Below, one piece after another: positions 1-64,000 of a DNA stretch of 64,000 nt. The translations under genes were made by a program, and so were the position numbers. The notes under the pieces are model-generated. The model made no database searches. It had not been told where the DNA came from and saw only the letters and a program-made list of their open reading frames with translations. Numbering within the stretch: the first letter of the stretch is position 1; each line of letters starts with the position of its first letter. This stretch comes from Acidobacteriota bacterium (GTDB taxonomy: Bacteria; Acidobacteriota; Terriglobia; Terriglobales; Acidobacteriaceae): assembly GCA_019351975.1 (NCBI GenBank), contig JABBOG010000006.1:29679-93678 (forward strand). Reading direction: 5' to 3'.

Positions 1-1965
1 GGGGCGGCGGTGGATGCGCTGTTCCGGATGACGGAGGCGCTGGCAGTGGATGGGAGCGGGGCGCTGCTGGTGTGCGATACGGGCAATGAGAGGGTGCGGA
101 GGATCAGCGGCGGGCAAATTACGACGGTGGTGGGGGATGGGGTGCAGGGGTTTGCGGGCGATGGAGGTGCGGCGACGGCGGCGGAGCTGGATGCGCCGAT
201 GGGAGTGGCGGTGGGTGCGGATGGAAGGGTGTTTGTGGCGGACTCGCATAATCAAAGGATCAGGGTGGTGGGGACGAATGGGGTGATTACGACGTTTGCG
301 GGGAATGGAGTGAGGGGATTTGCGGGGGATGGAGGTGCGGCGACGGCGGCGGAGTTGTCGCTGCCGATGGGTTTGGTGGTGACGGCGGGGGGCGGGGTGA
401 TCTTTGCGGACTCGGATAATCAGCGTATACGGATGGTGACGGCGGGGGGTGTGATCTCGACGATTGTGGGAACGGGGGTGCAGGGAACGGCGGCGAACGG
501 GACGGCGGCGCTGACGGCGGAGGTGAATACGCCGCGGGGGGTGACGGTTTCGGGGTTTGGGTCGCCGGTATATGCGGATGCGCTGAACCGCCTGGTGCGG
601 GAGAGCGTGGGGAGCGGGAGGGTATATACGGCGGGTGGCATGGCCGGAGGGAGTTCGAGTGTGACGCTGACGGGCAGCCAGGGAGCGGGTGGGGCGGTGA
701 GCGCGTCGGCTACAGTGGCCGGGCCGACGGGTTTTGTGCAAGGTACGGTGGAGTTAGTGGACGGGACGAATGTGTTAGCGCAGACCTCGGTGAGCGGAGG
801 TGTGGCGACGTTTCCGGCGGTGGTGATGGCGGCGGGTGAGCACTCGTTGAGCGCGGTGTATCTGGGGGATGGGGTGAATCCGGGGGCGGTGAGTGCGGCG
901 TGGCGGGTGAGCGTTGGCTCGACTGTGGCGACGGCGACGGCGAATGGGGCGAGTATGGCGTATGGCGGCCAGATGCCGGTGCTGAAGGGAACGCTGAGCG
1001 GGGTGCAAGCGGCGGATGTGGGGCAGGTGACGGCCGTATTTACGAGCGCAGCGGGAGCGTTATCTCCGGTAGGGAGTTATCCGATTGTGGCGACGCTGAC
1101 GGGGCCGGCGGCTGGACGGTACAGCGTGGAGATGAGTGCGGCTTCGGGCGAGTTGCAGGTCATGCAGGCGGAGAGTACGACGGTGGAGGAGCCTCTGGCG
1201 CAGGGGTCGTATGCCGGGCTGCCGCTGATGTTGACGGCGCAGGTGACGGCGGCGGGAGCGGGGACGCCGACGGGGATGGTGAAGTTTGTCGCGGGAGGAA
1301 CGGTGGTGGCGACGGGTGCGGTGGTGAGTGGCGTGGCGACGGCAATGTACCTGGCGCCGCCCGCGGGTGCGTTGGCGGTGACGGCGCTGTATGGGGGTGA
1401 TGCAAACTTTGTGGGAAGCACGTCGGCGGCGGAGACGGCGACGGTGGGGGTCGTGCCGGACTTCACGTTGGCGACGACGGGAAGCACGACGCAGACGATT
1501 GGATCGGGCGGCGTGGGGAACTTTGGGATGATGGTGGGTGCGGCGTCGGGTACGTTTACCGGAGCGGTGGACATGAGTGCGAGCGGTCTTCCTACGGGAG
1601 CGACGGTGTCGTTTTCGCCGCCGCAGGTGGTTCCAGGAACGGGGACGGTAGCGGTAACGATGAGCGTCCAGACGAGCTCGACGCTGACGACACTGACGAT
1701 GGTAAAGCAGTACGGGGGTATGGTAATGGCCGCGATGCTTTTGCCGTGGATGTTGGCGGGACGGAGGAGGCGCGGCGGACTGCGGGGACTGGCTGCGTGC
1801 GGGATGATGGCGATGCTGATGGTGGTTGCGGGGTGTGGGGCGCGCACGGCGTCGACGACCGCGCTGGGGGCGCAGACGTATGCGCTGACGGTGAAGGGGA
1901 CGGCGACAAATCTGGCGGGAGCGGTGGTGAGCCACTCGGTTGCGGTGACGTTGGTGGTGGAGTAG
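1..1965 (+). CDS. NHL-repeat / Ig-like repeat secreted protein (5' truncated)
   Basis: The frame is open to the left edge, so the true start lies outside the window; the GTG at 10 is only the first in-frame start seen. Residues ~1-205 are NHL-type beta-propeller repeats with recurring GDGG-A-A-L-P-G and DS-N-RIR motifs. Next come Ig-like repeats (about 215-310 and 385-480) around an MBG-like segment (YGGQ... near 320). Near the end are two hydrophobic stretches separated by RRRR, the second ending in VVAGCGA. Repeat proteins of this build are common and surface-exposed or secreted in Acidobacteria, and a scaffold or adhesion role is only inferred. The coding strand is extremely G-rich. Function unknown; family assignment good. 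Confidence 0.75.
   Translation, partial: GAAVDALFRMTEALAVDGSGALLVCDTGNERVRRISGGQITTVVGDGVQGFAGDGGAATAAELDAPMGVAVGADGRVFVADSHNQRIRVVGTNGVITTFAGNGVRGFAGDGGAATAAELSLPMGLVVTAGGGVIFADSDNQRIRMVTAGGVISTIVGTGVQGTAANGTAALTAEVNTPRGVTVSGFGSPVYADALNRLVRESVGSGRVYTAGGMAGGSSSVTLTGSQGAGGAVSASATVAGPTGFVQGTVELVDGTNVLAQTSVSGGVATFPAVVMAAGEHSLSAVYLGDGVNPGAVSAAWRVSVGSTVATATANGASMAYGGQMPVLKGTLSGVQAADVGQVTAVFTSAAGALSPVGSYPIVATLTGPAAGRYSVEMSAASGELQVMQAESTTVEEPLAQGSYAGLPLMLTAQVTAAGAGTPTGMVKFVAGGTVVATGAVVSGVATAMYLAPPAGALAVTALYGGDANFVGSTSAAETATVGVVPDFTLATTGSTTQTIGSGGVGNFGMMVGAASGTFTGAVDMSASGLPTGATVSFSPPQVVPGTGTVAVTMSVQTSSTLTTLTMVKQYGGMVMAAMLLPWMLAGRRRRGGLRGLAACGMMAMLMVVAGCGARTASTTALGAQTYALTVKGTATNLAGAVVSHSVAVTLVVE
151..357 (+). 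repeat. DNA-level repeat inside NHL gene (two 39-nt copies, 168 nt apart)
   Basis: Positions 151-189 and 319-357 match at 37 of 39 bases. Each encodes the FAGDGGAATAAEL stretch of an NHL blade, so the blade unit is 56 codons. Near-identity at DNA level points to recent duplication or gene conversion between blades. Confidence 0.75.
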
Positions 1966-2089
1966 GGGTTTGGGCGATGAAGCCGAGTTCGCGGGGCGCG
2001 GGTGGCTCGCGCTGAGAATTTTGCATCTATTGGATTGACACGGCTTGCGGATTGCGTCGCGACGATGCGGATGCGGCGAGTGAACTTCG

Positions 2090-4270
2090 ATGGAAATGAG
2101 AGCTATGCAACGTACATTACTGCCAGGAAAACCTTACCCTCTAGGAGCGACCGTAACGTCGCTAGGGACGAATTTTGCGCTGTACTCGGAGAACGCGACG
2201 GCGGTGCATGTGTGCCTGTTCGACGATGCGGGGAAGCAGGTGGACTGCGTTGAACTGAAAGAGGTCACGGGGTTTGTGTGGCACGGGCTGCTGCGCGATA
2301 TCAAGCCAGGACAGCGGTATGGGTACCGCGTGGATGGGCCGTGGGACCCTTCGAAGGGGCTGCGGTTCAACAAGAACAAGCTGCTGGTGGATCCGTATGC
2401 GAAGGCGATTGCGGGGGAGGTAGACCACAAGGGACCGATCATGCCTTACGACGTGCAGTCGGGTGATGACATGAAGATATGCACGATCAACGATGCGGAT
2501 TCGGTGCCGAAGAGTGTCGTGGTGGATTCGAAGTTCGACTGGACGGGGGATTGCCCGCCGGAGACGCCAATGTCGGACTCGATTATCTATGAGGTGCACG
2601 TGCGCGGGTTTTCGATGCGTAATCCGGACGTGCCGGAGAAGTTGCGTGGGACCTATGCGGGGTTGGCGAGCGATGCGAGCATTGCATACCTGAAGAAGCT
2701 GGGTGTGACAGCGGTGGAGTTACTGCCGGTGCATCACTTTATCGACGAAGGGCATTTGCTGGACCGAGATTTGCGCGACTACTGGGGCTACAACACGCTG
2801 GGATACTTTGCGCCGATGTCGCGGTACAGCTCGAGTGGCGATGATGGGCAGCAGGTGGTTGAGTTCAAGGAGATGGTGAAGCGGCTGCATGGGGAGGGGA
2901 TCGAGGTGATCCTGGATGTGGTGTACAACCACACGTGCGAAGGCAATGAGAAGGGCCCGATGCTGTCGCTGAAGGGCGCGGACAATACGACATACTACAG
3001 GACGCTGGCGGATGATCCGCGATTCTATATGGATTACACGGGCACGGGGAACACGCTGAACGTGTATAACCCGCAGACGCTGAAGCTGATCATGGACAGC
3101 CTGCGGTACTGGGTGACGGAGATGCATGTGGACGGGTTCCGGTTCGATCTGGCATCGACGCTGGCGCGTGAGCTGCATGATGTCAATAAGCTGGGAGCGT
3201 TCTTCGATACGATTCATCAGGATCCGACGCTGGCGGATGTGAAGCTGATAGCGGAGCCATGGGATGTGGGCGACGGCGGATACCAGGTGGGCAACTTTCC
3301 TGTGTTGTGGGCGGAGTGGAATGGAAAATATCGCGATACGGTGAGGCGATTCTGGAAGGGTGACAGCGGGCAGTTGTCGGACTTCGCGTATCGACTGACG
3401 GGGTCGAGCGATCTGTATCAAAATGATGGGCGCAGGCCGTCGGCTTCGATCAACTTTATTACGGCGCATGATGGGTTTACGCTGTGCGATCTGGTGAGCT
3501 ACGACCAGAAGCATAATGAAGCCAATGGCGACGACAATAACGACGGCGCAGACGATAACGACAGCTGGAACATGGGGGCTGAAGGGCCGACCGACGATGA
3601 GGCCATCAATACGCTGCGTGAGCGGCAGATGCGGAATCTGTTGACGACGCTGATGCTGAGTCAGGGCGTTCCGATGCTGGCCGGGGGCGATGAGATTTCG
3701 AGATCGCAGCGGGGGAACAATAACTGCTACTGCCAGGACAACGAACTGACGTGGCATGACTGGAAGCTGGACGATTCGCGAAAGCGGCTGCTGGAGTTTA
3801 CGTCGAAACTGATCGACTTCAGGAAGAGCCATCCTAATCTGCACCGCCGGAGATTCTTCCAGGACCGCCAGATTCGTGGGTCTGTGGTGCGGGATGTTTC
3901 GTGGCACGGGACGGACGGAAAGGAGATTTCGGACGAAGCGTGGGGCGAGACATGGAACAGGTCGATTGCGCTGATGCTGAACGGAAAGACGCTGGGTGTT
4001 ATGGATGATGAGGGCATGCCGGTTGTGGACGACAGCTTTCTGATTCTGGTGAACGCGGCGGCGGAGGGAGTGGAGTATGTGCTGCCCGATCCGCCGAACG
4101 ATACGCCGTGGAGGCAGGTGCTGGATACGGAGAGTATCGAGAACCCGTTCTGTCAGGCTGATTCGACGGAGAAGGCGATCGTTGGCGGGAGGTCGGTGCG
4201 GCTATACAGCGATGGGACGGTGACGACAGCCGATACTCCGACGCGGCACAAACCTACGAAGACGCTGTAG
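2090..4270 (+). CDS. glgX: Glycogen debranching enzyme (isoamylase type) GlgX
   Basis: Hydrolyses alpha-1,6 branches of glycogen or limit dextrin in the cytoplasm. An N-terminal CBM48-like domain (~10-110, with GYRVDGPW) is followed by a GH13 barrel. All four GH13 regions are visible: DVVYNHT, GFRFDLA (nucleophile D353), AEPWD (acid/base E389) and TAHDG (D461), numbered from the ATG at 2090. The length of 726 aa fits GlgX/TreX. In-frame ATGs at 2096 and 2105 are equally plausible starts, since no strong ribosome site separates them. The gene stands alone, with no other glycogen gene beside it, and converges on the broken M20 gene through a hairpin. Confidence 0.93.
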   Translation: MEMRAMQRTLLPGKPYPLGATVTSLGTNFALYSENATAVHVCLFDDAGKQVDCVELKEVTGFVWHGLLRDIKPGQRYGYRVDGPWDPSKGLRFNKNKLLVDPYAKAIAGEVDHKGPIMPYDVQSGDDMKICTINDADSVPKSVVVDSKFDWTGDCPPETPMSDSIIYEVHVRGFSMRNPDVPEKLRGTYAGLASDASIAYLKKLGVTAVELLPVHHFIDEGHLLDRDLRDYWGYNTLGYFAPMSRYSSSGDDGQQVVEFKEMVKRLHGEGIEVILDVVYNHTCEGNEKGPMLSLKGADNTTYYRTLADDPRFYMDYTGTGNTLNVYNPQTLKLIMDSLRYWVTEMHVDGFRFDLASTLARELHDVNKLGAFFDTIHQDPTLADVKLIAEPWDVGDGGYQVGNFPVLWAEWNGKYRDTVRRFWKGDSGQLSDFAYRLTGSSDLYQNDGRRPSASINFITAHDGFTLCDLVSYDQKHNEANGDDNNDGADDNDSWNMGAEGPTDDEAINTLRERQMRNLLTTLMLSQGVPMLAGGDEISRSQRGNNNCYCQDNELTWHDWKLDDSRKRLLEFTSKLIDFRKSHPNLHRRRFFQDRQIRGSVVRDVSWHGTDGKEISDEAWGETWNRSIALMLNGKTLGVMDDEGMPVVDDSFLILVNAAAEGVEYVLPDPPNDTPWRQVLDTESIENPFCQADSTEKAIVGGRSVRLYSDGTVTTADTPTRHKPTKTL

Positions 4271-4282
4271 GGCTGGTGAGGC

Positions 4283-4311
4283 AAGGGGCGGCGCTGCATG
4301 CGTCGCCCCTT
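4283..4311. terminator. Bidirectional hairpin between glgX and M20 gene
   Basis: An 8-bp perfect stem AAGGGGCG / CGCCCCTT encloses a 13-nt loop and is followed by TTTG. It lies between two convergent genes. Confidence 0.6.
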
Positions 4312-4410
4312 TGTGCGTTCGGAGTATGCGGAGGGCTCTCGCCTTTGGGAAGGCGGACGAGGCATTTAGGTTCGGGCGACGACAGGGCGAGTGACTTTGC
4401 GAAGCGAGGG

Positions 4411-5801
4411 TTATTGGCTGACTTGTTCGATGGCTTGCTGGACGAGCTGCTGGTAGAGGGCGAGGTCCTTGAGGTTGATGCGCTCATCGTTGCCGTGGAC
4501 GCCTTCGTTTTCGTCGAAGGTGCGGGGGATGCGGATGCCGTAGGCGTCGACGCCGCGGGCGCGGAGGAAGGCGGAGTCGGTGGCACCGGTGGTCATCATG
4601 GGGATGGTGATGGCTGTGGGGATGAGTTTTTGCTGTGCGGCTTCGAGAGCGCGGAACATAGCGGTGTGGAGAGAGCTGGAGGGTGCGGCGGGCATGTTGT
4701 CGACGGTGTCGAGGGGTTTGATGGTGATGGAGGGATCGTTAACGATGGAAGCCATGTGGGCGTAGAGGGCGGGCATGGCTTCGTCGGGGAGGGCGCGGAT
4801 GTCGATGACGGCTTCGGCGTCGGAGGGGACGACGTTGGATTTAAAGCCGCCTTTGAGGATGGTGGGGACGAGGGTGGTATGCATCATGGAGTAGAACTGG
4901 GGCATGGTGGCGTGGAGCTGCGCCTGCGTCGCGGGGGAGTCGAGATTGCGGAAGAGAGCGGCCTGATCTGGGGGTGAGATGGTGGCGAGGCGGGAGAAGA
5001 AGGTGCGGGTGGTGTCGTTGAGGTGGGTGGGGGTGTCCCATGTGCGAGGCGGGCGACGGCCTGGGCGAGATGGGTGATGGGGTTATCGAGGACGGGAACA
5101 GAGGCGTGGCCGCTGTGGCCGGTGGCGGTGAGGCGGACGGCGCGGGGGAGTTTTTCGCCAGTTGCGATGCCGATGTAGGGGATCTTGCCGTTGGTAACTT
5201 CGGCGGCACCGCCTTCGTTGAGGGCGAACTCGCAGGCGATCTTGGGCCAGTAGCGGTCGACGATGGTCTGCATGCCGGCGGGGGAGCTGGTCTCTTCGCT
5301 GGCTTCGGCGAGGAAGATGATGTCGCGGGAGAGATGCTGGTGGCTGCGGTGGAGCTGGAGCATGGTTTCGATGTGGGCGGCGAGGGGGCCTTTATCGTCG
5401 GAGGCACCGCGGCCGTAGAGGACTTCGCCGTGGAGTTCAGCGGCGAAAGGATCGACGGTCCAGTGGGAGCGGTCGACGGGAACGACGTCCTCGTGGGCGA
5501 GGAGGAGGATGGGCTTCTGCGCGCCGGTGCCTTGGAGACGGGCGACGATGCTGGCGCGCCCGGGGACCGGTTCGAGGATGTCGTAGGGTATGGATTCGCG
5601 CTGGAAGATGGATGCGATGTAGGTGGCGACCTTGGACTCGTTGCCGGGAGGGTCCTGGGTGTCGATCTTGATGAGGTCGGAGAGGATGGAAGCGGTTTCG
5701 GCGGCGGCTTTGTCGGGCGGAAGGATGGCGGAGGTCTGGGCGCGGGCGGCGGCGAGGCCGGCGGTGCAGCAGAGCAGGATGGTGGCGGCTTGCAGCTTCA
5801 T
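4411..5801 (-). pseudogene. M20-family metallopeptidase, disrupted by a frameshift
   Basis: The start at 5801 gives a signal peptide (MKLQAATILLCC...AAARAQ) and a normal M20 N-terminal half with metal-binding motifs LLAHEDVVPV, GRGASDDKG and EASEET. Homology stops after QAVARLAHG. The continuation (WDTPTHLNDTTRTFFSRL...) is in another frame, separated by two spare bases at 5041-5042, so one base is missing relative to an intact gene. The second frame runs to the stop at 4411 and keeps the lid region plus the C-terminal GVHGNDERI zinc-ligand motif. Restored, it would be about 463 aa, normal for secreted M20 carboxypeptidase-like enzymes. Both halves look well conserved, so this is either a very recent mutation or a sequencing error. 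Confidence 0.85.
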
Positions 5802-5867
5802 CGTTGGAGGCTCCGGTGGGGTGGGTTTTCTATGGACTATACGCGCGGTGGTTGTGGGAGTTGGATT

Positions 5868-7553
5868 TCAGGGGGCGAGGCGGCAGACTTTGATCGTGCC
5901 GTTGTTGTAGGGGCAGGGGAAGGCGGTGTTGGCGTTGGCGTGGAGGACGAGCCATGTGACGCCGAGAGGATGGAGGAGGGCGTAGCGGGTGGTGTCGGGC
6001 TCGGAGGAGAGGTTGCGCTGGGCGTTCTCACCTTGGAGCCACTGGTCGGCGAGTTGGGGCGTGATGGCTGCTTCGCCGCCGTCTTTGGAGAAGTCGGGGA
6101 CGGCGCTGCGGAGGGCGGTGGGGCGGAAGGTCTGGGCGTCTTCGCCGTCTTCGTTGACGTACTTTGTGTCGAGGGCGAAGAGGGCGTCGGGGGGTGTGTT
6201 GTTGCGTGCCCAGAGGAAGGCCTGGACCCAGGGGTTGGGGTTGCTGTGGGCGAGCCAGGGGAGTTCGAGGTGTTCGGATGCGGGGAAGGTCTGGCGCTGG
6301 ACGTAGAACATTGTCGCGGAGAGAGCGAGGAGGATGAGGATGGGGGCGGATGCGAGTGCGGCGCGGGTGGTGGTGGAGCGGGAACGGGCGCGGGCTTCAA
6401 GGGCAAGCTGGGTGAGGACGGCACCGAGCAGGAGGGTCATGACGACGTAGAGCAGAAGGAAGACGCGGAGGGGCTGCATGCGCGCGACGAGGTGGGCGCG
6501 GCTGGATTCGTGGGCGAAGAGGAGGACGACGAGGGTGGCGATGCAGCCGATGGCGATGTTGGCGCGACAGAGGGTGGCGGCGGCGATGTCGAAGGTGGTG
6601 GAGCGGGCGCGGAAGCGGCGGAGGAGAGCGTAGAGGACGGCGATGGGGCCGAGAATGCCGAGGAGCTCGAACCACTGCCACTGGGAGAGGAACCAGTAGT
6701 AGCGGGAAGCTTCGGCGGCGACGATGGCAGGGGATTCGGTGGGGGCGAGATGTTGGAGGACGGCGGCGAGGATGAGGGCGGAAGCGGCGAGGATGGCCCA
6801 GGCGAGGTGGCGCTGGCGGAGGTAGGTGAGCCGCAGGACGAGGACGAGACCGAAGGCATAGGCGGCCATGAGCGGGTGAAAGGCTGCAGCGACGATGAGG
6901 CATGAGGCCGCGTAGAGGAGTGGGCGGATGTCGGAGTGTGGTAGAAGGACATGGCGTTGGCGGGGTGAACTGCGGGTCTCTCCACTGCGCCGCGCTTCGG
7001 TCGAGAAGACAGAGTTGTCGCTGGTGGGTGGGACCTCCAGCGCGAAGGCGACGGCGAGAAGCGAGAGCGGGGTGGAGAGGCTGCGGCCGGTGACGTAGGG
7101 GTCCATGAGGAGGAGTGAGGTGCCAGCGATGGGAATGCTCCAGAAGGCGGCGAGAAGGAAGAGGCCGGCGAGCTGCGCGATGGGGTTGGCGATGGTGCGC
7201 TGGAGGATCTTGTGGGCGGCGAAGAAGGTGAGCCAGAGGCTGAAGAGGTTGGTGAGGAGGAGAATCCATGCGAGGGGGAGATGGGTGAGGTGGACCAGGA
7301 AGGCGAGGGTGGGAGCGAAGACGGAGAAGCGGAGGTGCTCTGTGACGAAGATGGTGTAGTGGGGGAAGAGCGTGGGGTTGAGGGTGTATTGGACGCCAGC
7401 GACGTAGAGGCCGCCGTCTTCGGCGAGCGGGTGGTAGCCATTGAGGAGCAGGGTGAGGATGGCGAGGGCGGGGATGATGCTTGCCCAGAGATGGCGCGGC
7501 CAGGGTTGTTGGCCTGGAGAGTGGACGGAGGGCGCAGTGGCGGAGTATTGCAT
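5868..7553 (-). CDS. Polytopic membrane protein of unknown function
   Basis: 561 aa with roughly eleven hydrophobic segments, starting with AIIPALAILTLLL. A motif EDGGLYVAG follows the first membrane helix, and the C-terminal ~130 residues are soluble (WARNNTPPDALFALDTKYVN...). A large membrane core with a soluble end that includes an N-T-P-x-D-A-L-F motif recalls GT-C-type glycosyltransferases and related acidobacterial membrane proteins. No catalytic motif was recognised, so no function is given. A basic, non-hydrophobic insert (STEARRSGETRSSPRQR) sits between two membrane helices and may be translated repeat DNA. The start at 7553 leaves 107 nt to the divergent flippase-like gene. Confidence 0.7.
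   Translation of the reverse strand: MQYSATAPSVHSPGQQPWPRHLWASIIPALAILTLLLNGYHPLAEDGGLYVAGVQYTLNPTLFPHYTIFVTEHLRFSVFAPTLAFLVHLTHLPLAWILLLTNLFSLWLTFFAAHKILQRTIANPIAQLAGLFLLAAFWSIPIAGTSLLLMDPYVTGRSLSTPLSLLAVAFALEVPPTSDNSVFSTEARRSGETRSSPRQRHVLLPHSDIRPLLYAASCLIVAAAFHPLMAAYAFGLVLVLRLTYLRQRHLAWAILAASALILAAVLQHLAPTESPAIVAAEASRYYWFLSQWQWFELLGILGPIAVLYALLRRFRARSTTFDIAAATLCRANIAIGCIATLVVLLFAHESSRAHLVARMQPLRVFLLLYVVMTLLLGAVLTQLALEARARSRSTTTRAALASAPILILLALSATMFYVQRQTFPASEHLELPWLAHSNPNPWVQAFLWARNNTPPDALFALDTKYVNEDGEDAQTFRPTALRSAVPDFSKDGGEAAITPQLADQWLQGENAQRNLSSEPDTTRYALLHPLGVTWLVLHANANTAFPCPYNNGTIKVCRLAP
6971..7012. repeat. Possible dispersed repeat read through in frame
   Basis: The stretch with core GGGTCTCTCCACTGCG and CTTCGGTCGAGAAGACAG lies inside the 561-aa membrane protein gene. 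It resembles short intergenic repeats I recall from Acidobacteriaceae genomes. There is only one copy in this window, so the identification rests on memory and on how badly the encoded peptide fits the protein. Confidence 0.3.
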
Positions 7554-7660
7554 CGCGAGTAGTGTACCGGGCGCGGACGATACAATACTTCGATAGGGAT
7601 GCGAGAGATGAATGTGAGGCAGTTGGGGATGGATGGTGATGTTCGGGCGAGGCGGGAGCG

Positions 7661-8683
7661 GTGACGCGAGAGCATCGGATGAACATGGCGAAGACGCTGC
7701 CAGGGGTGCTGATCAGTGCGTTCTTTCTTTGGTACACGTTCAGAGGATTCAAGCTGGCGGAGTTTCGTGCGCTGCGGCTGGTGGCTCCGATATGGATCGT
7801 GGGGCTGGTGGCGGGGACGTGCGCGAGCTATGGGCTGCGGTCGTACCGCTGGTGGAGGATGATGCGCAGTTGGGGGTCGAAGCTGAGCAGCTGTTTTCGG
7901 GTGCTGATTGTGTCGCTGGCGGCGAATAATATTCTGCCGTTGCGGATTGGCGATGTGATGCGGATCTTCACGTATGCACCGGACCTGAATGCGTCGCCGT
8001 CGGTGATTTTGAGCACCGTGATTCTGGAGAAGCTGCTGGACATTTTTACGCTGGTGCTGCTGCTGGTGGTGACGATCCACACGGGCAAGGGGCTGCCGCC
8101 GAAGACGCGGGTGCTGGTGAAGGTGCTGCTGGGGATCTCGGGCGGTGGATTGATTGTGATGATTGCGGGAGCCCGGGCGCTTGTGAAGCCGATCAAGGTA
8201 GTGTTTGCAAAGTTGCCGCCGAAGCTGGGAAAGGTGGAGCACTGGTTGCTGCTGGCGCTGGACGCGATTCGGCATATTGGGATTCTGGGGATGGTGTGGC
8301 TGTTTCTGCTAAGCCTAGTGATCTGGCTGTGTGAGGGGCTGCTGTATTTTTCGGCGATGGAGATGATTGGGCTACGTACGTCGTGGGGCGCGCCGCTGGG
8401 ATGGGGAGCGCCACTGCAGACGGTGGCGCTGGCGAACTTTGCGTTCCTGGTGCCGAGTGCGCCGGGAGGCATTGGGCCGTTTGAGTGGGCGTGCAAGAAT
8501 GCGCTGCAGCTGCACTATGTTGCGCCGTCAGCTGCGGGGCTGTTTGGGCTGCTGATTCATCTGTGGCTGCTGGTAACGATTACGGGTGTGGGTGGAGCAA
8601 TGTTCCTGGTGCATCGGATGCGGCGTGTGCCAAGGGAGCCGCTGATTGAGGAAATTGATATGCTGCCGGAGCAGATGCCGTAA
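7661..8683 (+). CDS. Flippase-like (lysylphosphatidylglycerol synthase TM region / UPF0104) membrane protein
   Basis: 340 aa with about seven to eight hydrophobic segments. The layout matches the LPG-synthase transmembrane (AglD/MprF flippase-like) family: an early R-YRWWRMMR motif, NNILPLRIGDVMR around residues 88-100, and a late VPSAPGGIGPFEWACKNAL motif. No catalytic LPG-synthase domain is attached. The family is thought to move or bind lipids in the inner membrane; the substrate here is unknown. The start is GTG 7661, with ATGs at 7679 and 7685 possible. argS follows 53 nt downstream and may be co-transcribed. Confidence 0.8.
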   Translation: MTREHRMNMAKTLPGVLISAFFLWYTFRGFKLAEFRALRLVAPIWIVGLVAGTCASYGLRSYRWWRMMRSWGSKLSSCFRVLIVSLAANNILPLRIGDVMRIFTYAPDLNASPSVILSTVILEKLLDIFTLVLLLVVTIHTGKGLPPKTRVLVKVLLGISGGGLIVMIAGARALVKPIKVVFAKLPPKLGKVEHWLLLALDAIRHIGILGMVWLFLLSLVIWLCEGLLYFSAMEMIGLRTSWGAPLGWGAPLQTVALANFAFLVPSAPGGIGPFEWACKNALQLHYVAPSAAGLFGLLIHLWLLVTITGVGGAMFLVHRMRRVPREPLIEEIDMLPEQMP

Positions 8684-8690
8684 GGGTAAG

Positions 8691-8725
8691 GAACAGGGAT
8701 TAGGGAACAGGGATTAGGGATTGGG
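8691..8725 (+). repeat. Tandem 14-bp repeat between flippase-like gene and argS
   Basis: GAACAGGGATTAGG occurs twice head-to-tail (8691-8704, 8705-8718), followed by a partial GATTGGG. It fills the gap up to the argS ribosome site. Confidence 0.8.
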
Positions 8726-8736
8726 AAGGTGATGGG

Positions 8737-10737
8737 ATGTATCGGACGTTGCAGATGCAGTTGCAGGAGCGGATTGAGGGGTCATTGCAGGAGCGCTATG
8801 GTGTGGCGCTGACGAACCTTGCGGTGGAGTTGCCGCCGAAGATCGCGTTTGGAGAGATGGCGCTGCCGGTGGCGTTTGAGCTGGCGAAGCGGCTGAAGAA
8901 GGCTCCGCGGGCGATTGCGATGGAGCTGCAGGCGGAGCTGGCGCAGATGCCGGGCGTTGCGGGGGTGGATGTTGCGGGGGCGGGATATTTAAATGTACGG
9001 CTGGACCGCGCGGCGATGGTGAAGCGCATGGCTGCGGATGAACATGCGGTGGTGGGCGGGGGCGGATTCAGGCTGGTGGAGCATACGAGCATCAATCCGA
9101 ACAAGGCTGCGCATGTGGGACATTTGCGGAATGCGATTCTGGGCGACAGCTTTGCGCGGATGCTGAAGAAGGATGAGTACAAGCCGGGATGGGAGACCGG
9201 TGTGCAGAACTACATCGACAATACGGGCGTTCAGGTGGCGGATATTGTGGTCGCGGTGACGGTGTTGCGGGACATGTCGCTGGCGGATGTGCAACGGTGG
9301 ATCGCGGAGCTGCGGGCGGCGGGGACGCGGCTGGATTATGTGTGCTGGGATCTGTACGCGGCGGTGTCACAGTGGTATGAGGCGGAGCCGGAGAAGGCAG
9401 CGGAGCGGAAGAAGATTCGGCTGGATACGCTGCATGCGATTGAGGCGGGTGGGAATGATACGGCGGCGATTGCGGAGCTGATTGCGACGGGGGTGCTGCG
9501 GCGGCATCTGGAGACGATGGAGCGGCTGGGGATTGAGTATGATTTTCTGCCTCGGGAGAGTGAGATTCTGCACCTGCACTTCTGGGAGGCTGCGCGCGCG
9601 CTGATGGTGGAGAAGGGCGTGCTGTATCTGGAGACGGAGGGTAAGAACAGGGGATGCTGGGTGATGCGGCGAGCAATCTCGCAGGCTGCTGGTGTGGAGC
9701 TCGCGGAGACTGGGCCGGATGAGGATGCGAAGATCATTATCCGATCCAACGGGACGGTGACGTATGTGGGTAAGGACATTGCGTATCACCTGTGGAAGTA
9801 TGGGTTGCTGGGGAAGGATTTCGGGTACACGACGTTTCGGGAGTATGCGACGCATACGTGCTGGATCTCGGCGGTGGAGGGGGAAGATCCGCACCCGAGT
9901 TATGCGCATGCGGATGCGATTTATAACGTGATTGATTCGCGGCAGGATGATCCGCAGACGCAGGTGAAGGAGGCGCTGCGGGCGCTGGGATATGCGGCGG
10001 AAGCGGACCGTTACACGCATTTGAACTATGCGTTTGTGGGGCTGACAGCGCGGACTGCGGAGGACTTGGGATATGTGCTGAGCGATGAGGACAAGGCGAA
10101 GAATTTTATTGAGGTGAGCGGGCGCAAGGGCTTTGGCGTGAAGGCGGATGATCTGATTGACCGGATGATTGCGGCAGCGCGTGCGGAGGTGGACGCGCGG
10201 CACCCGGAGCTTGAAGATCGGGAGCGTGCGGAGATTGCGGAGGCGATCGGCGTGGGCGCGCTGCGGTTCTTTCTGCTGCGGTTTACGCGGAATACGGTGA
10301 TTGCATTTGATTATCAGGACGCGTTGGCATTCGACGGCGAGACGGGGCCGTATGCGCAGTATGCGGCGGTGCGGGCGGCAAATATCTTTCGCAAGGCCGG
10401 GGTGAGCGCGGAGGCTGCGCTGGCGGCTGTTGAGGGTCTGGATCTGGCTGCGATGCTGGAGGGCGACGAGGGTACGAGCGTGTGGGAGGTTTGGCTGACG
10501 GCGTCAAGGCTGTCACTGGTGCTGGAGCAGGCGATCGCGGCGGCGGAGCCAGCGATGCTGGGGCGATATGCGTTTGTGCTGGCGCAGCAGTTCAATAATT
10601 TTTATCATCGGCACCACATTTTGACGGAGACGGATGAGGCTCGGAAGATGCTGTTGCTGGCGACGGCGGCGGTGGCGCGGAGGGAGCTGGTGCGCGTGCT
10701 GGGATGGTTGGGGATTGCGGTGCCGAGTGCGATGTAG
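8737..10737 (+). CDS. argS: Arginyl-tRNA synthetase
   Basis: Class Ia synthetase that charges tRNA-Arg with arginine in the cytoplasm. The N-terminal Add1-like domain covers ~1-110. The HIGH signature appears as HVGH at residues 126-129, preceded by NPNKAA. GWETGVQNYIDNTGVQVADIV follows in the Rossmann fold, with the degenerate KMSKS-like loop SGRKGFGVKADD near 460. A DALR anticodon-binding domain (ALAFDGETGPYAQYA, then NNFYHRHHIL) closes the 666-aa protein. The length is somewhat above the usual ~560-590 aa because the central domain is enlarged. The ATG at 8737 is the only reasonable start. Confidence 0.94.
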   Translation: MYRTLQMQLQERIEGSLQERYGVALTNLAVELPPKIAFGEMALPVAFELAKRLKKAPRAIAMELQAELAQMPGVAGVDVAGAGYLNVRLDRAAMVKRMAADEHAVVGGGGFRLVEHTSINPNKAAHVGHLRNAILGDSFARMLKKDEYKPGWETGVQNYIDNTGVQVADIVVAVTVLRDMSLADVQRWIAELRAAGTRLDYVCWDLYAAVSQWYEAEPEKAAERKKIRLDTLHAIEAGGNDTAAIAELIATGVLRRHLETMERLGIEYDFLPRESEILHLHFWEAARALMVEKGVLYLETEGKNRGCWVMRRAISQAAGVELAETGPDEDAKIIIRSNGTVTYVGKDIAYHLWKYGLLGKDFGYTTFREYATHTCWISAVEGEDPHPSYAHADAIYNVIDSRQDDPQTQVKEALRALGYAAEADRYTHLNYAFVGLTARTAEDLGYVLSDEDKAKNFIEVSGRKGFGVKADDLIDRMIAAARAEVDARHPELEDRERAEIAEAIGVGALRFFLLRFTRNTVIAFDYQDALAFDGETGPYAQYAAVRAANIFRKAGVSAEAALAAVEGLDLAAMLEGDEGTSVWEVWLTASRLSLVLEQAIAAAEPAMLGRYAFVLAQQFNNFYHRHHILTETDEARKMLLLATAAVARRELVRVLGWLGIAVPSAM

Positions 10738-10819
10738 GTGAATTTGTCGTGCACGTGTGGCGGGTTACTTGTTATCGTTATCTGGATTGAACAGCGGTGA
10801 AGAATTGAGAGTGAAGACG

Positions 10820-13252
10820 ATGCGGACGACGGCGGTTGTGCTGGGTGCGTTGGTTGGATTGGTTGGACTGTCGTCGGGGATGTTGGCGCAATCGGGCGGT
10901 GGTGGTGCGGTGGAGAACGCTGCGCTGGAGCGGAATGGAAGCACGGTGACCATTGAGCCGTATGCGCCGAATATTGTGCGGGTGACGATCAGCACGATTG
11001 CAAAAGAAGCTGAGGCGGGGCCGGGATATGGCTTCATTGCGAAGGAAGACGGCGCTGGGTGGAAGCATGATGTGGGCAAGGACGGTGCGGATGTTTACAG
11101 AAGCGACCGGATGGTGGTGACGGTTGCGCCGGGATATCACCGCAGTAAGAACCAGGTATTGCCGGACACGGCGAAGTTCTTTTCGGGGTCTGTGGGTGGG
11201 GTGAATGTGACGTTCGCGCTGCCGGATGGGACGCCGCTGACGGCGATGGATGGGTGGACGATGGCGGAGCTGAACCAGAAGGATGACACGCTGCGGAATG
11301 CGCGTGGGATCAAGCCGGAGGACCTGCCGCTATATACGGTGGGGGCGAACTTTGTGGCGCCTGATGATGAGCATTACTGGGGGATGGGGCAGAACCAGGA
11401 GGGGTATCTGGACCATAGGCAGCGGCCGATTACGTGCGCGGCGAATTACATTGCGCCGGGGTCGCCGAGCTGGTGTGTGCCGTTTGCGGTGACGAACAAG
11501 GGATATGGGTTGCTATGGGACAATCCATCGTCGACGACGATCTATCCTGCGTTCGATGGGCAGACGCGATGGACGTCGCAACTGGGCCGGCGGGTGAGTT
11601 ATTTTGTGATCGCTGGAAGCACGTCGGATGAGATTTATGCGGGATATCGGTTGCTGACGGGGACGACGCCGATGCTGCCGAAGGCGGCTTATGGATTCAT
11701 CCAATGCAAGCAGCGGTATAAGACGCAAGCTGAGGTGCTGGCTGTGGCGAAGGGCTACAGGGAGCGCCATCTGCCGATCGACATGATCGTAGTGGATTGG
11801 TTTTACTACACGAAGATGGGGCAGTACGACTTCAAGCCGAAGGACTGGCCGGACCCGGCGGCGATGAACAAGGAGCTGCATGCGGAGAATATCGAGAGCA
11901 TGATCTCGGTGTGGCCGAGGTTTGAGCCGGGGTCGAGGTATTACGACGAGATTCTTTCGCATGGGTGGTTTGAGCATTATGCGACGGGGATTCCGGTGAG
12001 CGCAGATGAACCGACGCCGGGAGTGCCGGTAAACGGGCTGCCGTATGACAAGGCGGGGTCGGATATCGATACGACGAACCCGGAGGCGGCGAAGTGGTGG
12101 TGGAATCTGATTCACACGAATATTGCTTCGAAGGGGTTTGACTACTTCTGGGCGGATGAGACGGAGCCGGACCTGCCACCGGATGGGGCGTATCTGCATG
12201 TGGGGCCGGGGGCGGAGTTCTTCAATGTGTATCCGCTGTTTCATACGGCGGCGATCTACGACGGGATGCGCGAGCAGGCGGCGAAGGGGGACGGCGGGCG
12301 TGCGCTGATTCTTTCGCGAGATGCGTATACGGGGATTCAGAAGAATAGCGTGCTGGTTTGGACTTCAGATATTTCGCCGACGTGGGATACGTTTCGGCGG
12401 CAGGTGCCGACGCTGCTGAATGATGCAGCTTCGGGGATTCCGTATGTGGGAAGCGATATCGGAGGGTGGCAGGACTTGCCGTACCGTCATATTCCTGCGC
12501 ATGCGCCGCTGATTGATCCTTCGGGTGCGCGAGAGAATGTGCACTTTGATGATGACTATCCGGAACTGTATGTGCGGTGGTTCGAGATGGGCGTGTTCGA
12601 GCCGACGATGCGGACGCATGGGACGCGAGAGCACAACGAGGTTTGGAGCTATGGACCGCAGGCAGAGCCGATTCTGGAGAAGTATTTGAAGCTGCGGTAC
12701 ACGCTGATGCCTTATATCTACTCACTGGGATGGAAGGTGCATGAGACGGGTGCGCCGCTGATGCGGTCGCTGTGGATGGATTTCCCGAAGGATTCGCATG
12801 TGTACAACATGTCGGATGAGTATATGTTCGGGCCGTCGTTGCTGGTGGCCCCGGTGATGGAGCAGGGAGCGACGACGCGTGCGGTGTATCTGCCGGAAGG
12901 TACGGACTGGTACAACTATTGGACGAACGAAAAGGTGCATGGCGGGCAGACGATTACGGTGCATGCGGGGATCGATACGATTCCTTTGTTTGTACGCGCG
13001 GGTGCGATTCTGCCGCTAGGTGTGCCGGTAGAGAGCACTCACGGGAAGCAGCCGCTGGAGAAGGTCAAGGTGTATGCGGGGGCAGATGGATCGTTCGCGC
13101 TGTACAGCGATGATGGTACGACGTATGCGTATGAGAAGGGCGACAGGGAGGTCACGACGCTAACGTGGAACGATAAGGCGGGGACGCTCAGCCATGCGGG
13201 GCCTAAGGAGTGGGAGAAGAGCGAGAAAGAGTTGGTGGAAGTCGTGCGGTAG
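10820..13252 (+). CDS. Secreted glycoside hydrolase family 31 (alpha-glucosidase / alpha-xylosidase type)
   Basis: From ATG 10820 the protein is 810 aa with a Sec signal peptide (MRTTAVVLGALVGLVGLSSGMLAQ). GTG 10811 is an alternative start. An N-terminal beta-sandwich is followed by the (beta/alpha)8 barrel. The nucleophile is D446 in FWADETEPD and the acid/base is D546 in GSDIGGW; both fit GH31. A C-terminal beta-sandwich (VYAGADGSFALYSDDGTTY) matches the GH31 DUF5110-like module. It probably acts in the periplasm on alpha-linked glucose or xylose. Substrate cannot be read from sequence; WADETEP rather than a WxDMNE-type motif leans towards xylosidase-like members. No sugar transporter is adjacent. 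Confidence 0.88.
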   Translation: MRTTAVVLGALVGLVGLSSGMLAQSGGGGAVENAALERNGSTVTIEPYAPNIVRVTISTIAKEAEAGPGYGFIAKEDGAGWKHDVGKDGADVYRSDRMVVTVAPGYHRSKNQVLPDTAKFFSGSVGGVNVTFALPDGTPLTAMDGWTMAELNQKDDTLRNARGIKPEDLPLYTVGANFVAPDDEHYWGMGQNQEGYLDHRQRPITCAANYIAPGSPSWCVPFAVTNKGYGLLWDNPSSTTIYPAFDGQTRWTSQLGRRVSYFVIAGSTSDEIYAGYRLLTGTTPMLPKAAYGFIQCKQRYKTQAEVLAVAKGYRERHLPIDMIVVDWFYYTKMGQYDFKPKDWPDPAAMNKELHAENIESMISVWPRFEPGSRYYDEILSHGWFEHYATGIPVSADEPTPGVPVNGLPYDKAGSDIDTTNPEAAKWWWNLIHTNIASKGFDYFWADETEPDLPPDGAYLHVGPGAEFFNVYPLFHTAAIYDGMREQAAKGDGGRALILSRDAYTGIQKNSVLVWTSDISPTWDTFRRQVPTLLNDAASGIPYVGSDIGGWQDLPYRHIPAHAPLIDPSGARENVHFDDDYPELYVRWFEMGVFEPTMRTHGTREHNEVWSYGPQAEPILEKYLKLRYTLMPYIYSLGWKVHETGAPLMRSLWMDFPKDSHVYNMSDEYMFGPSLLVAPVMEQGATTRAVYLPEGTDWYNYWTNEKVHGGQTITVHAGIDTIPLFVRAGAILPLGVPVESTHGKQPLEKVKVYAGADGSFALYSDDGTTYAYEKGDREVTTLTWNDKAGTLSHAGPKEWEKSEKELVEVVR

Positions 13253-13351
13253 CGTGTTGCTGCGGCTGGGGGATGGTGGGCGCGGACGGAGCGCAGTCGC
13301 GGAGAAGGGTCGAGCTGTTTGATACATGACCTGAGGTTCCACGCAGCCAGA

Positions 13352-13373
13352 TGCAGCGTGCGGCTTCGCTGCA
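13352..13373. other. Hairpin between GH31 gene and kdpE
   Basis: A 7-bp perfect stem TGCAGCG / CGCTGCA with loop TGCGGCTT. No T-run follows, so it may be a weak terminator for the GH31 gene or part of a dispersed repeat. The rest of the 13253-13518 gap shows nothing recognisable; no TTTATA-type KdpE half-sites were seen there. Confidence 0.35.
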
Positions 13374-13518
13374 CGACAACGATCGCTGTACTATGAAGCG
13401 CCTTGGCATCAGAACTTCTGAAAGCCTGCTGCAAACATCTAGAATGAGGTGACGAAGTAATCTTGAGCGGGGCACCGTTTGGTCAGCACGCCTCTCTGGG
13501 ATGTGCGTGGAGAATTCC

Positions 13519-14241
13519 ATGATGCAGGGTGAGAACGAGCCGCAGGTAAAGGTCCTAGTGGTCGATGACGAGCCGCAGATAACGCGTGTGCTGCGGATGG
13601 CGTTGACGTCGCAGGGATACAGCGTGAAAGTTGCTGGGAACGGGGCGGAGGGGTTGGCGATTGTAAGAGCGTGGAAGCCCGATCTGGTCGTTACAGACCT
13701 CGCGATGCCACAGATGAACGGGGTGGAGTTGTGCGAGACGATTCGCGTTTTTTCTCAGGTACCGATCATCATATTGTCCGTGCGGGATCAGGAGAAGATG
13801 AAGGTTGAGGCGCTGGATGCGGGTGCGAACGATTACGTTACGAAGCCGTTCGGCATGCAGGAGTTGCAGGCGAGAATTCGTGTGCAGCTAAGGGGTGCTT
13901 TGGAAGGAGAACCTCAGCCGGCAGCCCCTTACGACATCGGAGATTTTCATGTTGACGTTGCGAATCGGCACATTGCAGTGCGTGGACAACATGTCCATCT
14001 CACCCCGAAACAATTTGAGCTGCTCATGTATTTTCTGGAACACGCAGACCGAGTGCTAACGCATCGAACGCTGTTGCACGCGGTGTGGGGAAGTGACGTT
14101 GCTCAGCCGGAATATCTGCGCGTGCACATCGGGCAACTGCGGAAGAAGATCGAGCTTGGCGAGCAGCCGAGGTATATCTTGACAGAGCCATGGGTGGGCT
14201 ACAGGTTTTTGCCGACGGGTGCTGAGGCAGTATCTTTATAA
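13519..14241 (+). CDS. kdpE: OmpR-family response regulator KdpE
   Basis: 240 aa. The receiver domain (~12-125) has acidic pair VDDE, phospho-acceptor D60 in VVTDLAMPQMNG, the switch serine in IILSVRD and lysine in VTKPFG. The winged-helix DNA-binding domain (~140-235) contains LTPKQFELLMYFLEHADRV and the recognition-helix region YLRVHIGQLRKKIE. Sequence and its place directly before the kdp genes identify it as KdpE, activator of potassium-uptake genes. ATG 13519 or 13522 is preferred over 13501. The partner sensor KdpD is absent from the window. A candidate operator overlaps the end of the gene. Confidence 0.88.
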   Translation: MMQGENEPQVKVLVVDDEPQITRVLRMALTSQGYSVKVAGNGAEGLAIVRAWKPDLVVTDLAMPQMNGVELCETIRVFSQVPIIILSVRDQEKMKVEALDAGANDYVTKPFGMQELQARIRVQLRGALEGEPQPAAPYDIGDFHVDVANRHIAVRGQHVHLTPKQFELLMYFLEHADRVLTHRTLLHAVWGSDVAQPEYLRVHIGQLRKKIELGEQPRYILTEPWVGYRFLPTGAEAVSL

Positions 14242-14273
14242 AGTCTTTATGACTTCCATGCGGCTTTTTTACA
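14235..14273 (+). promoter_or_regulatory. Putative KdpE operator upstream of porin-kdpFABC
   Basis: TTTATA (14235-14240), five bases, then TTTATG (14246-14251), and TTTACA at 14268-14273. The half-sites start at 14235, 14246 and 14268, in register with an 11-bp helical repeat. The E. coli KdpE site is known as TTTATA-N5-TTTACA, and OmpR-family dimers bind direct repeats about 10-11 bp apart. The site overlaps the kdpE stop codon, about 60 nt before the porin start. This places the porin and kdp genes under KdpE by inference. Confidence 0.55.
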
Positions 14274-14331
14274 TCAATATTGTTTGAATGAATCTTGCCA
14301 CGGCTTTTCCGTGTGTCGAGGTTTAGTAACG

Positions 14332-16107
14332 ATGTCGCTTTTCAGAAAATGTTTTATTCCAATATTCGTTGTTCTCGTTAACATCGCATCAGGCATAACG
14401 ATCTGCCAAGGGCAGACTGTGTCTGCATCAGACGTAGCACCGACAATGGCAGCGCAGCAGCAGGCCAGCGTGCTGACGACATTTCCAGCGCTGGATCTAT
14501 TTCCAGCGCGTCTGCAACAGGGCTCTGCGGAGACTCAGGATCCGGCAACTGTAAATGTCCCGGTGGCCGCTTCGAGTGGTATACCGCTTGCGCCTCTGCC
14601 AGGAGAGGGCTTCTTTGACCGCTGGGGTAGGGCCTATCTTTCCGACTGGACGGGCAATTCGCCTGTGACTGAGGTTCCGCAATTGCCGCGCCGCGGGACG
14701 CCGGCACCGATTCCGTCGCCGCCGTATCCAGCGTCCGACTGGCCGATAGGCGGAACGCCTGTGATTGGAGCACCAGATACGCAGAGCTATCCGTTGATGC
14801 AGGCTATCAATGGAAACACTGGCAGAAACAAGATTTACGGCTGGCTTGAGGTTGGCGGGAATGGCTCTACGAATAACAAAACCAATGCGCAGAAGGGCAT
14901 TGCGGCCAGTGCTCCTGCGGCCTACGATGTCTATTCGAATCAAATACAACTCGATCAGGCGGCTCTGTATTTTTCGAAGTTAGAAGACACAGTTCAGACC
15001 GATCACTTCGATTGGGGATATCAACTTACGTTGCTATACGGCGTGGATTATCGTTTCACTACGTCGCACGGCATTCTCAGTCAGCAGTTGCTAGTCAAGA
15101 ATGCGGAATATGGTTTTGATCCAGTGATGTTTTATGTTGACGGATACTTTCCGCATCTAGGAAAGGGAAGTGTGTTGCGCGTGGGGCGTTACATCTCGCT
15201 GCCTGATATCGAGGCGCAACTTGCACCGAATAACTACACATATTCGCACTCCATTCTTTATACCTATGACTGCTACACGATGGTTGGAGCGAATCTAACT
15301 ACGAAGATTGACGATCACTGGACTGTTCAGGGCGGCATCTCGCCAGGATGTGATACGGCACCGTGGACAACGGATGCCAAGCTTACAGGTAATGTATGTG
15401 TGATTTATACGTGGTCTAACGGTGGTAATGCTTTGAATACATGCGATAACACCATTAATGACGGTAAGTATGCGTACAACAATCTAACTGCATATTATGA
15501 GACGTTTTATCACCGCATTAATGCACACTGGCATACAGCTACGGAGGGTTGGTATCAGTATATGAAGCAGACCCCGAATATGTATTGGTATAACTCGGGA
15601 GGGATGTATGGCAAGAGTTCTGCCACGCCTTTTCCTGAGACGAATGGAGCGGGAGGGGCTCTTAACTTCGGTGCTGTGTGCGAAGATCCACGCCTGCCCG
15701 CGGCACAGCAAGCTGCACGGTGTTACGCACCTGAGTGGGCAATTACGAATTATCTGGAGCATAATTTCTGGAATAACCGCGCGTCGCTCAATATTCGCAA
15801 TGAGTTTGTCGATGACATCAAGGGTCAACGCACGGGCACTCCTGCAAAGTATGAGGAGCACTTAGTAGGTGTGGATCTTTGGACAGGATCTACGGTGACG
15901 TTTCGTCCAGAGTTGAGTTACATGAAGTGCTATAGCACATATAAATCACTCGATGGACGACCTGTATCCTGCACGGACATCTCCGCAGGATCTTCAATCG
16001 CAAGTGACGAGGCCACGTGGCTGAACGGGCCCGGAGGTGCTATGCCAACTGGACTAGGCAAGACGCAGTATCTTACGCTTGCAGCGGACATTATTTGGCA
16101 CTTCTAA
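14332..16107 (+). CDS. Outer-membrane beta-barrel porin (BBP2-like) in the kdp locus
   Basis: From ATG 14332 the protein is 591 aa with a signal peptide (MSLFRKCFIPIFVVLVNIASG...CQGQ). A proline-rich spacer (APIPSPPYPASDWPIGG) precedes a barrel of alternating aromatic strands and a C-terminal strand ending in aromatic F (DIIWHF), typical of outer-membrane proteins. Motifs such as YGWLEVGGN, GYFPHLGKGSVLRVGRY and YETFYHRIN recall the porin-2 (BBP2) family. The position between the putative KdpE operator and kdpF suggests it brings potassium across the outer membrane. GC content is clearly lower here (about 40-55% in sampled lines) than in the GH31 and argS genes before it. Confidence 0.72.
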   Translation: MSLFRKCFIPIFVVLVNIASGITICQGQTVSASDVAPTMAAQQQASVLTTFPALDLFPARLQQGSAETQDPATVNVPVAASSGIPLAPLPGEGFFDRWGRAYLSDWTGNSPVTEVPQLPRRGTPAPIPSPPYPASDWPIGGTPVIGAPDTQSYPLMQAINGNTGRNKIYGWLEVGGNGSTNNKTNAQKGIAASAPAAYDVYSNQIQLDQAALYFSKLEDTVQTDHFDWGYQLTLLYGVDYRFTTSHGILSQQLLVKNAEYGFDPVMFYVDGYFPHLGKGSVLRVGRYISLPDIEAQLAPNNYTYSHSILYTYDCYTMVGANLTTKIDDHWTVQGGISPGCDTAPWTTDAKLTGNVCVIYTWSNGGNALNTCDNTINDGKYAYNNLTAYYETFYHRINAHWHTATEGWYQYMKQTPNMYWYNSGGMYGKSSATPFPETNGAGGALNFGAVCEDPRLPAAQQAARCYAPEWAITNYLEHNFWNNRASLNIRNEFVDDIKGQRTGTPAKYEEHLVGVDLWTGSTVTFRPELSYMKCYSTYKSLDGRPVSCTDISAGSSIASDEATWLNGPGGAMPTGLGKTQYLTLAADIIWHF

Positions 16108-16183
16108 AGCGGAGGTAGGGTAGCTACTTTTTAAGCGGTAGCTATATGGATTGCAGTGAACTGGATGAAGGAAGCAGGAATCT

Positions 16184-16285
16184 ATGTGGGATATAGGCAT
16201 GGTTGTTATAACGGTCGGGTTCTTTGTCGTGGCATGGGCTTACACGGATGGATGTGGGCGGCTCAGCGGAAGGGAGGATAAGTAG
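16184..16285 (+). CDS. 33-aa single-pass membrane peptide before kdpF
   Basis: Starts MWDIGMVVITVGFF and continues with one hydrophobic helix (residues ~5-20), then a short charged tail ending GREDK. A purine-rich GAAGGAAGCAGGAA stretch lies before the ATG. Its TAG is immediately followed by the kdpF ATG with no spacer, so translation is probably coupled. Short peptides of this kind before kdpF are, to my recollection, a recurring feature of acidobacterial kdp operons. Function unknown; a second KdpF-like stabilising subunit is a guess. Confidence 0.65.
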   Translation: MWDIGMVVITVGFFVVAWAYTDGCGRLSGREDK

Positions 16286-16372
16286 ATGCTGGAAAATGTG
16301 CTGCTAGGTATCGTCTCGCTCGCTCTACTGGTTTATCTCGTTTACGCGCTCTTGCGTCCAGAAAAATTTTAG
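16286..16372 (+). CDS. kdpF: KdpF, small subunit of the K+-transporting ATPase
   Basis: 28 aa, MLENVLLGIVSLALLVYLVY then ALLRPEKF. This is one membrane helix followed by the L-x-P-E-x-F ending typical of KdpF. It lies between the 33-aa peptide (0 nt gap) and kdpA (19 nt gap). KdpF stabilises the KdpABC complex in the inner membrane. Confidence 0.9.
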   Translation: MLENVLLGIVSLALLVYLVYALLRPEKF

Positions 16373-16391
16373 AAGGAAGTAACTCAACGTT

Positions 16392-18167
16392 ATGACTGCC
16401 AATGGATGGTTTCAGATCTTCTTGTTTTTTGCGCTCGTACTTGTGTGTGCCAAACCACTCGGCGTATATATGGCGCGCGTGTTCGAGCGAGAGAAGACAT
16501 ATGCGGATGTTGTCTTTCGGCCTGTGGAACGGGTCATCTACCGACTCACTGGCATTGACGAGACACATGAGATGCGCTGGACGGAGTATGCAGTTACGAT
16601 GCTGCTCTTTAGCGCAGTGACGATGGTGATGACGTATGCGGTAGAGAGACTCCAGCAATTTTTACCGTTGAATCCGCAGCACTTCTCCGGTGTAACGCCT
16701 GATCTGGCATTCAACACGGCCGCCTCGTTTACGTCAAATACGAACTGGCAGTCCTATGTTCCGGAGACGACGATGAGCTATCTCACGCAGATGCTCACGC
16801 TGGCGTACCATAATTTCTTTTCTGCTGCGGTTGGGATTGCGCTTGCGATTGCGTTGATTCGCGGCATCTCGAGGCGTGAATCAAAGACGCTGGGAAACTT
16901 CTGGGTGGACACGACGAGAGCGTCTTTGTGGGTGCTTCTGCCGATGTCTATCGTCGTGGCGCTGTTGCTGGTGTCGCAGGGTGTTGTCCAGAATTTTCGC
17001 CCATACGATCATGCCAGGCTCGTGCAGGCGCAGACAGTAACGGCCACCAGTGCGGATGGCAAAAGTTCGACACAGACGATTACAACGCAGAACATTGCGC
17101 AGGGACCGGTGGCTTCGCAGGAGGCTATCAAGATGTTGGGGACGAATGGTGGTGGATTTTTTGAGGCGAACAGCGCTCATCCGTTTGAGAATCCTACACC
17201 TTTTTCAAACTTGATTGAGATGTTCTTGATCTTTGCGATTCCAGGAGCGTTGACGGTGACGCTTGGGCGAATGACTCGCGCACCGAAGCATGGTTGGGCT
17301 GTCTTTGCAGCGATGACGGTGCTGTTCTTTGCCGGAGTTCTGGTTGCGTACCATGCCGAGGCGCAGGGCAATCCGCTGCTGCACGGCGTGAATCAGCAGG
17401 CGAGTGCGTTGCAGTCGGGCGGGAATATGGAGGGCAAGGAGGTCCGCTTCGGGATTGCGAACTCAGCACTGTTTGCGACGGTGACGACGGATGCGAGCTG
17501 CGGTGCTGTGAACGGAGTGTTGGACTCGTTTATGCCGCTTGGCGGTCTGGTGCCGCTGGTGAATATGATGCTCGGCGAGGTGATCTTCGGCGGCGTCGGT
17601 GCTGGGCTGTATGGGATGTTGATCTTTGTGATTCTTGCGGTGTTTATCGCGGGACTGATGGTGGGACGCACTCCCGAGTATCTGGGTAAGAAGATTGAGT
17701 CGTTCGATGTGAAGATGGCGATGCTGTTTGTGCTCATCTTTCCGCTTTCGATTCTTGGCTTCTCGGCAGTGGCGCTAATGATGCCTAGTGCGGGGCTGTC
17801 TGCGTTGGGGAACTCCGGGCCGCATGGGCTGACGGAAATTATCTACGCGTATACATCGACTACGGCAAATAACGGATCGGCGTTCGCGGGGCTAAGTGCG
17901 AATACGCATTGGTACAACATGTCGTTGGGTCTCGCGATGCTCATTGGGCGGTTCTTCATGATTGTGCCAATGTTGGCGATCGCGGGAAATCTAGCGAGGA
18001 AGAAGCTAGTACCACCTTCGGCGGGAACGTTCCCCGTAACGACACCTCTGTTTACGGTGTTGCTGGTCGGAGTGGTTGTAATTGTCGGGGCACTTACATT
18101 TTTTCCAGCGGTTACGTTGGGACCCATACTCGAGCACCTTCTGCTGCAGGCTGGCAAAAGCTTCTAA
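16392..18167 (+). CDS. kdpA: KdpA, K+-translocating subunit
   Basis: 591 aa with about ten membrane helices. It is the channel-like subunit that binds and passes K+. Selectivity-filter motifs are present: TSNTNWQ near residue 116, MLGTNGGGFFEANSAHPFENP near 247, and the later TTDASCGAVNG and TTANNGSAF stretches. The AAGGAAG ribosome site lies 12-18 nt before ATG 16392. It is one operon with kdpF, kdpB (18 nt gap) and kdpC. The length is slightly above E. coli KdpA (557 aa). Confidence 0.96.
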   Translation: MTANGWFQIFLFFALVLVCAKPLGVYMARVFEREKTYADVVFRPVERVIYRLTGIDETHEMRWTEYAVTMLLFSAVTMVMTYAVERLQQFLPLNPQHFSGVTPDLAFNTAASFTSNTNWQSYVPETTMSYLTQMLTLAYHNFFSAAVGIALAIALIRGISRRESKTLGNFWVDTTRASLWVLLPMSIVVALLLVSQGVVQNFRPYDHARLVQAQTVTATSADGKSSTQTITTQNIAQGPVASQEAIKMLGTNGGGFFEANSAHPFENPTPFSNLIEMFLIFAIPGALTVTLGRMTRAPKHGWAVFAAMTVLFFAGVLVAYHAEAQGNPLLHGVNQQASALQSGGNMEGKEVRFGIANSALFATVTTDASCGAVNGVLDSFMPLGGLVPLVNMMLGEVIFGGVGAGLYGMLIFVILAVFIAGLMVGRTPEYLGKKIESFDVKMAMLFVLIFPLSILGFSAVALMMPSAGLSALGNSGPHGLTEIIYAYTSTTANNGSAFAGLSANTHWYNMSLGLAMLIGRFFMIVPMLAIAGNLARKKLVPPSAGTFPVTTPLFTVLLVGVVVIVGALTFFPAVTLGPILEHLLLQAGKSF

Positions 18168-18185
18168 CCAGGAAAGAAAAGTACA

Positions 18186-20225
18186 ATGGCAAATACACGT
18201 AAACGCTCTCTATGGGATGGCAAGATCTTTCGCCGGGCATTTCTCGACGCATTCGTGAAGTTGAATCCTCGCACGATGATGAAGAATCCGGTGATGTTTG
18301 TGGTGGAGATCGGTAGTTTCATTACAACGGTCTATGTGTTCCGGAACTTCGCTGCGCATCATCATTCACTGCGATTCGATATACAGATCACACTTTGGCT
18401 ATGGTTCACGGTGCTGTTTGCAAACTTTGCGGAGGCCATGGCGGAGGGCAGGGGCAAGGCTCAGGCGGATGCGTTGCGGCGCGCGAAGTCAGACACTGTC
18501 GCTGTGCGCGTGTTGCCGAACGGCAGCACAGAAGAGGTCTCCAGTGCGCTGCTGCGGTCGGGCGATGTGGTTCTGGTGGTTGCAGGAAATATGATTCCGG
18601 GGGATGGCGAGATCATCGAGGGTGTTGCGTCGGTGGACGAGTCAGCGATCACGGGAGAGTCTGCGCCTGTGATCCGTGAGGCTGGCGGCGACAGGTCTGC
18701 GGTGACGGGGGGCACGCGGGTTTTGTCGGATCAGATTAAAGTACGCATTACATCGAACCCTGGTGAGACGTTTCTGGATCGCATGATTGCCCTGGTCGAA
18801 GGTGCGGAGAGGCAGAAGACGCCGAATGAGATTGCGCTGAACATTCTTCTGGCAGGGCTGACGATTATATTTCTGCTGGCTGTTGTGACGTTGCAGCCGA
18901 TCGCGCTGTACTCGTCTGCGCCACAGTCTATTTTCGTGCTGATATCGCTGCTGGTTTGTCTGATACCGACGACGATTGGCGGGCTGCTTTCGGCGATAGG
19001 AATTGCGGGTATGGATCGGCTGGTGCAGCACAATGTGCTTGCGATGTCGGGACGCGCGGTTGAGGCTGCGGGGGATGTGAACACGCTGCTGCTGGATAAG
19101 ACAGGGACGATTACGTTGGGAAATCGGCAGGCTTCCGAGTTCATTCCGGCTCCGGGAATCACGAAGGAGCAACTGGCAGATGCAGCGCAGATATCGTCGT
19201 TGCCAGATGAGACTCCGGAGGGACGCTCGATCGTGGTACTTGCGAAAGAGATGTACGGCCTGCGTGGGCGTGAGCTGAGTGAGATGCAGGCTGAGTTTGT
19301 TCCCTTCAGTGCCGTGACGCGGATGTCGGGTGTGAATCTTGATGGAAGGATCATTCGCAAGGGCTCAACGGATGCGATTGCCGCGTTTTTGAAGGAGAAT
19401 GGCAGCAGTCTTCCGGAAGAGGTGCGCGCTGTAGTGGAGACCGTGGCCCGCAGTGGAGGCACGCCGCTGGTAGTGGCGGAGAACCGCCGTGCGCTGGGCG
19501 TGATTCATCTCAAAGACATTGTGAAGGGCGGGATGAAGGAACGTTTTGCGCAGTTGCGAGCGATGGGCATACGCACGATTATGATTACGGGCGACAACCC
19601 TCTGACGGCTGCGGCGATTGCGCGTGAAGCTGGTGTTGATGATTTTCTGGCCGAAGCGAAACCGAAGGACAAGATGGACCTGATTCGCAGAGAGCAGGCG
19701 GAGGGCAAGCTGGTGGCGATGACCGGCGATGGTACAAACGACGCACCGGCGCTCGCGCAGGCAGATGTAGGCGTCGCGATGAACACAGGCACGCAGGCTG
19801 CGAAGGAAGCAGGCAACATGGTTGATCTGGATTCAAATCCAACGAAGCTGATTGAGATTGTCGAGATCGGGAAACAGCTTTTAATGACGCGAGGCGCGTT
19901 GACGACGTTTTCTATTGCGAACGATGTTGCGAAGTACTTTGCGATTCTGCCGGCAATGTTTGTGGCGACCTTTCCTGTGCTGGCGGTGCTCAATATTATG
20001 CATTTGAAGACGCCGGAGTCCGCGATTCTGTCTGCTGTCATCTTCAATGCACTGATCATTGTGGGACTGATTCCGCTCGCTCTGCGTGGCGTTGGCTATA
20101 AGGCTCTGTCTGCGGAGTCCCTGCTGCGCCGCAACCTGATTATCTATGGACTGGGTGGGATCGTTGCACCGTTCATCGGAATCAAGCTCATCGACATGAT
20201 CCTCACCGCAGTACACCTGGCATAA
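18186..20225 (+). CDS. kdpB: KdpB, P-type ATPase subunit
   Basis: 679 aa; hydrolyses ATP to drive K+ import through KdpA. The phosphorylated aspartate is D304 in [13 protein letters not shown]. The actuator loop TGES (ITGESAPV), the P-domain [21 protein letters not shown] and nucleotide-domain KGS motif (IRKGSTDA) are all present. The membrane ion-path motif [25 protein letters not shown] is intact. Everything needed for activity is visible. The kdpC ATG follows after a clear AAGGAG site. Confidence 0.97.
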
Positions 20226-20237
20226 AGGAGTTCAGCT

Positions 20238-20816
20238 ATGCGTCGTAACGTTATCACCGCGATTCTTTACACTGCAGTTACCACCGTTTTATTCGGGCTC
20301 ATCTACCCGCTGGTGATCACCGGGCTTGCGCAGGTTTTCTTCAAGGACCAGGCTAATGGACAGCTGATATATCAGGGTGGACAACTGGTGGGCTCACGAA
20401 TTATCGGGCAGGGCTTTACCGGGGACGATTATTTTCACTCGCGCCCGTCGGCGGCAGGCGCGGGCTATGATGCGGCGAATTCGAGTGGATCCAACTATGG
20501 CCCAACGAGCAAGAAGCTTGTGGATCGCGTGTCCAGCGATGTGGCTGCGTTCAAGCGCGATCATCCTGACAGAGATGTGCCGATCGATCTGGTTACGTCA
20601 TCGGGTTCGGGGCTTGATCCGGATATTACGCCTGCGGGGGCGGAGTTTCAGGTTGCGCGCGTGGCGCGAGGCCGTCACCTGAGCGAGGACAAGGTTCGGC
20701 AACTCGTTGCAAAGAATACACTTGGGCGTCAGTTTGGATTGTTGGGGGAGCCGCGGGTGAATGTGCTCCAGCTCAATCTTGACCTGGATCGCGTTGCGCC
20801 CGTTGCGACACGGTGA
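20238..20816 (+). CDS. kdpC: KdpC, assembly/affinity subunit
   Basis: 192 aa. An N-terminal membrane anchor (AILYTAVTTVLFGLIYPLVITG) is followed by a periplasmic domain with the family motifs GSRIIGQGFTGDDYFHSRPSAAG and SGLDPDITPAGAEFQVARVA. It completes the KdpFABC complex. It is the last gene of the operon; no kdpD follows, and a hairpin lies 86 nt downstream. Confidence 0.95.
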   Translation: MRRNVITAILYTAVTTVLFGLIYPLVITGLAQVFFKDQANGQLIYQGGQLVGSRIIGQGFTGDDYFHSRPSAAGAGYDAANSSGSNYGPTSKKLVDRVSSDVAAFKRDHPDRDVPIDLVTSSGSGLDPDITPAGAEFQVARVARGRHLSEDKVRQLVAKNTLGRQFGLLGEPRVNVLQLNLDLDRVAPVATR

Positions 20817-20901
20817 TTTAAAGGCGGAGTTAGTGGTTTTGCCGCAGGGTTTGGAGCGCTATTACGCTGCGAGAGGGTGAGCCGTGTTCTCCATAGCGAA
20901 A

Positions 20902-20931
20902 GGACCGCACACTCTATATGGTGTGCGGTCC
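20902..20931. terminator. Hairpin between kdpC and radical SAM gene
   Basis: A perfect 11-bp stem GGACCGCACAC / GTGTGCGGTCC has the loop TCTATATG. It lies between convergent genes and could end transcription from both sides. T-runs are weak. Confidence 0.65.
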
Positions 20932-20972
20932 GGATTCTCTCGGATGGGTCGCAGCGATGCGATCCACCAGCC

Positions 20973-22571
20973 TTAGTTCTTGGGCAGTACGACGAACGGC
21001 TGGTTGTCTGGTGGCATGCCTGCGTTTAGTGCGCTGCGGAGCATGGAGGACGTCGAGGGAAGGGCCCAGACGGGTGATTGAAGCTCGGGCATGGGAGCGG
21101 AGCGGAAGATTCTGCTGGTCTGCTTGACGAGCCAGCGAGCGGACTTCTTGGCCTTCTTGCGCCGCGCGCTATCGGTGGAGATACCTGTTCCGGCGTACAT
21201 CTGGCGATAGAGCTTGGAGAGCATGAAGAAGGCGATACGCGCCTTGCCGTTGGGAACGCAGGCGGAGCGCTTCCAGATGGCTACGTTGCTGTAGAACTTG
21301 TCCCAGACCTTCTGCGTGCGGTCGCTGATCTCTTCTGACGACATGGTGGGATGCGGTGTAAACATCTTGGGGCGAATGGCGGTGGGGATGAGCCAGTAGC
21401 GTGTGATGGGCACGTCGCCGACCAGGGTAGGGGCTTTGGCTTGCTCTTTTTCCCAGCGGTTGAAGTCGACGGTGCCGGGGAAGGGGGTCATCATGACGAA
21501 CTGAGCGAAGGTGACGCCGGCTTTGAGGGCCATTTCCACGGTTGCGTCGAAGGTTGCGGGGCGGTCTGTGGGAAGGCCGAAGATGAAGGAGCCGAGGACG
21601 TGAACGCCGTGTTTCTTGAATGTTTGCAACTGTTTCGCGAGAGCTTCGCCGGAGTAATTCCAGTCTTTGTAGACGGCTTTCAGGCCTTCTGGGGTGACGG
21701 CTTCGACGCCGACGAGCGCTCCTTTGATGTTTGCGCGGCGCATGGCGTCGAGATATTCGCCATCCTCGCCGGCTTCCATGGTGATCTGGGTGAAGAAGAC
21801 CATGTCTTTGGGGAGCTTGGAGAGTTCATCCATGAGCTGGAAGCGCTCGGTGCGGATGGCCATCAGCTCTTCGAGCTTGGCGGTGTTGTTCTGCTCGCGC
21901 GCGAGGCGGAGGTCGGTGAGAGTGACGGGATAGAAGTTGTCGTCGGCGAGTGCTATGAAACGGAAGCCGATACGGCGAAGGCTGATGATCTCGTCGATGA
22001 CGCTTTGGAACTTGCGTTGGCGTGGAGCCTGACCATCGGTGCGCCAGACACTGCAGAAGGAGCAGTGCTTCGGGCATCCGCGAATGGTCTGGACGGAGGC
22101 CCACATATATTTTTCGGGGGGCATGAGGTCCCAGCGCGCGGCAAGGAACTGCGTGCCTTCGATGCGGCCGCCTTCGTAGATACGTTGGAGCGAGCCAGCG
22201 ATGCAGTCGCGGACGGCTTTGCCCCAGGCGATGTCGCCGTCGCCCTTAACTACGGCATGTGCCTGGCCCTGCTCGAGGACTTCTTCGGGGAAGAGGGTTG
22301 CGTGGATGCCACCGTAGATGACGGTTGCGCCGCGCTGGCGGGCCATGCGGCCGACCTCGTAGCCACGGAGGGCGTTGCCTGTGTGGACGCTGATACCGAC
22401 GATGTCGCCGGCAGAGATCGTCTCGGGGACGATTTGTTCGAGGGATTCATCGACGAGGATGGGGTCGCCGACGACGTCCGGGGTAGCTGCGGCGAGCACG
22501 AACAGCCAGCGTGGTGTGATGACGGCTGTACCGAAGGAGTTATCACTTGGGTTGACGAGATGTACTTTCAT
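20973..22571 (-). CDS. B12-binding radical SAM protein
   Basis: 532 aa. The N-terminal ~150 residues look like a cobalamin-binding Rossmann domain (GDIVGISVHTGNALRGYEV, GATVIYGGIHATLFPEE). The radical SAM core follows with the iron-sulfur motif CPKHCSFC (C-x3-C-x2-C) near residue 175 and VGVEAVTPEG in the barrel. The C-terminal ~80 residues are basic (ARRKKAKKSARW). Members methylate or rearrange unactivated carbons in lipids and antibiotics. Nothing next to it names the substrate. Acidobacteria use radical SAM enzymes for membrane-spanning iso-diabolic lipids, so a lipid role is conceivable but unproven. Confidence 0.85.
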   Translation of the reverse strand: MKVHLVNPSDNSFGTAVITPRWLFVLAAATPDVVGDPILVDESLEQIVPETISAGDIVGISVHTGNALRGYEVGRMARQRGATVIYGGIHATLFPEEVLEQGQAHAVVKGDGDIAWGKAVRDCIAGSLQRIYEGGRIEGTQFLAARWDLMPPEKYMWASVQTIRGCPKHCSFCSVWRTDGQAPRQRKFQSVIDEIISLRRIGFRFIALADDNFYPVTLTDLRLAREQNNTAKLEELMAIRTERFQLMDELSKLPKDMVFFTQITMEAGEDGEYLDAMRRANIKGALVGVEAVTPEGLKAVYKDWNYSGEALAKQLQTFKKHGVHVLGSFIFGLPTDRPATFDATVEMALKAGVTFAQFVMMTPFPGTVDFNRWEKEQAKAPTLVGDVPITRYWLIPTAIRPKMFTPHPTMSSEEISDRTQKVWDKFYSNVAIWKRSACVPNGKARIAFFMLSKLYRQMYAGTGISTDSARRKKAKKSARWLVKQTSRIFRSAPMPELQSPVWALPSTSSMLRSALNAGMPPDNQPFVVLPKN

Positions 22572-22744
22572 GGGACGACCTTTCCGCGTGCACTCGCACC
22601 ATCACGGGCGCGTTTCAACCTACATAGATGCCGTTAGACCGAGACAGGCCCGCATCGCGATTTCTCGCAAGGTAACGTCACTCATCATACATACCGAAGG
22701 AAGGCTCTGGCCGATATGGGTCGCATCACGGTATGAACTTTCAG

Positions 22745-23308
22745 TCATTTGGACGCAGCTTGGAGACGTTTGTTCATGTGAACGATAATCAGGCCTTCGC
22801 TGTTGGGCAGGGCAATGGTGCTTCTGTTGCACTCGCGGTAGCCACGCAGGGTGTACAGAGGGACGCCGGTGAGGGTTGAACCCATTTCGACTGTGTGGAA
22901 GCCGGCAGCGTAGGCTTGCTGCTCGCAGTGGGCGAGGATCATGGTGCCGAGACCTCTTCGTGACCAATGCGGATGCACGTAGATGGCGCGAATCTTTGCT
23001 GCGTCATGGGCAGGATCGAGCGCGGTGAGTTGACGTCCGGGAAGATGATCGCCGCCGCATAGGGTGCTTCGGAAGCTCCAACCGCCGCAGGCTATGATGA
23101 TGCGGCCGTGGGTCTCGGCCACGAAGTAGGTTTGGTCGGCGATGAGCTGCGAGTCGAGACCGAGGGCATGGCCGAGAGCACCTTCGATCTGGGCCGGGGT
23201 GTAGTCGTTGGCTTGCAGGCCGCGCACGGAGGCTTCGATGAGGGCGTGGAGCGCGGGAATGTCGGCGGAGGTAGCTGTCCTGATGGAGATGGATTCGAGG
23301 TTTGGCAT
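22745..23308 (-). CDS. GNAT-family N-acetyltransferase
   Basis: 187 aa. It starts ISIRTATSADIPALHALIEAS, as GNAT domains do, and carries the acetyl-CoA binding loop in RAIYVHPHWSRRGLGTMIL (R-x-x-G-x-G/A) and the late ETVEMGSTLTGVPLYTLRGYRE-like segment (FHTVEMGS, GYRECN). Cytoplasmic; acceptor unknown. It lies just downstream of the quinone oxidoreductase gene in the same direction (24 nt gap), so the two may be co-transcribed. Confidence 0.85.
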   Translation of the reverse strand: MPNLESISIRTATSADIPALHALIEASVRGLQANDYTPAQIEGALGHALGLDSQLIADQTYFVAETHGRIIIACGGWSFRSTLCGGDHLPGRQLTALDPAHDAAKIRAIYVHPHWSRRGLGTMILAHCEQQAYAAGFHTVEMGSTLTGVPLYTLRGYRECNRSTIALPNSEGLIIVHMNKRLQAASK

Positions 23309-23332
23309 GGGTGTACCTCTCTTGATGAAACG

Positions 23333-24301
23333 CTATAGCGTGAGGAGAACCTTGCCTGTGGTTTTGCGTGCGGCGAGGTCGCGATGGGCCTGCTGTGCCT
23401 GATCGAGCGGGTAGCGCGCGCCGATGCGGACGTTGAGATCGCCGCTGGCGACCCAGTTGAAGATGGTGTGGGCGCGGTGCTCGAGCTCGGTGCGTGATTG
23501 GACGTAGTCTTTGAGTGTGGGACGGGTGACGTAGAGCGAACCGAGGGTGGAGAGGCGGATGAGATCGAAGGGTGGAACGGCTCCGCTGGAGGCTCCGTAG
23601 AGGGCGAGAAGGCCGCGAGGGCGCAGGCAGCGCAGTGAATCTTCGAAGGTGGTCTTGCCGACGGAGTCGTAGACGACGGGAAGTTTTTGGCCGCTGGTGA
23701 AGGAGGTGACGGCGTCCGCAAAGCTGGTCTGTGTATAGAGGATGGTGTGGTCTGCACCGGCGGTGCGGGAGAGCTGCGCCTTCTCTTGTGTGGAGACGGT
23801 GGTGAGGACTGTGGCGCCGAGATGTTTGGCGATCTGGGTGAGGAGGAGACCGACGCCGCCTGCTCCAGCATGGATGAGGACGGTGTCGCCGGAGCGGATG
23901 GGGTAGGTGTCGAAGGCGAGATAGTGGGCGGTGAGACCCTGAAGGAGAACGGCGGCAGCCTGTTCGAAGCTCATGGCGTCGGGGATTTTGAGGAGGTCGT
24001 CGGCGGGAGCGCAGGCGAATTCGGCGTAGGTTCCGCGGGTGCCGTTCCAGGCGACGCGGTCGCCGATGGCAAAGCCGGTGACGCCTGAACCCAGCGATGC
24101 GACGGTGCCGGAGGCCTCCTGACCGGGGATGAAGGGAAGTTGGGCGGGATATCGGCCTTCGCGCAGGTAGGTGTCGATGAAGTTGACGCCAGCGGCTTCG
24201 ATTTTGACGAGCACCTGGCCTGCCTGAGGCGTGGGGACGGGAAGGTCGATGGATTCGAGAACCTCGGGGCCGCCTGTGCTGCGAATCTGTATCGCTTTCA
24301 T
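23333..24301 (-). CDS. NADPH:quinone oxidoreductase (zeta-crystallin-like MDR family)
   Basis: 322 aa, zinc-free medium-chain reductase. The N-terminal GroES-like fold (VKIEAAGVNFIDTYLREG, FIPGQEASGTV) is followed by a Rossmann domain with AGAGGVGLLLTQIAKHLGA. The NFIDTY..G motif is characteristic of quinone reductases rather than alcohol dehydrogenases, and no catalytic zinc cysteines are seen. It uses NADPH to reduce quinones or enones. The start at 24301 lies 40 nt from the end of the upstream glycosyltransferase gene. Confidence 0.88.
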   Translation of the reverse strand: MKAIQIRSTGGPEVLESIDLPVPTPQAGQVLVKIEAAGVNFIDTYLREGRYPAQLPFIPGQEASGTVASLGSGVTGFAIGDRVAWNGTRGTYAEFACAPADDLLKIPDAMSFEQAAAVLLQGLTAHYLAFDTYPIRSGDTVLIHAGAGGVGLLLTQIAKHLGATVLTTVSTQEKAQLSRTAGADHTILYTQTSFADAVTSFTSGQKLPVVYDSVGKTTFEDSLRCLRPRGLLALYGASSGAVPPFDLIRLSTLGSLYVTRPTLKDYVQSRTELEHRAHTIFNWVASGDLNVRIGARYPLDQAQQAHRDLAARKTTGKVLLTL

Positions 24302-24341
24302 GGGGAGATCCTTTATAGGAGTGAGGTGAGTGAGAGCGGGA

Positions 24342-25319
24342 TCAGCGGCTCATGCTCTCTTCGGAGGGCCGGATGCGAACGAGGCGATCTACCGCGTAAG
24401 GTGTGTTCTGCGACTGGGTGAAGAAGTGGCGCACCTGGAGTTCGGCGAGCAGGCCGACGCCGATGAGTTGGATGCCAGCGAGAATAAGCACGGCGGCGAT
24501 GATGAACCAGGGAGCGTGTTCGCCTAGGACGTCATGTTCCGTGAGCAGTTTGCGCACGAGTAGCCAGACGGCGATGCCACCGCCGGAGAAGACGCCAAGG
24601 CTGCCGAGCGTGCCGAAGAAGTGCAGCGGCCGGGTCATGTACTTCAGGAGGAAGCGGATGGTGAGGAGATCAAAGAAGACGCGGAGGGTGCGCGAGATGC
24701 CGTAGTGACTCTGGCCGGCTTCACGCGCGGGGTTGGTGATGGGGATTTCGCAGATGCTGGCGCCGTACCAACTGGCGAGGGCAGGGATGAAGCGATGCAT
24801 TTCGCCGTAGAGGGGGATGTTGTGGATGACCTCGCGACGGTAGGCTTTGAAGGTGGTGCCGAAGTCGTGGATGTTGACGCCGGAGAGCTTGGCCATGATC
24901 CAGTTGGCGGCACGTGATGGGATGCGGCGGAGGACTATGTTGTCGGCACGCTGGGCGCGCCAGCCGCTGACGACGTCGTAGCCTTCTTCGAGTTTGGCGA
25001 GGAAGTTGGGGATCTCGGATGGGTCGTGCTGGAGGTCGCCGTCCATGGCGAGGATGAAGTCGCCGGAGGAGTGATCGAAGCCGGCGGCGAGGGCGGAGGT
25101 CTGGCCGAAGTTGCGGCGGAGCTTGACGACGAGGACGCGCGAATCGACAGCAGCGATCTCTTCAAGGAGGCGGTAGGTTCTGTCTCTTGAGCCGTCGTCG
25201 ACGAAGACGAGTTCGAAAGAGGCGCCGACGTGCTCCATGACGTCTTTGACGCGGTCGTAGAGCTTCGTGACGTTCTCTTCTTCGTTGTGGAACGGGACGA
25301 CGATGGAGTACTTCGGCAC
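24342..25319 (-). CDS. Family 2 glycosyltransferase, polyprenyl-phosphate type (DPM1/ArnC-like)
   Basis: 325 aa. The GT2 domain (~1-225) starts YSIVVPFHNEEENVTKLYDRV and has VFVDDGSRDRT and the metal-binding DGDLQHDPSEI. Two C-terminal membrane helices lie at ~235-300 (GVFSGGGIAVWLLV and WFIIAAVLILAGIQLIGVGL). It probably transfers a sugar from a nucleotide donor to undecaprenyl phosphate at the inner membrane, for cell-envelope glycans. The gene is first of a three-gene run with the oxidoreductase and acetyltransferase, but no functional link is evident. Confidence 0.88.
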   Translation of the reverse strand: MPKYSIVVPFHNEEENVTKLYDRVKDVMEHVGASFELVFVDDGSRDRTYRLLEEIAAVDSRVLVVKLRRNFGQTSALAAGFDHSSGDFILAMDGDLQHDPSEIPNFLAKLEEGYDVVSGWRAQRADNIVLRRIPSRAANWIMAKLSGVNIHDFGTTFKAYRREVIHNIPLYGEMHRFIPALASWYGASICEIPITNPAREAGQSHYGISRTLRVFFDLLTIRFLLKYMTRPLHFFGTLGSLGVFSGGGIAVWLLVRKLLTEHDVLGEHAPWFIIAAVLILAGIQLIGVGLLAELQVRHFFTQSQNTPYAVDRLVRIRPSEESMSR

Positions 25320-25428
25320 AGCACCGATTTTACGCGATGACGTATTTGGCCTGTTTGGACGGCAGCGCGAGAGGCTACAGAGACGGGTGTGTTTGGCAAT
25401 CTTGATCGTGATTCTGATGCATTGGGGT

Positions 25429-25546
25429 GCCCGGTAGCACAGTTGTGTAGAGCAGCGGTGTCGCGTGCGCTGCTCCGCGGTTCAGGTACACTACAAAAGT
25501 CGTCATTCACAGGGAAAACCTCCTCGAACGTCCGCACTTCTAACGC
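25429..25546 (+). pseudogene. Decayed tRNA-like fragments upstream of tRNA-Arg
   Basis: 25429-25457 matches the 5' half of the tRNA at 25555-25583 in 26 of 29 bases (GCCCGGTAGC...GAGCAGCG). 25533-25546 (CGCACTTCTAACGC) matches its anticodon arm at 25582-25595 in 13 of 14 bases, with TCT where the intact tRNA has CCT. About 75 nt of other sequence separates the two pieces, and no matching T-arm or acceptor 3' strand was found. The first piece also folds on itself (GAGCAGCG / CGCTGCTC). It looks like a broken duplicate of the neighbouring tRNA gene. Confidence 0.6.
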
Positions 25547-25553
25547 TCTACAA

Positions 25554-25630
25554 GGCCCGGTAGCTCAGTTGCATAGAGCAGCGCACTCCTAACGCGAAGG
25601 TCGCAGGTTGGACTCCTGCCCGGGCCACCA
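25554..25630 (+). tRNA. tRNA-Arg (anticodon CCT)
   Basis: A complete cloverleaf with encoded CCA. The acceptor GGCCCGG / CCGGGCC is perfect, the D-stem is GCTC / GAGC, the anticodon loop is CTCCTAA (CCT at 25588-25590, reads AGG), the variable loop is AGGTC, and the T-stem GCAGG / CCTGC is perfect. Oddities: position 19 is C (25572) and position 56 is G (25610), the reverse of the near-universal G19-C56 tertiary pair, so pairing could be kept. The anticodon stem has A31-C39 and G27-A43 mismatches. It could be a functional variant or a gene starting to decay. Confidence 0.85.
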
Positions 25631-25742
25631 TATCGATTTCCGTATCTGGCGGTGGGCGCATGCGGAGGGCGATCATTTACCTGCTAGGCTTTTTGAAGAG
25701 CTGGAATGGAAAAAGTATTTTTCGATTGTGGCAGGAGATGTC

Positions 25743-28187
25743 TTGGGGATTTTGGATTTTCGGTTCAAACAGCATGTTGCGGGCGTTCTGTTTGCTGGAT
25801 GCATGAGCACTGCGTGCGCGCACGCGGTGGTGATTCGCGGGTATGTGACCGACCCGTTGGGGAAGCCTTTACCGGGCGGTTTGGTGCGCCTGGTTGAAGG
25901 TGGCAAGGTAGTTGCGCTGGCGTATGCCGATGTCGATGGATCGTATGAGGTTAGGTCGTCGGATGAAGGGCGGTTTACGCTGTTGGGTTCGGCGCGCGGG
26001 TTCTTCCCGGGAATTGGTACGAGCTTTTATGGCGGTGCGACGGACGTTCTCGATCAGGATGTGGTGCTCGCCATCAACACGGTGCGACAGGACATTTCGG
26101 GTGTGGAGACGGGAATTCCGGTGCCGCTGCCGCAGCTTCCAGAGCCGGTGAGTATCATTCCGGATGAAGCACTGACACTACAGTTGGGAATGGTGGACGT
26201 GATGCGCCAGATGGCAGGCGTATTCGTTGTGCAGACCGGGCAGATTGGCGGCGAAACCAGCTTGTTTGTGCGTGGTGGAGCGTCGACAGACAACTTTGTA
26301 GAGGTGGACGGGATTCCTGCGAATGATATGGGCGGGACATTCGACTTCGGGACGGTGAGCTCGACGGCGATCGACGCTATCTCAGTGGTGCACGGTGCGG
26401 ATTCGGCGATGTATGGGACAGGAGCGGCGGCGGGTGTGGTGGCGATCGAGACGCCGCGTGGGAAGTCGCTGGAGCCGTTACTGGAGTATTCGGGTGAGGC
26501 AGGGAGCTTGTATACGTACCAGAATGAGGCGTCGATCGCGGGGACGCACCAGCGGGCCGACTACTATGGAGCGTTTTCGAGGTTAGATACGTCAAATGCG
26601 CTGCCGTTGGATGAGTATCACTCCGAAACAACGGCCATCAATTTTGGCTTTGACATCAATGGAAATACAAAGACGCGGATCACGCTGAGAAACGCGAATT
26701 CGGCGGAGGGACTGCCGGGTGCGCATGACTTTCTTGGGATTTCGAACAGCGGCAAGCAGGCGGATCAGGATTTGTATGCGGGACTCATGGTTGAGAATCG
26801 CTACGGAGGAGACTGGCATAACCTGCTGCGCTACGCCATTGCTCGAAAGCGCGAGCAGGAGAAGCAGTTTGGGCAGCAGGGAACGGCGATTGATACGCCG
26901 TTTTATGGGCCGGAGTACTTTGGCAACCTGATGAAGATACGCGGAGCGAATGGGTATAGCGCGACGGGGCGAGCGACCATCTACGGGACGAATGAGAATC
27001 AGGATTCAAACCGCGATGAGTTGTACTACCAGAGCGACTACAAGTTTTCGCCGCATATTATGGTGCTGTTCGGCTTCCGGTACGATAACGAGCGGGGAAG
27101 CCTCAACCTACCGTCGTATCAGGAGTTCGAGGCGGGTCAGCGAACAAATTTTGAATATAATCTGCAATTTCAGGGCGAATTTCGAAACCGGCTGTTTTAT
27201 TCCGCGGGCGGTGCGGTGGAAAAGAACCACCTGTATGGGATTGCGGGAACGCCGCGGCTGGGGCTAAGTTATGTGCCGGTTCGTCCGTCGTATGGGCTTT
27301 TGCGCGGGACACGGTTACGTGCCAATGCGGCGACGGGGGTTCAGGAGCCGACGCTTGCCGTGCAGTTCCAGAGCCTGTATGCGCAGCTTGAGGCTGCGGG
27401 AGACACGAGGGACATCGCTCGATATCACGTCACGCCGCAGACGGAAGAGCGTTCGCGGACGTATGACGTTGGGGTGGACCAGAACGTGCTTGGAGAGAAA
27501 CTGGTGTTGAAGGCCGACTACTTTCATAACGTCTTCAATGACCAGTTGGAGGGGGTTGGCGCGGTATCGCTGGCGGAGTCCTTTGGGTTGAAGCTGGAGC
27601 CTGCTACCGGTGTAGTTGAGGCCTATCTGAACTCATTGGCATACCGGGCGCAGGGTGCGGAGGCGGAGGTGGTGTGGCAGCCGAAGTCACATTTGCTGAT
27701 GCGCGGGGGGTACACGTTTCTGGGCACGCGGGTGGTGCAGTCGTTCGCGTCGGATGCAGTTGCGGCGAACAGTGGCCGACCGACGGAGAATCCGGATTTG
27801 CCGGGGATAGCGATCGGCGCGGAGAGTCCGCTGGTTGGTGCGCGGCCATTTCGGCGAGCGCCAAACACGGGATACTTCAATCTGGTGTATACGAGGCCGC
27901 GGCTGATGCTGTCGTTCAAGGCGGCGATGGCGAGCAAGAGCGACGACTCGACGTTTTTGGATGGCGAAGACGTGCAAAACGGAAATTCGTTACTCTTGCC
28001 GAACCGTGATTTGGATTTCGGGTACGCGAAGCTGGACCTGGGCGCTACCTACAACCTCAAGCACGGGTTTTCGTATTTTGGACAGATGAATAACCTGCTT
28101 AACGACCAGCATATAGGGCCGATTGGGCACCCGGGGCTTCCACTCACGTTTATCACGGGCCTTCGATTACGGGTTGGTGGCGATTAG
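25743..28187 (+). CDS. TonB-dependent outer-membrane receptor
   Basis: The frame is open from 25608, but that overlaps the tRNA. A TTG at 25743 with GGAG upstream gives a signal-peptide-like start (ILDFRFKQHVAGVLFAGCMSTACAHA); GTG 25728 and TTG 25752 are alternatives. An N-terminal carboxypeptidase-regulatory-like beta-sandwich (VIRGYVTDPLGKPLPGGLV, ~25-105) is followed by the plug (SLFVRGGASTDNFVEVDG, VVHGADSAMYGTGAAAGVV, ~150-270) and a barrel to the end (TFITGLRLRVGGD). It imports an unknown substrate, possibly a metal chelate or a glycan fragment, across the outer membrane. A TonB-like protein is encoded at 55.4 kb. Confidence 0.85.
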   Translation: MGILDFRFKQHVAGVLFAGCMSTACAHAVVIRGYVTDPLGKPLPGGLVRLVEGGKVVALAYADVDGSYEVRSSDEGRFTLLGSARGFFPGIGTSFYGGATDVLDQDVVLAINTVRQDISGVETGIPVPLPQLPEPVSIIPDEALTLQLGMVDVMRQMAGVFVVQTGQIGGETSLFVRGGASTDNFVEVDGIPANDMGGTFDFGTVSSTAIDAISVVHGADSAMYGTGAAAGVVAIETPRGKSLEPLLEYSGEAGSLYTYQNEASIAGTHQRADYYGAFSRLDTSNALPLDEYHSETTAINFGFDINGNTKTRITLRNANSAEGLPGAHDFLGISNSGKQADQDLYAGLMVENRYGGDWHNLLRYAIARKREQEKQFGQQGTAIDTPFYGPEYFGNLMKIRGANGYSATGRATIYGTNENQDSNRDELYYQSDYKFSPHIMVLFGFRYDNERGSLNLPSYQEFEAGQRTNFEYNLQFQGEFRNRLFYSAGGAVEKNHLYGIAGTPRLGLSYVPVRPSYGLLRGTRLRANAATGVQEPTLAVQFQSLYAQLEAAGDTRDIARYHVTPQTEERSRTYDVGVDQNVLGEKLVLKADYFHNVFNDQLEGVGAVSLAESFGLKLEPATGVVEAYLNSLAYRAQGAEAEVVWQPKSHLLMRGGYTFLGTRVVQSFASDAVAANSGRPTENPDLPGIAIGAESPLVGARPFRRAPNTGYFNLVYTRPRLMLSFKAAMASKSDDSTFLDGEDVQNGNSLLLPNRDLDFGYAKLDLGATYNLKHGFSYFGQMNNLLNDQHIGPIGHPGLPLTFITGLRLRVGGD

Positions 28188-28299
28188 GCGCCTGCGTTTG
28201 TTCGCACCATAGACGGAGACTTCTAAAATTTGGCGTAGGATTGCAAGTGGCATGCCACCTGCATGTTAGAACCCTCGTCTAAAGTTTGTGGAGGAAGTT

Positions 28300-29241
28300 A
28301 TGTCGAAGCCATTTAGCAGAATATTTTTACCTGCGTTCCTTGCAGGATTTGCGTTGACGGTAGCTGCAGCGCCGGCGTTAGCGCAAGAAGAAGGGCCGGT
28401 TCCTACGACAGCGTTAATTACGGTGCAGTCGAAGAGCGGAGCGCCGCTCAACCCTTCAATGCTGCACTTAAAGGTGGATGGACATGACGCGCCGATCACG
28501 GACGTTGCACAGATACCACCTGCTGCCGCGCAGATTGCGATTTTGATCGATGACGGTTTGCGGTTTTCATTCAGTAATCAACTGAGTGACTTTGCAGACT
28601 TTATCAACGGTCTGCCCGCGGGAACAAAGGTTCTGGTGGGTTACATGCGGAATGGAATCGTACTGGGCAATCCTACATTTTCTGCGGATCATGCAGCGGT
28701 TGCACATCAGTTGCGCATGCCAATCGCAATTGCCGGCGTGGACGCGAGTCCGTACTTTACGCTGTCTAACTTTGTGAAGAATTGGCCATCGAATCAGCCG
28801 GGAGCAAGGTTTGTATTGATGATTACGAACGGAATTGACCCGTATAACGGGAGCACGTCGATTATGAATCAGGATAGTCCCTATGTGCAGAATGCACAGG
28901 AGGACGCTGAGCGTGCAGGTGTTGCTGTCTACTCGATCTACTATGGGCAGTCGTTTCCGCGACGCGCGCGTGGAAGTTTCAGCGGGCAGAGCTATCTGGA
29001 ACAGGTGGCTGAAGCAACGGGCGGCGATTCCTTTTATATCGGAACAATCACGCCGCCCTCGCTTGCACCTTACCTGAAGGACTTTAGCAAGTCGATTGCA
29101 GCGAGTTACATGGTCGCCTTCAAAGTGAGTGCAACGAAGGAAAAGAAGGATACGTTGACGCAGATCAAGCTGACGACGAGTCAACCGGGCGTGAAGATAC
29201 ATGCACCTCATAATGTGCATCCAGGTGTGTATCTTCAGTAA
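28300..29241 (+). CDS. Secreted VWFA-domain protein (acidobacterial type)
   Basis: ATG 28300, behind a strong GAGGAAG site, gives 313 aa with a signal peptide (PAFLAGFALTVAAAPALAQ). The VWA-like domain (~35-280) has AQIAILIDDGLRFSF where a MIDAS DxSxS would be, then FVLMITNGIDPYNG and GVAVYSIYYGQSF. The metal site is degenerate (DDGLR). Proteins of this family are very numerous in Acidobacteria; their role is unknown. The TonB receptor ends 112 nt upstream in the same direction. A hairpin follows. Confidence 0.82.
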   Translation: MSKPFSRIFLPAFLAGFALTVAAAPALAQEEGPVPTTALITVQSKSGAPLNPSMLHLKVDGHDAPITDVAQIPPAAAQIAILIDDGLRFSFSNQLSDFADFINGLPAGTKVLVGYMRNGIVLGNPTFSADHAAVAHQLRMPIAIAGVDASPYFTLSNFVKNWPSNQPGARFVLMITNGIDPYNGSTSIMNQDSPYVQNAQEDAERAGVAVYSIYYGQSFPRRARGSFSGQSYLEQVAEATGGDSFYIGTITPPSLAPYLKDFSKSIAASYMVAFKVSATKEKKDTLTQIKLTTSQPGVKIHAPHNVHPGVYLQ

Positions 29242-29270
29242 GAGAGACCGCTGAGAGCGAACTGGCAGGC

Positions 29271-29298
29271 AAAGGGCACGGCGATGGCTGTGCCCTTT
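29271..29298 (+). terminator. Rho-independent-like terminator after VWFA gene
   Basis: A 9-bp perfect stem AAAGGGCAC / GTGCCCTTT has a 10-nt loop and is followed by CGTTTGC. Confidence 0.65.
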
Positions 29299-29371
29299 CG
29301 TTTGCTTCCACATGCGAAATGTATTTTCCTGTAACCGATAGACTGTAGGATGTAGCAGGAACGAGAGGTGT

Positions 29372-31807
29372 ATGAACGAAGGTCGTTGGGTTCTGTTGAT
29401 TGCGAGTGAGGTGGGTGGGACGGATTCGGTATCCGATCGCGCCATGGAGCGGCTAGTTGAAGCGATTGCCGCAGAGGGCTACGAAGTTGTTAGGACATCG
29501 ACGCCTGAAGACGGTCTGTCGCTGGTGACATCGGATCCATCGCACAGTGCGATTCTGCTGGATTGGGATTTAGAGGGCGACAACCAGTTTGACGAGCGCG
29601 CGGCGCTGAAGATCCTGCGCGCGGTACGGCGGCGCAATAAGAAGATCCCAATTTTTCTGATCGCGGACCGGACGCTTGTGAGCGAGTTGCCGCTGGAAGT
29701 GGTGAAGCAGGTGCATGAGTACATCCACCTGTTTGGAGACACGCCGGCCTTCATTGCGAACCGCGTGGACTTCGCGGTGGAGCGGTATCACGAGCAGCTG
29801 CTACCGCCGTATTTTCGCGAGCTGAAGAAGTACACGGAGCAGGGAGCGTACTCGTGGGACGCGCCGGGACATATGGGCGGCGTGGCGTACCTTAAGCACC
29901 CGGTGGGGATGGAGTTCCACAAGTTTTTTGGCGAAAACATCATGCGGTCGGACCTGGGAATTTCGACGTCGCCGCTGGGATCATGGCTGGATCATCTGGG
30001 GCCTCCGGGAGAGAGCGAACGCAATGCGGCGCGCATCTTTGGAGCGGACTGGACGTTCTATGTACTGGGCGGATCGTCAGCGTCGAACCAGATTGTTGGG
30101 CATGGTGTGATTGCGCAAGATGATATTGTGCTGGCGGACGCGAACTGCCACAAGTCGATCTGTCATTCCCTGACGGTGACTGGGGCAAGACCGGTGTACT
30201 TCAAGCCGACACGCAATGGATACGGGATGATCGGGCTGGTGCCGATCAAGCGGTTCAGCCCGGAGAATGTGCAGGCGCTGATTGAACGCAGCCCGTTTAC
30301 GGCGGGTGCGCGGTCGAAGGTGCCGACGTATGCGGTGGTGACGAACTCGACCTATGACGGGCTGTGCTACAACGTGGATCGCGTGGTGGAGGAGCTGTCG
30401 AAGAGTGTGCCGAGGGTCCACTTCGATGAGGCGTGGTATGCGTATGCGAAGTTCCATGAGATCTATCGGGGACGATACGCGATGGGTGTTCCGGATGAGA
30501 TGCCGAACCGCCCGGTGATCTTCTCGACGCAATCGACGCACAAGATGCTGGCGGCCTTTTCGATGGCGTCGATGGTGCATATCAAGCTGAGCCCGAGGGC
30601 GACGCTGGACTATGACCAGTTCAATGAAGCGTTCATGATGCACGGAAGTACGTCGCCGTTTTATCCGCTGATTGCTTCGATCGATGTGGCGGCGGCGATG
30701 ATGGATGAGCCTGCGGGGCCGACGCTGATGAGCGAGACGCTGCAGGATGCGATCAGCTTCCGAAAGGCGATGTCGTCGATTGCGCACAGGTTGCGGCAGG
30801 CGGAGCAGGGATGGTTCTTCCGGCTGTATCAGCCGGAGTATGTGTTCGATCCGCTGGATGGAAAGCGGTATCTGCTGGAAGAGGCTGCGGATGGGCTGCT
30901 GACGAATCGATCGAGCGCGTGGACGCTGAAGCCGGGCGAGGACTGGCACGGATATCAGGACGACGACATCGCGGACGACTACTGCATGCTCGACCCGGCG
31001 AAGGTGACGATCCTATCGCCCGGCGTGAATGCGCAGGGTGTTGTGGATGAGTGGGGGATTCCGGCGGCGATTCTGACGGAGTTTCTGGATGGGCGGCGCG
31101 TGGAGATTGCGCGCACGGGCGACTACACGGTGCTGGTGCTGTTTTCGGTTGGAACGAGCAAGGGCAAGTGGGGCGCGCTGCTGGAGAATCTGTTCGAATT
31201 CAAGCGGCTCTATGACGGCGAGGCACCGCTGGAAGAGGCGTTGCCGGAGCTGGTGCTGAAGTATCCTGCGCGGTATCGGAATGTGACGCTGAAGGAACTG
31301 AGCGATGAGATGCACACGGTGATGCAGAAGCTCAATCTGTCGGGGCTGGTGAATGCGGCGGCGGATGAAGATTTCGATCCAGTGTTGACGCCGGCGCAGA
31401 CGTATCAGAAGCTGCTGCGCGGAGAGACCGAGAAGGTGCGGTTTGCGGAGATGGCGGGACGCATTGCGGCGGTGATGCTTGTGCCGTATCCACCGGGCAT
31501 ACCCATGAGTATGCCGGGTGAGCGGCTGGGCGGGCCGGAGAGCCCGGTGATTAAGCTGATTGTGGCGATGGAGGAGTTCGGAAAGCGGTTTCCTGGATTC
31601 GAACGCGAGACGCATGGCGTCGAGGTGGATGAGCACGGCGACTACTGGATGCGCGCGGTGATCGAGACTCCGAACGGGAAGCGGAACGGGCGCAAGCAGC
31701 GGGGGCCGAGCTCGGCTCCGCCAGTGAAGCGGCGTAAGAAGAATCTTCCGGGAGATGATGGGCCGCCCGCTCCGGGAACGCCGGTGAGGATTTCGCCGGA
31801 ACGGTGA
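29372..31807 (+). CDS. Orn/Lys/Arg decarboxylase family protein (AdiA/LdcC-like)
   Basis: 811 aa PLP enzyme. The N-terminal wing domain (~10-150, LLDWDLEG..., receiver-like fold) precedes the fold-I core. The PLP-binding lysine is K391 in STQSTHKML, with the cofactor motif HFDEAWYAYAKFHEIY before it. APGHMGG and GSSASNQ are further family signatures. The C-terminal ~40 residues are Lys/Arg/Pro-rich (KRNGRKQRG, KRRKKN) and unusual. The reaction would be amino-acid decarboxylation giving a polyamine (agmatine, cadaverine or putrescine); motifs seem closest to arginine decarboxylase. No antiporter gene is adjacent, so polyamine supply is as likely as acid resistance. Confidence 0.87.
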   Translation: MNEGRWVLLIASEVGGTDSVSDRAMERLVEAIAAEGYEVVRTSTPEDGLSLVTSDPSHSAILLDWDLEGDNQFDERAALKILRAVRRRNKKIPIFLIADRTLVSELPLEVVKQVHEYIHLFGDTPAFIANRVDFAVERYHEQLLPPYFRELKKYTEQGAYSWDAPGHMGGVAYLKHPVGMEFHKFFGENIMRSDLGISTSPLGSWLDHLGPPGESERNAARIFGADWTFYVLGGSSASNQIVGHGVIAQDDIVLADANCHKSICHSLTVTGARPVYFKPTRNGYGMIGLVPIKRFSPENVQALIERSPFTAGARSKVPTYAVVTNSTYDGLCYNVDRVVEELSKSVPRVHFDEAWYAYAKFHEIYRGRYAMGVPDEMPNRPVIFSTQSTHKMLAAFSMASMVHIKLSPRATLDYDQFNEAFMMHGSTSPFYPLIASIDVAAAMMDEPAGPTLMSETLQDAISFRKAMSSIAHRLRQAEQGWFFRLYQPEYVFDPLDGKRYLLEEAADGLLTNRSSAWTLKPGEDWHGYQDDDIADDYCMLDPAKVTILSPGVNAQGVVDEWGIPAAILTEFLDGRRVEIARTGDYTVLVLFSVGTSKGKWGALLENLFEFKRLYDGEAPLEEALPELVLKYPARYRNVTLKELSDEMHTVMQKLNLSGLVNAAADEDFDPVLTPAQTYQKLLRGETEKVRFAEMAGRIAAVMLVPYPPGIPMSMPGERLGGPESPVIKLIVAMEEFGKRFPGFERETHGVEVDEHGDYWMRAVIETPNGKRNGRKQRGPSSAPPVKRRKKNLPGDDGPPAPGTPVRISPER

Positions 31808-31839
31808 GCATGTAGTTAGAGAAAAATGGAGATAAAGCG

Positions 31840-31865
31840 AAGGCCCCGGATTGCTCCGGGGCCTT
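31840..31865. terminator. Bidirectional terminator between decarboxylase and groEL
   Basis: An 11-bp perfect stem AAGGCCCCGGA / TCCGGGGCCTT with loop TTGC lies between convergent genes. On the - strand it is followed by T-rich sequence. Confidence 0.75.
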
Positions 31866-31906
31866 CGTGTATTCGTGCGAGAGCGCGTCTCGCCGTCCGG
31901 GCTGGA

Positions 31907-33619
<1,713 letters not shown>

Positions 33620-33677
33620 TTAGAATCTGCTGGCAGCGGCGCATAGGTGAAGCCCACCATTCGCCGTCCGCGCAAGA

Positions 33678-33977
33678 CTACTTTTTGAGGATGCCGAGGA
33701 CTTCTTCTTCGCGCATGATGAGGAACTCTTCGCCATCGAGCTTGATCTCGGTGCCGGAGTACTTGCCGAAGAGGATGGTATCGCCGGCCTTTACGTCGAG
33801 CGGGAAGACCTTGCCCTCATCGTTGGACTTGCCCTTGCCAACTGAAATTACCTCACCTTGCTGGGGCTTTTCTTTGGCCGAATCGGGGATGATGATACCG
33901 CCGCGGATGCTCTCGCCCTCTTCGAGACGGCGAACGAGGATGCGATCGTGTAACGGCGTGAATGAAGTAGCTGCCAT
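33678..33977 (-). CDS. groS: Co-chaperonin GroES
   Basis: 99 aa starting [19 protein letters not shown]; the AAGGAG site 10-15 nt before this ATG decides the start over the longer open frame to 34076. The mobile loop [13 protein letters not shown] and the [16 protein letters not shown] signature are intact. It caps the GroEL ring. First gene of the operon, behind a CIRCE-like operator. Confidence 0.97.
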
Positions 33978-34069
33978 GTTGATGATTCTCCTTGAGTGTT
34001 CGATACAAATGCGTGTGTAGGAGCTGGAAGGCTGCCGAAGAAGAGCAAATATGGTGCGTTTCGGTAGCG

Positions 34070-34096
34070 TTGGCACTCTCTACTGCCGACTGCTAA
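34070..34096 (-). promoter_or_regulatory. CIRCE-like operator (HrcA site) for groES-groEL
   Basis: On the - strand it reads TTAGCAGTC, nine bases, GAGTGCCAA. The CIRCE consensus is TTAGCACTC-N9-GAGTGCTAA, so there is one mismatch per arm and the exact 9-nt spacer. HrcA repression of groESL at such sites is well established in many bacteria. Confidence 0.85.
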
Positions 34097-34123
34097 TGTA
34101 AAGCACGGCGAACGCGGAGTCAA
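34095..34123 (-). promoter_or_regulatory. Sigma-70-type promoter of groES-groEL
   Basis: Read on the - strand: -35 TTGACT (34118-34123), a 17-nt spacer, -10 TACATT (34095-34100). The CIRCE element starts at the end of the -10 box and would cover the start point, the usual arrangement. Confidence 0.65.
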
Positions 34124-34235
34124 GAACCATTTATGAAGTCTGAGTGAATATCGCTCATATCTGAAGCGGTAGTATCGTGTCGCGACCTCACTAGGAGTCG
34201 TTGAACTTCTTGCCAGGAGTTGTAGAATCTCAGTT

Positions 34236-34760
34236 ATGAATCAAGTGGCACGCGGTTGGAAGAATGGGTGCACGAAGGCAAGTGGATTAGCTGCATTGCT
34301 GATGGTTGTGACAAGTTGCTCCGCACAAAGCACAGGACATGGCCGAAAGTGGAAGCCGTTGCCGCCGACCGCTCACATCGTAGTGAGTGTGGTGAAAGGG
34401 TTCAACGGAAAGCCGATGCCGAACGCGGCTGTCATCTTTCATGCGCTACGGGATGGGCGCGATGACGGCAACCTCGAGGTAAAGACGGATCCGGAGGGAA
34501 AGGCTGCGATTGATGTGATTGAGATTGGCAGTCAGGTAAACGTGCAGGTGATCGCCGATGGATATGCCACGTTCGCACAAGTCCTGAATGTAGACGGTCC
34601 GAGCAAGAGTCTTGAGGTAAAGCTCGTACGACCGCGCGCTCAGGTATCAAACTATGCGGATACGGAGGGTAAGGCAGCGCAGGTCAAGCCTGGCGTGCAG
34701 GAGCCTGCCCATATCATTCCGCCGGAGAAGCCTTCAACGCTGACAGGTGCTCCGCAGTGA
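34236..34760 (+). CDS. Putative lipoprotein with carboxypeptidase-regulatory-like fold
   Basis: 174 aa. N-terminal signal with a lipobox-like ALLMVVTSC (Cys near residue 28). Residues ~45-130 form a beta-sandwich-like segment (HIVVSVVKGFNGKPMPNAAVIF, then GYATFAQVLNV), as in CarboxypepD_reg/transthyretin-like domains. The tail is polar and Pro-rich. The stop codon overlaps the start of the SDR gene by four bases, so the two are co-translated. Function unknown. Confidence 0.65.
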   Translation: MNQVARGWKNGCTKASGLAALLMVVTSCSAQSTGHGRKWKPLPPTAHIVVSVVKGFNGKPMPNAAVIFHALRDGRDDGNLEVKTDPEGKAAIDVIEIGSQVNVQVIADGYATFAQVLNVDGPSKSLEVKLVRPRAQVSNYADTEGKAAQVKPGVQEPAHIIPPEKPSTLTGAPQ

Positions 34761-35518
34761 GTCAAGAAGCCAGGTTGGATGCCCGCTTGAAGGCGCGTCC
34801 GTTGGCGGGGAAGCGCGTGCTTGTGACAGGCGCGGCGAAGCGCATCGGAAAAACATTGGCTCTGACGCTTGCGCAAGCGGGTGCGGATGTGGCGATTACG
34901 TACCGTGGATCGAGTGAAGAGGCGGCCGCGACGGTGGGTTTGCTGAGACAGGCTGGCAGCAAGGCGGTTGCTGTCGGATGCGATGTCCGGCTGGAGTCCA
35001 GCGTGAATGCAGCGATGGCCGCGGTGGTGCATGAGCTTGGAGGGCTAGATCTTCTTATCAACAATGCTGGAGCCTTCCAGACGGTGCCGCTTGAGACTAT
35101 CAGCGCGGCCGAGTGGGACGCGATGTTCGAGGTGAATACCCGAGGCCCGTTTCTGGTTGCGAAGGCTGCGCACCAGTATTTGAAGGGGTCACGCGGGCGT
35201 ATTGTGAACATTGGGTCTCTGGGCGGGATTCATCCCTGGGCCACGCATGCTCACTACTGCACGTCGAAGGCTGCGCTGCATATGCTGTCACAGACGATGG
35301 CGAAGGCGTGGGCTCCGGAGATCAGTGTGAATTGCGTTGCTCCGGGAATGATCGTGATGGGCGAGTTGAATGTGGCATACGAGCAGTTTGCGTTGAAGAC
35401 CCCGATGCAGCGGAATGGAAATGCCGAAGACGTGGCGGCGGCAGTGCTGTTTTTTGCGACGGGGCCCCACTTTATCACGGGTCAGTTGCTTGCTGTTGAT
35501 GGGGGACTTGGGCTGTAG
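34757..35518 (+). CDS. Short-chain dehydrogenase/reductase (FabG / pteridine-reductase-like)
   Basis: 253 aa with a Rossmann nucleotide loop VTGAAKRIGKTLA, NNAGAFQ, catalytic Ser in NIGSLGG and Y-x3-K as YCTSKAAL, and the C-terminal ITGQLLAVDGGLGL ending. NADPH use is suggested by the TGAAKRIG loop with a following Arg (ITYRGSSEE). The TGAAKRIG motif is typical of pteridine/dihydropteridine reductase-like SDRs as well as FabG-like ones, so the substrate is open. The start is GTG 34757, overlapping the stop of the previous gene. Confidence 0.87.
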   Translation: MSQEARLDARLKARPLAGKRVLVTGAAKRIGKTLALTLAQAGADVAITYRGSSEEAAATVGLLRQAGSKAVAVGCDVRLESSVNAAMAAVVHELGGLDLLINNAGAFQTVPLETISAAEWDAMFEVNTRGPFLVAKAAHQYLKGSRGRIVNIGSLGGIHPWATHAHYCTSKAALHMLSQTMAKAWAPEISVNCVAPGMIVMGELNVAYEQFALKTPMQRNGNAEDVAAAVLFFATGPHFITGQLLAVDGGLGL

Positions 35519-35540
35519 TCCGAAGAAAAGCGGGACGGAA

Positions 35541-36344
35541 TCAGCGCTTCCAGATTGTCCGCCACCATGGACGCGAAAGATCCACGTCATCTTCGTAGAG
35601 ATGAAGTGGATTGGGTTGTTCGGGTAAAATCCGGTTTTCAAAGACTGCAAGTGGATTGGTTTCGCAGATGGTTTGTGCATACGATGCTCCATATTTTTTC
35701 GCGACAGCATCGTATGCGGCTCGCATACGCGGTGGTCGAGATCCGGTATTGTGTGCGTCGGTGGCGAGAAAATGGACCCAGCGATCGGAGAGAAGCTGGT
35801 GGGACATGCGTTCGGCGGAGCGGCCCATATGACCAAGCACTGAACTGGTGGTGACCTGAGTAAGAACGCCGATGCGCATCCAATCAGCTAAGCGGGTGGG
35901 ATCGCGTTGCAGCGTTGGATTTCTCTCTGGGTGGGTCAGGATGGGCTTCATTCCCGCGAGTCCGAGCTCATAGAACGCTTCGTCCAGGTGAGGCGACAGG
36001 CCGTGATCGGGCAGTTCAACGAGCAGGTAATCGCCACCATGGATAGTGTATTTTCGGGGGTGTGCAATGGCGTCCTGAATGTTGTCGTAGCTCAGGTGAA
36101 AGTCGCAGCCGGTGGTAATGGTGAGTTCAATGCGGTTCATCAAGAGAGCGGATTGCAGTGCGTCGAATGCTGAAGCAATTGCCTTTGGATCAAACTCGTA
36201 GATGTTGTTGGCATGAGGTGTGGCTACGATGTGCGTGATGCCATCGGAGGCGGCGATTTGAGCCATCGCGACCGAGGTGTCCAGGTCCGGTGAGCCATCG
36301 TCCAATCCCGGCAATAGATGGTGGTGAAGATCAACCATATTCAT
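35541..36344 (-). CDS. CpsB/CapC-type (PHP-domain) tyrosine-protein phosphatase
   Basis: 267 aa from ATG 36344 (NMVDLHHHLLPGLDDG); a start at 36368 adds eight residues. The metal-binding PHP motifs are in order: DLHHHLLPGLDDG, ATPHAN, LTHPERN, FLATDAHN. This family (Wzb/YwqE/CpsB) removes phosphate from the tyrosine-rich tail of Wzc-type kinases. The matching kinase is encoded at 42-44 kb on the same strand, with six genes between. It is the last-transcribed member of the exopolysaccharide block and converges on the SDR gene with only 22 nt between. Confidence 0.88.
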   Translation of the reverse strand: MNMVDLHHHLLPGLDDGSPDLDTSVAMAQIAASDGITHIVATPHANNIYEFDPKAIASAFDALQSALLMNRIELTITTGCDFHLSYDNIQDAIAHPRKYTIHGGDYLLVELPDHGLSPHLDEAFYELGLAGMKPILTHPERNPTLQRDPTRLADWMRIGVLTQVTTSSVLGHMGRSAERMSHQLLSDRWVHFLATDAHNTGSRPPRMRAAYDAVAKKYGASYAQTICETNPLAVFENRILPEQPNPLHLYEDDVDLSRPWWRTIWKR

Positions 36345-36569
36345 GGGAGGGTATCGACAGACTACCATTGCCGGACCTTCTTATTTGGAAATGGAAAGCA
36401 GGAAGCAGGCAGCGTACCGAAGGCAAGCTGCATCGTACGACATAGAATGAACGACATTATGATGGTGCAGCGGGTACAGCTCTGCGTATGATAGTAGAGA
36501 GAGATGCTCGCCCGACGTGGGAGGCACAATTGATGTCATTCAACGAAAGAAGTACAGGGATATTTATTC

Positions 36570-36950
36570 ATGGCAGATAAGAGTACGGTCAAATCCAAGC
36601 CTCGCGTCCTGGTTGCCGACGACGAGCAAGTTATCGCGAACACGCTTGCAATTATTTTGAACCAGGCTGGCTTTGAAGCGCGCGCCGTATATAGCGGCGA
36701 AAAAGCGATTGAGGCGCTCGATACCTTTCACCCGGATATGCTGATATCCGATGTCATTATGACTGGAATGACTGGAATTGAAGCTGCTATTCAGACCCGG
36801 GTGAAACTTCCACACTGTAAAATTCTGCTCTTCTCCGGACAGGCTGCCACAGCAGATTTGCTTGAGCGGGCACGCACGCAGGGCCACGAGTTCGAGATTC
36901 TGGCCAAGCCTGTGCATCCGACGGATCTTCTCGCAAAATTGCGGGGCTAA
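36570..36950 (+). CDS. Single-domain response regulator
   Basis: 126 aa, receiver domain only. Acidic pair VADDEQ, phospho-acceptor D61 in ISDVIMTGMTG, lysine in ILAKPVHPTDLL. No output domain. It lies inside the exopolysaccharide block but points the other way to its neighbours, so it may relay signals to polysaccharide or motility control; no kinase gene is adjacent. The 36369-36569 gap upstream holds nothing recognisable beyond a weak TATGAT box near 36488. Confidence 0.85.
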   Translation: MADKSTVKSKPRVLVADDEQVIANTLAIILNQAGFEARAVYSGEKAIEALDTFHPDMLISDVIMTGMTGIEAAIQTRVKLPHCKILLFSGQAATADLLERARTQGHEFEILAKPVHPTDLLAKLRG

Positions 36951-37002
36951 GAACTGCGTGTGTCATGGGGCCGGTAAAAATCTTTTATAGGCTTGATACT
37001 GT

Positions 37003-37830
37003 TTAGATTGGTTTGCCCTGCTTACGTCGAACGATCTCGCGATATTTTACTTCGATCAAATACTCGTAGAAGCTTTGGAGCGTGGCGTACATGACTCCTG
37101 CGTAGCCGTCGAGCAGTGCACCACGCACGAACATCATGTAACACCATTTGATCGCCGGCCGCGCAGGTAAACGATAGAAGATTGCCTTTTGTGCAACCCG
37201 CCGTTCGTGAAAATTGGCTGCGAAAAGTGCGCGATGCAGGGAAGCCGCCTCCGTTGCGCTGCCATTGGCAAGCAATTCTGCTTCCTTGCTTGAGTAAGCG
37301 TTATGCTTGGCGACCCAGTGGGATATCCCTTTGGAGAAAGCAAAGTGGTCCAGGGCAGCATGCAACTGTAGGATGTCGCCGTCGACTTCGACGATTTCGT
37401 TGACTTCACGTGTGTAGCGAGCGTGACCTACCCGCAGCAGGCGCACGTAATAGGGGGTCATCTGCGCGTGCTTGAGCCATGTTCCCCACAAGAAGTCGCG
37501 ACGGCGCATGCGGAAACCCGACACAGTAGGTGGTGCCTGATTGACGGCCCTCTCCATCTCGGATGAGAGTTCCTTCGTGGGCCGCTCGTCCGCGTCGAGT
37601 ACCAGCACCCAGGGATAGCGGTAGGGGAGCAGCATGGCAGCATTACGCTGCGCGGCATAGCTATCAAAGGGTCGAATGGTGACATGGGCGCCACGTTGAC
37701 GAGCGATGGCGACCGTGCGATCGGTGCTTTCCGAGTCGAGGATATGAATGTCGTCGGACCATGCTACGGAGTCGAGGCAGCCGGGAAGGTCCTGCTCTTC
37801 GTTGCGTGTCAAGATGAGTATGGATATCAC
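37003..37830 (-). CDS. Family 2 glycosyltransferase (WaaE/KdtX-like)
   Basis: 275 aa. It starts ISILILTRNEEQDLPGCLDSV, with DSESTDRT and the metal-binding VLDADER; this order and the AAQRNAAM segment match the WaaE/KdtX subgroup of GT2. A C-terminal amphipathic stretch may sit on the membrane. It adds a sugar to a polysaccharide repeat unit in the cytoplasm. ATG overlaps the end of the acetyltransferase gene by four bases, indicating one operon. Confidence 0.87.
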   Translation of the reverse strand: MISILILTRNEEQDLPGCLDSVAWSDDIHILDSESTDRTVAIARQRGAHVTIRPFDSYAAQRNAAMLLPYRYPWVLVLDADERPTKELSSEMERAVNQAPPTVSGFRMRRRDFLWGTWLKHAQMTPYYVRLLRVGHARYTREVNEIVEVDGDILQLHAALDHFAFSKGISHWVAKHNAYSSKEAELLANGSATEAASLHRALFAANFHERRVAQKAIFYRLPARPAIKWCYMMFVRGALLDGYAGVMYATLQSFYEYLIEVKYREIVRRKQGKPI

Positions 37831-38453
37831 GCTTGCTCACTAGCCGTAAGTGGTTGATCCAAGGGGATGGTTCGGGTCCGCTCCCGCACGGGCTCTGCGG
37901 GATGGCCGCTGTAGACGGTCCAGGGTTTGAGGTCACGGACGGCGACAGAGGCGAGGCCGAGCACGGCACCCTCTCCAACATGGACGCCGGGTGCTACAGA
38001 AGCACGAGCGCAGATCCAGGCATAGCGCTCAATATGCATGCGATAGGCAATGAGCGGGAAGTCCGGGTGGTTGTAATCGTGGGTCGCACCGCAGAGGTAC
38101 GCTCCCTGGGAGAGGATCACATGGCTGTCGATCTGGACGGGGGAGGGGTTGTAGATCTCGACGCCATCCGCTGCAGCGACGTGGTCTGCGCAGGTAAGAT
38201 TCCATGGAGCCCATATCCTTGACGCCGGGTAGAAGTGGCAGTCTGAACCGAGCGTTGCTCCGAAGATACGAAGTAATGCAGCGCGCCAGAGGTGGAACGG
38301 GCGCGGTGAGATCCTGTACAGCAGAAGCCAACAGAGATTCCAGAGGAGACGTCGGCTGCGATTTCCGAAACTGAATGCAGGGCGCGTGTAGGCGTCAGCG
38401 TGGGTTTCGGATGAGGTGTGATCGCTGGAGCGGTAGTCGGCTGAACGTGCCAT
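37827..38453 (-). CDS. WcaF-type left-handed beta-helix acetyltransferase
   Basis: 208 aa. N-terminal basic region followed by hexapeptide repeats (ADGVEIYNPSPVQIDSHVILSQGAYLCG is shortened here to ILSQGAYLCG, then HVGEGAVLGLASVAV). The catalytic-His region is GATHDYNHPDFPLI, and YSGHPAEPVRER matches the WcaF ending. It probably O-acetylates exopolysaccharide using acetyl-CoA. It sits 3 nt after a GT4 gene and overlaps a GT2 gene by 4 nt. Confidence 0.87.
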   Translation of the reverse strand: MARSADYRSSDHTSSETHADAYTRPAFSFGNRSRRLLWNLCWLLLYRISPRPFHLWRAALLRIFGATLGSDCHFYPASRIWAPWNLTCADHVAAADGVEIYNPSPVQIDSHVILSQGAYLCGATHDYNHPDFPLIAYRMHIERYAWICARASVAPGVHVGEGAVLGLASVAVRDLKPWTVYSGHPAEPVRERTRTIPLDQPLTASEQA

Positions 38454-38456
38454 GGA

Positions 38457-39638
38457 TCAATATACCTCAGGGGCAACAGCGGCAACCTTGGCCTTGAAGG
38501 TATCAAAGAGAAGGAGTATGGCAGCACTATTCCTGCGCATATCGTAACGTGATGCGAAGGTCTGATGAGCTTGGTCGCGCATGGCTTCGCGCTGACCGGG
38601 GGAGAGGGCCAACCAGCGCTCAAGTAAACGGGTTGTACCCGCGACGGTATCCGGTTCAACGAGTCCGCATCCATCGGCTGCAATCTCGGAAGCAATATTT
38701 ACCTGGTCGGAGATAAGGACCGGACGTCCGCAGGCAAGTGCCTCGGCAACGGCGATGCCGAAGTTCTCCTGATGCGATGGGAGAATGAAAGCGTCACAGG
38801 CAGCGAAGGCACCCCACTTTGCATCGCCGCGAAGCATTCCAGGCCAATGGACACGGTCACTGAGGCCAGCGTTATCTATGATCGTCTGTAGCTCTCTTCG
38901 TAGATTTGTCGGATCTGGTCCCGCCATTACAAGGTGCAGGTCGGGGTGCGCGAACGCGACAGACGCGAATGCCTTTAGTAAGAGGTCGCAGCCTTTTTTA
39001 GGATCAATGCGCGCCATAAAAAGGATCGGTTGAACGCCACATTGCGGAAGCGAAGGGCAACGTTGGTAGAACGCTGGTTTGAGTGCTTCGATGTCTGGAA
39101 GCTGGGGATCGGCTCCATACGAGACGACAGCAGGGTTCCACTTCCATAGCCAGAAGCTTTTCTGCGCGAGGTTTCGTTCGAGTTCGGTCGTGAACATGAC
39201 GCGATTTGCATAGCTCAAAACCCAGTACTGCATCAGCAGCCAATACACCCATTTTTTTGCGTGTTTGAGCGGATACCTCCGTTTGAAATATGGATCGAGC
39301 ATGCCGTGTGTGAAGACAAGATATGGCTTTTTGCCACCGAAGGCAATTAGTGCGGCCATCCCTGTGAACTCCCATAGACCATGCACAATGACACCATCGA
39401 AGCGATCACGATTGGCTTTGAGCCAGGGAATCAGCTTTGGCGAATACCATGCGCTGGATTGAGTTCCCAAGGCATGGACAGTAAAAGGCAGTTCTTTGAG
39501 GAAAGGCGCATCGGGACTGTCCAAGGTAGCGACTTCAGCCTCGTACCCGGGTGGCCGGTAATGAATGATCATCCGTATCGCTTCAGTGGGGCCGCCTGCG
39601 GCTGGATTGATCGATCCGACGATGTGAAGAATTCTCAT
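38457..39638 (-). CDS. Family 4 glycosyltransferase (exopolysaccharide)
   Basis: 393 aa GT-B enzyme. The N-terminal domain starts MRILHIVGSINPAAGGPTEA; the C-terminal donor domain has RIDPKKGCDLLLKAF, and the E-x7-E motif SHQENFGIAVAEALACGRPV. Retaining transfer of a sugar from a nucleotide donor is expected; the sugar is unknown. The Gly-Gly-Pro-x-Glu motif near the N-terminus is common in WcaI-like enzymes. 48 nt separate it from the upstream GT4 gene. Confidence 0.88.
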   Translation of the reverse strand: MRILHIVGSINPAAGGPTEAIRMIIHYRPPGYEAEVATLDSPDAPFLKELPFTVHALGTQSSAWYSPKLIPWLKANRDRFDGVIVHGLWEFTGMAALIAFGGKKPYLVFTHGMLDPYFKRRYPLKHAKKWVYWLLMQYWVLSYANRVMFTTELERNLAQKSFWLWKWNPAVVSYGADPQLPDIEALKPAFYQRCPSLPQCGVQPILFMARIDPKKGCDLLLKAFASVAFAHPDLHLVMAGPDPTNLRRELQTIIDNAGLSDRVHWPGMLRGDAKWGAFAACDAFILPSHQENFGIAVAEALACGRPVLISDQVNIASEIAADGCGLVEPDTVAGTTRLLERWLALSPGQREAMRDQAHQTFASRYDMRRNSAAILLLFDTFKAKVAAVAPEVY

Positions 39639-39685
39639 CTTTGTAATCCTGTGTTGCGGTTCAAACGAAAGCGTGAAGGCTCGTA

Positions 39686-40948
39686 TCAGACCTTCAGCTT
39701 ACCTGTTACGGCCGCAAGCGCGGCGCGAAGACCTTGGATGTCTTCTTTGAACGTCCAGAAGGAGATCCGTTGGCGAGCAAGCTCTCCCATCCTGCTTGCT
39801 GTTTGGGATGTGGCAAACACGCGGCGAAGTGCATTTATGAGGGCGGGTATATCTCCGACAGGAAAGATGCACCCCTCGACGCCGTCCGTTATCAGATCCA
39901 CGTGGCTGCCAACATCGGAAGACGCGATAACAGCGCATCCGCACGCCATGGCTTCGTTCACGATCAACCCCCAGGGCTCATGTCGTGACGGTAGGACAAA
40001 GACATCAGCGAGATCGAAGAATCGAGGAAGTTGCGACTGATTTCTGAAGCCTGCAAAGCGGACACTATCGAGGTTCAATGCGGTAGTCAAGGCCTCGAGT
40101 GCTCCGCGTTGTTCGCCATCGCCGACGAAGATGAGATAGGGCGGGTTGTCCCGAAGGTGGCTTGATAGGAGGTCGTGGTATGCGTGCAGGAGATGATGTG
40201 CATGTTTGCGCTCCTGCAGCTTTGAGGCAAACAGGATGACGGGACGTCCTACATCAAGGTTTAGTTCTGCTCGCAGTTGATCTCGACCAAGATGTGCCGC
40301 TGCGGCCGATTGAGCGAAGTGTGTGTTGTCGACAGCGTAGGGCATGAGGAATTGCGGGACTTTGTGTCCAAAATAGTGCGTCCAGTACGCGGAGTTTGTT
40401 GTACCTATGGGAAGCACAGCGGCGATTCCGTTCCCGAGGATGCGGAAGAAGAGTGATTTGGCAGCCAGTTTTAGATCGCTGCGCTCGCGATCGGCTAGCC
40501 ATGATTCAGCGCGTAACAAAACCGGGATTCCGAGGGCGTTGGCATAAAGAATTGCCTGAAGCGAGTTCAGGCTCGCGTATCCGTGGACCCAAATCGCATC
40601 GAAGGCAGGGGTGCCATCGGCACGCTGAAGCCGGCGATAGAGACCTCGGCTGATTGGGGCGAATGGAGATACGGCGCCGGTGTCGCGAATGGGGCGCAAA
40701 AACTCTGAGCGATAGCCTTCCAAGAGAGGAGTGTCCCACGCGACTTCTACGCCGAAGCCGTGGTCTTTGTATCCGCGTACAGAGAAGTCGGAACCAAACA
40801 GTACGGTCAGTTCGATGTCTTGTTCAGCTGCGATACGACGCAATAACGGTGCTTGGTATTGAATCGGATGACTTACCAGATAGGCGAGCCGAAGCGGCGG
40901 CTTGCCTGATCTGTTCTCTGGCAACTTGGTATGCGTAGATGCGTTCAT
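39686..40948 (-). CDS. Family 4 glycosyltransferase (exopolysaccharide)
   Basis: 420 aa from ATG 40948 (MNASTHTKLPEN); 40966 is an upstream alternative. N-terminal LAYLVSHPIQYQAPLLRRI and the C-terminal donor-binding motif SRHEPWGLIVNEAMACGCAV identify GT4. FASKLQERKHAHHLL marks the interdomain region. It presumably adds another residue to the same polysaccharide. It follows the Wza-type gene with only ~18 nt between. Confidence 0.88.
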   Translation of the reverse strand: MNASTHTKLPENRSGKPPLRLAYLVSHPIQYQAPLLRRIAAEQDIELTVLFGSDFSVRGYKDHGFGVEVAWDTPLLEGYRSEFLRPIRDTGAVSPFAPISRGLYRRLQRADGTPAFDAIWVHGYASLNSLQAILYANALGIPVLLRAESWLADRERSDLKLAAKSLFFRILGNGIAAVLPIGTTNSAYWTHYFGHKVPQFLMPYAVDNTHFAQSAAAAHLGRDQLRAELNLDVGRPVILFASKLQERKHAHHLLHAYHDLLSSHLRDNPPYLIFVGDGEQRGALEALTTALNLDSVRFAGFRNQSQLPRFFDLADVFVLPSRHEPWGLIVNEAMACGCAVIASSDVGSHVDLITDGVEGCIFPVGDIPALINALRRVFATSQTASRMGELARQRISFWTFKEDIQGLRAALAAVTGKLKV

Positions 40949-40966
40949 TCTGGGAGCTCCACACAA

Positions 40967-41983
40967 TTACAAGTATGCAAATGTAATTGCTAGATCAGCG
41001 ATGCCCAGGATGGTACCTAGTCCACCGGATGTGAAGAGCTGCTTGAACTGCGATGCCGGGAAATAGACGATATCGTTCGGCTGGAGAATCGGGTCAGGCA
41101 CCTTCCCGTTCAAGACCTTTCGGATGTTATAGACGGCGACGGTGCGGCGGTCGCCTACGGTGCGAATGATGCGGAGGTCGCCAGAGACACCCTCCCATTT
41201 TATGCCTCCACTGAGCGCCGTAGCCTCGGTGAGGGTAAGTGGTGTATAGGCGTTCAGGGGGATCGTTCCAGCGGACCCGCCAAAGGCACCGAAGATGTAG
41301 ACGATGCCGATGCGGGAGACAACGATCGTATCTCCCGGGAAGATTGGGATGTCGTCCAGCGAACTGCGCATTGGATCCGTGCCTAAATCGACGACAATAG
41401 GCTGAGTGACGCCTGGCCTATTGATCGTAAGGACATGGCTAGCTGTGGGAGGTAGCCCACCAGCAAGAGACAGAACATCCAGAAGGCGTTTCGAACCGAT
41501 CACAGGGATGACCCCGTGAGCTTCTCCAACGATGGTAACTACAGCGTTAGGGCCTTCAGTGATCTGTAACGTCACTTGAGGATTCCGGTACATACCATCT
41601 GCGCTCAGCGTTTCGGCGATGAGTTCCTCTGCCTTTGTTATGGTAAGGCCTTCCAGATGGACGATACCTATCAAAGGAAGCAGGACCGTTCCGTCATTAT
41701 TGATTCGAACAGTGGTTGAGTATTCACCGTCGGAGAACACGCGAATGGAAAGCATATCGCCGACAGTGAGCATGATGTCGCGCTCCCCTGGATAGAGGAT
41801 GGCGGGGTCTGTTGTGGGAATGAGGGCCTGATTATATGAGGCGATACTGGCTGTCGCAGGACCGCTGAATTGCGCTTGTGCTGGCGCAAATGAGAGAAAG
41901 AACAGTGCAAGACAGAAGTACAGAGGAGTGCGCGAACGATTCGCGATCAGAGTGATGAAGTGCTTGCGAAGATTACGCATCAT
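40967..41983 (-). CDS. Polysaccharide export protein (Wza/GumB-like, SLBB domain)
   Basis: 338 aa with a signal peptide (YFCLALFFLSFAPAQAQ). The Poly_export domain (~65-150) starts GDMLSIRVFSDGEYSTTVRI and is followed by SLBB-like repeats (NAVVTIVGEAHG, IVYIFGAFGGSAG). The ending lies in a hydrophobic segment. It lacks an obvious lipobox cysteine, unlike Wza. It would form the periplasmic/outer-membrane exit channel. Its start overlaps the stop of the Wzc-type kinase gene by four bases, the usual wza/wzc pairing though in reverse order. Confidence 0.88.
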   Translation of the reverse strand: MMRNLRKHFITLIANRSRTPLYFCLALFFLSFAPAQAQFSGPATASIASYNQALIPTTDPAILYPGERDIMLTVGDMLSIRVFSDGEYSTTVRINNDGTVLLPLIGIVHLEGLTITKAEELIAETLSADGMYRNPQVTLQITEGPNAVVTIVGEAHGVIPVIGSKRLLDVLSLAGGLPPTASHVLTINRPGVTQPIVVDLGTDPMRSSLDDIPIFPGDTIVVSRIGIVYIFGAFGGSAGTIPLNAYTPLTLTEATALSGGIKWEGVSGDLRIIRTVGDRRTVAVYNIRKVLNGKVPDPILQPNDIVYFPASQFKQLFTSGGLGTILGIADLAITFAYL

Positions 41984-44241
41984 GCGGTCCCTCCTTTACC
42001 CGAATCCTGCGAGTTATTGTCCTTTGTGTTTCGTTCTTTGGATGTCGCTTTCGAATCCCAGCCTGCACTGTCTACGCCTGCTGCGGCATAGCCTGTGTAG
42101 CCGTAGTAACCGTAATATGCGTAGTATTCGGGGCTGTTAAGGTCAACAGCGTTGAGTACGATACCAGTAACCGGAGCTCCGGAACGCAGTAGAAGATCTC
42201 TCGCGCGACGCATGGCGTGCTTGCTTGACTTTCCGTGACGGACAATCATGACGACAGCGTCTGCGTCACGCGCGAGTACGACGCTATCGGTTACGGACAG
42301 AAGCGGTGGAGAGTCCATGACGATGTGCGTATACATACCCTTGCAGCGCTCAAGAAGGTGGCGCATTGTGTCAGAGCCAAGCATTTCTGTGGGGAAAGGA
42401 GGCACGGGTCCACTCACCAAAACATCTAGCTGCGGAATCTCCGGGACTGTTTGTATCGCATCTTCCAAAGAAACGCTTCCGGTGAGTACTGAGGTAAGTC
42501 CCACTTTACCGTTCAGCCCAAAGCGGTGGTGCACGGTGGGTCGACGAAGATCTGCGTCGATGATCAAAACCCGCACGTTGCGCTGAGCGAGAACGCAGGC
42601 TAAGTTGATGGAAACCGTTGTCTTTCCTTCAGAGGGCGTAGCGCTAGTAAGAAGAATCACCTTTGGCTCGCCACCTGCAACGGACAGAAGCAGTGACGTT
42701 CGTAATGCACGAAAGGCCTCTGAGAACTGCGACTTTGGAGTAGAAAGCGTCCCAAGGTTACGCATCGCCGTGCTTAAGGTTGAGTCGTCGGATGTATTGC
42801 GGCGAGACCGTGGGATCAAGGCCATTGACGGCAGGCCAGAGACGCTCTCAATTTCGGCAACACTGCGCAAGCCTGTATCGAGACTTTCGAGGATAAATGC
42901 GAGAATCACGCCGAGTATGAGCATTACGAAGCTGTTCACGACGAAGATATTCATGCGCGGCTTAAGGCTAGGGCCGAGAGGCGGATAAGCTGTGTCAATC
43001 GGTTCGATCTCGGTTGATTCAAGACCTGCTTCAACACCGGCTGTACGGAGACGTTGCTTCAATCCGTCGTAGAGCGTGCGGTTTGACTCAAACTCGCGCT
43101 CGCGCAGGGTGTACTGCAGTAGGTCGTCACGAAGTTTGTAGGCGGCGGTCTTTTCGTCATCTAGTGCCGCATTGGTTTGGGTCTCTTGAGCTTTCGCTGC
43201 AATGTACGCTTGCTTGGTTTCGCTCAAGATTCTGGTTTCTTCTTCAGCGATTTCTTTGTTCAACTCCGCAATCTGGTTTCTGACTCCCTCTTCCTTGGGA
43301 TTGTTAGGTCCGTAGATCGCATTTAGCTGGGCAAGGTTGGTTTGGGCCAAGTATAGTTGCGCTCGCAGGCCGGAGACGTTGCTGGGAGCATATGCGTTGC
43401 CTGCCTGGTCAAGGATGCTTGGATCCATGCTTGCCAAGACTTGATAGCGCGTCTGGGCAGCGATACGCGCAATCTCTGCAGAACCCGCGGCCGTACTCAA
43501 CTCGTTCAGCATGGATGTGATCTGGTTATCGCGAGGATCGAAACCAAGCACGCCTAAGCGTTTTTGCAGCTCAAGCATCTGTTCCTGCGAAGTTTCTACC
43601 TGCTGCTTGAGATCGTCTAGCTGCGTGGAGAAAAAATCTGCTACGCGCTTTGTTGCGTCTGCCCGCGACTGGAAGCTATGCGTAATGTAGTCATGCACCA
43701 ATTGATTAACAATGTCTGCGGAAAGCTGTGCATTGCCTGTGGTGCAGCTAATTACGACTAAGTCTGTCTTTGGGATAACCGATACGGAGATATCCGCCTG
43801 AAGCGAGCCAACGACGGAGTTGCGAATCGCTGGATCATCGACGTTTCTATAATGTGTTGACGGCCCCATGAAGGCTGGATCATTGGCCAGATTACGGTCT
43901 CTTGCTACAGACAGTAGCAGGGAACTACTCTTGAGAATAGCCACTTCAGTAGGAAGTCGCGCATCCCCGGCACTGGAAACACCACCGATACGGTATTCGT
44001 TGGACGACCCGCTTCGAATCTCAATGGTTCCGGATGCGACGTACAGCCTGGGTTGCGTTGCCCCTTGATAGAAGCCGTAAATACCGCCCAGGAGAGCCAT
44101 TCCAATAATGAGTTTTTTGCGCGAGCGTATCGTAACCCAAGCTTCAGACAGCGTGGCGTCTGCAGCGTTCTGGGGGCCTCCGACTGGTACGGCAGGTATA
44201 TCAGCTTCAGCCGGCTGATTCTCAAATGGAACGGGACTCAT
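41980..44241 (-). CDS. Wzc-type polysaccharide co-polymerase / BY tyrosine autokinase
   Basis: 753 aa. An N-terminal Wzz domain with membrane helix (SRKKLIIGMALLGGIYGF) is followed by a long periplasmic coiled region (~200-420). A second helix (FVVNSFVMLILGVILAFIL) leads to the cytoplasmic kinase with Walker A SATPSEGKTTVS, Walker A' VLIIDADLRRP and Walker B HIVMDSPP. The tyrosine cluster YYAYYGYYGYTGY near the end is the autophosphorylation tail. It sets chain length and export together with the Wza-like protein. The CpsB-type phosphatase at 35.5 kb is the likely eraser. Confidence 0.92.
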   Translation of the reverse strand: MSPVPFENQPAEADIPAVPVGGPQNAADATLSEAWVTIRSRKKLIIGMALLGGIYGFYQGATQPRLYVASGTIEIRSGSSNEYRIGGVSSAGDARLPTEVAILKSSSLLLSVARDRNLANDPAFMGPSTHYRNVDDPAIRNSVVGSLQADISVSVIPKTDLVVISCTTGNAQLSADIVNQLVHDYITHSFQSRADATKRVADFFSTQLDDLKQQVETSQEQMLELQKRLGVLGFDPRDNQITSMLNELSTAAGSAEIARIAAQTRYQVLASMDPSILDQAGNAYAPSNVSGLRAQLYLAQTNLAQLNAIYGPNNPKEEGVRNQIAELNKEIAEEETRILSETKQAYIAAKAQETQTNAALDDEKTAAYKLRDDLLQYTLREREFESNRTLYDGLKQRLRTAGVEAGLESTEIEPIDTAYPPLGPSLKPRMNIFVVNSFVMLILGVILAFILESLDTGLRSVAEIESVSGLPSMALIPRSRRNTSDDSTLSTAMRNLGTLSTPKSQFSEAFRALRTSLLLSVAGGEPKVILLTSATPSEGKTTVSINLACVLAQRNVRVLIIDADLRRPTVHHRFGLNGKVGLTSVLTGSVSLEDAIQTVPEIPQLDVLVSGPVPPFPTEMLGSDTMRHLLERCKGMYTHIVMDSPPLLSVTDSVVLARDADAVVMIVRHGKSSKHAMRRARDLLLRSGAPVTGIVLNAVDLNSPEYYAYYGYYGYTGYAAAGVDSAGWDSKATSKERNTKDNNSQDSGKGGTA

Positions 44242-44340
44242 TACCGTCTAGTCTACGCGAACATGGGCCGTCAGCAAACAAAGCTCCTCATCCTCGTGTC
44301 GGACAGTTCATGAGATTCGTTCGAAGGGCATTGAAGCCTC

Positions 44341-44349
44341 TGCGATAAT
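44341..44349 (+). promoter_or_regulatory. Extended -10 promoter candidate for ugd
   Basis: TGCGATAAT fits the extended -10 form TGN-TATAAT with one mismatch, about 40 nt before the TTG start at 44389. No good -35 box is visible. It lies in the 147-nt divergent gap to the kinase gene. Confidence 0.4.
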
Positions 44350-44388
44350 TGACTGATAGCAGGATGAATTATTATTACAGGTGAACTG

Positions 44389-45825
44389 TTGGCAAAGAAG
44401 GAACCTATACAAATAGCGGTGGTTGGCTCGGGATATGTTGGGCTCGTTGCCGCATTATGCTTTGCGGAGATGGGCCATTCAGTTATCTGCGTCGATAATG
44501 ATGAGCGTAAGGTTGCTGCGTTACAGGGCGGAGACACTCTTATCCACGAGAATCATCTGCCCGAGTTGATGGAGCGATATCGCAATACGAAAGTTCGCTT
44601 TACGACTGATCTTGCAGAAGCCACACGGGAGAGCAGCGCAATTTTTGTGGCTGTCGGGACACCGCAATCAGAGAGCGGTGACGCGGATCTTTCCTATGTC
44701 GAAGCAGTGGCTGGCGAAATAGCACGATCTATTAATGGCTATAAGGTCATTATTGAGAAGAGCACCGTTCCGGTGTACACCAATGAATGGATTCGTCGTG
44801 TCATCGAACGCAATGGCGTGAAGCAGGATGCGTTCGATGTTGTTTCCAACCCTGAGTTTTTGCGGGAAGGGACCGCAGTCGAAGATTTTTTACACCCAGA
44901 CCGGATTGTTGTGGGTGCAGATAGTACGCGTGCGTTCGAGTTACTAAGCAGTATTTACCTGCCGTTGACAGAGGGTACGTATTACAGTGCTGCACATGCG
45001 ATACCGGGATGCTGCTCGGAGACGAAACTGCCGCCTCTGCTCTTAACCTCGACGAAGAGCGCCGAGATTATCAAGCATGCGTCAAACGCTTTTCTCGCAC
45101 TAAAAATCTCTTTCATCAACGCCGTTTCAAATCTGTGCGAGGCGGCAGATGCAAATGTAGAGCAGGTGGCGTCAGGTATCGGTTTGGATTCTCGGATAGG
45201 GCCCAAATTTTTGAAACCCGGCATTGGCTATGGCGGTTCATGCTTTCCGAAGGACGTGGCGTCCTTTAGGTCGGTTGCAGCGCAGATGGGCGTCGATTTC
45301 ACCCTTTTGCATGAGGTGGAAAAGATCAACATAAATCAAAAGAGGCGGTTTCTCAGCAAAGTGCGGTCGGCACTTTGGACGCTGCGAGGCAAGCGGCTTG
45401 CGGTTCTTGGGCTGGCATTCAAGGGGGATACTGACGACATTCGTGAATCACCGGCGATCGATCTCGTTGAAATGTTGCTGACAGAGGGATGCATCATCGC
45501 AGCGTATGATCCAGCCGCGATGGAGCGCTCGGCTTTGGAGCTACCTGCTTCAGCGAATTTGCGCTATGCCGATAGTGTTGAAGATGCGGCGAGAGATGCG
45601 GATGCGTTACTGATTCTTACAGATTGGACAGAATTCGGGAAGCTTGACCTGATACAACTCAATGGGATCATGCGATATCCCATTATTGTCGATGGACGTA
45701 ATATGTATGACACACAGGAGATGTTGGATAGTGGGTTTACTTATTTGAGCATCGGCCGACCTACAGTCACTCCACTACGTGAAGCACTCAAGCCTACGCT
45801 TTCTGCGCTGGGTACCGTTTTGTAA
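44389..45825 (+). CDS. ugd: UDP-glucose 6-dehydrogenase family protein
   Basis: 478 aa from a TTG start, with AGGTGAA just upstream and no in-frame ATG nearby. The NAD-binding loop [32 protein letters not shown], the catalytic cysteine C285 in [10 protein letters not shown] and the C-terminal [16 protein letters not shown] are intact. It oxidises UDP-glucose to UDP-glucuronate. It is longer than the usual ~440 aa because of an insert ([11 protein letters not shown]) around residues 206-216. The next gene uses UDP-glucuronate, so the two form a two-step UDP-xylose route. Confidence 0.9.
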
Positions 45826-45848
45826 ACGCTTTGAAAGGCGGAGGATAC

Positions 45849-46805
45849 ATGAGAGCAGGATTAGTCCTGGTAACCGGAGCCGCAGGGTTTCTCGGTTCAC
45901 ATTTGTGCGATGCGCTCTTGGCCGAGGGAAATCACGTGCTTGGAGTGGATAATCTTTCCACTGGAAATATTGAGAATTTGGCTCATCTCAAGCATGAATC
46001 CCGGTTCATGTTTGAGCAGAGAGACATCACTTGTCCTTTCGACCCTGGTTCGGTCAGCTACGTTTTCAACTTCGCTTCTCCAGCAAGCCCGGCAGATTAT
46101 ATGCGGTTGGGCATTGAGACGATGCTAGTAGGATCTGCGGGTACGATACATACTCTAGAGATTGCCAAAAAGTACAAAGCCGGGTATCTGCACGCGTCAA
46201 CGTCTGAGTGCTATGGAGATCCGCTCGTTCATCCGCAAGTAGAGTCGTATTGGGGGAACGTAAATCCGATTGGACCACGCTCGGTGTACGACGAAGCGAA
46301 GCGATTCTCCGAAGCCGCCGTTGCTGCATATCATCGTTACCATAATGTGAATACCCATCTGGTCCGGATCTTCAATACGTATGGGCCACGTTTGCAGCCC
46401 AATGACGGACGTGTCATTTCGAATCTCATGATGCAGGCGCTACGGTCTGAGCCTTTGACAATATACGGTGATGGCCAGCAGACGCGTAGCTTTTGCTACT
46501 GTTCGGATCTCATCGAGGGAATTCTGCTGCTATCCAAGAGTGCTGAACATGATCCAGTGAATATTGGAAATCCTGAAGAGTGGACCATTCTCGAGTGCGC
46601 TGAGGCTGTGCGGGCTCTGGTTCGGTCCAGCAGCGAAATTGCATTCAAGCCGTTGCCTCAGGACGACCCCACGCGTAGAAAACCCGATATCACGCGAGCC
46701 ATGCAGCTGTTGGGATGGGTGCCCAAAGTAAAGCTTCGTGAAGGACTGGAACGTTCGCTCCCATATTTCGCACAGTGCATCCAGCACGAAAGAACCCGCG
46801 TATAG
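45849..46805 (+). CDS. UDP-glucuronate decarboxylase (UDP-xylose synthase)
   Basis: 318 aa from ATG 45849, chosen for GGCGGAGGA just upstream. Extended [45 protein letters not shown] and catalytic Y-x3-K as SVYDEAKRF; the [10 protein letters not shown] and [11 protein letters not shown] motifs are those of UXS. It converts UDP-glucuronate to UDP-xylose, so xylose is likely in the polysaccharide. Transcription ends in a hairpin that includes its own stop codon. Confidence 0.92.
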
Positions 46806-46816
46806 CGGGCTTTTTC
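46796..46816 (+). terminator. Intrinsic terminator overlapping the uxs stop codon
   Basis: CCCGC (46796-46800), loop GTATA, GCGGG (46806-46810), then CTTTTT. The TAG stop (46803-46805) lies in the loop, so the stem uses the last sense codons. Confidence 0.8.
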
Positions 46817-46856
46817 GGGGTGAATTATTTCAAAGCTTGGAAGGAAAGGTGATCTC

Positions 46857-48863
46857 CTATTGATGTCCGAAGAGATCGTTTTCGGTACGCAACTTCGGAA
46901 ACCACGTTAACTGAAATGCCATTGTTGTATCGAAGTTCGCGTCATTGTTTGGGTTATCGATGTAGATGGGTGCCTTCCAACGTTCAACTTGTATCCATGC
47001 GTCTAGTTGGACGTCTCTGCCCAGCCGCTTCAGGACATCGAACTTGTACTGGTTTTGAGAGGTTCCACCGGGAATGAAATCGGCTGGAGTGCGCTTTTTC
47101 ATGTACTCCATCTGGATCCATTGATCAGCCGAGAGATGATACGTGAGCCATGCCTGTCCTCCCATGGCCTCCCGTCCAATCCAATCTCCCATGATGAAAC
47201 CCTTATTGGTGTAACCCTGGCGTTGAACGACTTCCCAATATTCACCTGAACCATTTTCGCAAATGGTCGTTGAGCAGTCTGTGCTCACACCTTCGACTCG
47301 GAAATCGAGTTTGGGGATGCGGGGGACTTGGGAGAGATAAATGCCCGGACGGTAACCGGCACGCCTCGGAGCACTGACAGGAGAGACGTCGTCGTGAGAG
47401 ATGGAATCCGTGTACAGCGTAATATGATGGCTGACAAAAGGCAGACGCCAGGAAAAGTTGAAGGCACTGAAGCGTGCGCCGGGATCTTTAACGGAATATT
47501 TTTCCGGCCCCGTTGTGTCACTGATGGAAAAGAAACTGCGCAGAAATGTGCCGATCGTGATTGGCTCGTCGCACGGGGTTACGACGCCGTTCGGTTGCAG
47601 GCACCCGTGTCCGTGGCCGCCCCAGATAACGGAGCGCTCGAAGCCAAACTGAAAATTTGAAGTAGGAGCGAAGCTGAACATTTCAGAGTGAACCCACGGT
47701 TCGTTAGGATAGGCGTGGCCTTTTAGCGATCCAACGAAGAAGTCATAGCGAAGTGGGCCGAGCAGATCGGACAACAGTGGAACGTGTAACGGCTCGACGC
47801 GGTTGATCCTGAAGGAGTAGATATTTTCCGCGTTATTGCTCCAAGCCATTGCGCTGCCTAAGCCGGGGCCTTCCCACGCATCTGATTTTCCACCCGAGAT
47901 CTCGTTGCCAAGCAGATAGAAAGAGAGATTCGCCTCCATGAGGCGGAATGGATTCTGAGCCGCGATGGGGCCAGCGGGTATGGTCGATTGATTTGGCCCT
48001 TGATAGTTTATCTCGTCGATTTCAGACAGAGTCTCGGCGAGCCCATTAGGTGCCAGAGGGTTGCCTGTTCCAACAGTAGAGTAGCCAAACGATGAAGGGG
48101 AGTGCTGGTACTCGCCGCGCAGGTAGAGTGAAAACCGGCCGTACTCGTTGACCGTTGCGAAACCGGTGATATTGTTGAATCCTTGCTCGTAAGGTCTCCC
48201 GTAGTCCTCTGCAATAGTTTGACCGAGATGAAAGCTATCGCGCAGGGTTTGTCCGGTTATACCCATGGCACGCGTGTACACGGCTTGAGCGCCGTACACA
48301 AGGCCTCTGTCAAAGTATGTTGAAGCGGTCGCTGTCTCTCCACCTTCAGATGATAAGTAGGCGTCCAGCTTAGCAAGGATGTCGACAGCCTCGGTATTGT
48401 TGCTGGCTATAATCGCTGGCGACGACTCTTGCAGCATGTGCAGCAAGCTGCGGCGTGTCCACGGTCGCATATTGATGAAGGCGGTGTTCAGGTAGCCCAT
48501 GGAATAGAGGCGAAGCGCCATTGGGTAGATGTAACTATCTACCGGAATGTACGTTGATCCAAGATTTTCCTGTCTCTCGGTCTCCGTTTCTGGGGCGTAA
48601 CCAGGTACTGCTGGACGGCTGCTGTCGGGAACGGGTGTTGCCGCTGGCACTGCAGTGCGCTGAGGAGTCGTATTGGATGGTGTCGCCGCAGGGACGGATG
48701 GAGTGTAGAAGTCTGGAACCTGCGTCGCTGCGGGGATTGCGGGCTGGGCAGGAGTTGTCGTGGTTTGTGTCTGCGCAAGGCCAGCCTGCATCGAAACTAC
48801 GAACAGAACTGCGGCAGCGAAATGGGCCCGGGCGAATCGCCCATGGGATCTGGGAAAGAGCAT
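46857..48863 (-). CDS. Wzi-type capsule assembly outer-membrane protein
   Basis: 668 aa with a signal peptide (FAAAVLFVVSMQAGLAQ). A Pro/Thr/Ala-rich linker with near-repeated PAATPVPD units (~35-90) precedes the conserved domain starting YIPVDSYIYPMALRLYSMGYL. The remainder is a barrel rich in aromatic strands (FGFERSVIWGGHGHG, AMAWSNNAENIYSFRINRVEPL) ending near QLTWFPKLR. The pattern fits the capsule assembly protein Wzi family, which holds polysaccharide at the cell surface. It sits at the far side of the block from the glycosyltransferases, convergent with the uxs gene. Confidence 0.8.
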   Translation of the reverse strand: MLFPRSHGRFARAHFAAAVLFVVSMQAGLAQTQTTTTPAQPAIPAATQVPDFYTPSVPAATPSNTTPQRTAVPAATPVPDSSRPAVPGYAPETETERQENLGSTYIPVDSYIYPMALRLYSMGYLNTAFINMRPWTRRSLLHMLQESSPAIIASNNTEAVDILAKLDAYLSSEGGETATASTYFDRGLVYGAQAVYTRAMGITGQTLRDSFHLGQTIAEDYGRPYEQGFNNITGFATVNEYGRFSLYLRGEYQHSPSSFGYSTVGTGNPLAPNGLAETLSEIDEINYQGPNQSTIPAGPIAAQNPFRLMEANLSFYLLGNEISGGKSDAWEGPGLGSAMAWSNNAENIYSFRINRVEPLHVPLLSDLLGPLRYDFFVGSLKGHAYPNEPWVHSEMFSFAPTSNFQFGFERSVIWGGHGHGCLQPNGVVTPCDEPITIGTFLRSFFSISDTTGPEKYSVKDPGARFSAFNFSWRLPFVSHHITLYTDSISHDDVSPVSAPRRAGYRPGIYLSQVPRIPKLDFRVEGVSTDCSTTICENGSGEYWEVVQRQGYTNKGFIMGDWIGREAMGGQAWLTYHLSADQWIQMEYMKKRTPADFIPGGTSQNQYKFDVLKRLGRDVQLDAWIQVERWKAPIYIDNPNNDANFDTTMAFQLTWFPKLRTENDLFGHQ

Positions 48864-48946
48864 GCTACGAGTGTACCGGGAAGTGAACCTCTTTAATCGC
48901 TATACATCGAATTTCAGACGCTACGATGGCACAAAGAGCGCTGATT

Positions 48947-49774
48947 TCACAAGCGAATATTACGTGCAGCCATGTATTTTTCCATCCGGGCCAAAGGTGA
49001 ATCCGCTTGCGTAGGCCGCGCTGTTTGCATTGTCAAAGCCGCCCAAAGAACAGCTGGACCGCCTCCGTGGCGGGCTCGCAGCGTACACTCCTGCATCACA
49101 CGGTAGACTGCCACAGCATCTTCGCCGTCAACGGTCAGCACCGGAAGTTTAAGCCGCTTGGCAAGCCGACTCATGGCTGTGAAGTCGAGCAAGTATTGTG
49201 AAGGTCTGCCAGGGTGCGCGTGCACGCCGCCGGTTGCATCACTACAGGCGAGGATGAGGGGAAGACATTCCTGCTGGGCCCATTCGATAGATTCCTTCCA
49301 ATAGGATTCCGGACTGCCCGCACGTACGAAAGCTACAACGAATCGGTCGACATGAGCCGCTTGCATTCCGCGCGCGGCAGCTGTGCAAAGGGGTAATCTG
49401 CCTGCAAATCTTGCAGGAGATAACAACTTGCCTGTAAGGTTCGGAGTTCTTCCTTCTGGTGCGAGCTTCGTCGCAAGCGTGTCCTTTGGCGGTGCGCTCA
49501 GAAGATCGCCTGTGCCCAAGTGGATGGTCGTTCCAGCGAGAAATGCTTCTCGCGAAGCATGTGGCGAACGCAACTCATGTTCAAGGCGCTTGCAGTGAAG
49601 CATAAGAGTGTGCAAGTCACGCAGCGCATCGTGAGGAAGCAATGGGTTTTCCGGCGACGATCTGCCTTTGCGCAGCGGGCGATCAGATGCCGCTGCCCTA
49701 CCCGCTTCGGGCTGTCGAGTTATATCAGGCTGTCGCAGCGCCTGCACCTTCTGTCGATAAACCAAGCTCGACAA
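48947..49774 (-). CDS. Degenerate E1-alpha-like (ThDP-fold) protein, probably inactive
   Basis: 275 aa that aligns by eye with 2-oxoacid dehydrogenase E1-alpha subunits: an early LMLHCKRLEHEL stretch, LPLCTAAARGMQAAH, then FVVAFVRAGSPESYWKESIE where E1-alpha has the GDGAxxEG ThDP/Mg site, and ILACSDATGG where it has ENNGY. The VDGEDAVAVY and RHGGGPAVLWA segments and the LARMEKYMAARN ending also match. Thus the fold seems kept but the ThDP motif is lost. The open frame starts 50 nt inside the 3' end of aceE, so it is co-translated. A structural or regulatory partner of AceE is a guess. Confidence 0.68.
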   Translation of the reverse strand: MSSLVYRQKVQALRQPDITRQPEAGRAAASDRPLRKGRSSPENPLLPHDALRDLHTLMLHCKRLEHELRSPHASREAFLAGTTIHLGTGDLLSAPPKDTLATKLAPEGRTPNLTGKLLSPARFAGRLPLCTAAARGMQAAHVDRFVVAFVRAGSPESYWKESIEWAQQECLPLILACSDATGGVHAHPGRPSQYLLDFTAMSRLAKRLKLPVLTVDGEDAVAVYRVMQECTLRARHGGGPAVLWAALTMQTARPTQADSPLARMEKYMAARNIRL

Positions 49775-52430
49775 ACGCCTTTTCGGCGACTTTCGCTTTT
49801 ACAACACCTTCGCGCGCCAGCTTCGAGAGTGTTGCTGCAACGATAGATTCCGCGTCAACCTCGAAGTGTCGTCGCAAATGTTCGCGATTGTCTGAACGGC
49901 CAAAGCCGTCCGTTCCCAGAGATACCAAACGCGAACCGAGCCACGGAGAGAGAGAATCTGGTAGTGATTTCATGTAGTCGGTGGCAGCGATGATCGGTCC
50001 GGAAGTAGATCCGACGGCTTCAACGATGAATGGTAAGCGCTCTTTTGCCGCCGGATGGAGACGGTTCCAACGCTCGGCGTCAAGGCAGTCGCGGCGTAAC
50101 TCGTTGTAGCTCGTTATGCTCCAAACGTCAGCTGAAATATTGTATTTCTCAGCAAGTATCTGCTGCGCGCGGAGAACTTCATTCAGGATAGGGCCGCTGC
50201 CGAAGAGCTGAGCCTTTGCTCGTTCTTTGTCTGCTGCCTTCAGCTTGTAAGCACCCCGCAAGATACCTTCATGAATGCCTTCACCTTCAGGCATCGGAGG
50301 CATTGTGTAGTCTTCGTTATACATCGTTATGTAGTAGAAGTGGTCTTCGCCCGCTTCGTACATGCGACGGATTCCGTCCTGCACGATGACTGCAAGTTCA
50401 TAAACATACGCTGGATCGTAGGTGATGCATGTTGGTATAGTGCCGGAAAGCACAGGGGAGTGGCCATCCTGATGTTGCAGGCCTTCGCCTAGCATTGTTG
50501 TACGGCCGGCAGTGCCACCCATGAGGAAACCTTTGCCTCGGGAATCCGCGAAAGCCCAGGCCATGTCTCCGATGCGCTGAAATCCGAACATGGAGTAGTA
50601 CATGTAGAACGGCACCATGGGGATGCGATAATTTGAATAGGCCGTTCCAGCAGCGGTGAAGCTGGCCATGGAACCTGCTTCAGTGATGCCTTCTTCGAGG
50701 ATCTGACCACTTTTTTCCTCGCGGTAACTGAGGAGCATGTCGGAGTCGTGTGGCGTGTATTTCTGGCCTTCTGGGGCGTAGATGCCGACCTGCTTAATTG
50801 CGGACTCAAGGCCAAAGGTGCGGCCCTCGTCGGGCACGATAGGCACGATGAGTTTTCCGATGCGAGGATCTTTCATTAGGCCGCGCAGCATGGCTACGAA
50901 TCCCATTGTGGTCGAGACGGCGCGACCTCTAGAGCCTGCCAGCCACTCGTTGAAGAAATCCAAGGTAGGGGCAGTGAAATCTGACTTCGGAACCTGACGC
51001 ATCGGTAGGTAGCCGCCGAGCTGATGCCGCCGTGCCTGCATGTATTGGATTGCTGGATCGTTAGGCTCTGGGCGATAGAAGGCTGCTTCCTTGGCGGCGC
51101 CTTCAGGCAAAGGAATATCGAAGGTGCTGACGAACTCGGCCATGGACTCTTCGCTAAGCTTCTTTTCTGAGTGAGTCGCGTTGCGGGCTTGTGCAGATCC
51201 GAGGCCGTACCCCTTTACGGTCTTAGCGAGTATGACCGTGGGGCCGCCTTTGTGCTCCAGCGCGCGCTTGTAAGCGTTGTATATCTTTGCAGGATCATGA
51301 CCTCCACGATGCAGCCGGATCAACTCATCATCCGACTTGTCTTTAACGAGGTCGAGCAATTCGGGGTATTTGCCGAAGAAGTGTTCGCGGAGATAAGCAC
51401 CGCCTTTGGCCTTGTAGGCCTGAAAGTCCCCGTCCACGCACTCTTCCATCCGTTTCAGGAGCAAGCCTTGATGATCGCGCGCAAAGAGTTCGTCCCAGTC
51501 AGAACCCCAGATCACTTTGATAACGTTCCATCCAGCGCCATGGAACATGGCTTCCAGCTCATCAATAATCCGTTTGTTCCCGCGCACGGGTCCATCAAGA
51601 CGCTGCAAGTTGCAGTTCACAACAAAGATAAGGTTGTCGAGATGCTCACGTGCGCCGATTGAGATCGCACCGAGTGTGTCTACCTCGTCTGTTTCACCGT
51701 CCCCGACAAACGCCCAAATTTTCCGGTCGCTCTTTTCAATGAGTTCGCGATTTTCCAGATATTTCATGAACCGTGCCTGATAGATGGCATTCAATGGGCC
51801 GATGCCCATCGAGACAGTCGGAAACTGCCAAAAATCCTTCATCAACCAGGGATGCGGATAGCTGGATAGGCCTGGTTCATCGCGCAGTTCATGGCGGAAG
51901 TTCTTAAGACGGGATTCTTCGAAGCGGCCTTCAAGAAAGGCGCGGGAGTAGACGCCGGGTGAGGCATGGCCTTGAAAATAAATGAAGTCGCCGGGTTGAT
52001 CGCCTTTAGCACTGGGATAGTTGGCGCGGAAGAAGTGATTGAAACCAACTTCAAGAAGCGTCGCCAGCGAGGAGTAGGTAGAGATGTGACCACCGATTCC
52101 GGCGTCTTTCTTGTTCTGCCGGTGCACCATTGCCATTGCATTCCAGCGAATGAGAGCCTCCACACGACGCTCTAAATTGCGGTCGCCGGGGTAGGGAACT
52201 TCGTCGTGCTTCGGAATTGTATTGTGATATGGCGTGGTGATGTCGCCCGATGCGGTGACGCCTGCTTCTCTCGCGCGCGTTCGCAGCGCGGACAGCAAGG
52301 CCGCTCCCTGCTCCCAATCGTGCGCCACAACCTGGTCAAACGCTTCGATCCACTCTGCGACCTCGGCCGTCATGTCCTTCGTAATCGCGTCGTCTACCTG
52401 CATTGCCATCTGCCAAACCCTCCGGGCCAC
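49725..52430 (-). CDS. aceE: Pyruvate dehydrogenase E1 (homodimeric, AceE type)
   Basis: 901 aa. It decarboxylates pyruvate and passes acetyl to E2 in the cytoplasmic complex. The ThDP motif AFVGDGETDEVD...NCNLQRLDG is intact. Other signatures are FIYFQGHASPGVYSRAF, KTVKGYG and GRTTMLGEGLQHQDGHSP. The length matches E. coli AceE (887 aa). No E2 (aceF) or lipoamide dehydrogenase gene is in the window. The gene overlaps the E1-alpha-like gene at its 3' end, a combination I do not recognise from classic pdh operons. Confidence 0.95.
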   Translation of the reverse strand: MARRVWQMAMQVDDAITKDMTAEVAEWIEAFDQVVAHDWEQGAALLSALRTRAREAGVTASGDITTPYHNTIPKHDEVPYPGDRNLERRVEALIRWNAMAMVHRQNKKDAGIGGHISTYSSLATLLEVGFNHFFRANYPSAKGDQPGDFIYFQGHASPGVYSRAFLEGRFEESRLKNFRHELRDEPGLSSYPHPWLMKDFWQFPTVSMGIGPLNAIYQARFMKYLENRELIEKSDRKIWAFVGDGETDEVDTLGAISIGAREHLDNLIFVVNCNLQRLDGPVRGNKRIIDELEAMFHGAGWNVIKVIWGSDWDELFARDHQGLLLKRMEECVDGDFQAYKAKGGAYLREHFFGKYPELLDLVKDKSDDELIRLHRGGHDPAKIYNAYKRALEHKGGPTVILAKTVKGYGLGSAQARNATHSEKKLSEESMAEFVSTFDIPLPEGAAKEAAFYRPEPNDPAIQYMQARRHQLGGYLPMRQVPKSDFTAPTLDFFNEWLAGSRGRAVSTTMGFVAMLRGLMKDPRIGKLIVPIVPDEGRTFGLESAIKQVGIYAPEGQKYTPHDSDMLLSYREEKSGQILEEGITEAGSMASFTAAGTAYSNYRIPMVPFYMYYSMFGFQRIGDMAWAFADSRGKGFLMGGTAGRTTMLGEGLQHQDGHSPVLSGTIPTCITYDPAYVYELAVIVQDGIRRMYEAGEDHFYYITMYNEDYTMPPMPEGEGIHEGILRGAYKLKAADKERAKAQLFGSGPILNEVLRAQQILAEKYNISADVWSITSYNELRRDCLDAERWNRLHPAAKERLPFIVEAVGSTSGPIIAATDYMKSLPDSLSPWLGSRLVSLGTDGFGRSDNREHLRRHFEVDAESIVAATLSKLAREGVVKAKVAEKAFVELGLSTEGAGAATA

Positions 52431-52504
52431 CCCTATGCATCAGGCATAGCCGCATCTATCTACGATAATCTGCTAGAGCACAATCTGCACAGGGGGACCT
52501 TTGC

Positions 52505-55344
<2,840 letters not shown>

Positions 55345-55361
55345 CTGACTCTTATAATCAG

Positions 55362-55391
55362 AAGCGAGTGAAGCTTCGGTTTCACTCGCTT
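55362..55391. terminator. Bidirectional terminator between thiC and TonB-like gene
   Basis: An 11-bp perfect stem AAGCGAGTGAA / TTCACTCGCTT with loop GCTTCGGT is followed by TACTTT. It lies between convergent genes. Confidence 0.8.
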
Positions 55392-55408
55392 TACTTTGGC
55401 GGGCGCAG

Positions 55409-56062
55409 TTATCCGCGCTCGTAGTGAAATAGAAGCTCTTGCTCGCTTTCGACGGGGCTTCCGTTGCGAGTTGCTGGCTGGAATGTCCATCGCTGGACGG
55501 CTGCAAGCACAGTCTCATCGACGCCATGACCGAGCCCGTGCGTCATGGTTGACTTTGCTACCTTACCTGTTTTGTCGATCACCACGTCAATAATGACGTC
55601 GCCGCGTGTTCCTGCGGGAAGTCGTGAAAGATCGGGTTGTGGCGATGGGTGAATGACAACGAGCGCGATTGTCGTGTTGCCCTCGCCGAGAGAATCTGTT
55701 CCCGCAGTTCCGTCCTTACTCGTTGTCGATGTTGTAGCCGAATCTAATGCTGCCGGTGCTGCTGGCGCGGGGATGGCTGCTGATGCGGGGATATGTAGTG
55801 GCCTTGGCTTCTTTCGTCTCGGTGAATTCCGTTGGGTGGACGTTGCGGCGCTGCCCGGTATGTAGCTGAGTTGTAAGACGTGCCCGTTGCGGTCTCCCGG
55901 GATCTCAATTGGCGCAAGTTCGGGAGATCGCGCATCGAGTAGGACAGCGAGAATGCTAAGGTGAAGCACGATGGAAGCTGCGAGCCAGGGACGCTGCGAA
56001 CGAGGTTTGTTTGAAGGCAGGCCACCCTGTCGCTGCGTCGTATTGTCTTGGGTGTTCAGCAA
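55409..56062 (-). CDS. TonB-like energy transducer
   Basis: 217 aa. One N-terminal membrane anchor (WLAASIVLHLSILAVLL, ~30-46), an Ala/Pro-rich periplasmic linker, and a C-terminal TonB domain (DVIIDVVIDKTGKVAKSTM, AVQRWTFQPATRNGSPV). It links proton-motive force to outer-membrane receptors such as the one at 25.7 kb. No exbB/exbD genes are seen nearby. The M28 peptidase gene lies 76 nt upstream on the same strand. Confidence 0.87.
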   Translation of the reverse strand: MLNTQDNTTQRQGGLPSNKPRSQRPWLAASIVLHLSILAVLLDARSPELAPIEIPGDRNGHVLQLSYIPGSAATSTQRNSPRRKKPRPLHIPASAAIPAPAAPAALDSATTSTTSKDGTAGTDSLGEGNTTIALVVIHPSPQPDLSRLPAGTRGDVIIDVVIDKTGKVAKSTMTHGLGHGVDETVLAAVQRWTFQPATRNGSPVESEQELLFHYERG

Positions 56063-56138
56063 CTAGCTTCCTCACGATATGCGCATTTGGCGAAACTGCA
56101 CGTTGCACATGAGACGCATGTGCAACGGATTCGTCAGC

Positions 56139-58304
56139 CTACTGCGCTGCATTTTCCAGAATGGCGGAGGAGCGGTTCAACGCAGCCGCCAACGCGAACA
56201 GCTGTTCCTGAGTCCTCTTCGTGTCTTTGGCGTCGATACCTTCGTTGACACCCGGAATGACGACGGCAGCATATCCAGTGTACTCACCTGGATCGTAGAT
56301 GGTGTGTTTGAACCACGGACGATGCGGGAGACCGGCGTCATTCAGAAGAGCTGATTCCGCATTGCGCAGAGCGGCGTTCAGCTTTACCTTGTTGACTCCT
56401 TCGTCCGTGCCGGACTGCAGCTTGTAGATACCTTCACCAGCTGCTTCAAAGCGCTTTGCGGCCGCAGTCGCAGTGCTGAAGTCTACTTGCATCTTCGCTT
56501 CTTCAGCGCGCTTGTGCGCATCGGCAACATAGCCAATGACGTCCTGACCGTAAAGTCGATAGTCATAGGGAAGGATTTCTGCGTCGGCCATATGCAGGAT
56601 TTCAAGGCCAAAGACGCGAGCCTGCTGCTGCTCGTAGACGAAGGTAGGATCGGCAAACTTGATAAACCAATTGTAGTTGTCGAAGACGGAGTGGTAAACG
56701 CCGTAAGGCCCCTCTGAACCGATGTCTGTGGAGGGCACTCCGAGATGCTGGATGAAGGGTGTGAAGTCTGACCCAGAGCCTAGATCGCCAACCGTGACAC
56801 CTTCTTCGGTGTGTGACGTCGTCGCATGGAGTGCTGCACCGACGCGTTCTGATGGTTTCTCCTGCGCGATCTGCCACTGCTCGTAGACGGTGCCGCCCTT
56901 CGGGCTTTGCACCTCGCGGGTTACATCGCGCACAAACTCTTTGAGTGAGGGCACAGCTGACGCGTTGAACTCAGGGCCGGCTACGCCTACGTCAGTATTG
57001 AAGTAAGCAACAGCGTGCGAGAGTTCCTTGGCGTGCATCTCCACCCACTCCGTCGAACCCATGAGGCCCTCTTCTTCGGCATCCCAGCTTGCGATGACGA
57101 TGCGGCGTTTCGGCTTCCAGCCCTGCTTGATCAGTTCGCCGAGGCCGCGCACGCTCTCCAGCATCGCAGCCGTACCACTGTTAGGATCGACGGCCCCGAA
57201 GACCCATGCATCGCGGTGGTTTCCAGCGACAACCCAGTCATCTTTCTGCTCTGGGTCGGTTCCTTCAATTGTCGCAACGACGTCCCAGATAGTGCGAAGC
57301 TTGTAATCCTGCACGAGGTTCATGTGAACCTTTACCGCGCCTGTGCCTCCAAGATGGTACGTAAAGGGGAGACCACCTTGCCAAGCGCGCGGCGTGGCTG
57401 GACCATCCATTGCCTGAAGAATCGGTGACGCGTCGAAGTATGAGAGTGGGTTGGAGGGGATCGACGGCTGGTTCATCTTCGTCGGATCAGTGGTTCGCTG
57501 CGAATCAGGAAGGTCTGGCGTAGCAGCTATGCCTGGCGTTTCCGGGTCACCAGCATAGATGGGCAGGAATTGAACGCTGCCACGCTGGACACCTGTATCC
57601 GGACGCATGGGGCCGCGTGGATACATGTCGCCGCGATCGTAGCCGTCGTCGGCAGGGTCGGAATAGATGAGTACGCCTGCAGCGCCGTACTGCTGCGCAA
57701 TGTAGACCTTCACGCCGCGGAAGTTGTGCCCGTACCGCACCAGTACGATCTTTCCTTTTACGTTGATCCCAAGTGACGCAAGCGTTTTGAAGTCTTCCAA
57801 TGTGCCATAGTTGGCATACACCACGTCTGCGGTGACGTCTCCTGAAGGAGACGAGCCATTGAAGGCTGGCAGAATATCCGGCTGATCCTGGTAGGGGTCG
57901 CCTCCATACGCCGACCCGACATGTTCAGGTGTTGGTCCAGACATCAGTTTCTTGCCGCTCGCGTCAAAAGCTTCGATCTGGATCTTGACTGGTTTGTTCA
58001 TCCATACGCGAAACTCCTGAATGTCTGTCTGAAGGCCCGCGGCCTTGAACTTTTCTGCAACATACAGTGCAGTTTTGTAATCTTCTGGCGAGCTCGCCCA
58101 GTGCGGTTTCGCCGTCAGAGCCTTCAGTTCCTCACCGGCCAATTTGGCATCGGGAACAGCCAAAAAAGCTTTATCCAGCGCAGCCTGCTTCGAAAAATCG
58201 CTGAAACCGAAGACCTTCTGCACAGGAGCTTGCGCTCGGACGTAAGTGTGAGCTGCAAAGGGAAGGGTAGCGAACAGTACGGACAGGGCTGTCGATCGAC
58301 GCAT
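56139..58304 (-). CDS. Secreted M28 metallopeptidase (glutamate carboxypeptidase II-like)
   Basis: 721 aa from ATG 58304, selected because AAGGAG lies ~9 nt upstream; signal peptide TALSVLFATLPFAAHTYVRAQ. A PA domain is inserted (GKIVLVRYGHNFRGVKV, GVLIYSDPADDGYDRG). The zinc site is built from GNHRDAW, DPNSGTAAMLE, WDAEEEGLMGSTEW, YFNTDVG and VYHSVFDNYNW. A C-terminal dimerisation domain follows, ending near LNRSSAILENAAQ. The order of domains is that of GCPII/PSMA. It probably trims acidic peptides in the periplasm. Confidence 0.92.
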   Translation of the reverse strand: MRRSTALSVLFATLPFAAHTYVRAQAPVQKVFGFSDFSKQAALDKAFLAVPDAKLAGEELKALTAKPHWASSPEDYKTALYVAEKFKAAGLQTDIQEFRVWMNKPVKIQIEAFDASGKKLMSGPTPEHVGSAYGGDPYQDQPDILPAFNGSSPSGDVTADVVYANYGTLEDFKTLASLGINVKGKIVLVRYGHNFRGVKVYIAQQYGAAGVLIYSDPADDGYDRGDMYPRGPMRPDTGVQRGSVQFLPIYAGDPETPGIAATPDLPDSQRTTDPTKMNQPSIPSNPLSYFDASPILQAMDGPATPRAWQGGLPFTYHLGGTGAVKVHMNLVQDYKLRTIWDVVATIEGTDPEQKDDWVVAGNHRDAWVFGAVDPNSGTAAMLESVRGLGELIKQGWKPKRRIVIASWDAEEEGLMGSTEWVEMHAKELSHAVAYFNTDVGVAGPEFNASAVPSLKEFVRDVTREVQSPKGGTVYEQWQIAQEKPSERVGAALHATTSHTEEGVTVGDLGSGSDFTPFIQHLGVPSTDIGSEGPYGVYHSVFDNYNWFIKFADPTFVYEQQQARVFGLEILHMADAEILPYDYRLYGQDVIGYVADAHKRAEEAKMQVDFSTATAAAKRFEAAGEGIYKLQSGTDEGVNKVKLNAALRNAESALLNDAGLPHRPWFKHTIYDPGEYTGYAAVVIPGVNEGIDAKDTKRTQEQLFALAAALNRSSAILENAAQ

Positions 58305-58383
58305 GAGATTAACTCCTTGGGAATTGTTAGGAGTGTACCGGAGCAAGAGCATTATCGCCATGCACGAACGAATTGTCGGCTTG

Positions 58384-58782
58384 TTAGACCGGCTGCGTGC
58401 AGAACTTGCAACGTGTGGCGGCCACGGGTATGTCGCCCAGACACTGGGGGCAGGCTTTGGTGGGAGGAGGTGCAGCGACCGGCGGATTGAACCGTTTCAG
58501 CAGGTGCTGCGTGGGAACGACCAGAAAGAAGTAAACAACCGCTGCGATCAGAAGAAAGTTGATGATCGCTGTGATGAAGGTTCCATACTTGATGTCGCCG
58601 CCGTGGAGGTGCAGAACGAGGTCGTCGAAGTTCGGTTTGCCAATCACTGCTCCCAGCAGCGGGTTGATGATATTAGCGGTGAGCGCCGTAACGATGGCAG
58701 TGAATGCTGCGCCGATGATTACAGCTACAGCCAGGTCCATCACATTTCCGCGCAAAATGAAGTTGCGAAATCCGGTAAGCAT
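58384..58782 (-). CDS. mscL: Large-conductance mechanosensitive channel MscL with zinc-ribbon tail
   Basis: 132 aa from ATG 58782 (AGGAGTTCT upstream). TM1 is DLAVAVIIGAAFTAIVTALTANIINPL and TM2 is GTFITAIINFLLIAAVVYFFLV (each shown in parts: VIIGAAFTAIV, NFLLIAAVVYFFL). It opens under membrane tension. After a Pro-rich linker, the C-terminus has CPQCLGDIPVAATRCKFC, two C-x2-C pairs that resemble a zinc ribbon, in place of the E. coli helical bundle. Divergent from the MoaD-MoaE gene. Confidence 0.92.
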   Translation of the reverse strand: MLTGFRNFILRGNVMDLAVAVIIGAAFTAIVTALTANIINPLLGAVIGKPNFDDLVLHLHGGDIKYGTFITAIINFLLIAAVVYFFLVVPTQHLLKRFNPPVAAPPPTKACPQCLGDIPVAATRCKFCTQPV

Positions 58783-58892
58783 AGAACTCCTGATTCGACT
58801 GATGCGATTTACCCGCTGAGTATAACGCAACTCGCCAGCAAACGATGAGAGATATTAGCGTGTTTTCATCGTCAATCACGTATTCTTATCAA

Positions 58893-59612
58893 ATGGCTGG
58901 CACTACCATTGAAGTTCGTTTGCGCTCCTTCGGACCGCTCCAGACTGTTTTCCCAACACACGGCTATCAGCGTAAACTGCCCGCTGGGGAATCTCTTTCC
59001 GACCTCCTCAGAAAACTCTGCGATGAGGGACTCATGAGCGAGGTCATGCTACGTTCGGCTGCGATTGCTATCAACCATACGTATGCGCTCCCGGGACAAA
59101 TTCTCCATGATGGCGATGAGATAGCCATTCTTCCTCCGGTGAGCGGCGGTACATTTCTAGCCGACAACCCGAATTGGCAAATTGCCCTTGTCCGCGAGAC
59201 AATCGACGCGGCTGATATTGTTCGGCGCGTTAAGTCGGGCGAGGACGGTGCGATCTGCGTTTTCGACGGCACGGTGCGCAATAATAGCCGTGGCCGCCAA
59301 ACGCTGCATCTGGATTATGAAGCGTACGAAGAGATGGCGCTCAAGCAGATGCTCCTTCTACGGGCTGAGGCTATAGAGCACTACGGCGTGCGGGAGGTCG
59401 CCATTGTGCACCGTCTTGGCAGACTATTGGTAGGCGAAACAAGCATTCTCATCGCTGTCGCCTCGGCCCATCGCGGTGCGGCATTCGATGCCTGCGAGTG
59501 GTTGATTGATACTTTGAAGAAGACGGTTCCTATCTGGAAACGAGAGCAGTTCATTGATGGTGCCGCCTGGGTAGATGGTGAGCCATTTCCAGAGAACTTT
59601 ATTGCCAGATAG
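58893..59612 (+). CDS. Fused molybdopterin synthase MoaD-MoaE
   Basis: 239 aa from ATG 58893 (58845 possible). Residues 1-86 are a ubiquitin-like MoaD ending PPVSGG (G85-G86). Residues ~95-239 are MoaE (VRRVKSGEDGAICVFDGTVRN, SAHRGAAFDACEWLID, VPIWKREQF with the catalytic lysine). It converts precursor Z to molybdopterin. The MoaD Gly-Gly must be a free C-terminus to carry the thiocarboxylate, so cleavage after G86 is expected, as known for mycobacterial MoaX. No other mo-cofactor gene is adjacent. Confidence 0.9.
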   Translation: MAGTTIEVRLRSFGPLQTVFPTHGYQRKLPAGESLSDLLRKLCDEGLMSEVMLRSAAIAINHTYALPGQILHDGDEIAILPPVSGGTFLADNPNWQIALVRETIDAADIVRRVKSGEDGAICVFDGTVRNNSRGRQTLHLDYEAYEEMALKQMLLLRAEAIEHYGVREVAIVHRLGRLLVGETSILIAVASAHRGAAFDACEWLIDTLKKTVPIWKREQFIDGAAWVDGEPFPENFIAR

Positions 59613-59700
59613 ATGTCATCGGCTATCGTTCGCGGGCTTCCCATGGAATCATCGCTAATTGGATGTGACGACAGGGCGGTGCTCACCGTACAATCGTCCT

Positions 59701-59982
59701 ATGGCGACCAAGAAGCGTCACAAAGGGCACCCTGCGGGAGAGACCGGGCAGGAAGCGTTGTATCTCAAGTCGCTCAGCGACCGGCAGATACCCGTGGCTG
59801 TGAAGTTACGCGACGGAGAGGTTGTTCATGGATGGATCGAATACTTCGATGACATGATGCTGCGCCTCACGCGCGAAGGTAAGCCTAATCTTTTCATCTA
59901 CAAGGCGCAGATTCGGACGATCACCGAAGGCGGCACGGCAGGTCTTCGGCATAACGCGTATCGCGATGAAGTGGCAGGATAG
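59701..59982 (+). CDS. hfq: Hfq-like RNA chaperone
   Basis: 93 aa from ATG 59701. The Sm1 region is YLKSLSDRQIPVAVKLRDGEV then HGWIEYFDDMMLRLTREG, and the Sm2 region is NLFIYKAQIRTI, in place of the E. coli V-x-YKHAIST. The lysine-rich start (ATKKRHKGH) and short tail replace the long E. coli C-terminus. It is expected to form a hexamer that helps small RNAs pair. The IMPase start overlaps by a few codons, so the two are probably co-translated. Confidence 0.72.
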   Translation: MATKKRHKGHPAGETGQEALYLKSLSDRQIPVAVKLRDGEVVHGWIEYFDDMMLRLTREGKPNLFIYKAQIRTITEGGTAGLRHNAYRDEVAG

Positions 59983-59989
59983 AGAGCCT

Positions 59990-60886
59990 ATGCGCGAGTT
60001 TGTTGTTAGGGCAGAACTGATCGCGCGTGAAGCTGGATCACTGTTGCGCGAGTTTTATCACCAAGGTGTGACCACCCAATATAAGGGCGACGTCGATCTT
60101 GTCACGGAAGCAGATCGTGCCAGCGAAGCGTTGATTGTAGATCGCCTTCATCAAGCCTTTCCTAAGCACGGCATCTACGGTGAAGAGGGGACTCGTGAGG
60201 GACTCGACAGCGAGTTCCGCTGGTATGTTGATCCTCTCGACGGAACGACCAATTTCGCCCATGGATTTCCAGTGTTCTGCGTTGTTCTTGGCTGTGAGCG
60301 CCGTCATTCACGGCTGGCGTCGAATGAAGATGGAGAGATGGTTGCAGGAGTCATTTACGATCCGTTGCGAGACGAGATGTTTTCTGCTGTGCGCGGCGAG
60401 GGGGCCGCGCTCAACGGCAAGGTGATCCATGTGTCGAGCACTGGTTCGCTACAGGAGTCGTTGATTGCCACCGGATTTCCCAGCCATAAGCGTCACCGGA
60501 GCCCGAACGTTCATTTCTATCAGGAGTTCACGCTGCGTTCCCATGGCGTACGTCGCGCAGGTTCGGCTGCCATCGATCTCGCATACGTAGCTTGCGGACG
60601 CCTTGATGGCTACTGGGAGTTCGAACTTAATCCATGGGATACGTCTGCCGGCTACCTGCTTGTCGAAGAAGCCGGCGGGCGCATGAGCCATTTTAACGGG
60701 GACCAATTTACCCTAGACAGCCGTGAAATTCTGGCAACCAACGGGATGATTCATCCCGAGATGGAGGCTCTTTTTGCGGATATGTTTGCTGGGCGGAATT
60801 TGGAGCCGATTCCAACGCCCGCAGAGTTTGCGGCGCGCCGAGCAGAAGCTTGGGCAAGAAAGTCAAAGCCTCATGAGATGCTGTGA
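59990..60886 (+). CDS. suhB: Inositol monophosphatase family (SuhB-like)
   Basis: 298 aa from ATG 59990; 59966 is an overlapping upstream alternative. The metal-site motifs are all there: EEGTRE, WYVDPLDGTTNFAHG, and WDTSAGYLLVEEAGG. It dephosphorylates inositol or related sugar phosphates with Mg2+. Closely downstream of hfq-like, in the same direction. SuhB proteins also affect rRNA transcription in E. coli; not testable from sequence here. Confidence 0.9.
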   Translation: MREFVVRAELIAREAGSLLREFYHQGVTTQYKGDVDLVTEADRASEALIVDRLHQAFPKHGIYGEEGTREGLDSEFRWYVDPLDGTTNFAHGFPVFCVVLGCERRHSRLASNEDGEMVAGVIYDPLRDEMFSAVRGEGAALNGKVIHVSSTGSLQESLIATGFPSHKRHRSPNVHFYQEFTLRSHGVRRAGSAAIDLAYVACGRLDGYWEFELNPWDTSAGYLLVEEAGGRMSHFNGDQFTLDSREILATNGMIHPEMEALFADMFAGRNLEPIPTPAEFAARRAEAWARKSKPHEML

Positions 60887-60917
60887 ATTTTGCGATGTTC
60901 TACCTATGATGGTTTAT

Positions 60918-60926
60918 TGCTAAAAT
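60918..60926 (+). promoter_or_regulatory. Extended -10 promoter candidate for the ferredoxin gene
   Basis: TGCTAAAAT fits TGN-TATAAT with one mismatch and lies about 50 nt before the ferredoxin ATG. The -35 is weak. Confidence 0.45.
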
Positions 60927-60978
60927 AGGCGCGACGTCACGAAAGCTGGACCAGTACCACCAAGGAGCGTAACGAAAG

Positions 60979-61239
60979 ATGGCATATGTAATCGCAGAAC
61001 CCTGTATTGGCACCAAAGACCGCGCCTGCGTGGATGCTTGCCCGGTCGATTGTATCCACCCCAAAGCCGACGAGACTGGCGGTGACACACTCGATCAACT
61101 CTTCATCGACCCGGTCGAGTGCATCGACTGTGGCGCATGCGTGCCGGTGTGCCCTGTTTCGGCTATCTATGCCGCTGACGACCTGCCTGAAAAGTGGGCC
61201 GACTTTCAGGAAAAGAACGCTGCGCACTTCGGTCGCTAA
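60979..61239 (+). CDS. fdxA: Seven-iron ferredoxin (FdxA-like)
   Basis: 86 aa, behind AAGGAGCG. The first cluster ligands are C9, C17, C21 and C25 (C-x7-C-x3-C-x3-C), the spacing of [3Fe-4S][4Fe-4S] ferredoxins, and the second are C48, C51, C54 and C58 (C-x2-C-x2-C-x3-C). A cytoplasmic electron carrier. The C-terminal region (DDLPEKWADF) is typical of FdxA. The gene has its own candidate promoter and terminator, so it is probably a single-gene unit. Confidence 0.93.
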   Translation: MAYVIAEPCIGTKDRACVDACPVDCIHPKADETGGDTLDQLFIDPVECIDCGACVPVCPVSAIYAADDLPEKWADFQEKNAAHFGR

Positions 61240-61261
61240 TTCATATCGAACAAACGTACGG

Positions 61262-61284
61262 GCGCAGCTCCTTGAGAGCTGCGC
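61262..61284 (+). terminator. Intrinsic terminator after fdxA
   Basis: A perfect 9-bp stem GCGCAGCTC / GAGCTGCGC with loop CTTGA is followed by TGCATTTTAT. Confidence 0.8.
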
Positions 61285-61303
61285 TGCATTTTATGCACCT
61301 CAG

Positions 61304-61756
61304 ATGAAAACACTCGAAAATCCGGAAGACGTATCAATGGTTCGCGCCCGAATCCATGAGCTTACATCGGAGGACTCGGCGAATTGGGGCGTCATGAACG
61401 TCACCCAGATGGTGTGTCACCTCCGCGGGCCTTATCACTTCGCCCTGTCAACTGGTCTGGCGCAGCACATTTCACTCCCTATCCCCGCTGCGGCTGCGAA
61501 ATACATGGCTCTTCGATCGCCTCTGCCATGGCCGAAAGGTCTTCCAACTCTGCCTGAATTTAAAATAAATGGCGAATGCATGAAAGCAGTTAGCTTTGTT
61601 GAGGATCGCGCCACTCTGATTGACGTATTTGATCGTTTTTGCGCTTTTCCGAAGTTCACCAAAGATCATCCGTTTTTCGCGACCATGGCGCACGCTGACT
61701 GGATGCGCTGGGGTTATCTCCATGCAGACCACCACTTACGCCAGTTCGGGCGTTGA
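61304..61756 (+). CDS. DinB/DUF1569-like protein
   Basis: 150 aa from ATG 61304, chosen because the longer open frame (from 61007) runs through the ferredoxin gene in another frame. The pattern NVTQMVCHL, then HPFFATMAHADWMRWGYLHADHHLRQF carries the three histidines of the DinB four-helix bundle as seen in DUF1569 members. A metal-binding thiol-transferase-like role is possible but unknown. recO follows almost at once. Confidence 0.7.
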   Translation: MKTLENPEDVSMVRARIHELTSEDSANWGVMNVTQMVCHLRGPYHFALSTGLAQHISLPIPAAAAKYMALRSPLPWPKGLPTLPEFKINGECMKAVSFVEDRATLIDVFDRFCAFPKFTKDHPFFATMAHADWMRWGYLHADHHLRQFGR

Positions 61757-61760
61757 CATC

Positions 61761-62561
61761 ATGGCTGAAGGAAGACTCATCCAGCACCACGGCGAGGCCA
61801 TCGTACTTCGAGCATGGCCTTTCCATGAAGCCGATCTCATCCTTTCGATCTTCACGCGCGAGCAGGGCAAAGTGAAGGGCGTTGCTCGACATGCAATGAA
61901 GTCCCGCAGGCGGTTTGGCGGTGCACTCGAGCCGGGCACACATATTATTGCGCACTATATGGAGCGTCCCAGACAGGAACTTGTGCGTCTGGACAGCTTC
62001 GAGATTCTCTGGTCTCCACTGAACGCGTCGGTGGATTACCTGCGGATGGCTGGTCTTCAGCTTGTCACCGAGGTGCTGGAGGAGGCCCTGCCCGATCTTG
62101 CCGCTGACGATAATATCTTTCGCCTTGCACTGACCGTGCTCACCAGCATCCACTCCGGATGCTCTGTGCTTGGTGCTTCAGTTGCGGGTTTCAAGGATGC
62201 TCACGCGTCGAACATCTCGCTTTCGATCACCTACTTTTGTCTATGGATGAATCGCCTAATGGGCTGGATGCCCGAACTTGACCACTGCGTGGCCTGCGGT
62301 CTCGATCTTCGCGGGCAAACCGTGTATTGGTCTCCTACCACCGACGGTGTCACCTGTCACGACGATCGCCGTCAGAGTAGTTCTTCTCTTTCACCCAACT
62401 CCGTGGCCGAGAGTCACAAAATTGCGAGGAGTGCACTTCTGGACCTGCAGAAGCACACTGAGGCCATGGTGCGATTTGCTGATCTGAGAAGGTTTGCGAT
62501 CGGAGTTCTGGAGCGGCACCTTGATCGGAGACTACGAAGTGCCACCGCTCTGGAGTTGTAA
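61761..62561 (+). CDS. recO: DNA repair protein RecO
   Basis: 266 aa from ATG 61761, 4 nt after the previous stop. The N-terminal OB fold (AIVLRAWPFHEADLILSIFT, GKVKGVARHAMKSRRRFGGALEPG) precedes a helical domain with a zinc-finger start (CVACGLDL) and a C-terminal RFAIGVLERHLDRRLRSAT. It loads RecA with RecR. The gap to glyQ is 39 nt, so recO-glyQ-glyS may form one operon. Confidence 0.9.
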   Translation: MAEGRLIQHHGEAIVLRAWPFHEADLILSIFTREQGKVKGVARHAMKSRRRFGGALEPGTHIIAHYMERPRQELVRLDSFEILWSPLNASVDYLRMAGLQLVTEVLEEALPDLAADDNIFRLALTVLTSIHSGCSVLGASVAGFKDAHASNISLSITYFCLWMNRLMGWMPELDHCVACGLDLRGQTVYWSPTTDGVTCHDDRRQSSSSLSPNSVAESHKIARSALLDLQKHTEAMVRFADLRRFAIGVLERHLDRRLRSATALEL

Positions 62562-62600
62562 CAGGTAAAATCGAAGTGATTCATCAAAGGAACTTTACGG

Positions 62601-63593
62601 ATGGCAGGCAAGAACCCCCTAACCTTTCAGGAGTTGCTCTTCACCCTACAGCGCTTCTGGGCTGAACACGGCTGCGTGCTCCAACAGCCCTACGACGTTG
62701 AGGTCGGCGCTGGCACGATGTCCCCAGACACTTTTCTTCGCGTTCTTGGCCCCAAGCCGATCAGCATCGCCTACGCGCAGCCTTCGCGTCGCCCAGCGGA
62801 CGGGCGTTACGGCGAGAACCCTAACCGTCTGTACCGCCACACGCAACTACAGGTCATTCTGAAACCGCCGCCGGAGCGAGTGCAGGAGCTTTATCTTGAG
62901 AGCCTCATCGCGATCGGCATTGACCTAGCACAGCACGACATCAAGTTTGAAGAAGATAACTGGGAGTGGCCCGTCGGGGGCGCCTGGGGAGTGGGCTGGC
63001 AGGTCATGCTGGATGGCCAAGAGATTACCCAGTTCACGTACTTCCAGCAGTGCGGAGGCATGGATCTGGACCCTATCTCTGGCGAGATCACTTATGGTTT
63101 GGAACGCATCGCGCAGTTTCTTCAGGATCTTGACAGCATCTACGAGATCGTCTGGTCCCGGGACCCTGCAACAGGTCGCGAACTGACTTATGGTCAGGTG
63201 CGCCTTCACGAAGAGCAGCAATTTAGCGCTTACAGCTTCGACTACGCCGACGTCCCCAGCCTATGGAAACATCTGGAGCTCTACGAAGACGAATGCAAGA
63301 CGCTTCTAATGAAGTTCTGGGCCCTAGTGGATAGTCTTCTAACTGAGCGAGAGAGAGAAACTTCCTTCGCAGAATGCGCGCCGCTTCAGGAACGAATGCT
63401 TCGATTTCCGACACTCGGTGCCTACGAACTGGCGCTCAAGTGCTCGCACACCTTCAACCTCCTCGACGCCCGCGGCGCCATCTCCGTCACAGAGCGCGTA
63501 GGAGTTATGGCGCGTATACGAAACCTTGTCGTCGGGGTTGCGAAGATTTATGCGGAGCAGGGAAGACTAACGACTCCCTCTGCTTTGATTTAA
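62601..63593 (+). CDS. glyQ: Glycyl-tRNA synthetase alpha subunit
   Basis: 330 aa, class [22 protein letters not shown] at the start and the conserved [29 protein letters not shown] equivalent ([23 protein letters not shown]) and [18 protein letters not shown] segments identify GlyQ. It makes glycyl-adenylate. The length is above the ~300 aa of E. coli GlyQ because of an extended C-terminus. It is followed 33 nt later by glyS. Confidence 0.96.
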
Positions 63594-63625
63594 GCGACAC
63601 TCAACAAAAAGGTCACCACAACAAG

Positions 63626-64000
63626 ATGCCAGACTTCCTCCTTGAATTAGGTTTAGAAGAAATTCCCGCTCGTATGATCGCGTCTGCTCAGGCAGAGTTG
63701 CAGCGCCGCACGGTCGCGCTTCTCGAACGTGAGCACCTACTCGCCGATGACTATACGGCAGCTTCATACTCCACGCCCCGCCGCTTGACAGTGCATCTTA
63801 CGGGCTTGATTTCGCAACAATCTGATATCAGGGAAGACACGACCGGGCCTGCCATCAAGATCGCATTCAAGGACGGCTTCCCAACGGCCGCCGCGGAGGC
63901 CTTCGCGCGCAAGTCTGGCGTCCAAGTCTCCGAACTGCGCACCGTCTCCACGCCGAAGGGCGATTACCTCGCTGCGACCACAGTCAAGCGCGGGCGCAGT
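63626..64000 (+). CDS. glyS: Glycyl-tRNA synthetase beta subunit (3' end outside window)
   Basis: 125 codons are visible from ATG 63626, starting MPDFLLELGLEEIPARMI, the standard GlyS N-terminus (family motif LL-E-GTEELP). SYSTPRRLTVHLTGL and REDTTGPAIKIAFKD also match. It binds the acceptor and anticodon of tRNA-Gly and partners GlyQ in the alpha2beta2 enzyme. The gene is cut by the window edge. Confidence 0.95.
   Translation, partial: MPDFLLELGLEEIPARMIASAQAELQRRTVALLEREHLLADDYTAASYSTPRRLTVHLTGLISQQSDIREDTTGPAIKIAFKDGFPTAAAEAFARKSGVQVSELRTVSTPKGDYLAATTVKRGRS

Follow-up and report, generated by a model that had tools for sequence, protein, structure and literature searches.

An E1-alpha-like pseudoenzyme beside aceE in Acidobacteriaceae and its probable origin in a displaced pyruvate dehydrogenase

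Why would a bacterium with a complete gene for homodimeric pyruvate dehydrogenase (PDH) keep, directly downstream of it, an E1-alpha-like protein that has lost its cofactor site? The question arises from a stretch of 64,000 nucleotides, hereafter the window, from a member of the Acidobacteriaceae. In this window the gene for a pseudo-E1-alpha (psi-E1a) follows aceE on the same strand. Once a non-orthologous enzyme has taken over a reaction, the subunits of the former enzyme should disappear. Here a dead subunit appears to have been kept although the motif was lost independently more than once, one and the same region of the molecule staying almost unchanged, and one carrier genome in three encodes it beside the replacing enzyme. 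The case makes a general question testable, namely which of the non-catalytic roles of a central metabolic enzyme are preserved by selection after the loss of catalysis. The answer we prefer, at a probability of roughly 0.6, is that psi-E1a descends from pdhA and outlived the displacement of the heterotetrameric E1 as a pseudoenzyme under selection, its role being non-catalytic and probably regulatory. The following features of the window are used below.

46857..48863, minus strand: Wzi-family capsule assembly gene (wzi), downstream border of the ancestral argJ-pdhA-pdhB-wzi block
48947..49774, minus strand: psi-E1a ORF, 275 aa with a TTG start; the true start is probably further in
49055..49132, minus strand: conserved block VDGEDAVAVYRVMQECTLRARHGGGP, psi-E1a residues 215-240
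49235..49243, minus strand: SDA, what is left of NN in the cofactor motif, psi-E1a residues 178-180
49316..49324, minus strand: RAG, remains of the GDG cofactor motif, psi-E1a residues 151-153
49640..49642, minus strand: in-frame TTG (NP[L]LP), a putative alternative start, for a protein of about 231 aa
49655..49657, minus strand: TCG codon, with TTG at the equivalent place in 17/17 other Granulicella-clade psi-E1a genes compared
49725..52430, minus strand: aceE, complete, homodimeric pyruvate dehydrogenase E1 (TIGR00759, 1275 bits)
52505..53866, minus strand: argJ; many relatives that lack the aceE insertion have it immediately upstream of pdhA or psi-E1a

An E1-alpha homologue without its cofactor site

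First, we confirmed that psi-E1a is a true homologue of E1-alpha with a predicted E1-alpha fold. The window protein clears the 22-bit cut-off of the Pfam model PF00676 (E1_dh) with a score of 24.7 (E 1.3e-5). All 35 members of an alignment of its relatives (A1) match the same model at E 0.01 or better (best E 3.8e-38), and a profile made from these 35 proteins reaches solved E1-alpha chains with E 5.7e-40. An AlphaFold model, computed from 56 related sequences of which 12 were canonical E1-alpha, has a mean pLDDT of 85.5 and a pTM of 0.81. Among solved structures, Foldseek ranks the E1-alpha chains of PDH and BCKDH as its best matches (E 1.8e-12), and a VIA comparison with 1w88_G gives Z 20.7 at 2.8 A over 209 residues. 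The original prediction that the protein keeps the E1-alpha plan could have failed here for want of a structural match; this outcome did not appear.

The active site is a different matter. As the same prediction had read from the letters, the Mg-ThDP motif GDG...NN has become RAG (151-153)...SDA (178-180), and we found that the His-Ser loop of canonical E1-alpha (columns H266/S267) is deleted as well. The loss is general among relatives: in 93 degenerate rows of the alignment the cofactor residues persist at G167 in 23%, G169 in 20%, N196 in 6% and N197 in 11%, and the loop residues at H266 in 5% and S267 in 3%. Psi-E1a thus resembles the PDH E1 subunit alpha (TIGR03181/TIGR03182, PF00676; 1w85/1w88, 1um9) in its predicted fold, in the order of its elements, in a VDGxD-helix-GxGP block and in descent at the same locus. 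It differs in that it is shorter, lacks both GDG...NN and the HGHS loop, has no E1-beta gene at the locus, and scores 29.5 bits in the window against the 411-bit cut-off of TIGR03181. Such genes match E1_dh models without having a cofactor site, and annotation should take note: if they were taken for PDH E1-alpha, the metabolism of acidobacteria would be misjudged. Among the matches listed from the open-licence PMC literature, we found no description of an E1-alpha pseudoenzyme.

We also considered whether a shift toward basic proteins (median pI 9.6 vs 7.1) might hint at nucleic-acid binding. In the core the two forms barely differ (9.21 vs 8.82), so we read the shift as largely due to the loss of an acidic C-terminal part and rejected the hint.

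The gene had further been described as overlapping the end of aceE. The ORF as listed does so by 50 nt, but this overlap is not common to the Granulicella-clade relatives. In 17/17 other psi-E1a genes of this clade that we compared, a TTG stands three codons before 'NPLLP'. The corresponding window codon (49657-49655) reads TCG, and as a consequence the 275-aa ORF extends upstream to a TTG inside aceE. The listed start is therefore doubtful, and comparison with the relatives suggests that the overlap is probably a mis-called start; the in-frame TTG at 49642 is one candidate for the true start. The TCG itself may be a sequence error, reflect a genuine shift of the start, or mark a gene that is failing in this genome alone.

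Distribution and selective constraint

We then asked how far such proteins are spread. Whole-genome profile searches of 200 genomes from the window's family (79 genera), covering matches down to about E 9e-35 so that weaker copies could be missed, returned 131 proteins of at least 139 bits, which the cofactor motif divided into 94 degenerate and 37 canonical proteins. Both forms together are widespread in the family. Psi-E1a occurs in at least 93 of the 200 genomes and at least 30 of the 79 genera; down to the same limit of about E 9e-35, no copy was found in 107 genomes. A search of 150 genomes gave 124 matching genomes, all from the window's own family, and the eight listed genomes from another family of the same order contained no match at E 1e-30. 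The window protein as a single query of genome contigs found no relative, and alignment A1 as the query gave the best 80 of 336 loci. Among the matches listed, degenerate loci include those of Granulicella, Edaphobacter, Bryocella, Silvibacterium, Paracidobacterium and unclassified Acidobacteriaceae. The A1 locus scan worked from the conserved-block pattern alone, which biases the named loci to proteins keeping this block; the genome counts rest on the whole-genome profile search for this reason. One genome (G171) holds two psi-E1a copies (L283, L299) on two contigs, 94% identical over 192 residues, which may reflect duplication or assembly redundancy.

Is this family of genes anything more than a slowly eroding, functionless relic? 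Across 17 disjoint pairs, omega of psi-E1a has a median of 0.27 (range 0.05-0.52); it stays below 0.5 in 16 of them and falls to 0.05-0.14 in three. Canonical copies have a median of 0.07 (12 pairs). Judged from these substitution patterns, psi-E1a is under purifying selection that appears more relaxed than that on the enzyme but clearly constrains the protein. The random decay that would speak against the original prediction did not appear. Open frames are also seen at deep divergence, although the collection of the 94 degenerate proteins admitted open frames by design. About 20 of the profile matches contain one or two stops; in the four that we compared (G000, G064, G130 and G031) the score of the open frame by itself differs from that of the match by no more than 4 bits, which places these stops at the ends.

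The constraint is specific and includes one almost invariant block, VDxxDxVAxYRVxxExxxRAR. In 93 degenerate rows D90, D219, R225 and E229 (window numbering) are conserved at 100%, V215 and R235 at 99% and D216 at 98%, values that are somewhat inflated because the search profile needs part of this block. In 32 canonical rows the equivalents of R225 and E229 reach only 72% and 91%. Residues held at 98-100% across 30 genera are not what a relic would leave. Fast evolution fits the relic reading better: identity to genus relatives in our first sample is 41-49% for psi-E1a and 79-86% for AceE, so that psi-E1a evolves much faster and its constraint is partial. The youngest degenerate pair (G062/G156) has an omega of 0.46, the pair G177/G191 one of 0.52, and the many genomes in which no copy was found include 18 with the window's type of AceE that have no canonical form either. 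On balance the relic reading is already disfavoured by the substitution patterns, and we regard it as very improbable.

The pdhA locus and the loss of pdhB

The neighbourhood of psi-E1a points to where it comes from. In two genomes (G183, G169) a canonical pdhA stands in an argJ-pdhA-pdhB-wzi block; in many others pdhB is missing and the order is argJ-psi-E1a-wzi. Canonical and degenerate states likewise both occur at a second site, where nadK and tlyA are the neighbours. Because the same flanks, argJ/wzi or nadK/tlyA, accompany both forms, we conclude that psi-E1a is the positional descendant of pdhA. The fate of the partner gene follows the motif: E1-beta lies directly downstream of 36 of the 37 canonical-motif proteins, the exception (G090) being a contig end, and was found in the locus of none of the 94 degenerate proteins.

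A genome-wide search of 25 genomes for E1-beta gave matches of 38-49% identity in psi-bearing genomes, mostly of a fused 2-oxoacid type, with weak ones below 30%. The best match to PdhB in the window's own genome is a fused 746-aa E1 at 46% identity. Separate E1-beta-sized frames at 43-47% identity occur in two psi-bearing genomes (two in G153, one in G122), and a 69% match in G162 lies beside that genome's own canonical copy.

One genus (g63) shows what we read, from gene content and motif, as steps of the transition to a pseudoenzyme. Canonical proteins occur without AceE in G138, G186 and G199, and with pdhB plus AceE in G114 and G172; in G062 and G156 AceE is present, the motif has decayed and no close pdhB was found. 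The motif reads GEGSTSLGFWHEALNFAG..QNN in G114 (L210), DEGPTSLGFWDEALNFAG..RNN in G062 (L214) and DEGPASLGFGDEALKFAG..RNN in G156 (L218). Against the PDH model, whose cut-off is 411 bits, the canonical PdhA of G114 reaches 307 bits, so that pyruvate is a putative substrate of the ancestor.

How often did this happen? With 63 rows and a mixture model, a tree that unites the degenerate proteins in one clade fails the AU test (p 0.029). The cofactor motif was thus lost at least twice, with the caution that degenerate sequences are long-branched and deep trees uncertain. The nadK/tlyA loci suggest a possible third origin of the degenerate state.

In seven genomes (G088, G097, G104, G129, G162, G015, G078) psi-E1a is accompanied by a second canonical pdhA-pdhB pair elsewhere. 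At these seven pairs (L253, L259, L264, L240, L237, L243, L234) argJ and tlyA were not found, and the copies cluster in the gene tree with a support of 92, perhaps as a result of horizontal transfer.

Relation to AceE and the pyruvate step

AceE is linked to psi-E1a as its neighbour and as the enzyme that likely does the reaction of its ancestor, but it is a non-orthologous single chain with its own active site, and psi-E1a is not an AceE fragment. The two genes adjoin in 30 of the 93 psi-bearing genomes, in 7 genera, one genome with an aceE fragment upstream at a contig edge (G182) being left out of the count. The arrangement takes four forms: argJ-aceE-psi-wzi, argJ-psi-aceE-wzi, (nadK tlyA)-aceE-psi and (nadK tlyA)-psi-aceE. 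Parsimony on a quick gene tree counts at least nine changes of adjacency. Where aceE lies elsewhere (20 loci), at most two loci share any one neighbour family. Taken together, the four layouts and these scattered loci indicate that aceE moves about, with the old pdhA locus the one place where it was seen repeatedly. The absence of conserved adjacency, which would have told against the original prediction, did not appear in this survey; the recurrence of aceE beside psi-E1a instead favours a link of psi-E1a to pyruvate oxidation, as far as gene order can tell.

In one explanation of this pattern psi-E1a would be an independent protein, or a mere passenger at the locus. The old PDH promoter may have drawn aceE to the locus repeatedly, adjacency then reflecting shared regulation and not interaction. 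The block is ancestral for pdhA-pdhB, and in argJ-psi-aceE-wzi aceE occupies the former place of pdhB, as such a history would have it. In the argJ-aceE-psi layout, however, psi-E1a is kept downstream after the insertion (7/7 genomes of genus g1 in the first sample, in all of which aceE adjoins psi-E1a), and selection on psi-E1a itself is not accounted for. A promoter/terminator scan that covered 48700-50000 found no promoter-like site in this interval; its one terminator-like site lies inside aceE and does not exceed what shuffles gave. We consider this explanation possible and not the more probable one.

The original prediction went further and proposed a new subunit of the PDH complex, that is, a stable non-catalytic protein that would bind AceE or the E2 core and tune or organise the complex. 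The part of this claim that stands is an inactive E1-alpha homologue kept beside aceE. Its descent from a PDH-type E1-alpha and the recurrent adjacency in four orders speak for a subunit, and so does its distribution over AceE types. AceE-A, the type of the window (at least 62% identity), occurs in 91 of the 200 genomes; AceE-B, the other type, in 63 (8 of them typed by default); 46 have no AceE. Psi-E1a is present in 71/91, 8/63 and 14/46 of these, raw counts that are not corrected for kinship. The phyletic dependence expected of a simple AceE subunit is, on the other hand, not seen. Fourteen genomes keep psi-E1a without detected AceE, of which nine are at least 94% complete (the near-complete ones include G083, G144 and G191 of genus g9). 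Conversely, 18/91 AceE-A genomes have neither psi-E1a nor a canonical PdhA of this lineage, and in 41 of the 71 AceE-A carriers adjacency was not seen, some of these loci being cut by contig ends. An obligatory AceE subunit is therefore not supported, and a stable subunit of any kind seems to us doubtful.

We surmised that pyruvate:ferredoxin oxidoreductase (PFOR) might replace AceE where it is missing. Seven of the 14 AceE-less genomes (G083, G102, G124, G144, G162, G191, G197) match PF01855 with over 250 bits in a frame 1,212-1,282 aa long, which was identified in G083, G144 and G102 as a single-chain PFOR (TIGR02176, 1751-1802 bits). In the other seven no NifJ-sized PF01855 frame was found. 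These include two complete genomes of genus g9 (G008, G177), in which psi-E1a is present and neither AceE nor a close PdhB was found. NifJ-type frames also occur in AceE genomes, for example G062 and G153. PFOR thus explains at most half of the AceE-less cases, and we rejected it as a general replacement. In Acidobacterium capsulatum, transcription of aceEF and por is mentioned in an excerpt of a published study; the psi-E1a gene is not mentioned in that excerpt (PMC11636273).

That psi-E1a persists with AceE-A, AceE-B or PFOR (G083, G144, G102) is what one expects if PdhA had an older function unrelated to pyruvate oxidation that was retained after catalysis became dispensable. The same expectation covers its persistence beside a second canonical PdhAB copy (G088, G097, G104, G129, G162) and the conservation of the same block after independent motif losses. 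There is a precedent in the surface moonlighting of PdhA that an excerpt on Mycoplasma gallisepticum reports (PMC6287819). Such inherited moonlighting leaves the repeated arrival of aceE beside psi-E1a unexplained, however, and offers no candidate partner or ligand. It is the main rival of our reading, though we think it rather unlikely.

The reading that we prefer, a selected pseudoenzyme left by a displaced heterotetrameric E1, may be drawn as the following sequence. The ancestor would have been pdhA, encoding the E1-alpha of a heterotetrameric 2-oxoacid dehydrogenase, probably of the pyruvate type, at the locus argJ-pdhA-pdhB-wzi. Another enzyme would then have taken over its reaction, homodimeric AceE in most genomes and perhaps PFOR in some, and pdhB would have been lost upon this takeover. 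PdhA would subsequently have lost its Mg-ThDP site and catalytic loop while the fold and one nearly invariant strand-helix block were kept. The resulting stand-alone protein presumably acts through binding, without catalysis. Its most likely role would be regulation or scaffolding of the pyruvate-to-acetyl-CoA step, and where aceE has become its neighbour the two would be expressed together. This step is the leading putative target of psi-E1a. That the putative partner is the PDH complex itself we put at about one in three. More tentative is the idea of a new class of regulatory pseudo-E1-alpha proteins: AceE would have displaced the alpha2-beta2 E1 across much of the family, and the dead alpha subunit would have been kept in independent lineages as a non-catalytic modulator of the AceE that replaced it, with aceE repeatedly drawn into the operon.

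A partial parallel exists in eukaryotic PDH, where the E3-binding protein (protein X) is a non-catalytic paralogue of E2 and a proven subunit of the complex. Both it and psi-E1a are paralogues that lost catalysis yet were retained around 2-oxoacid dehydrogenases; psi-E1a derives from E1, the E3-binding protein from E2.

The window's own genome (95% complete) encodes AceE and, in addition, no fewer than two E1_dh open frames (746 and 841 aa). For the catalytic domain of E2 acyltransferases (PF00198) only a single instance was found in it, in a 552-aa open frame outside the window at G000:C5:120864-121547. Several dehydrogenases of this genome may share one E2.
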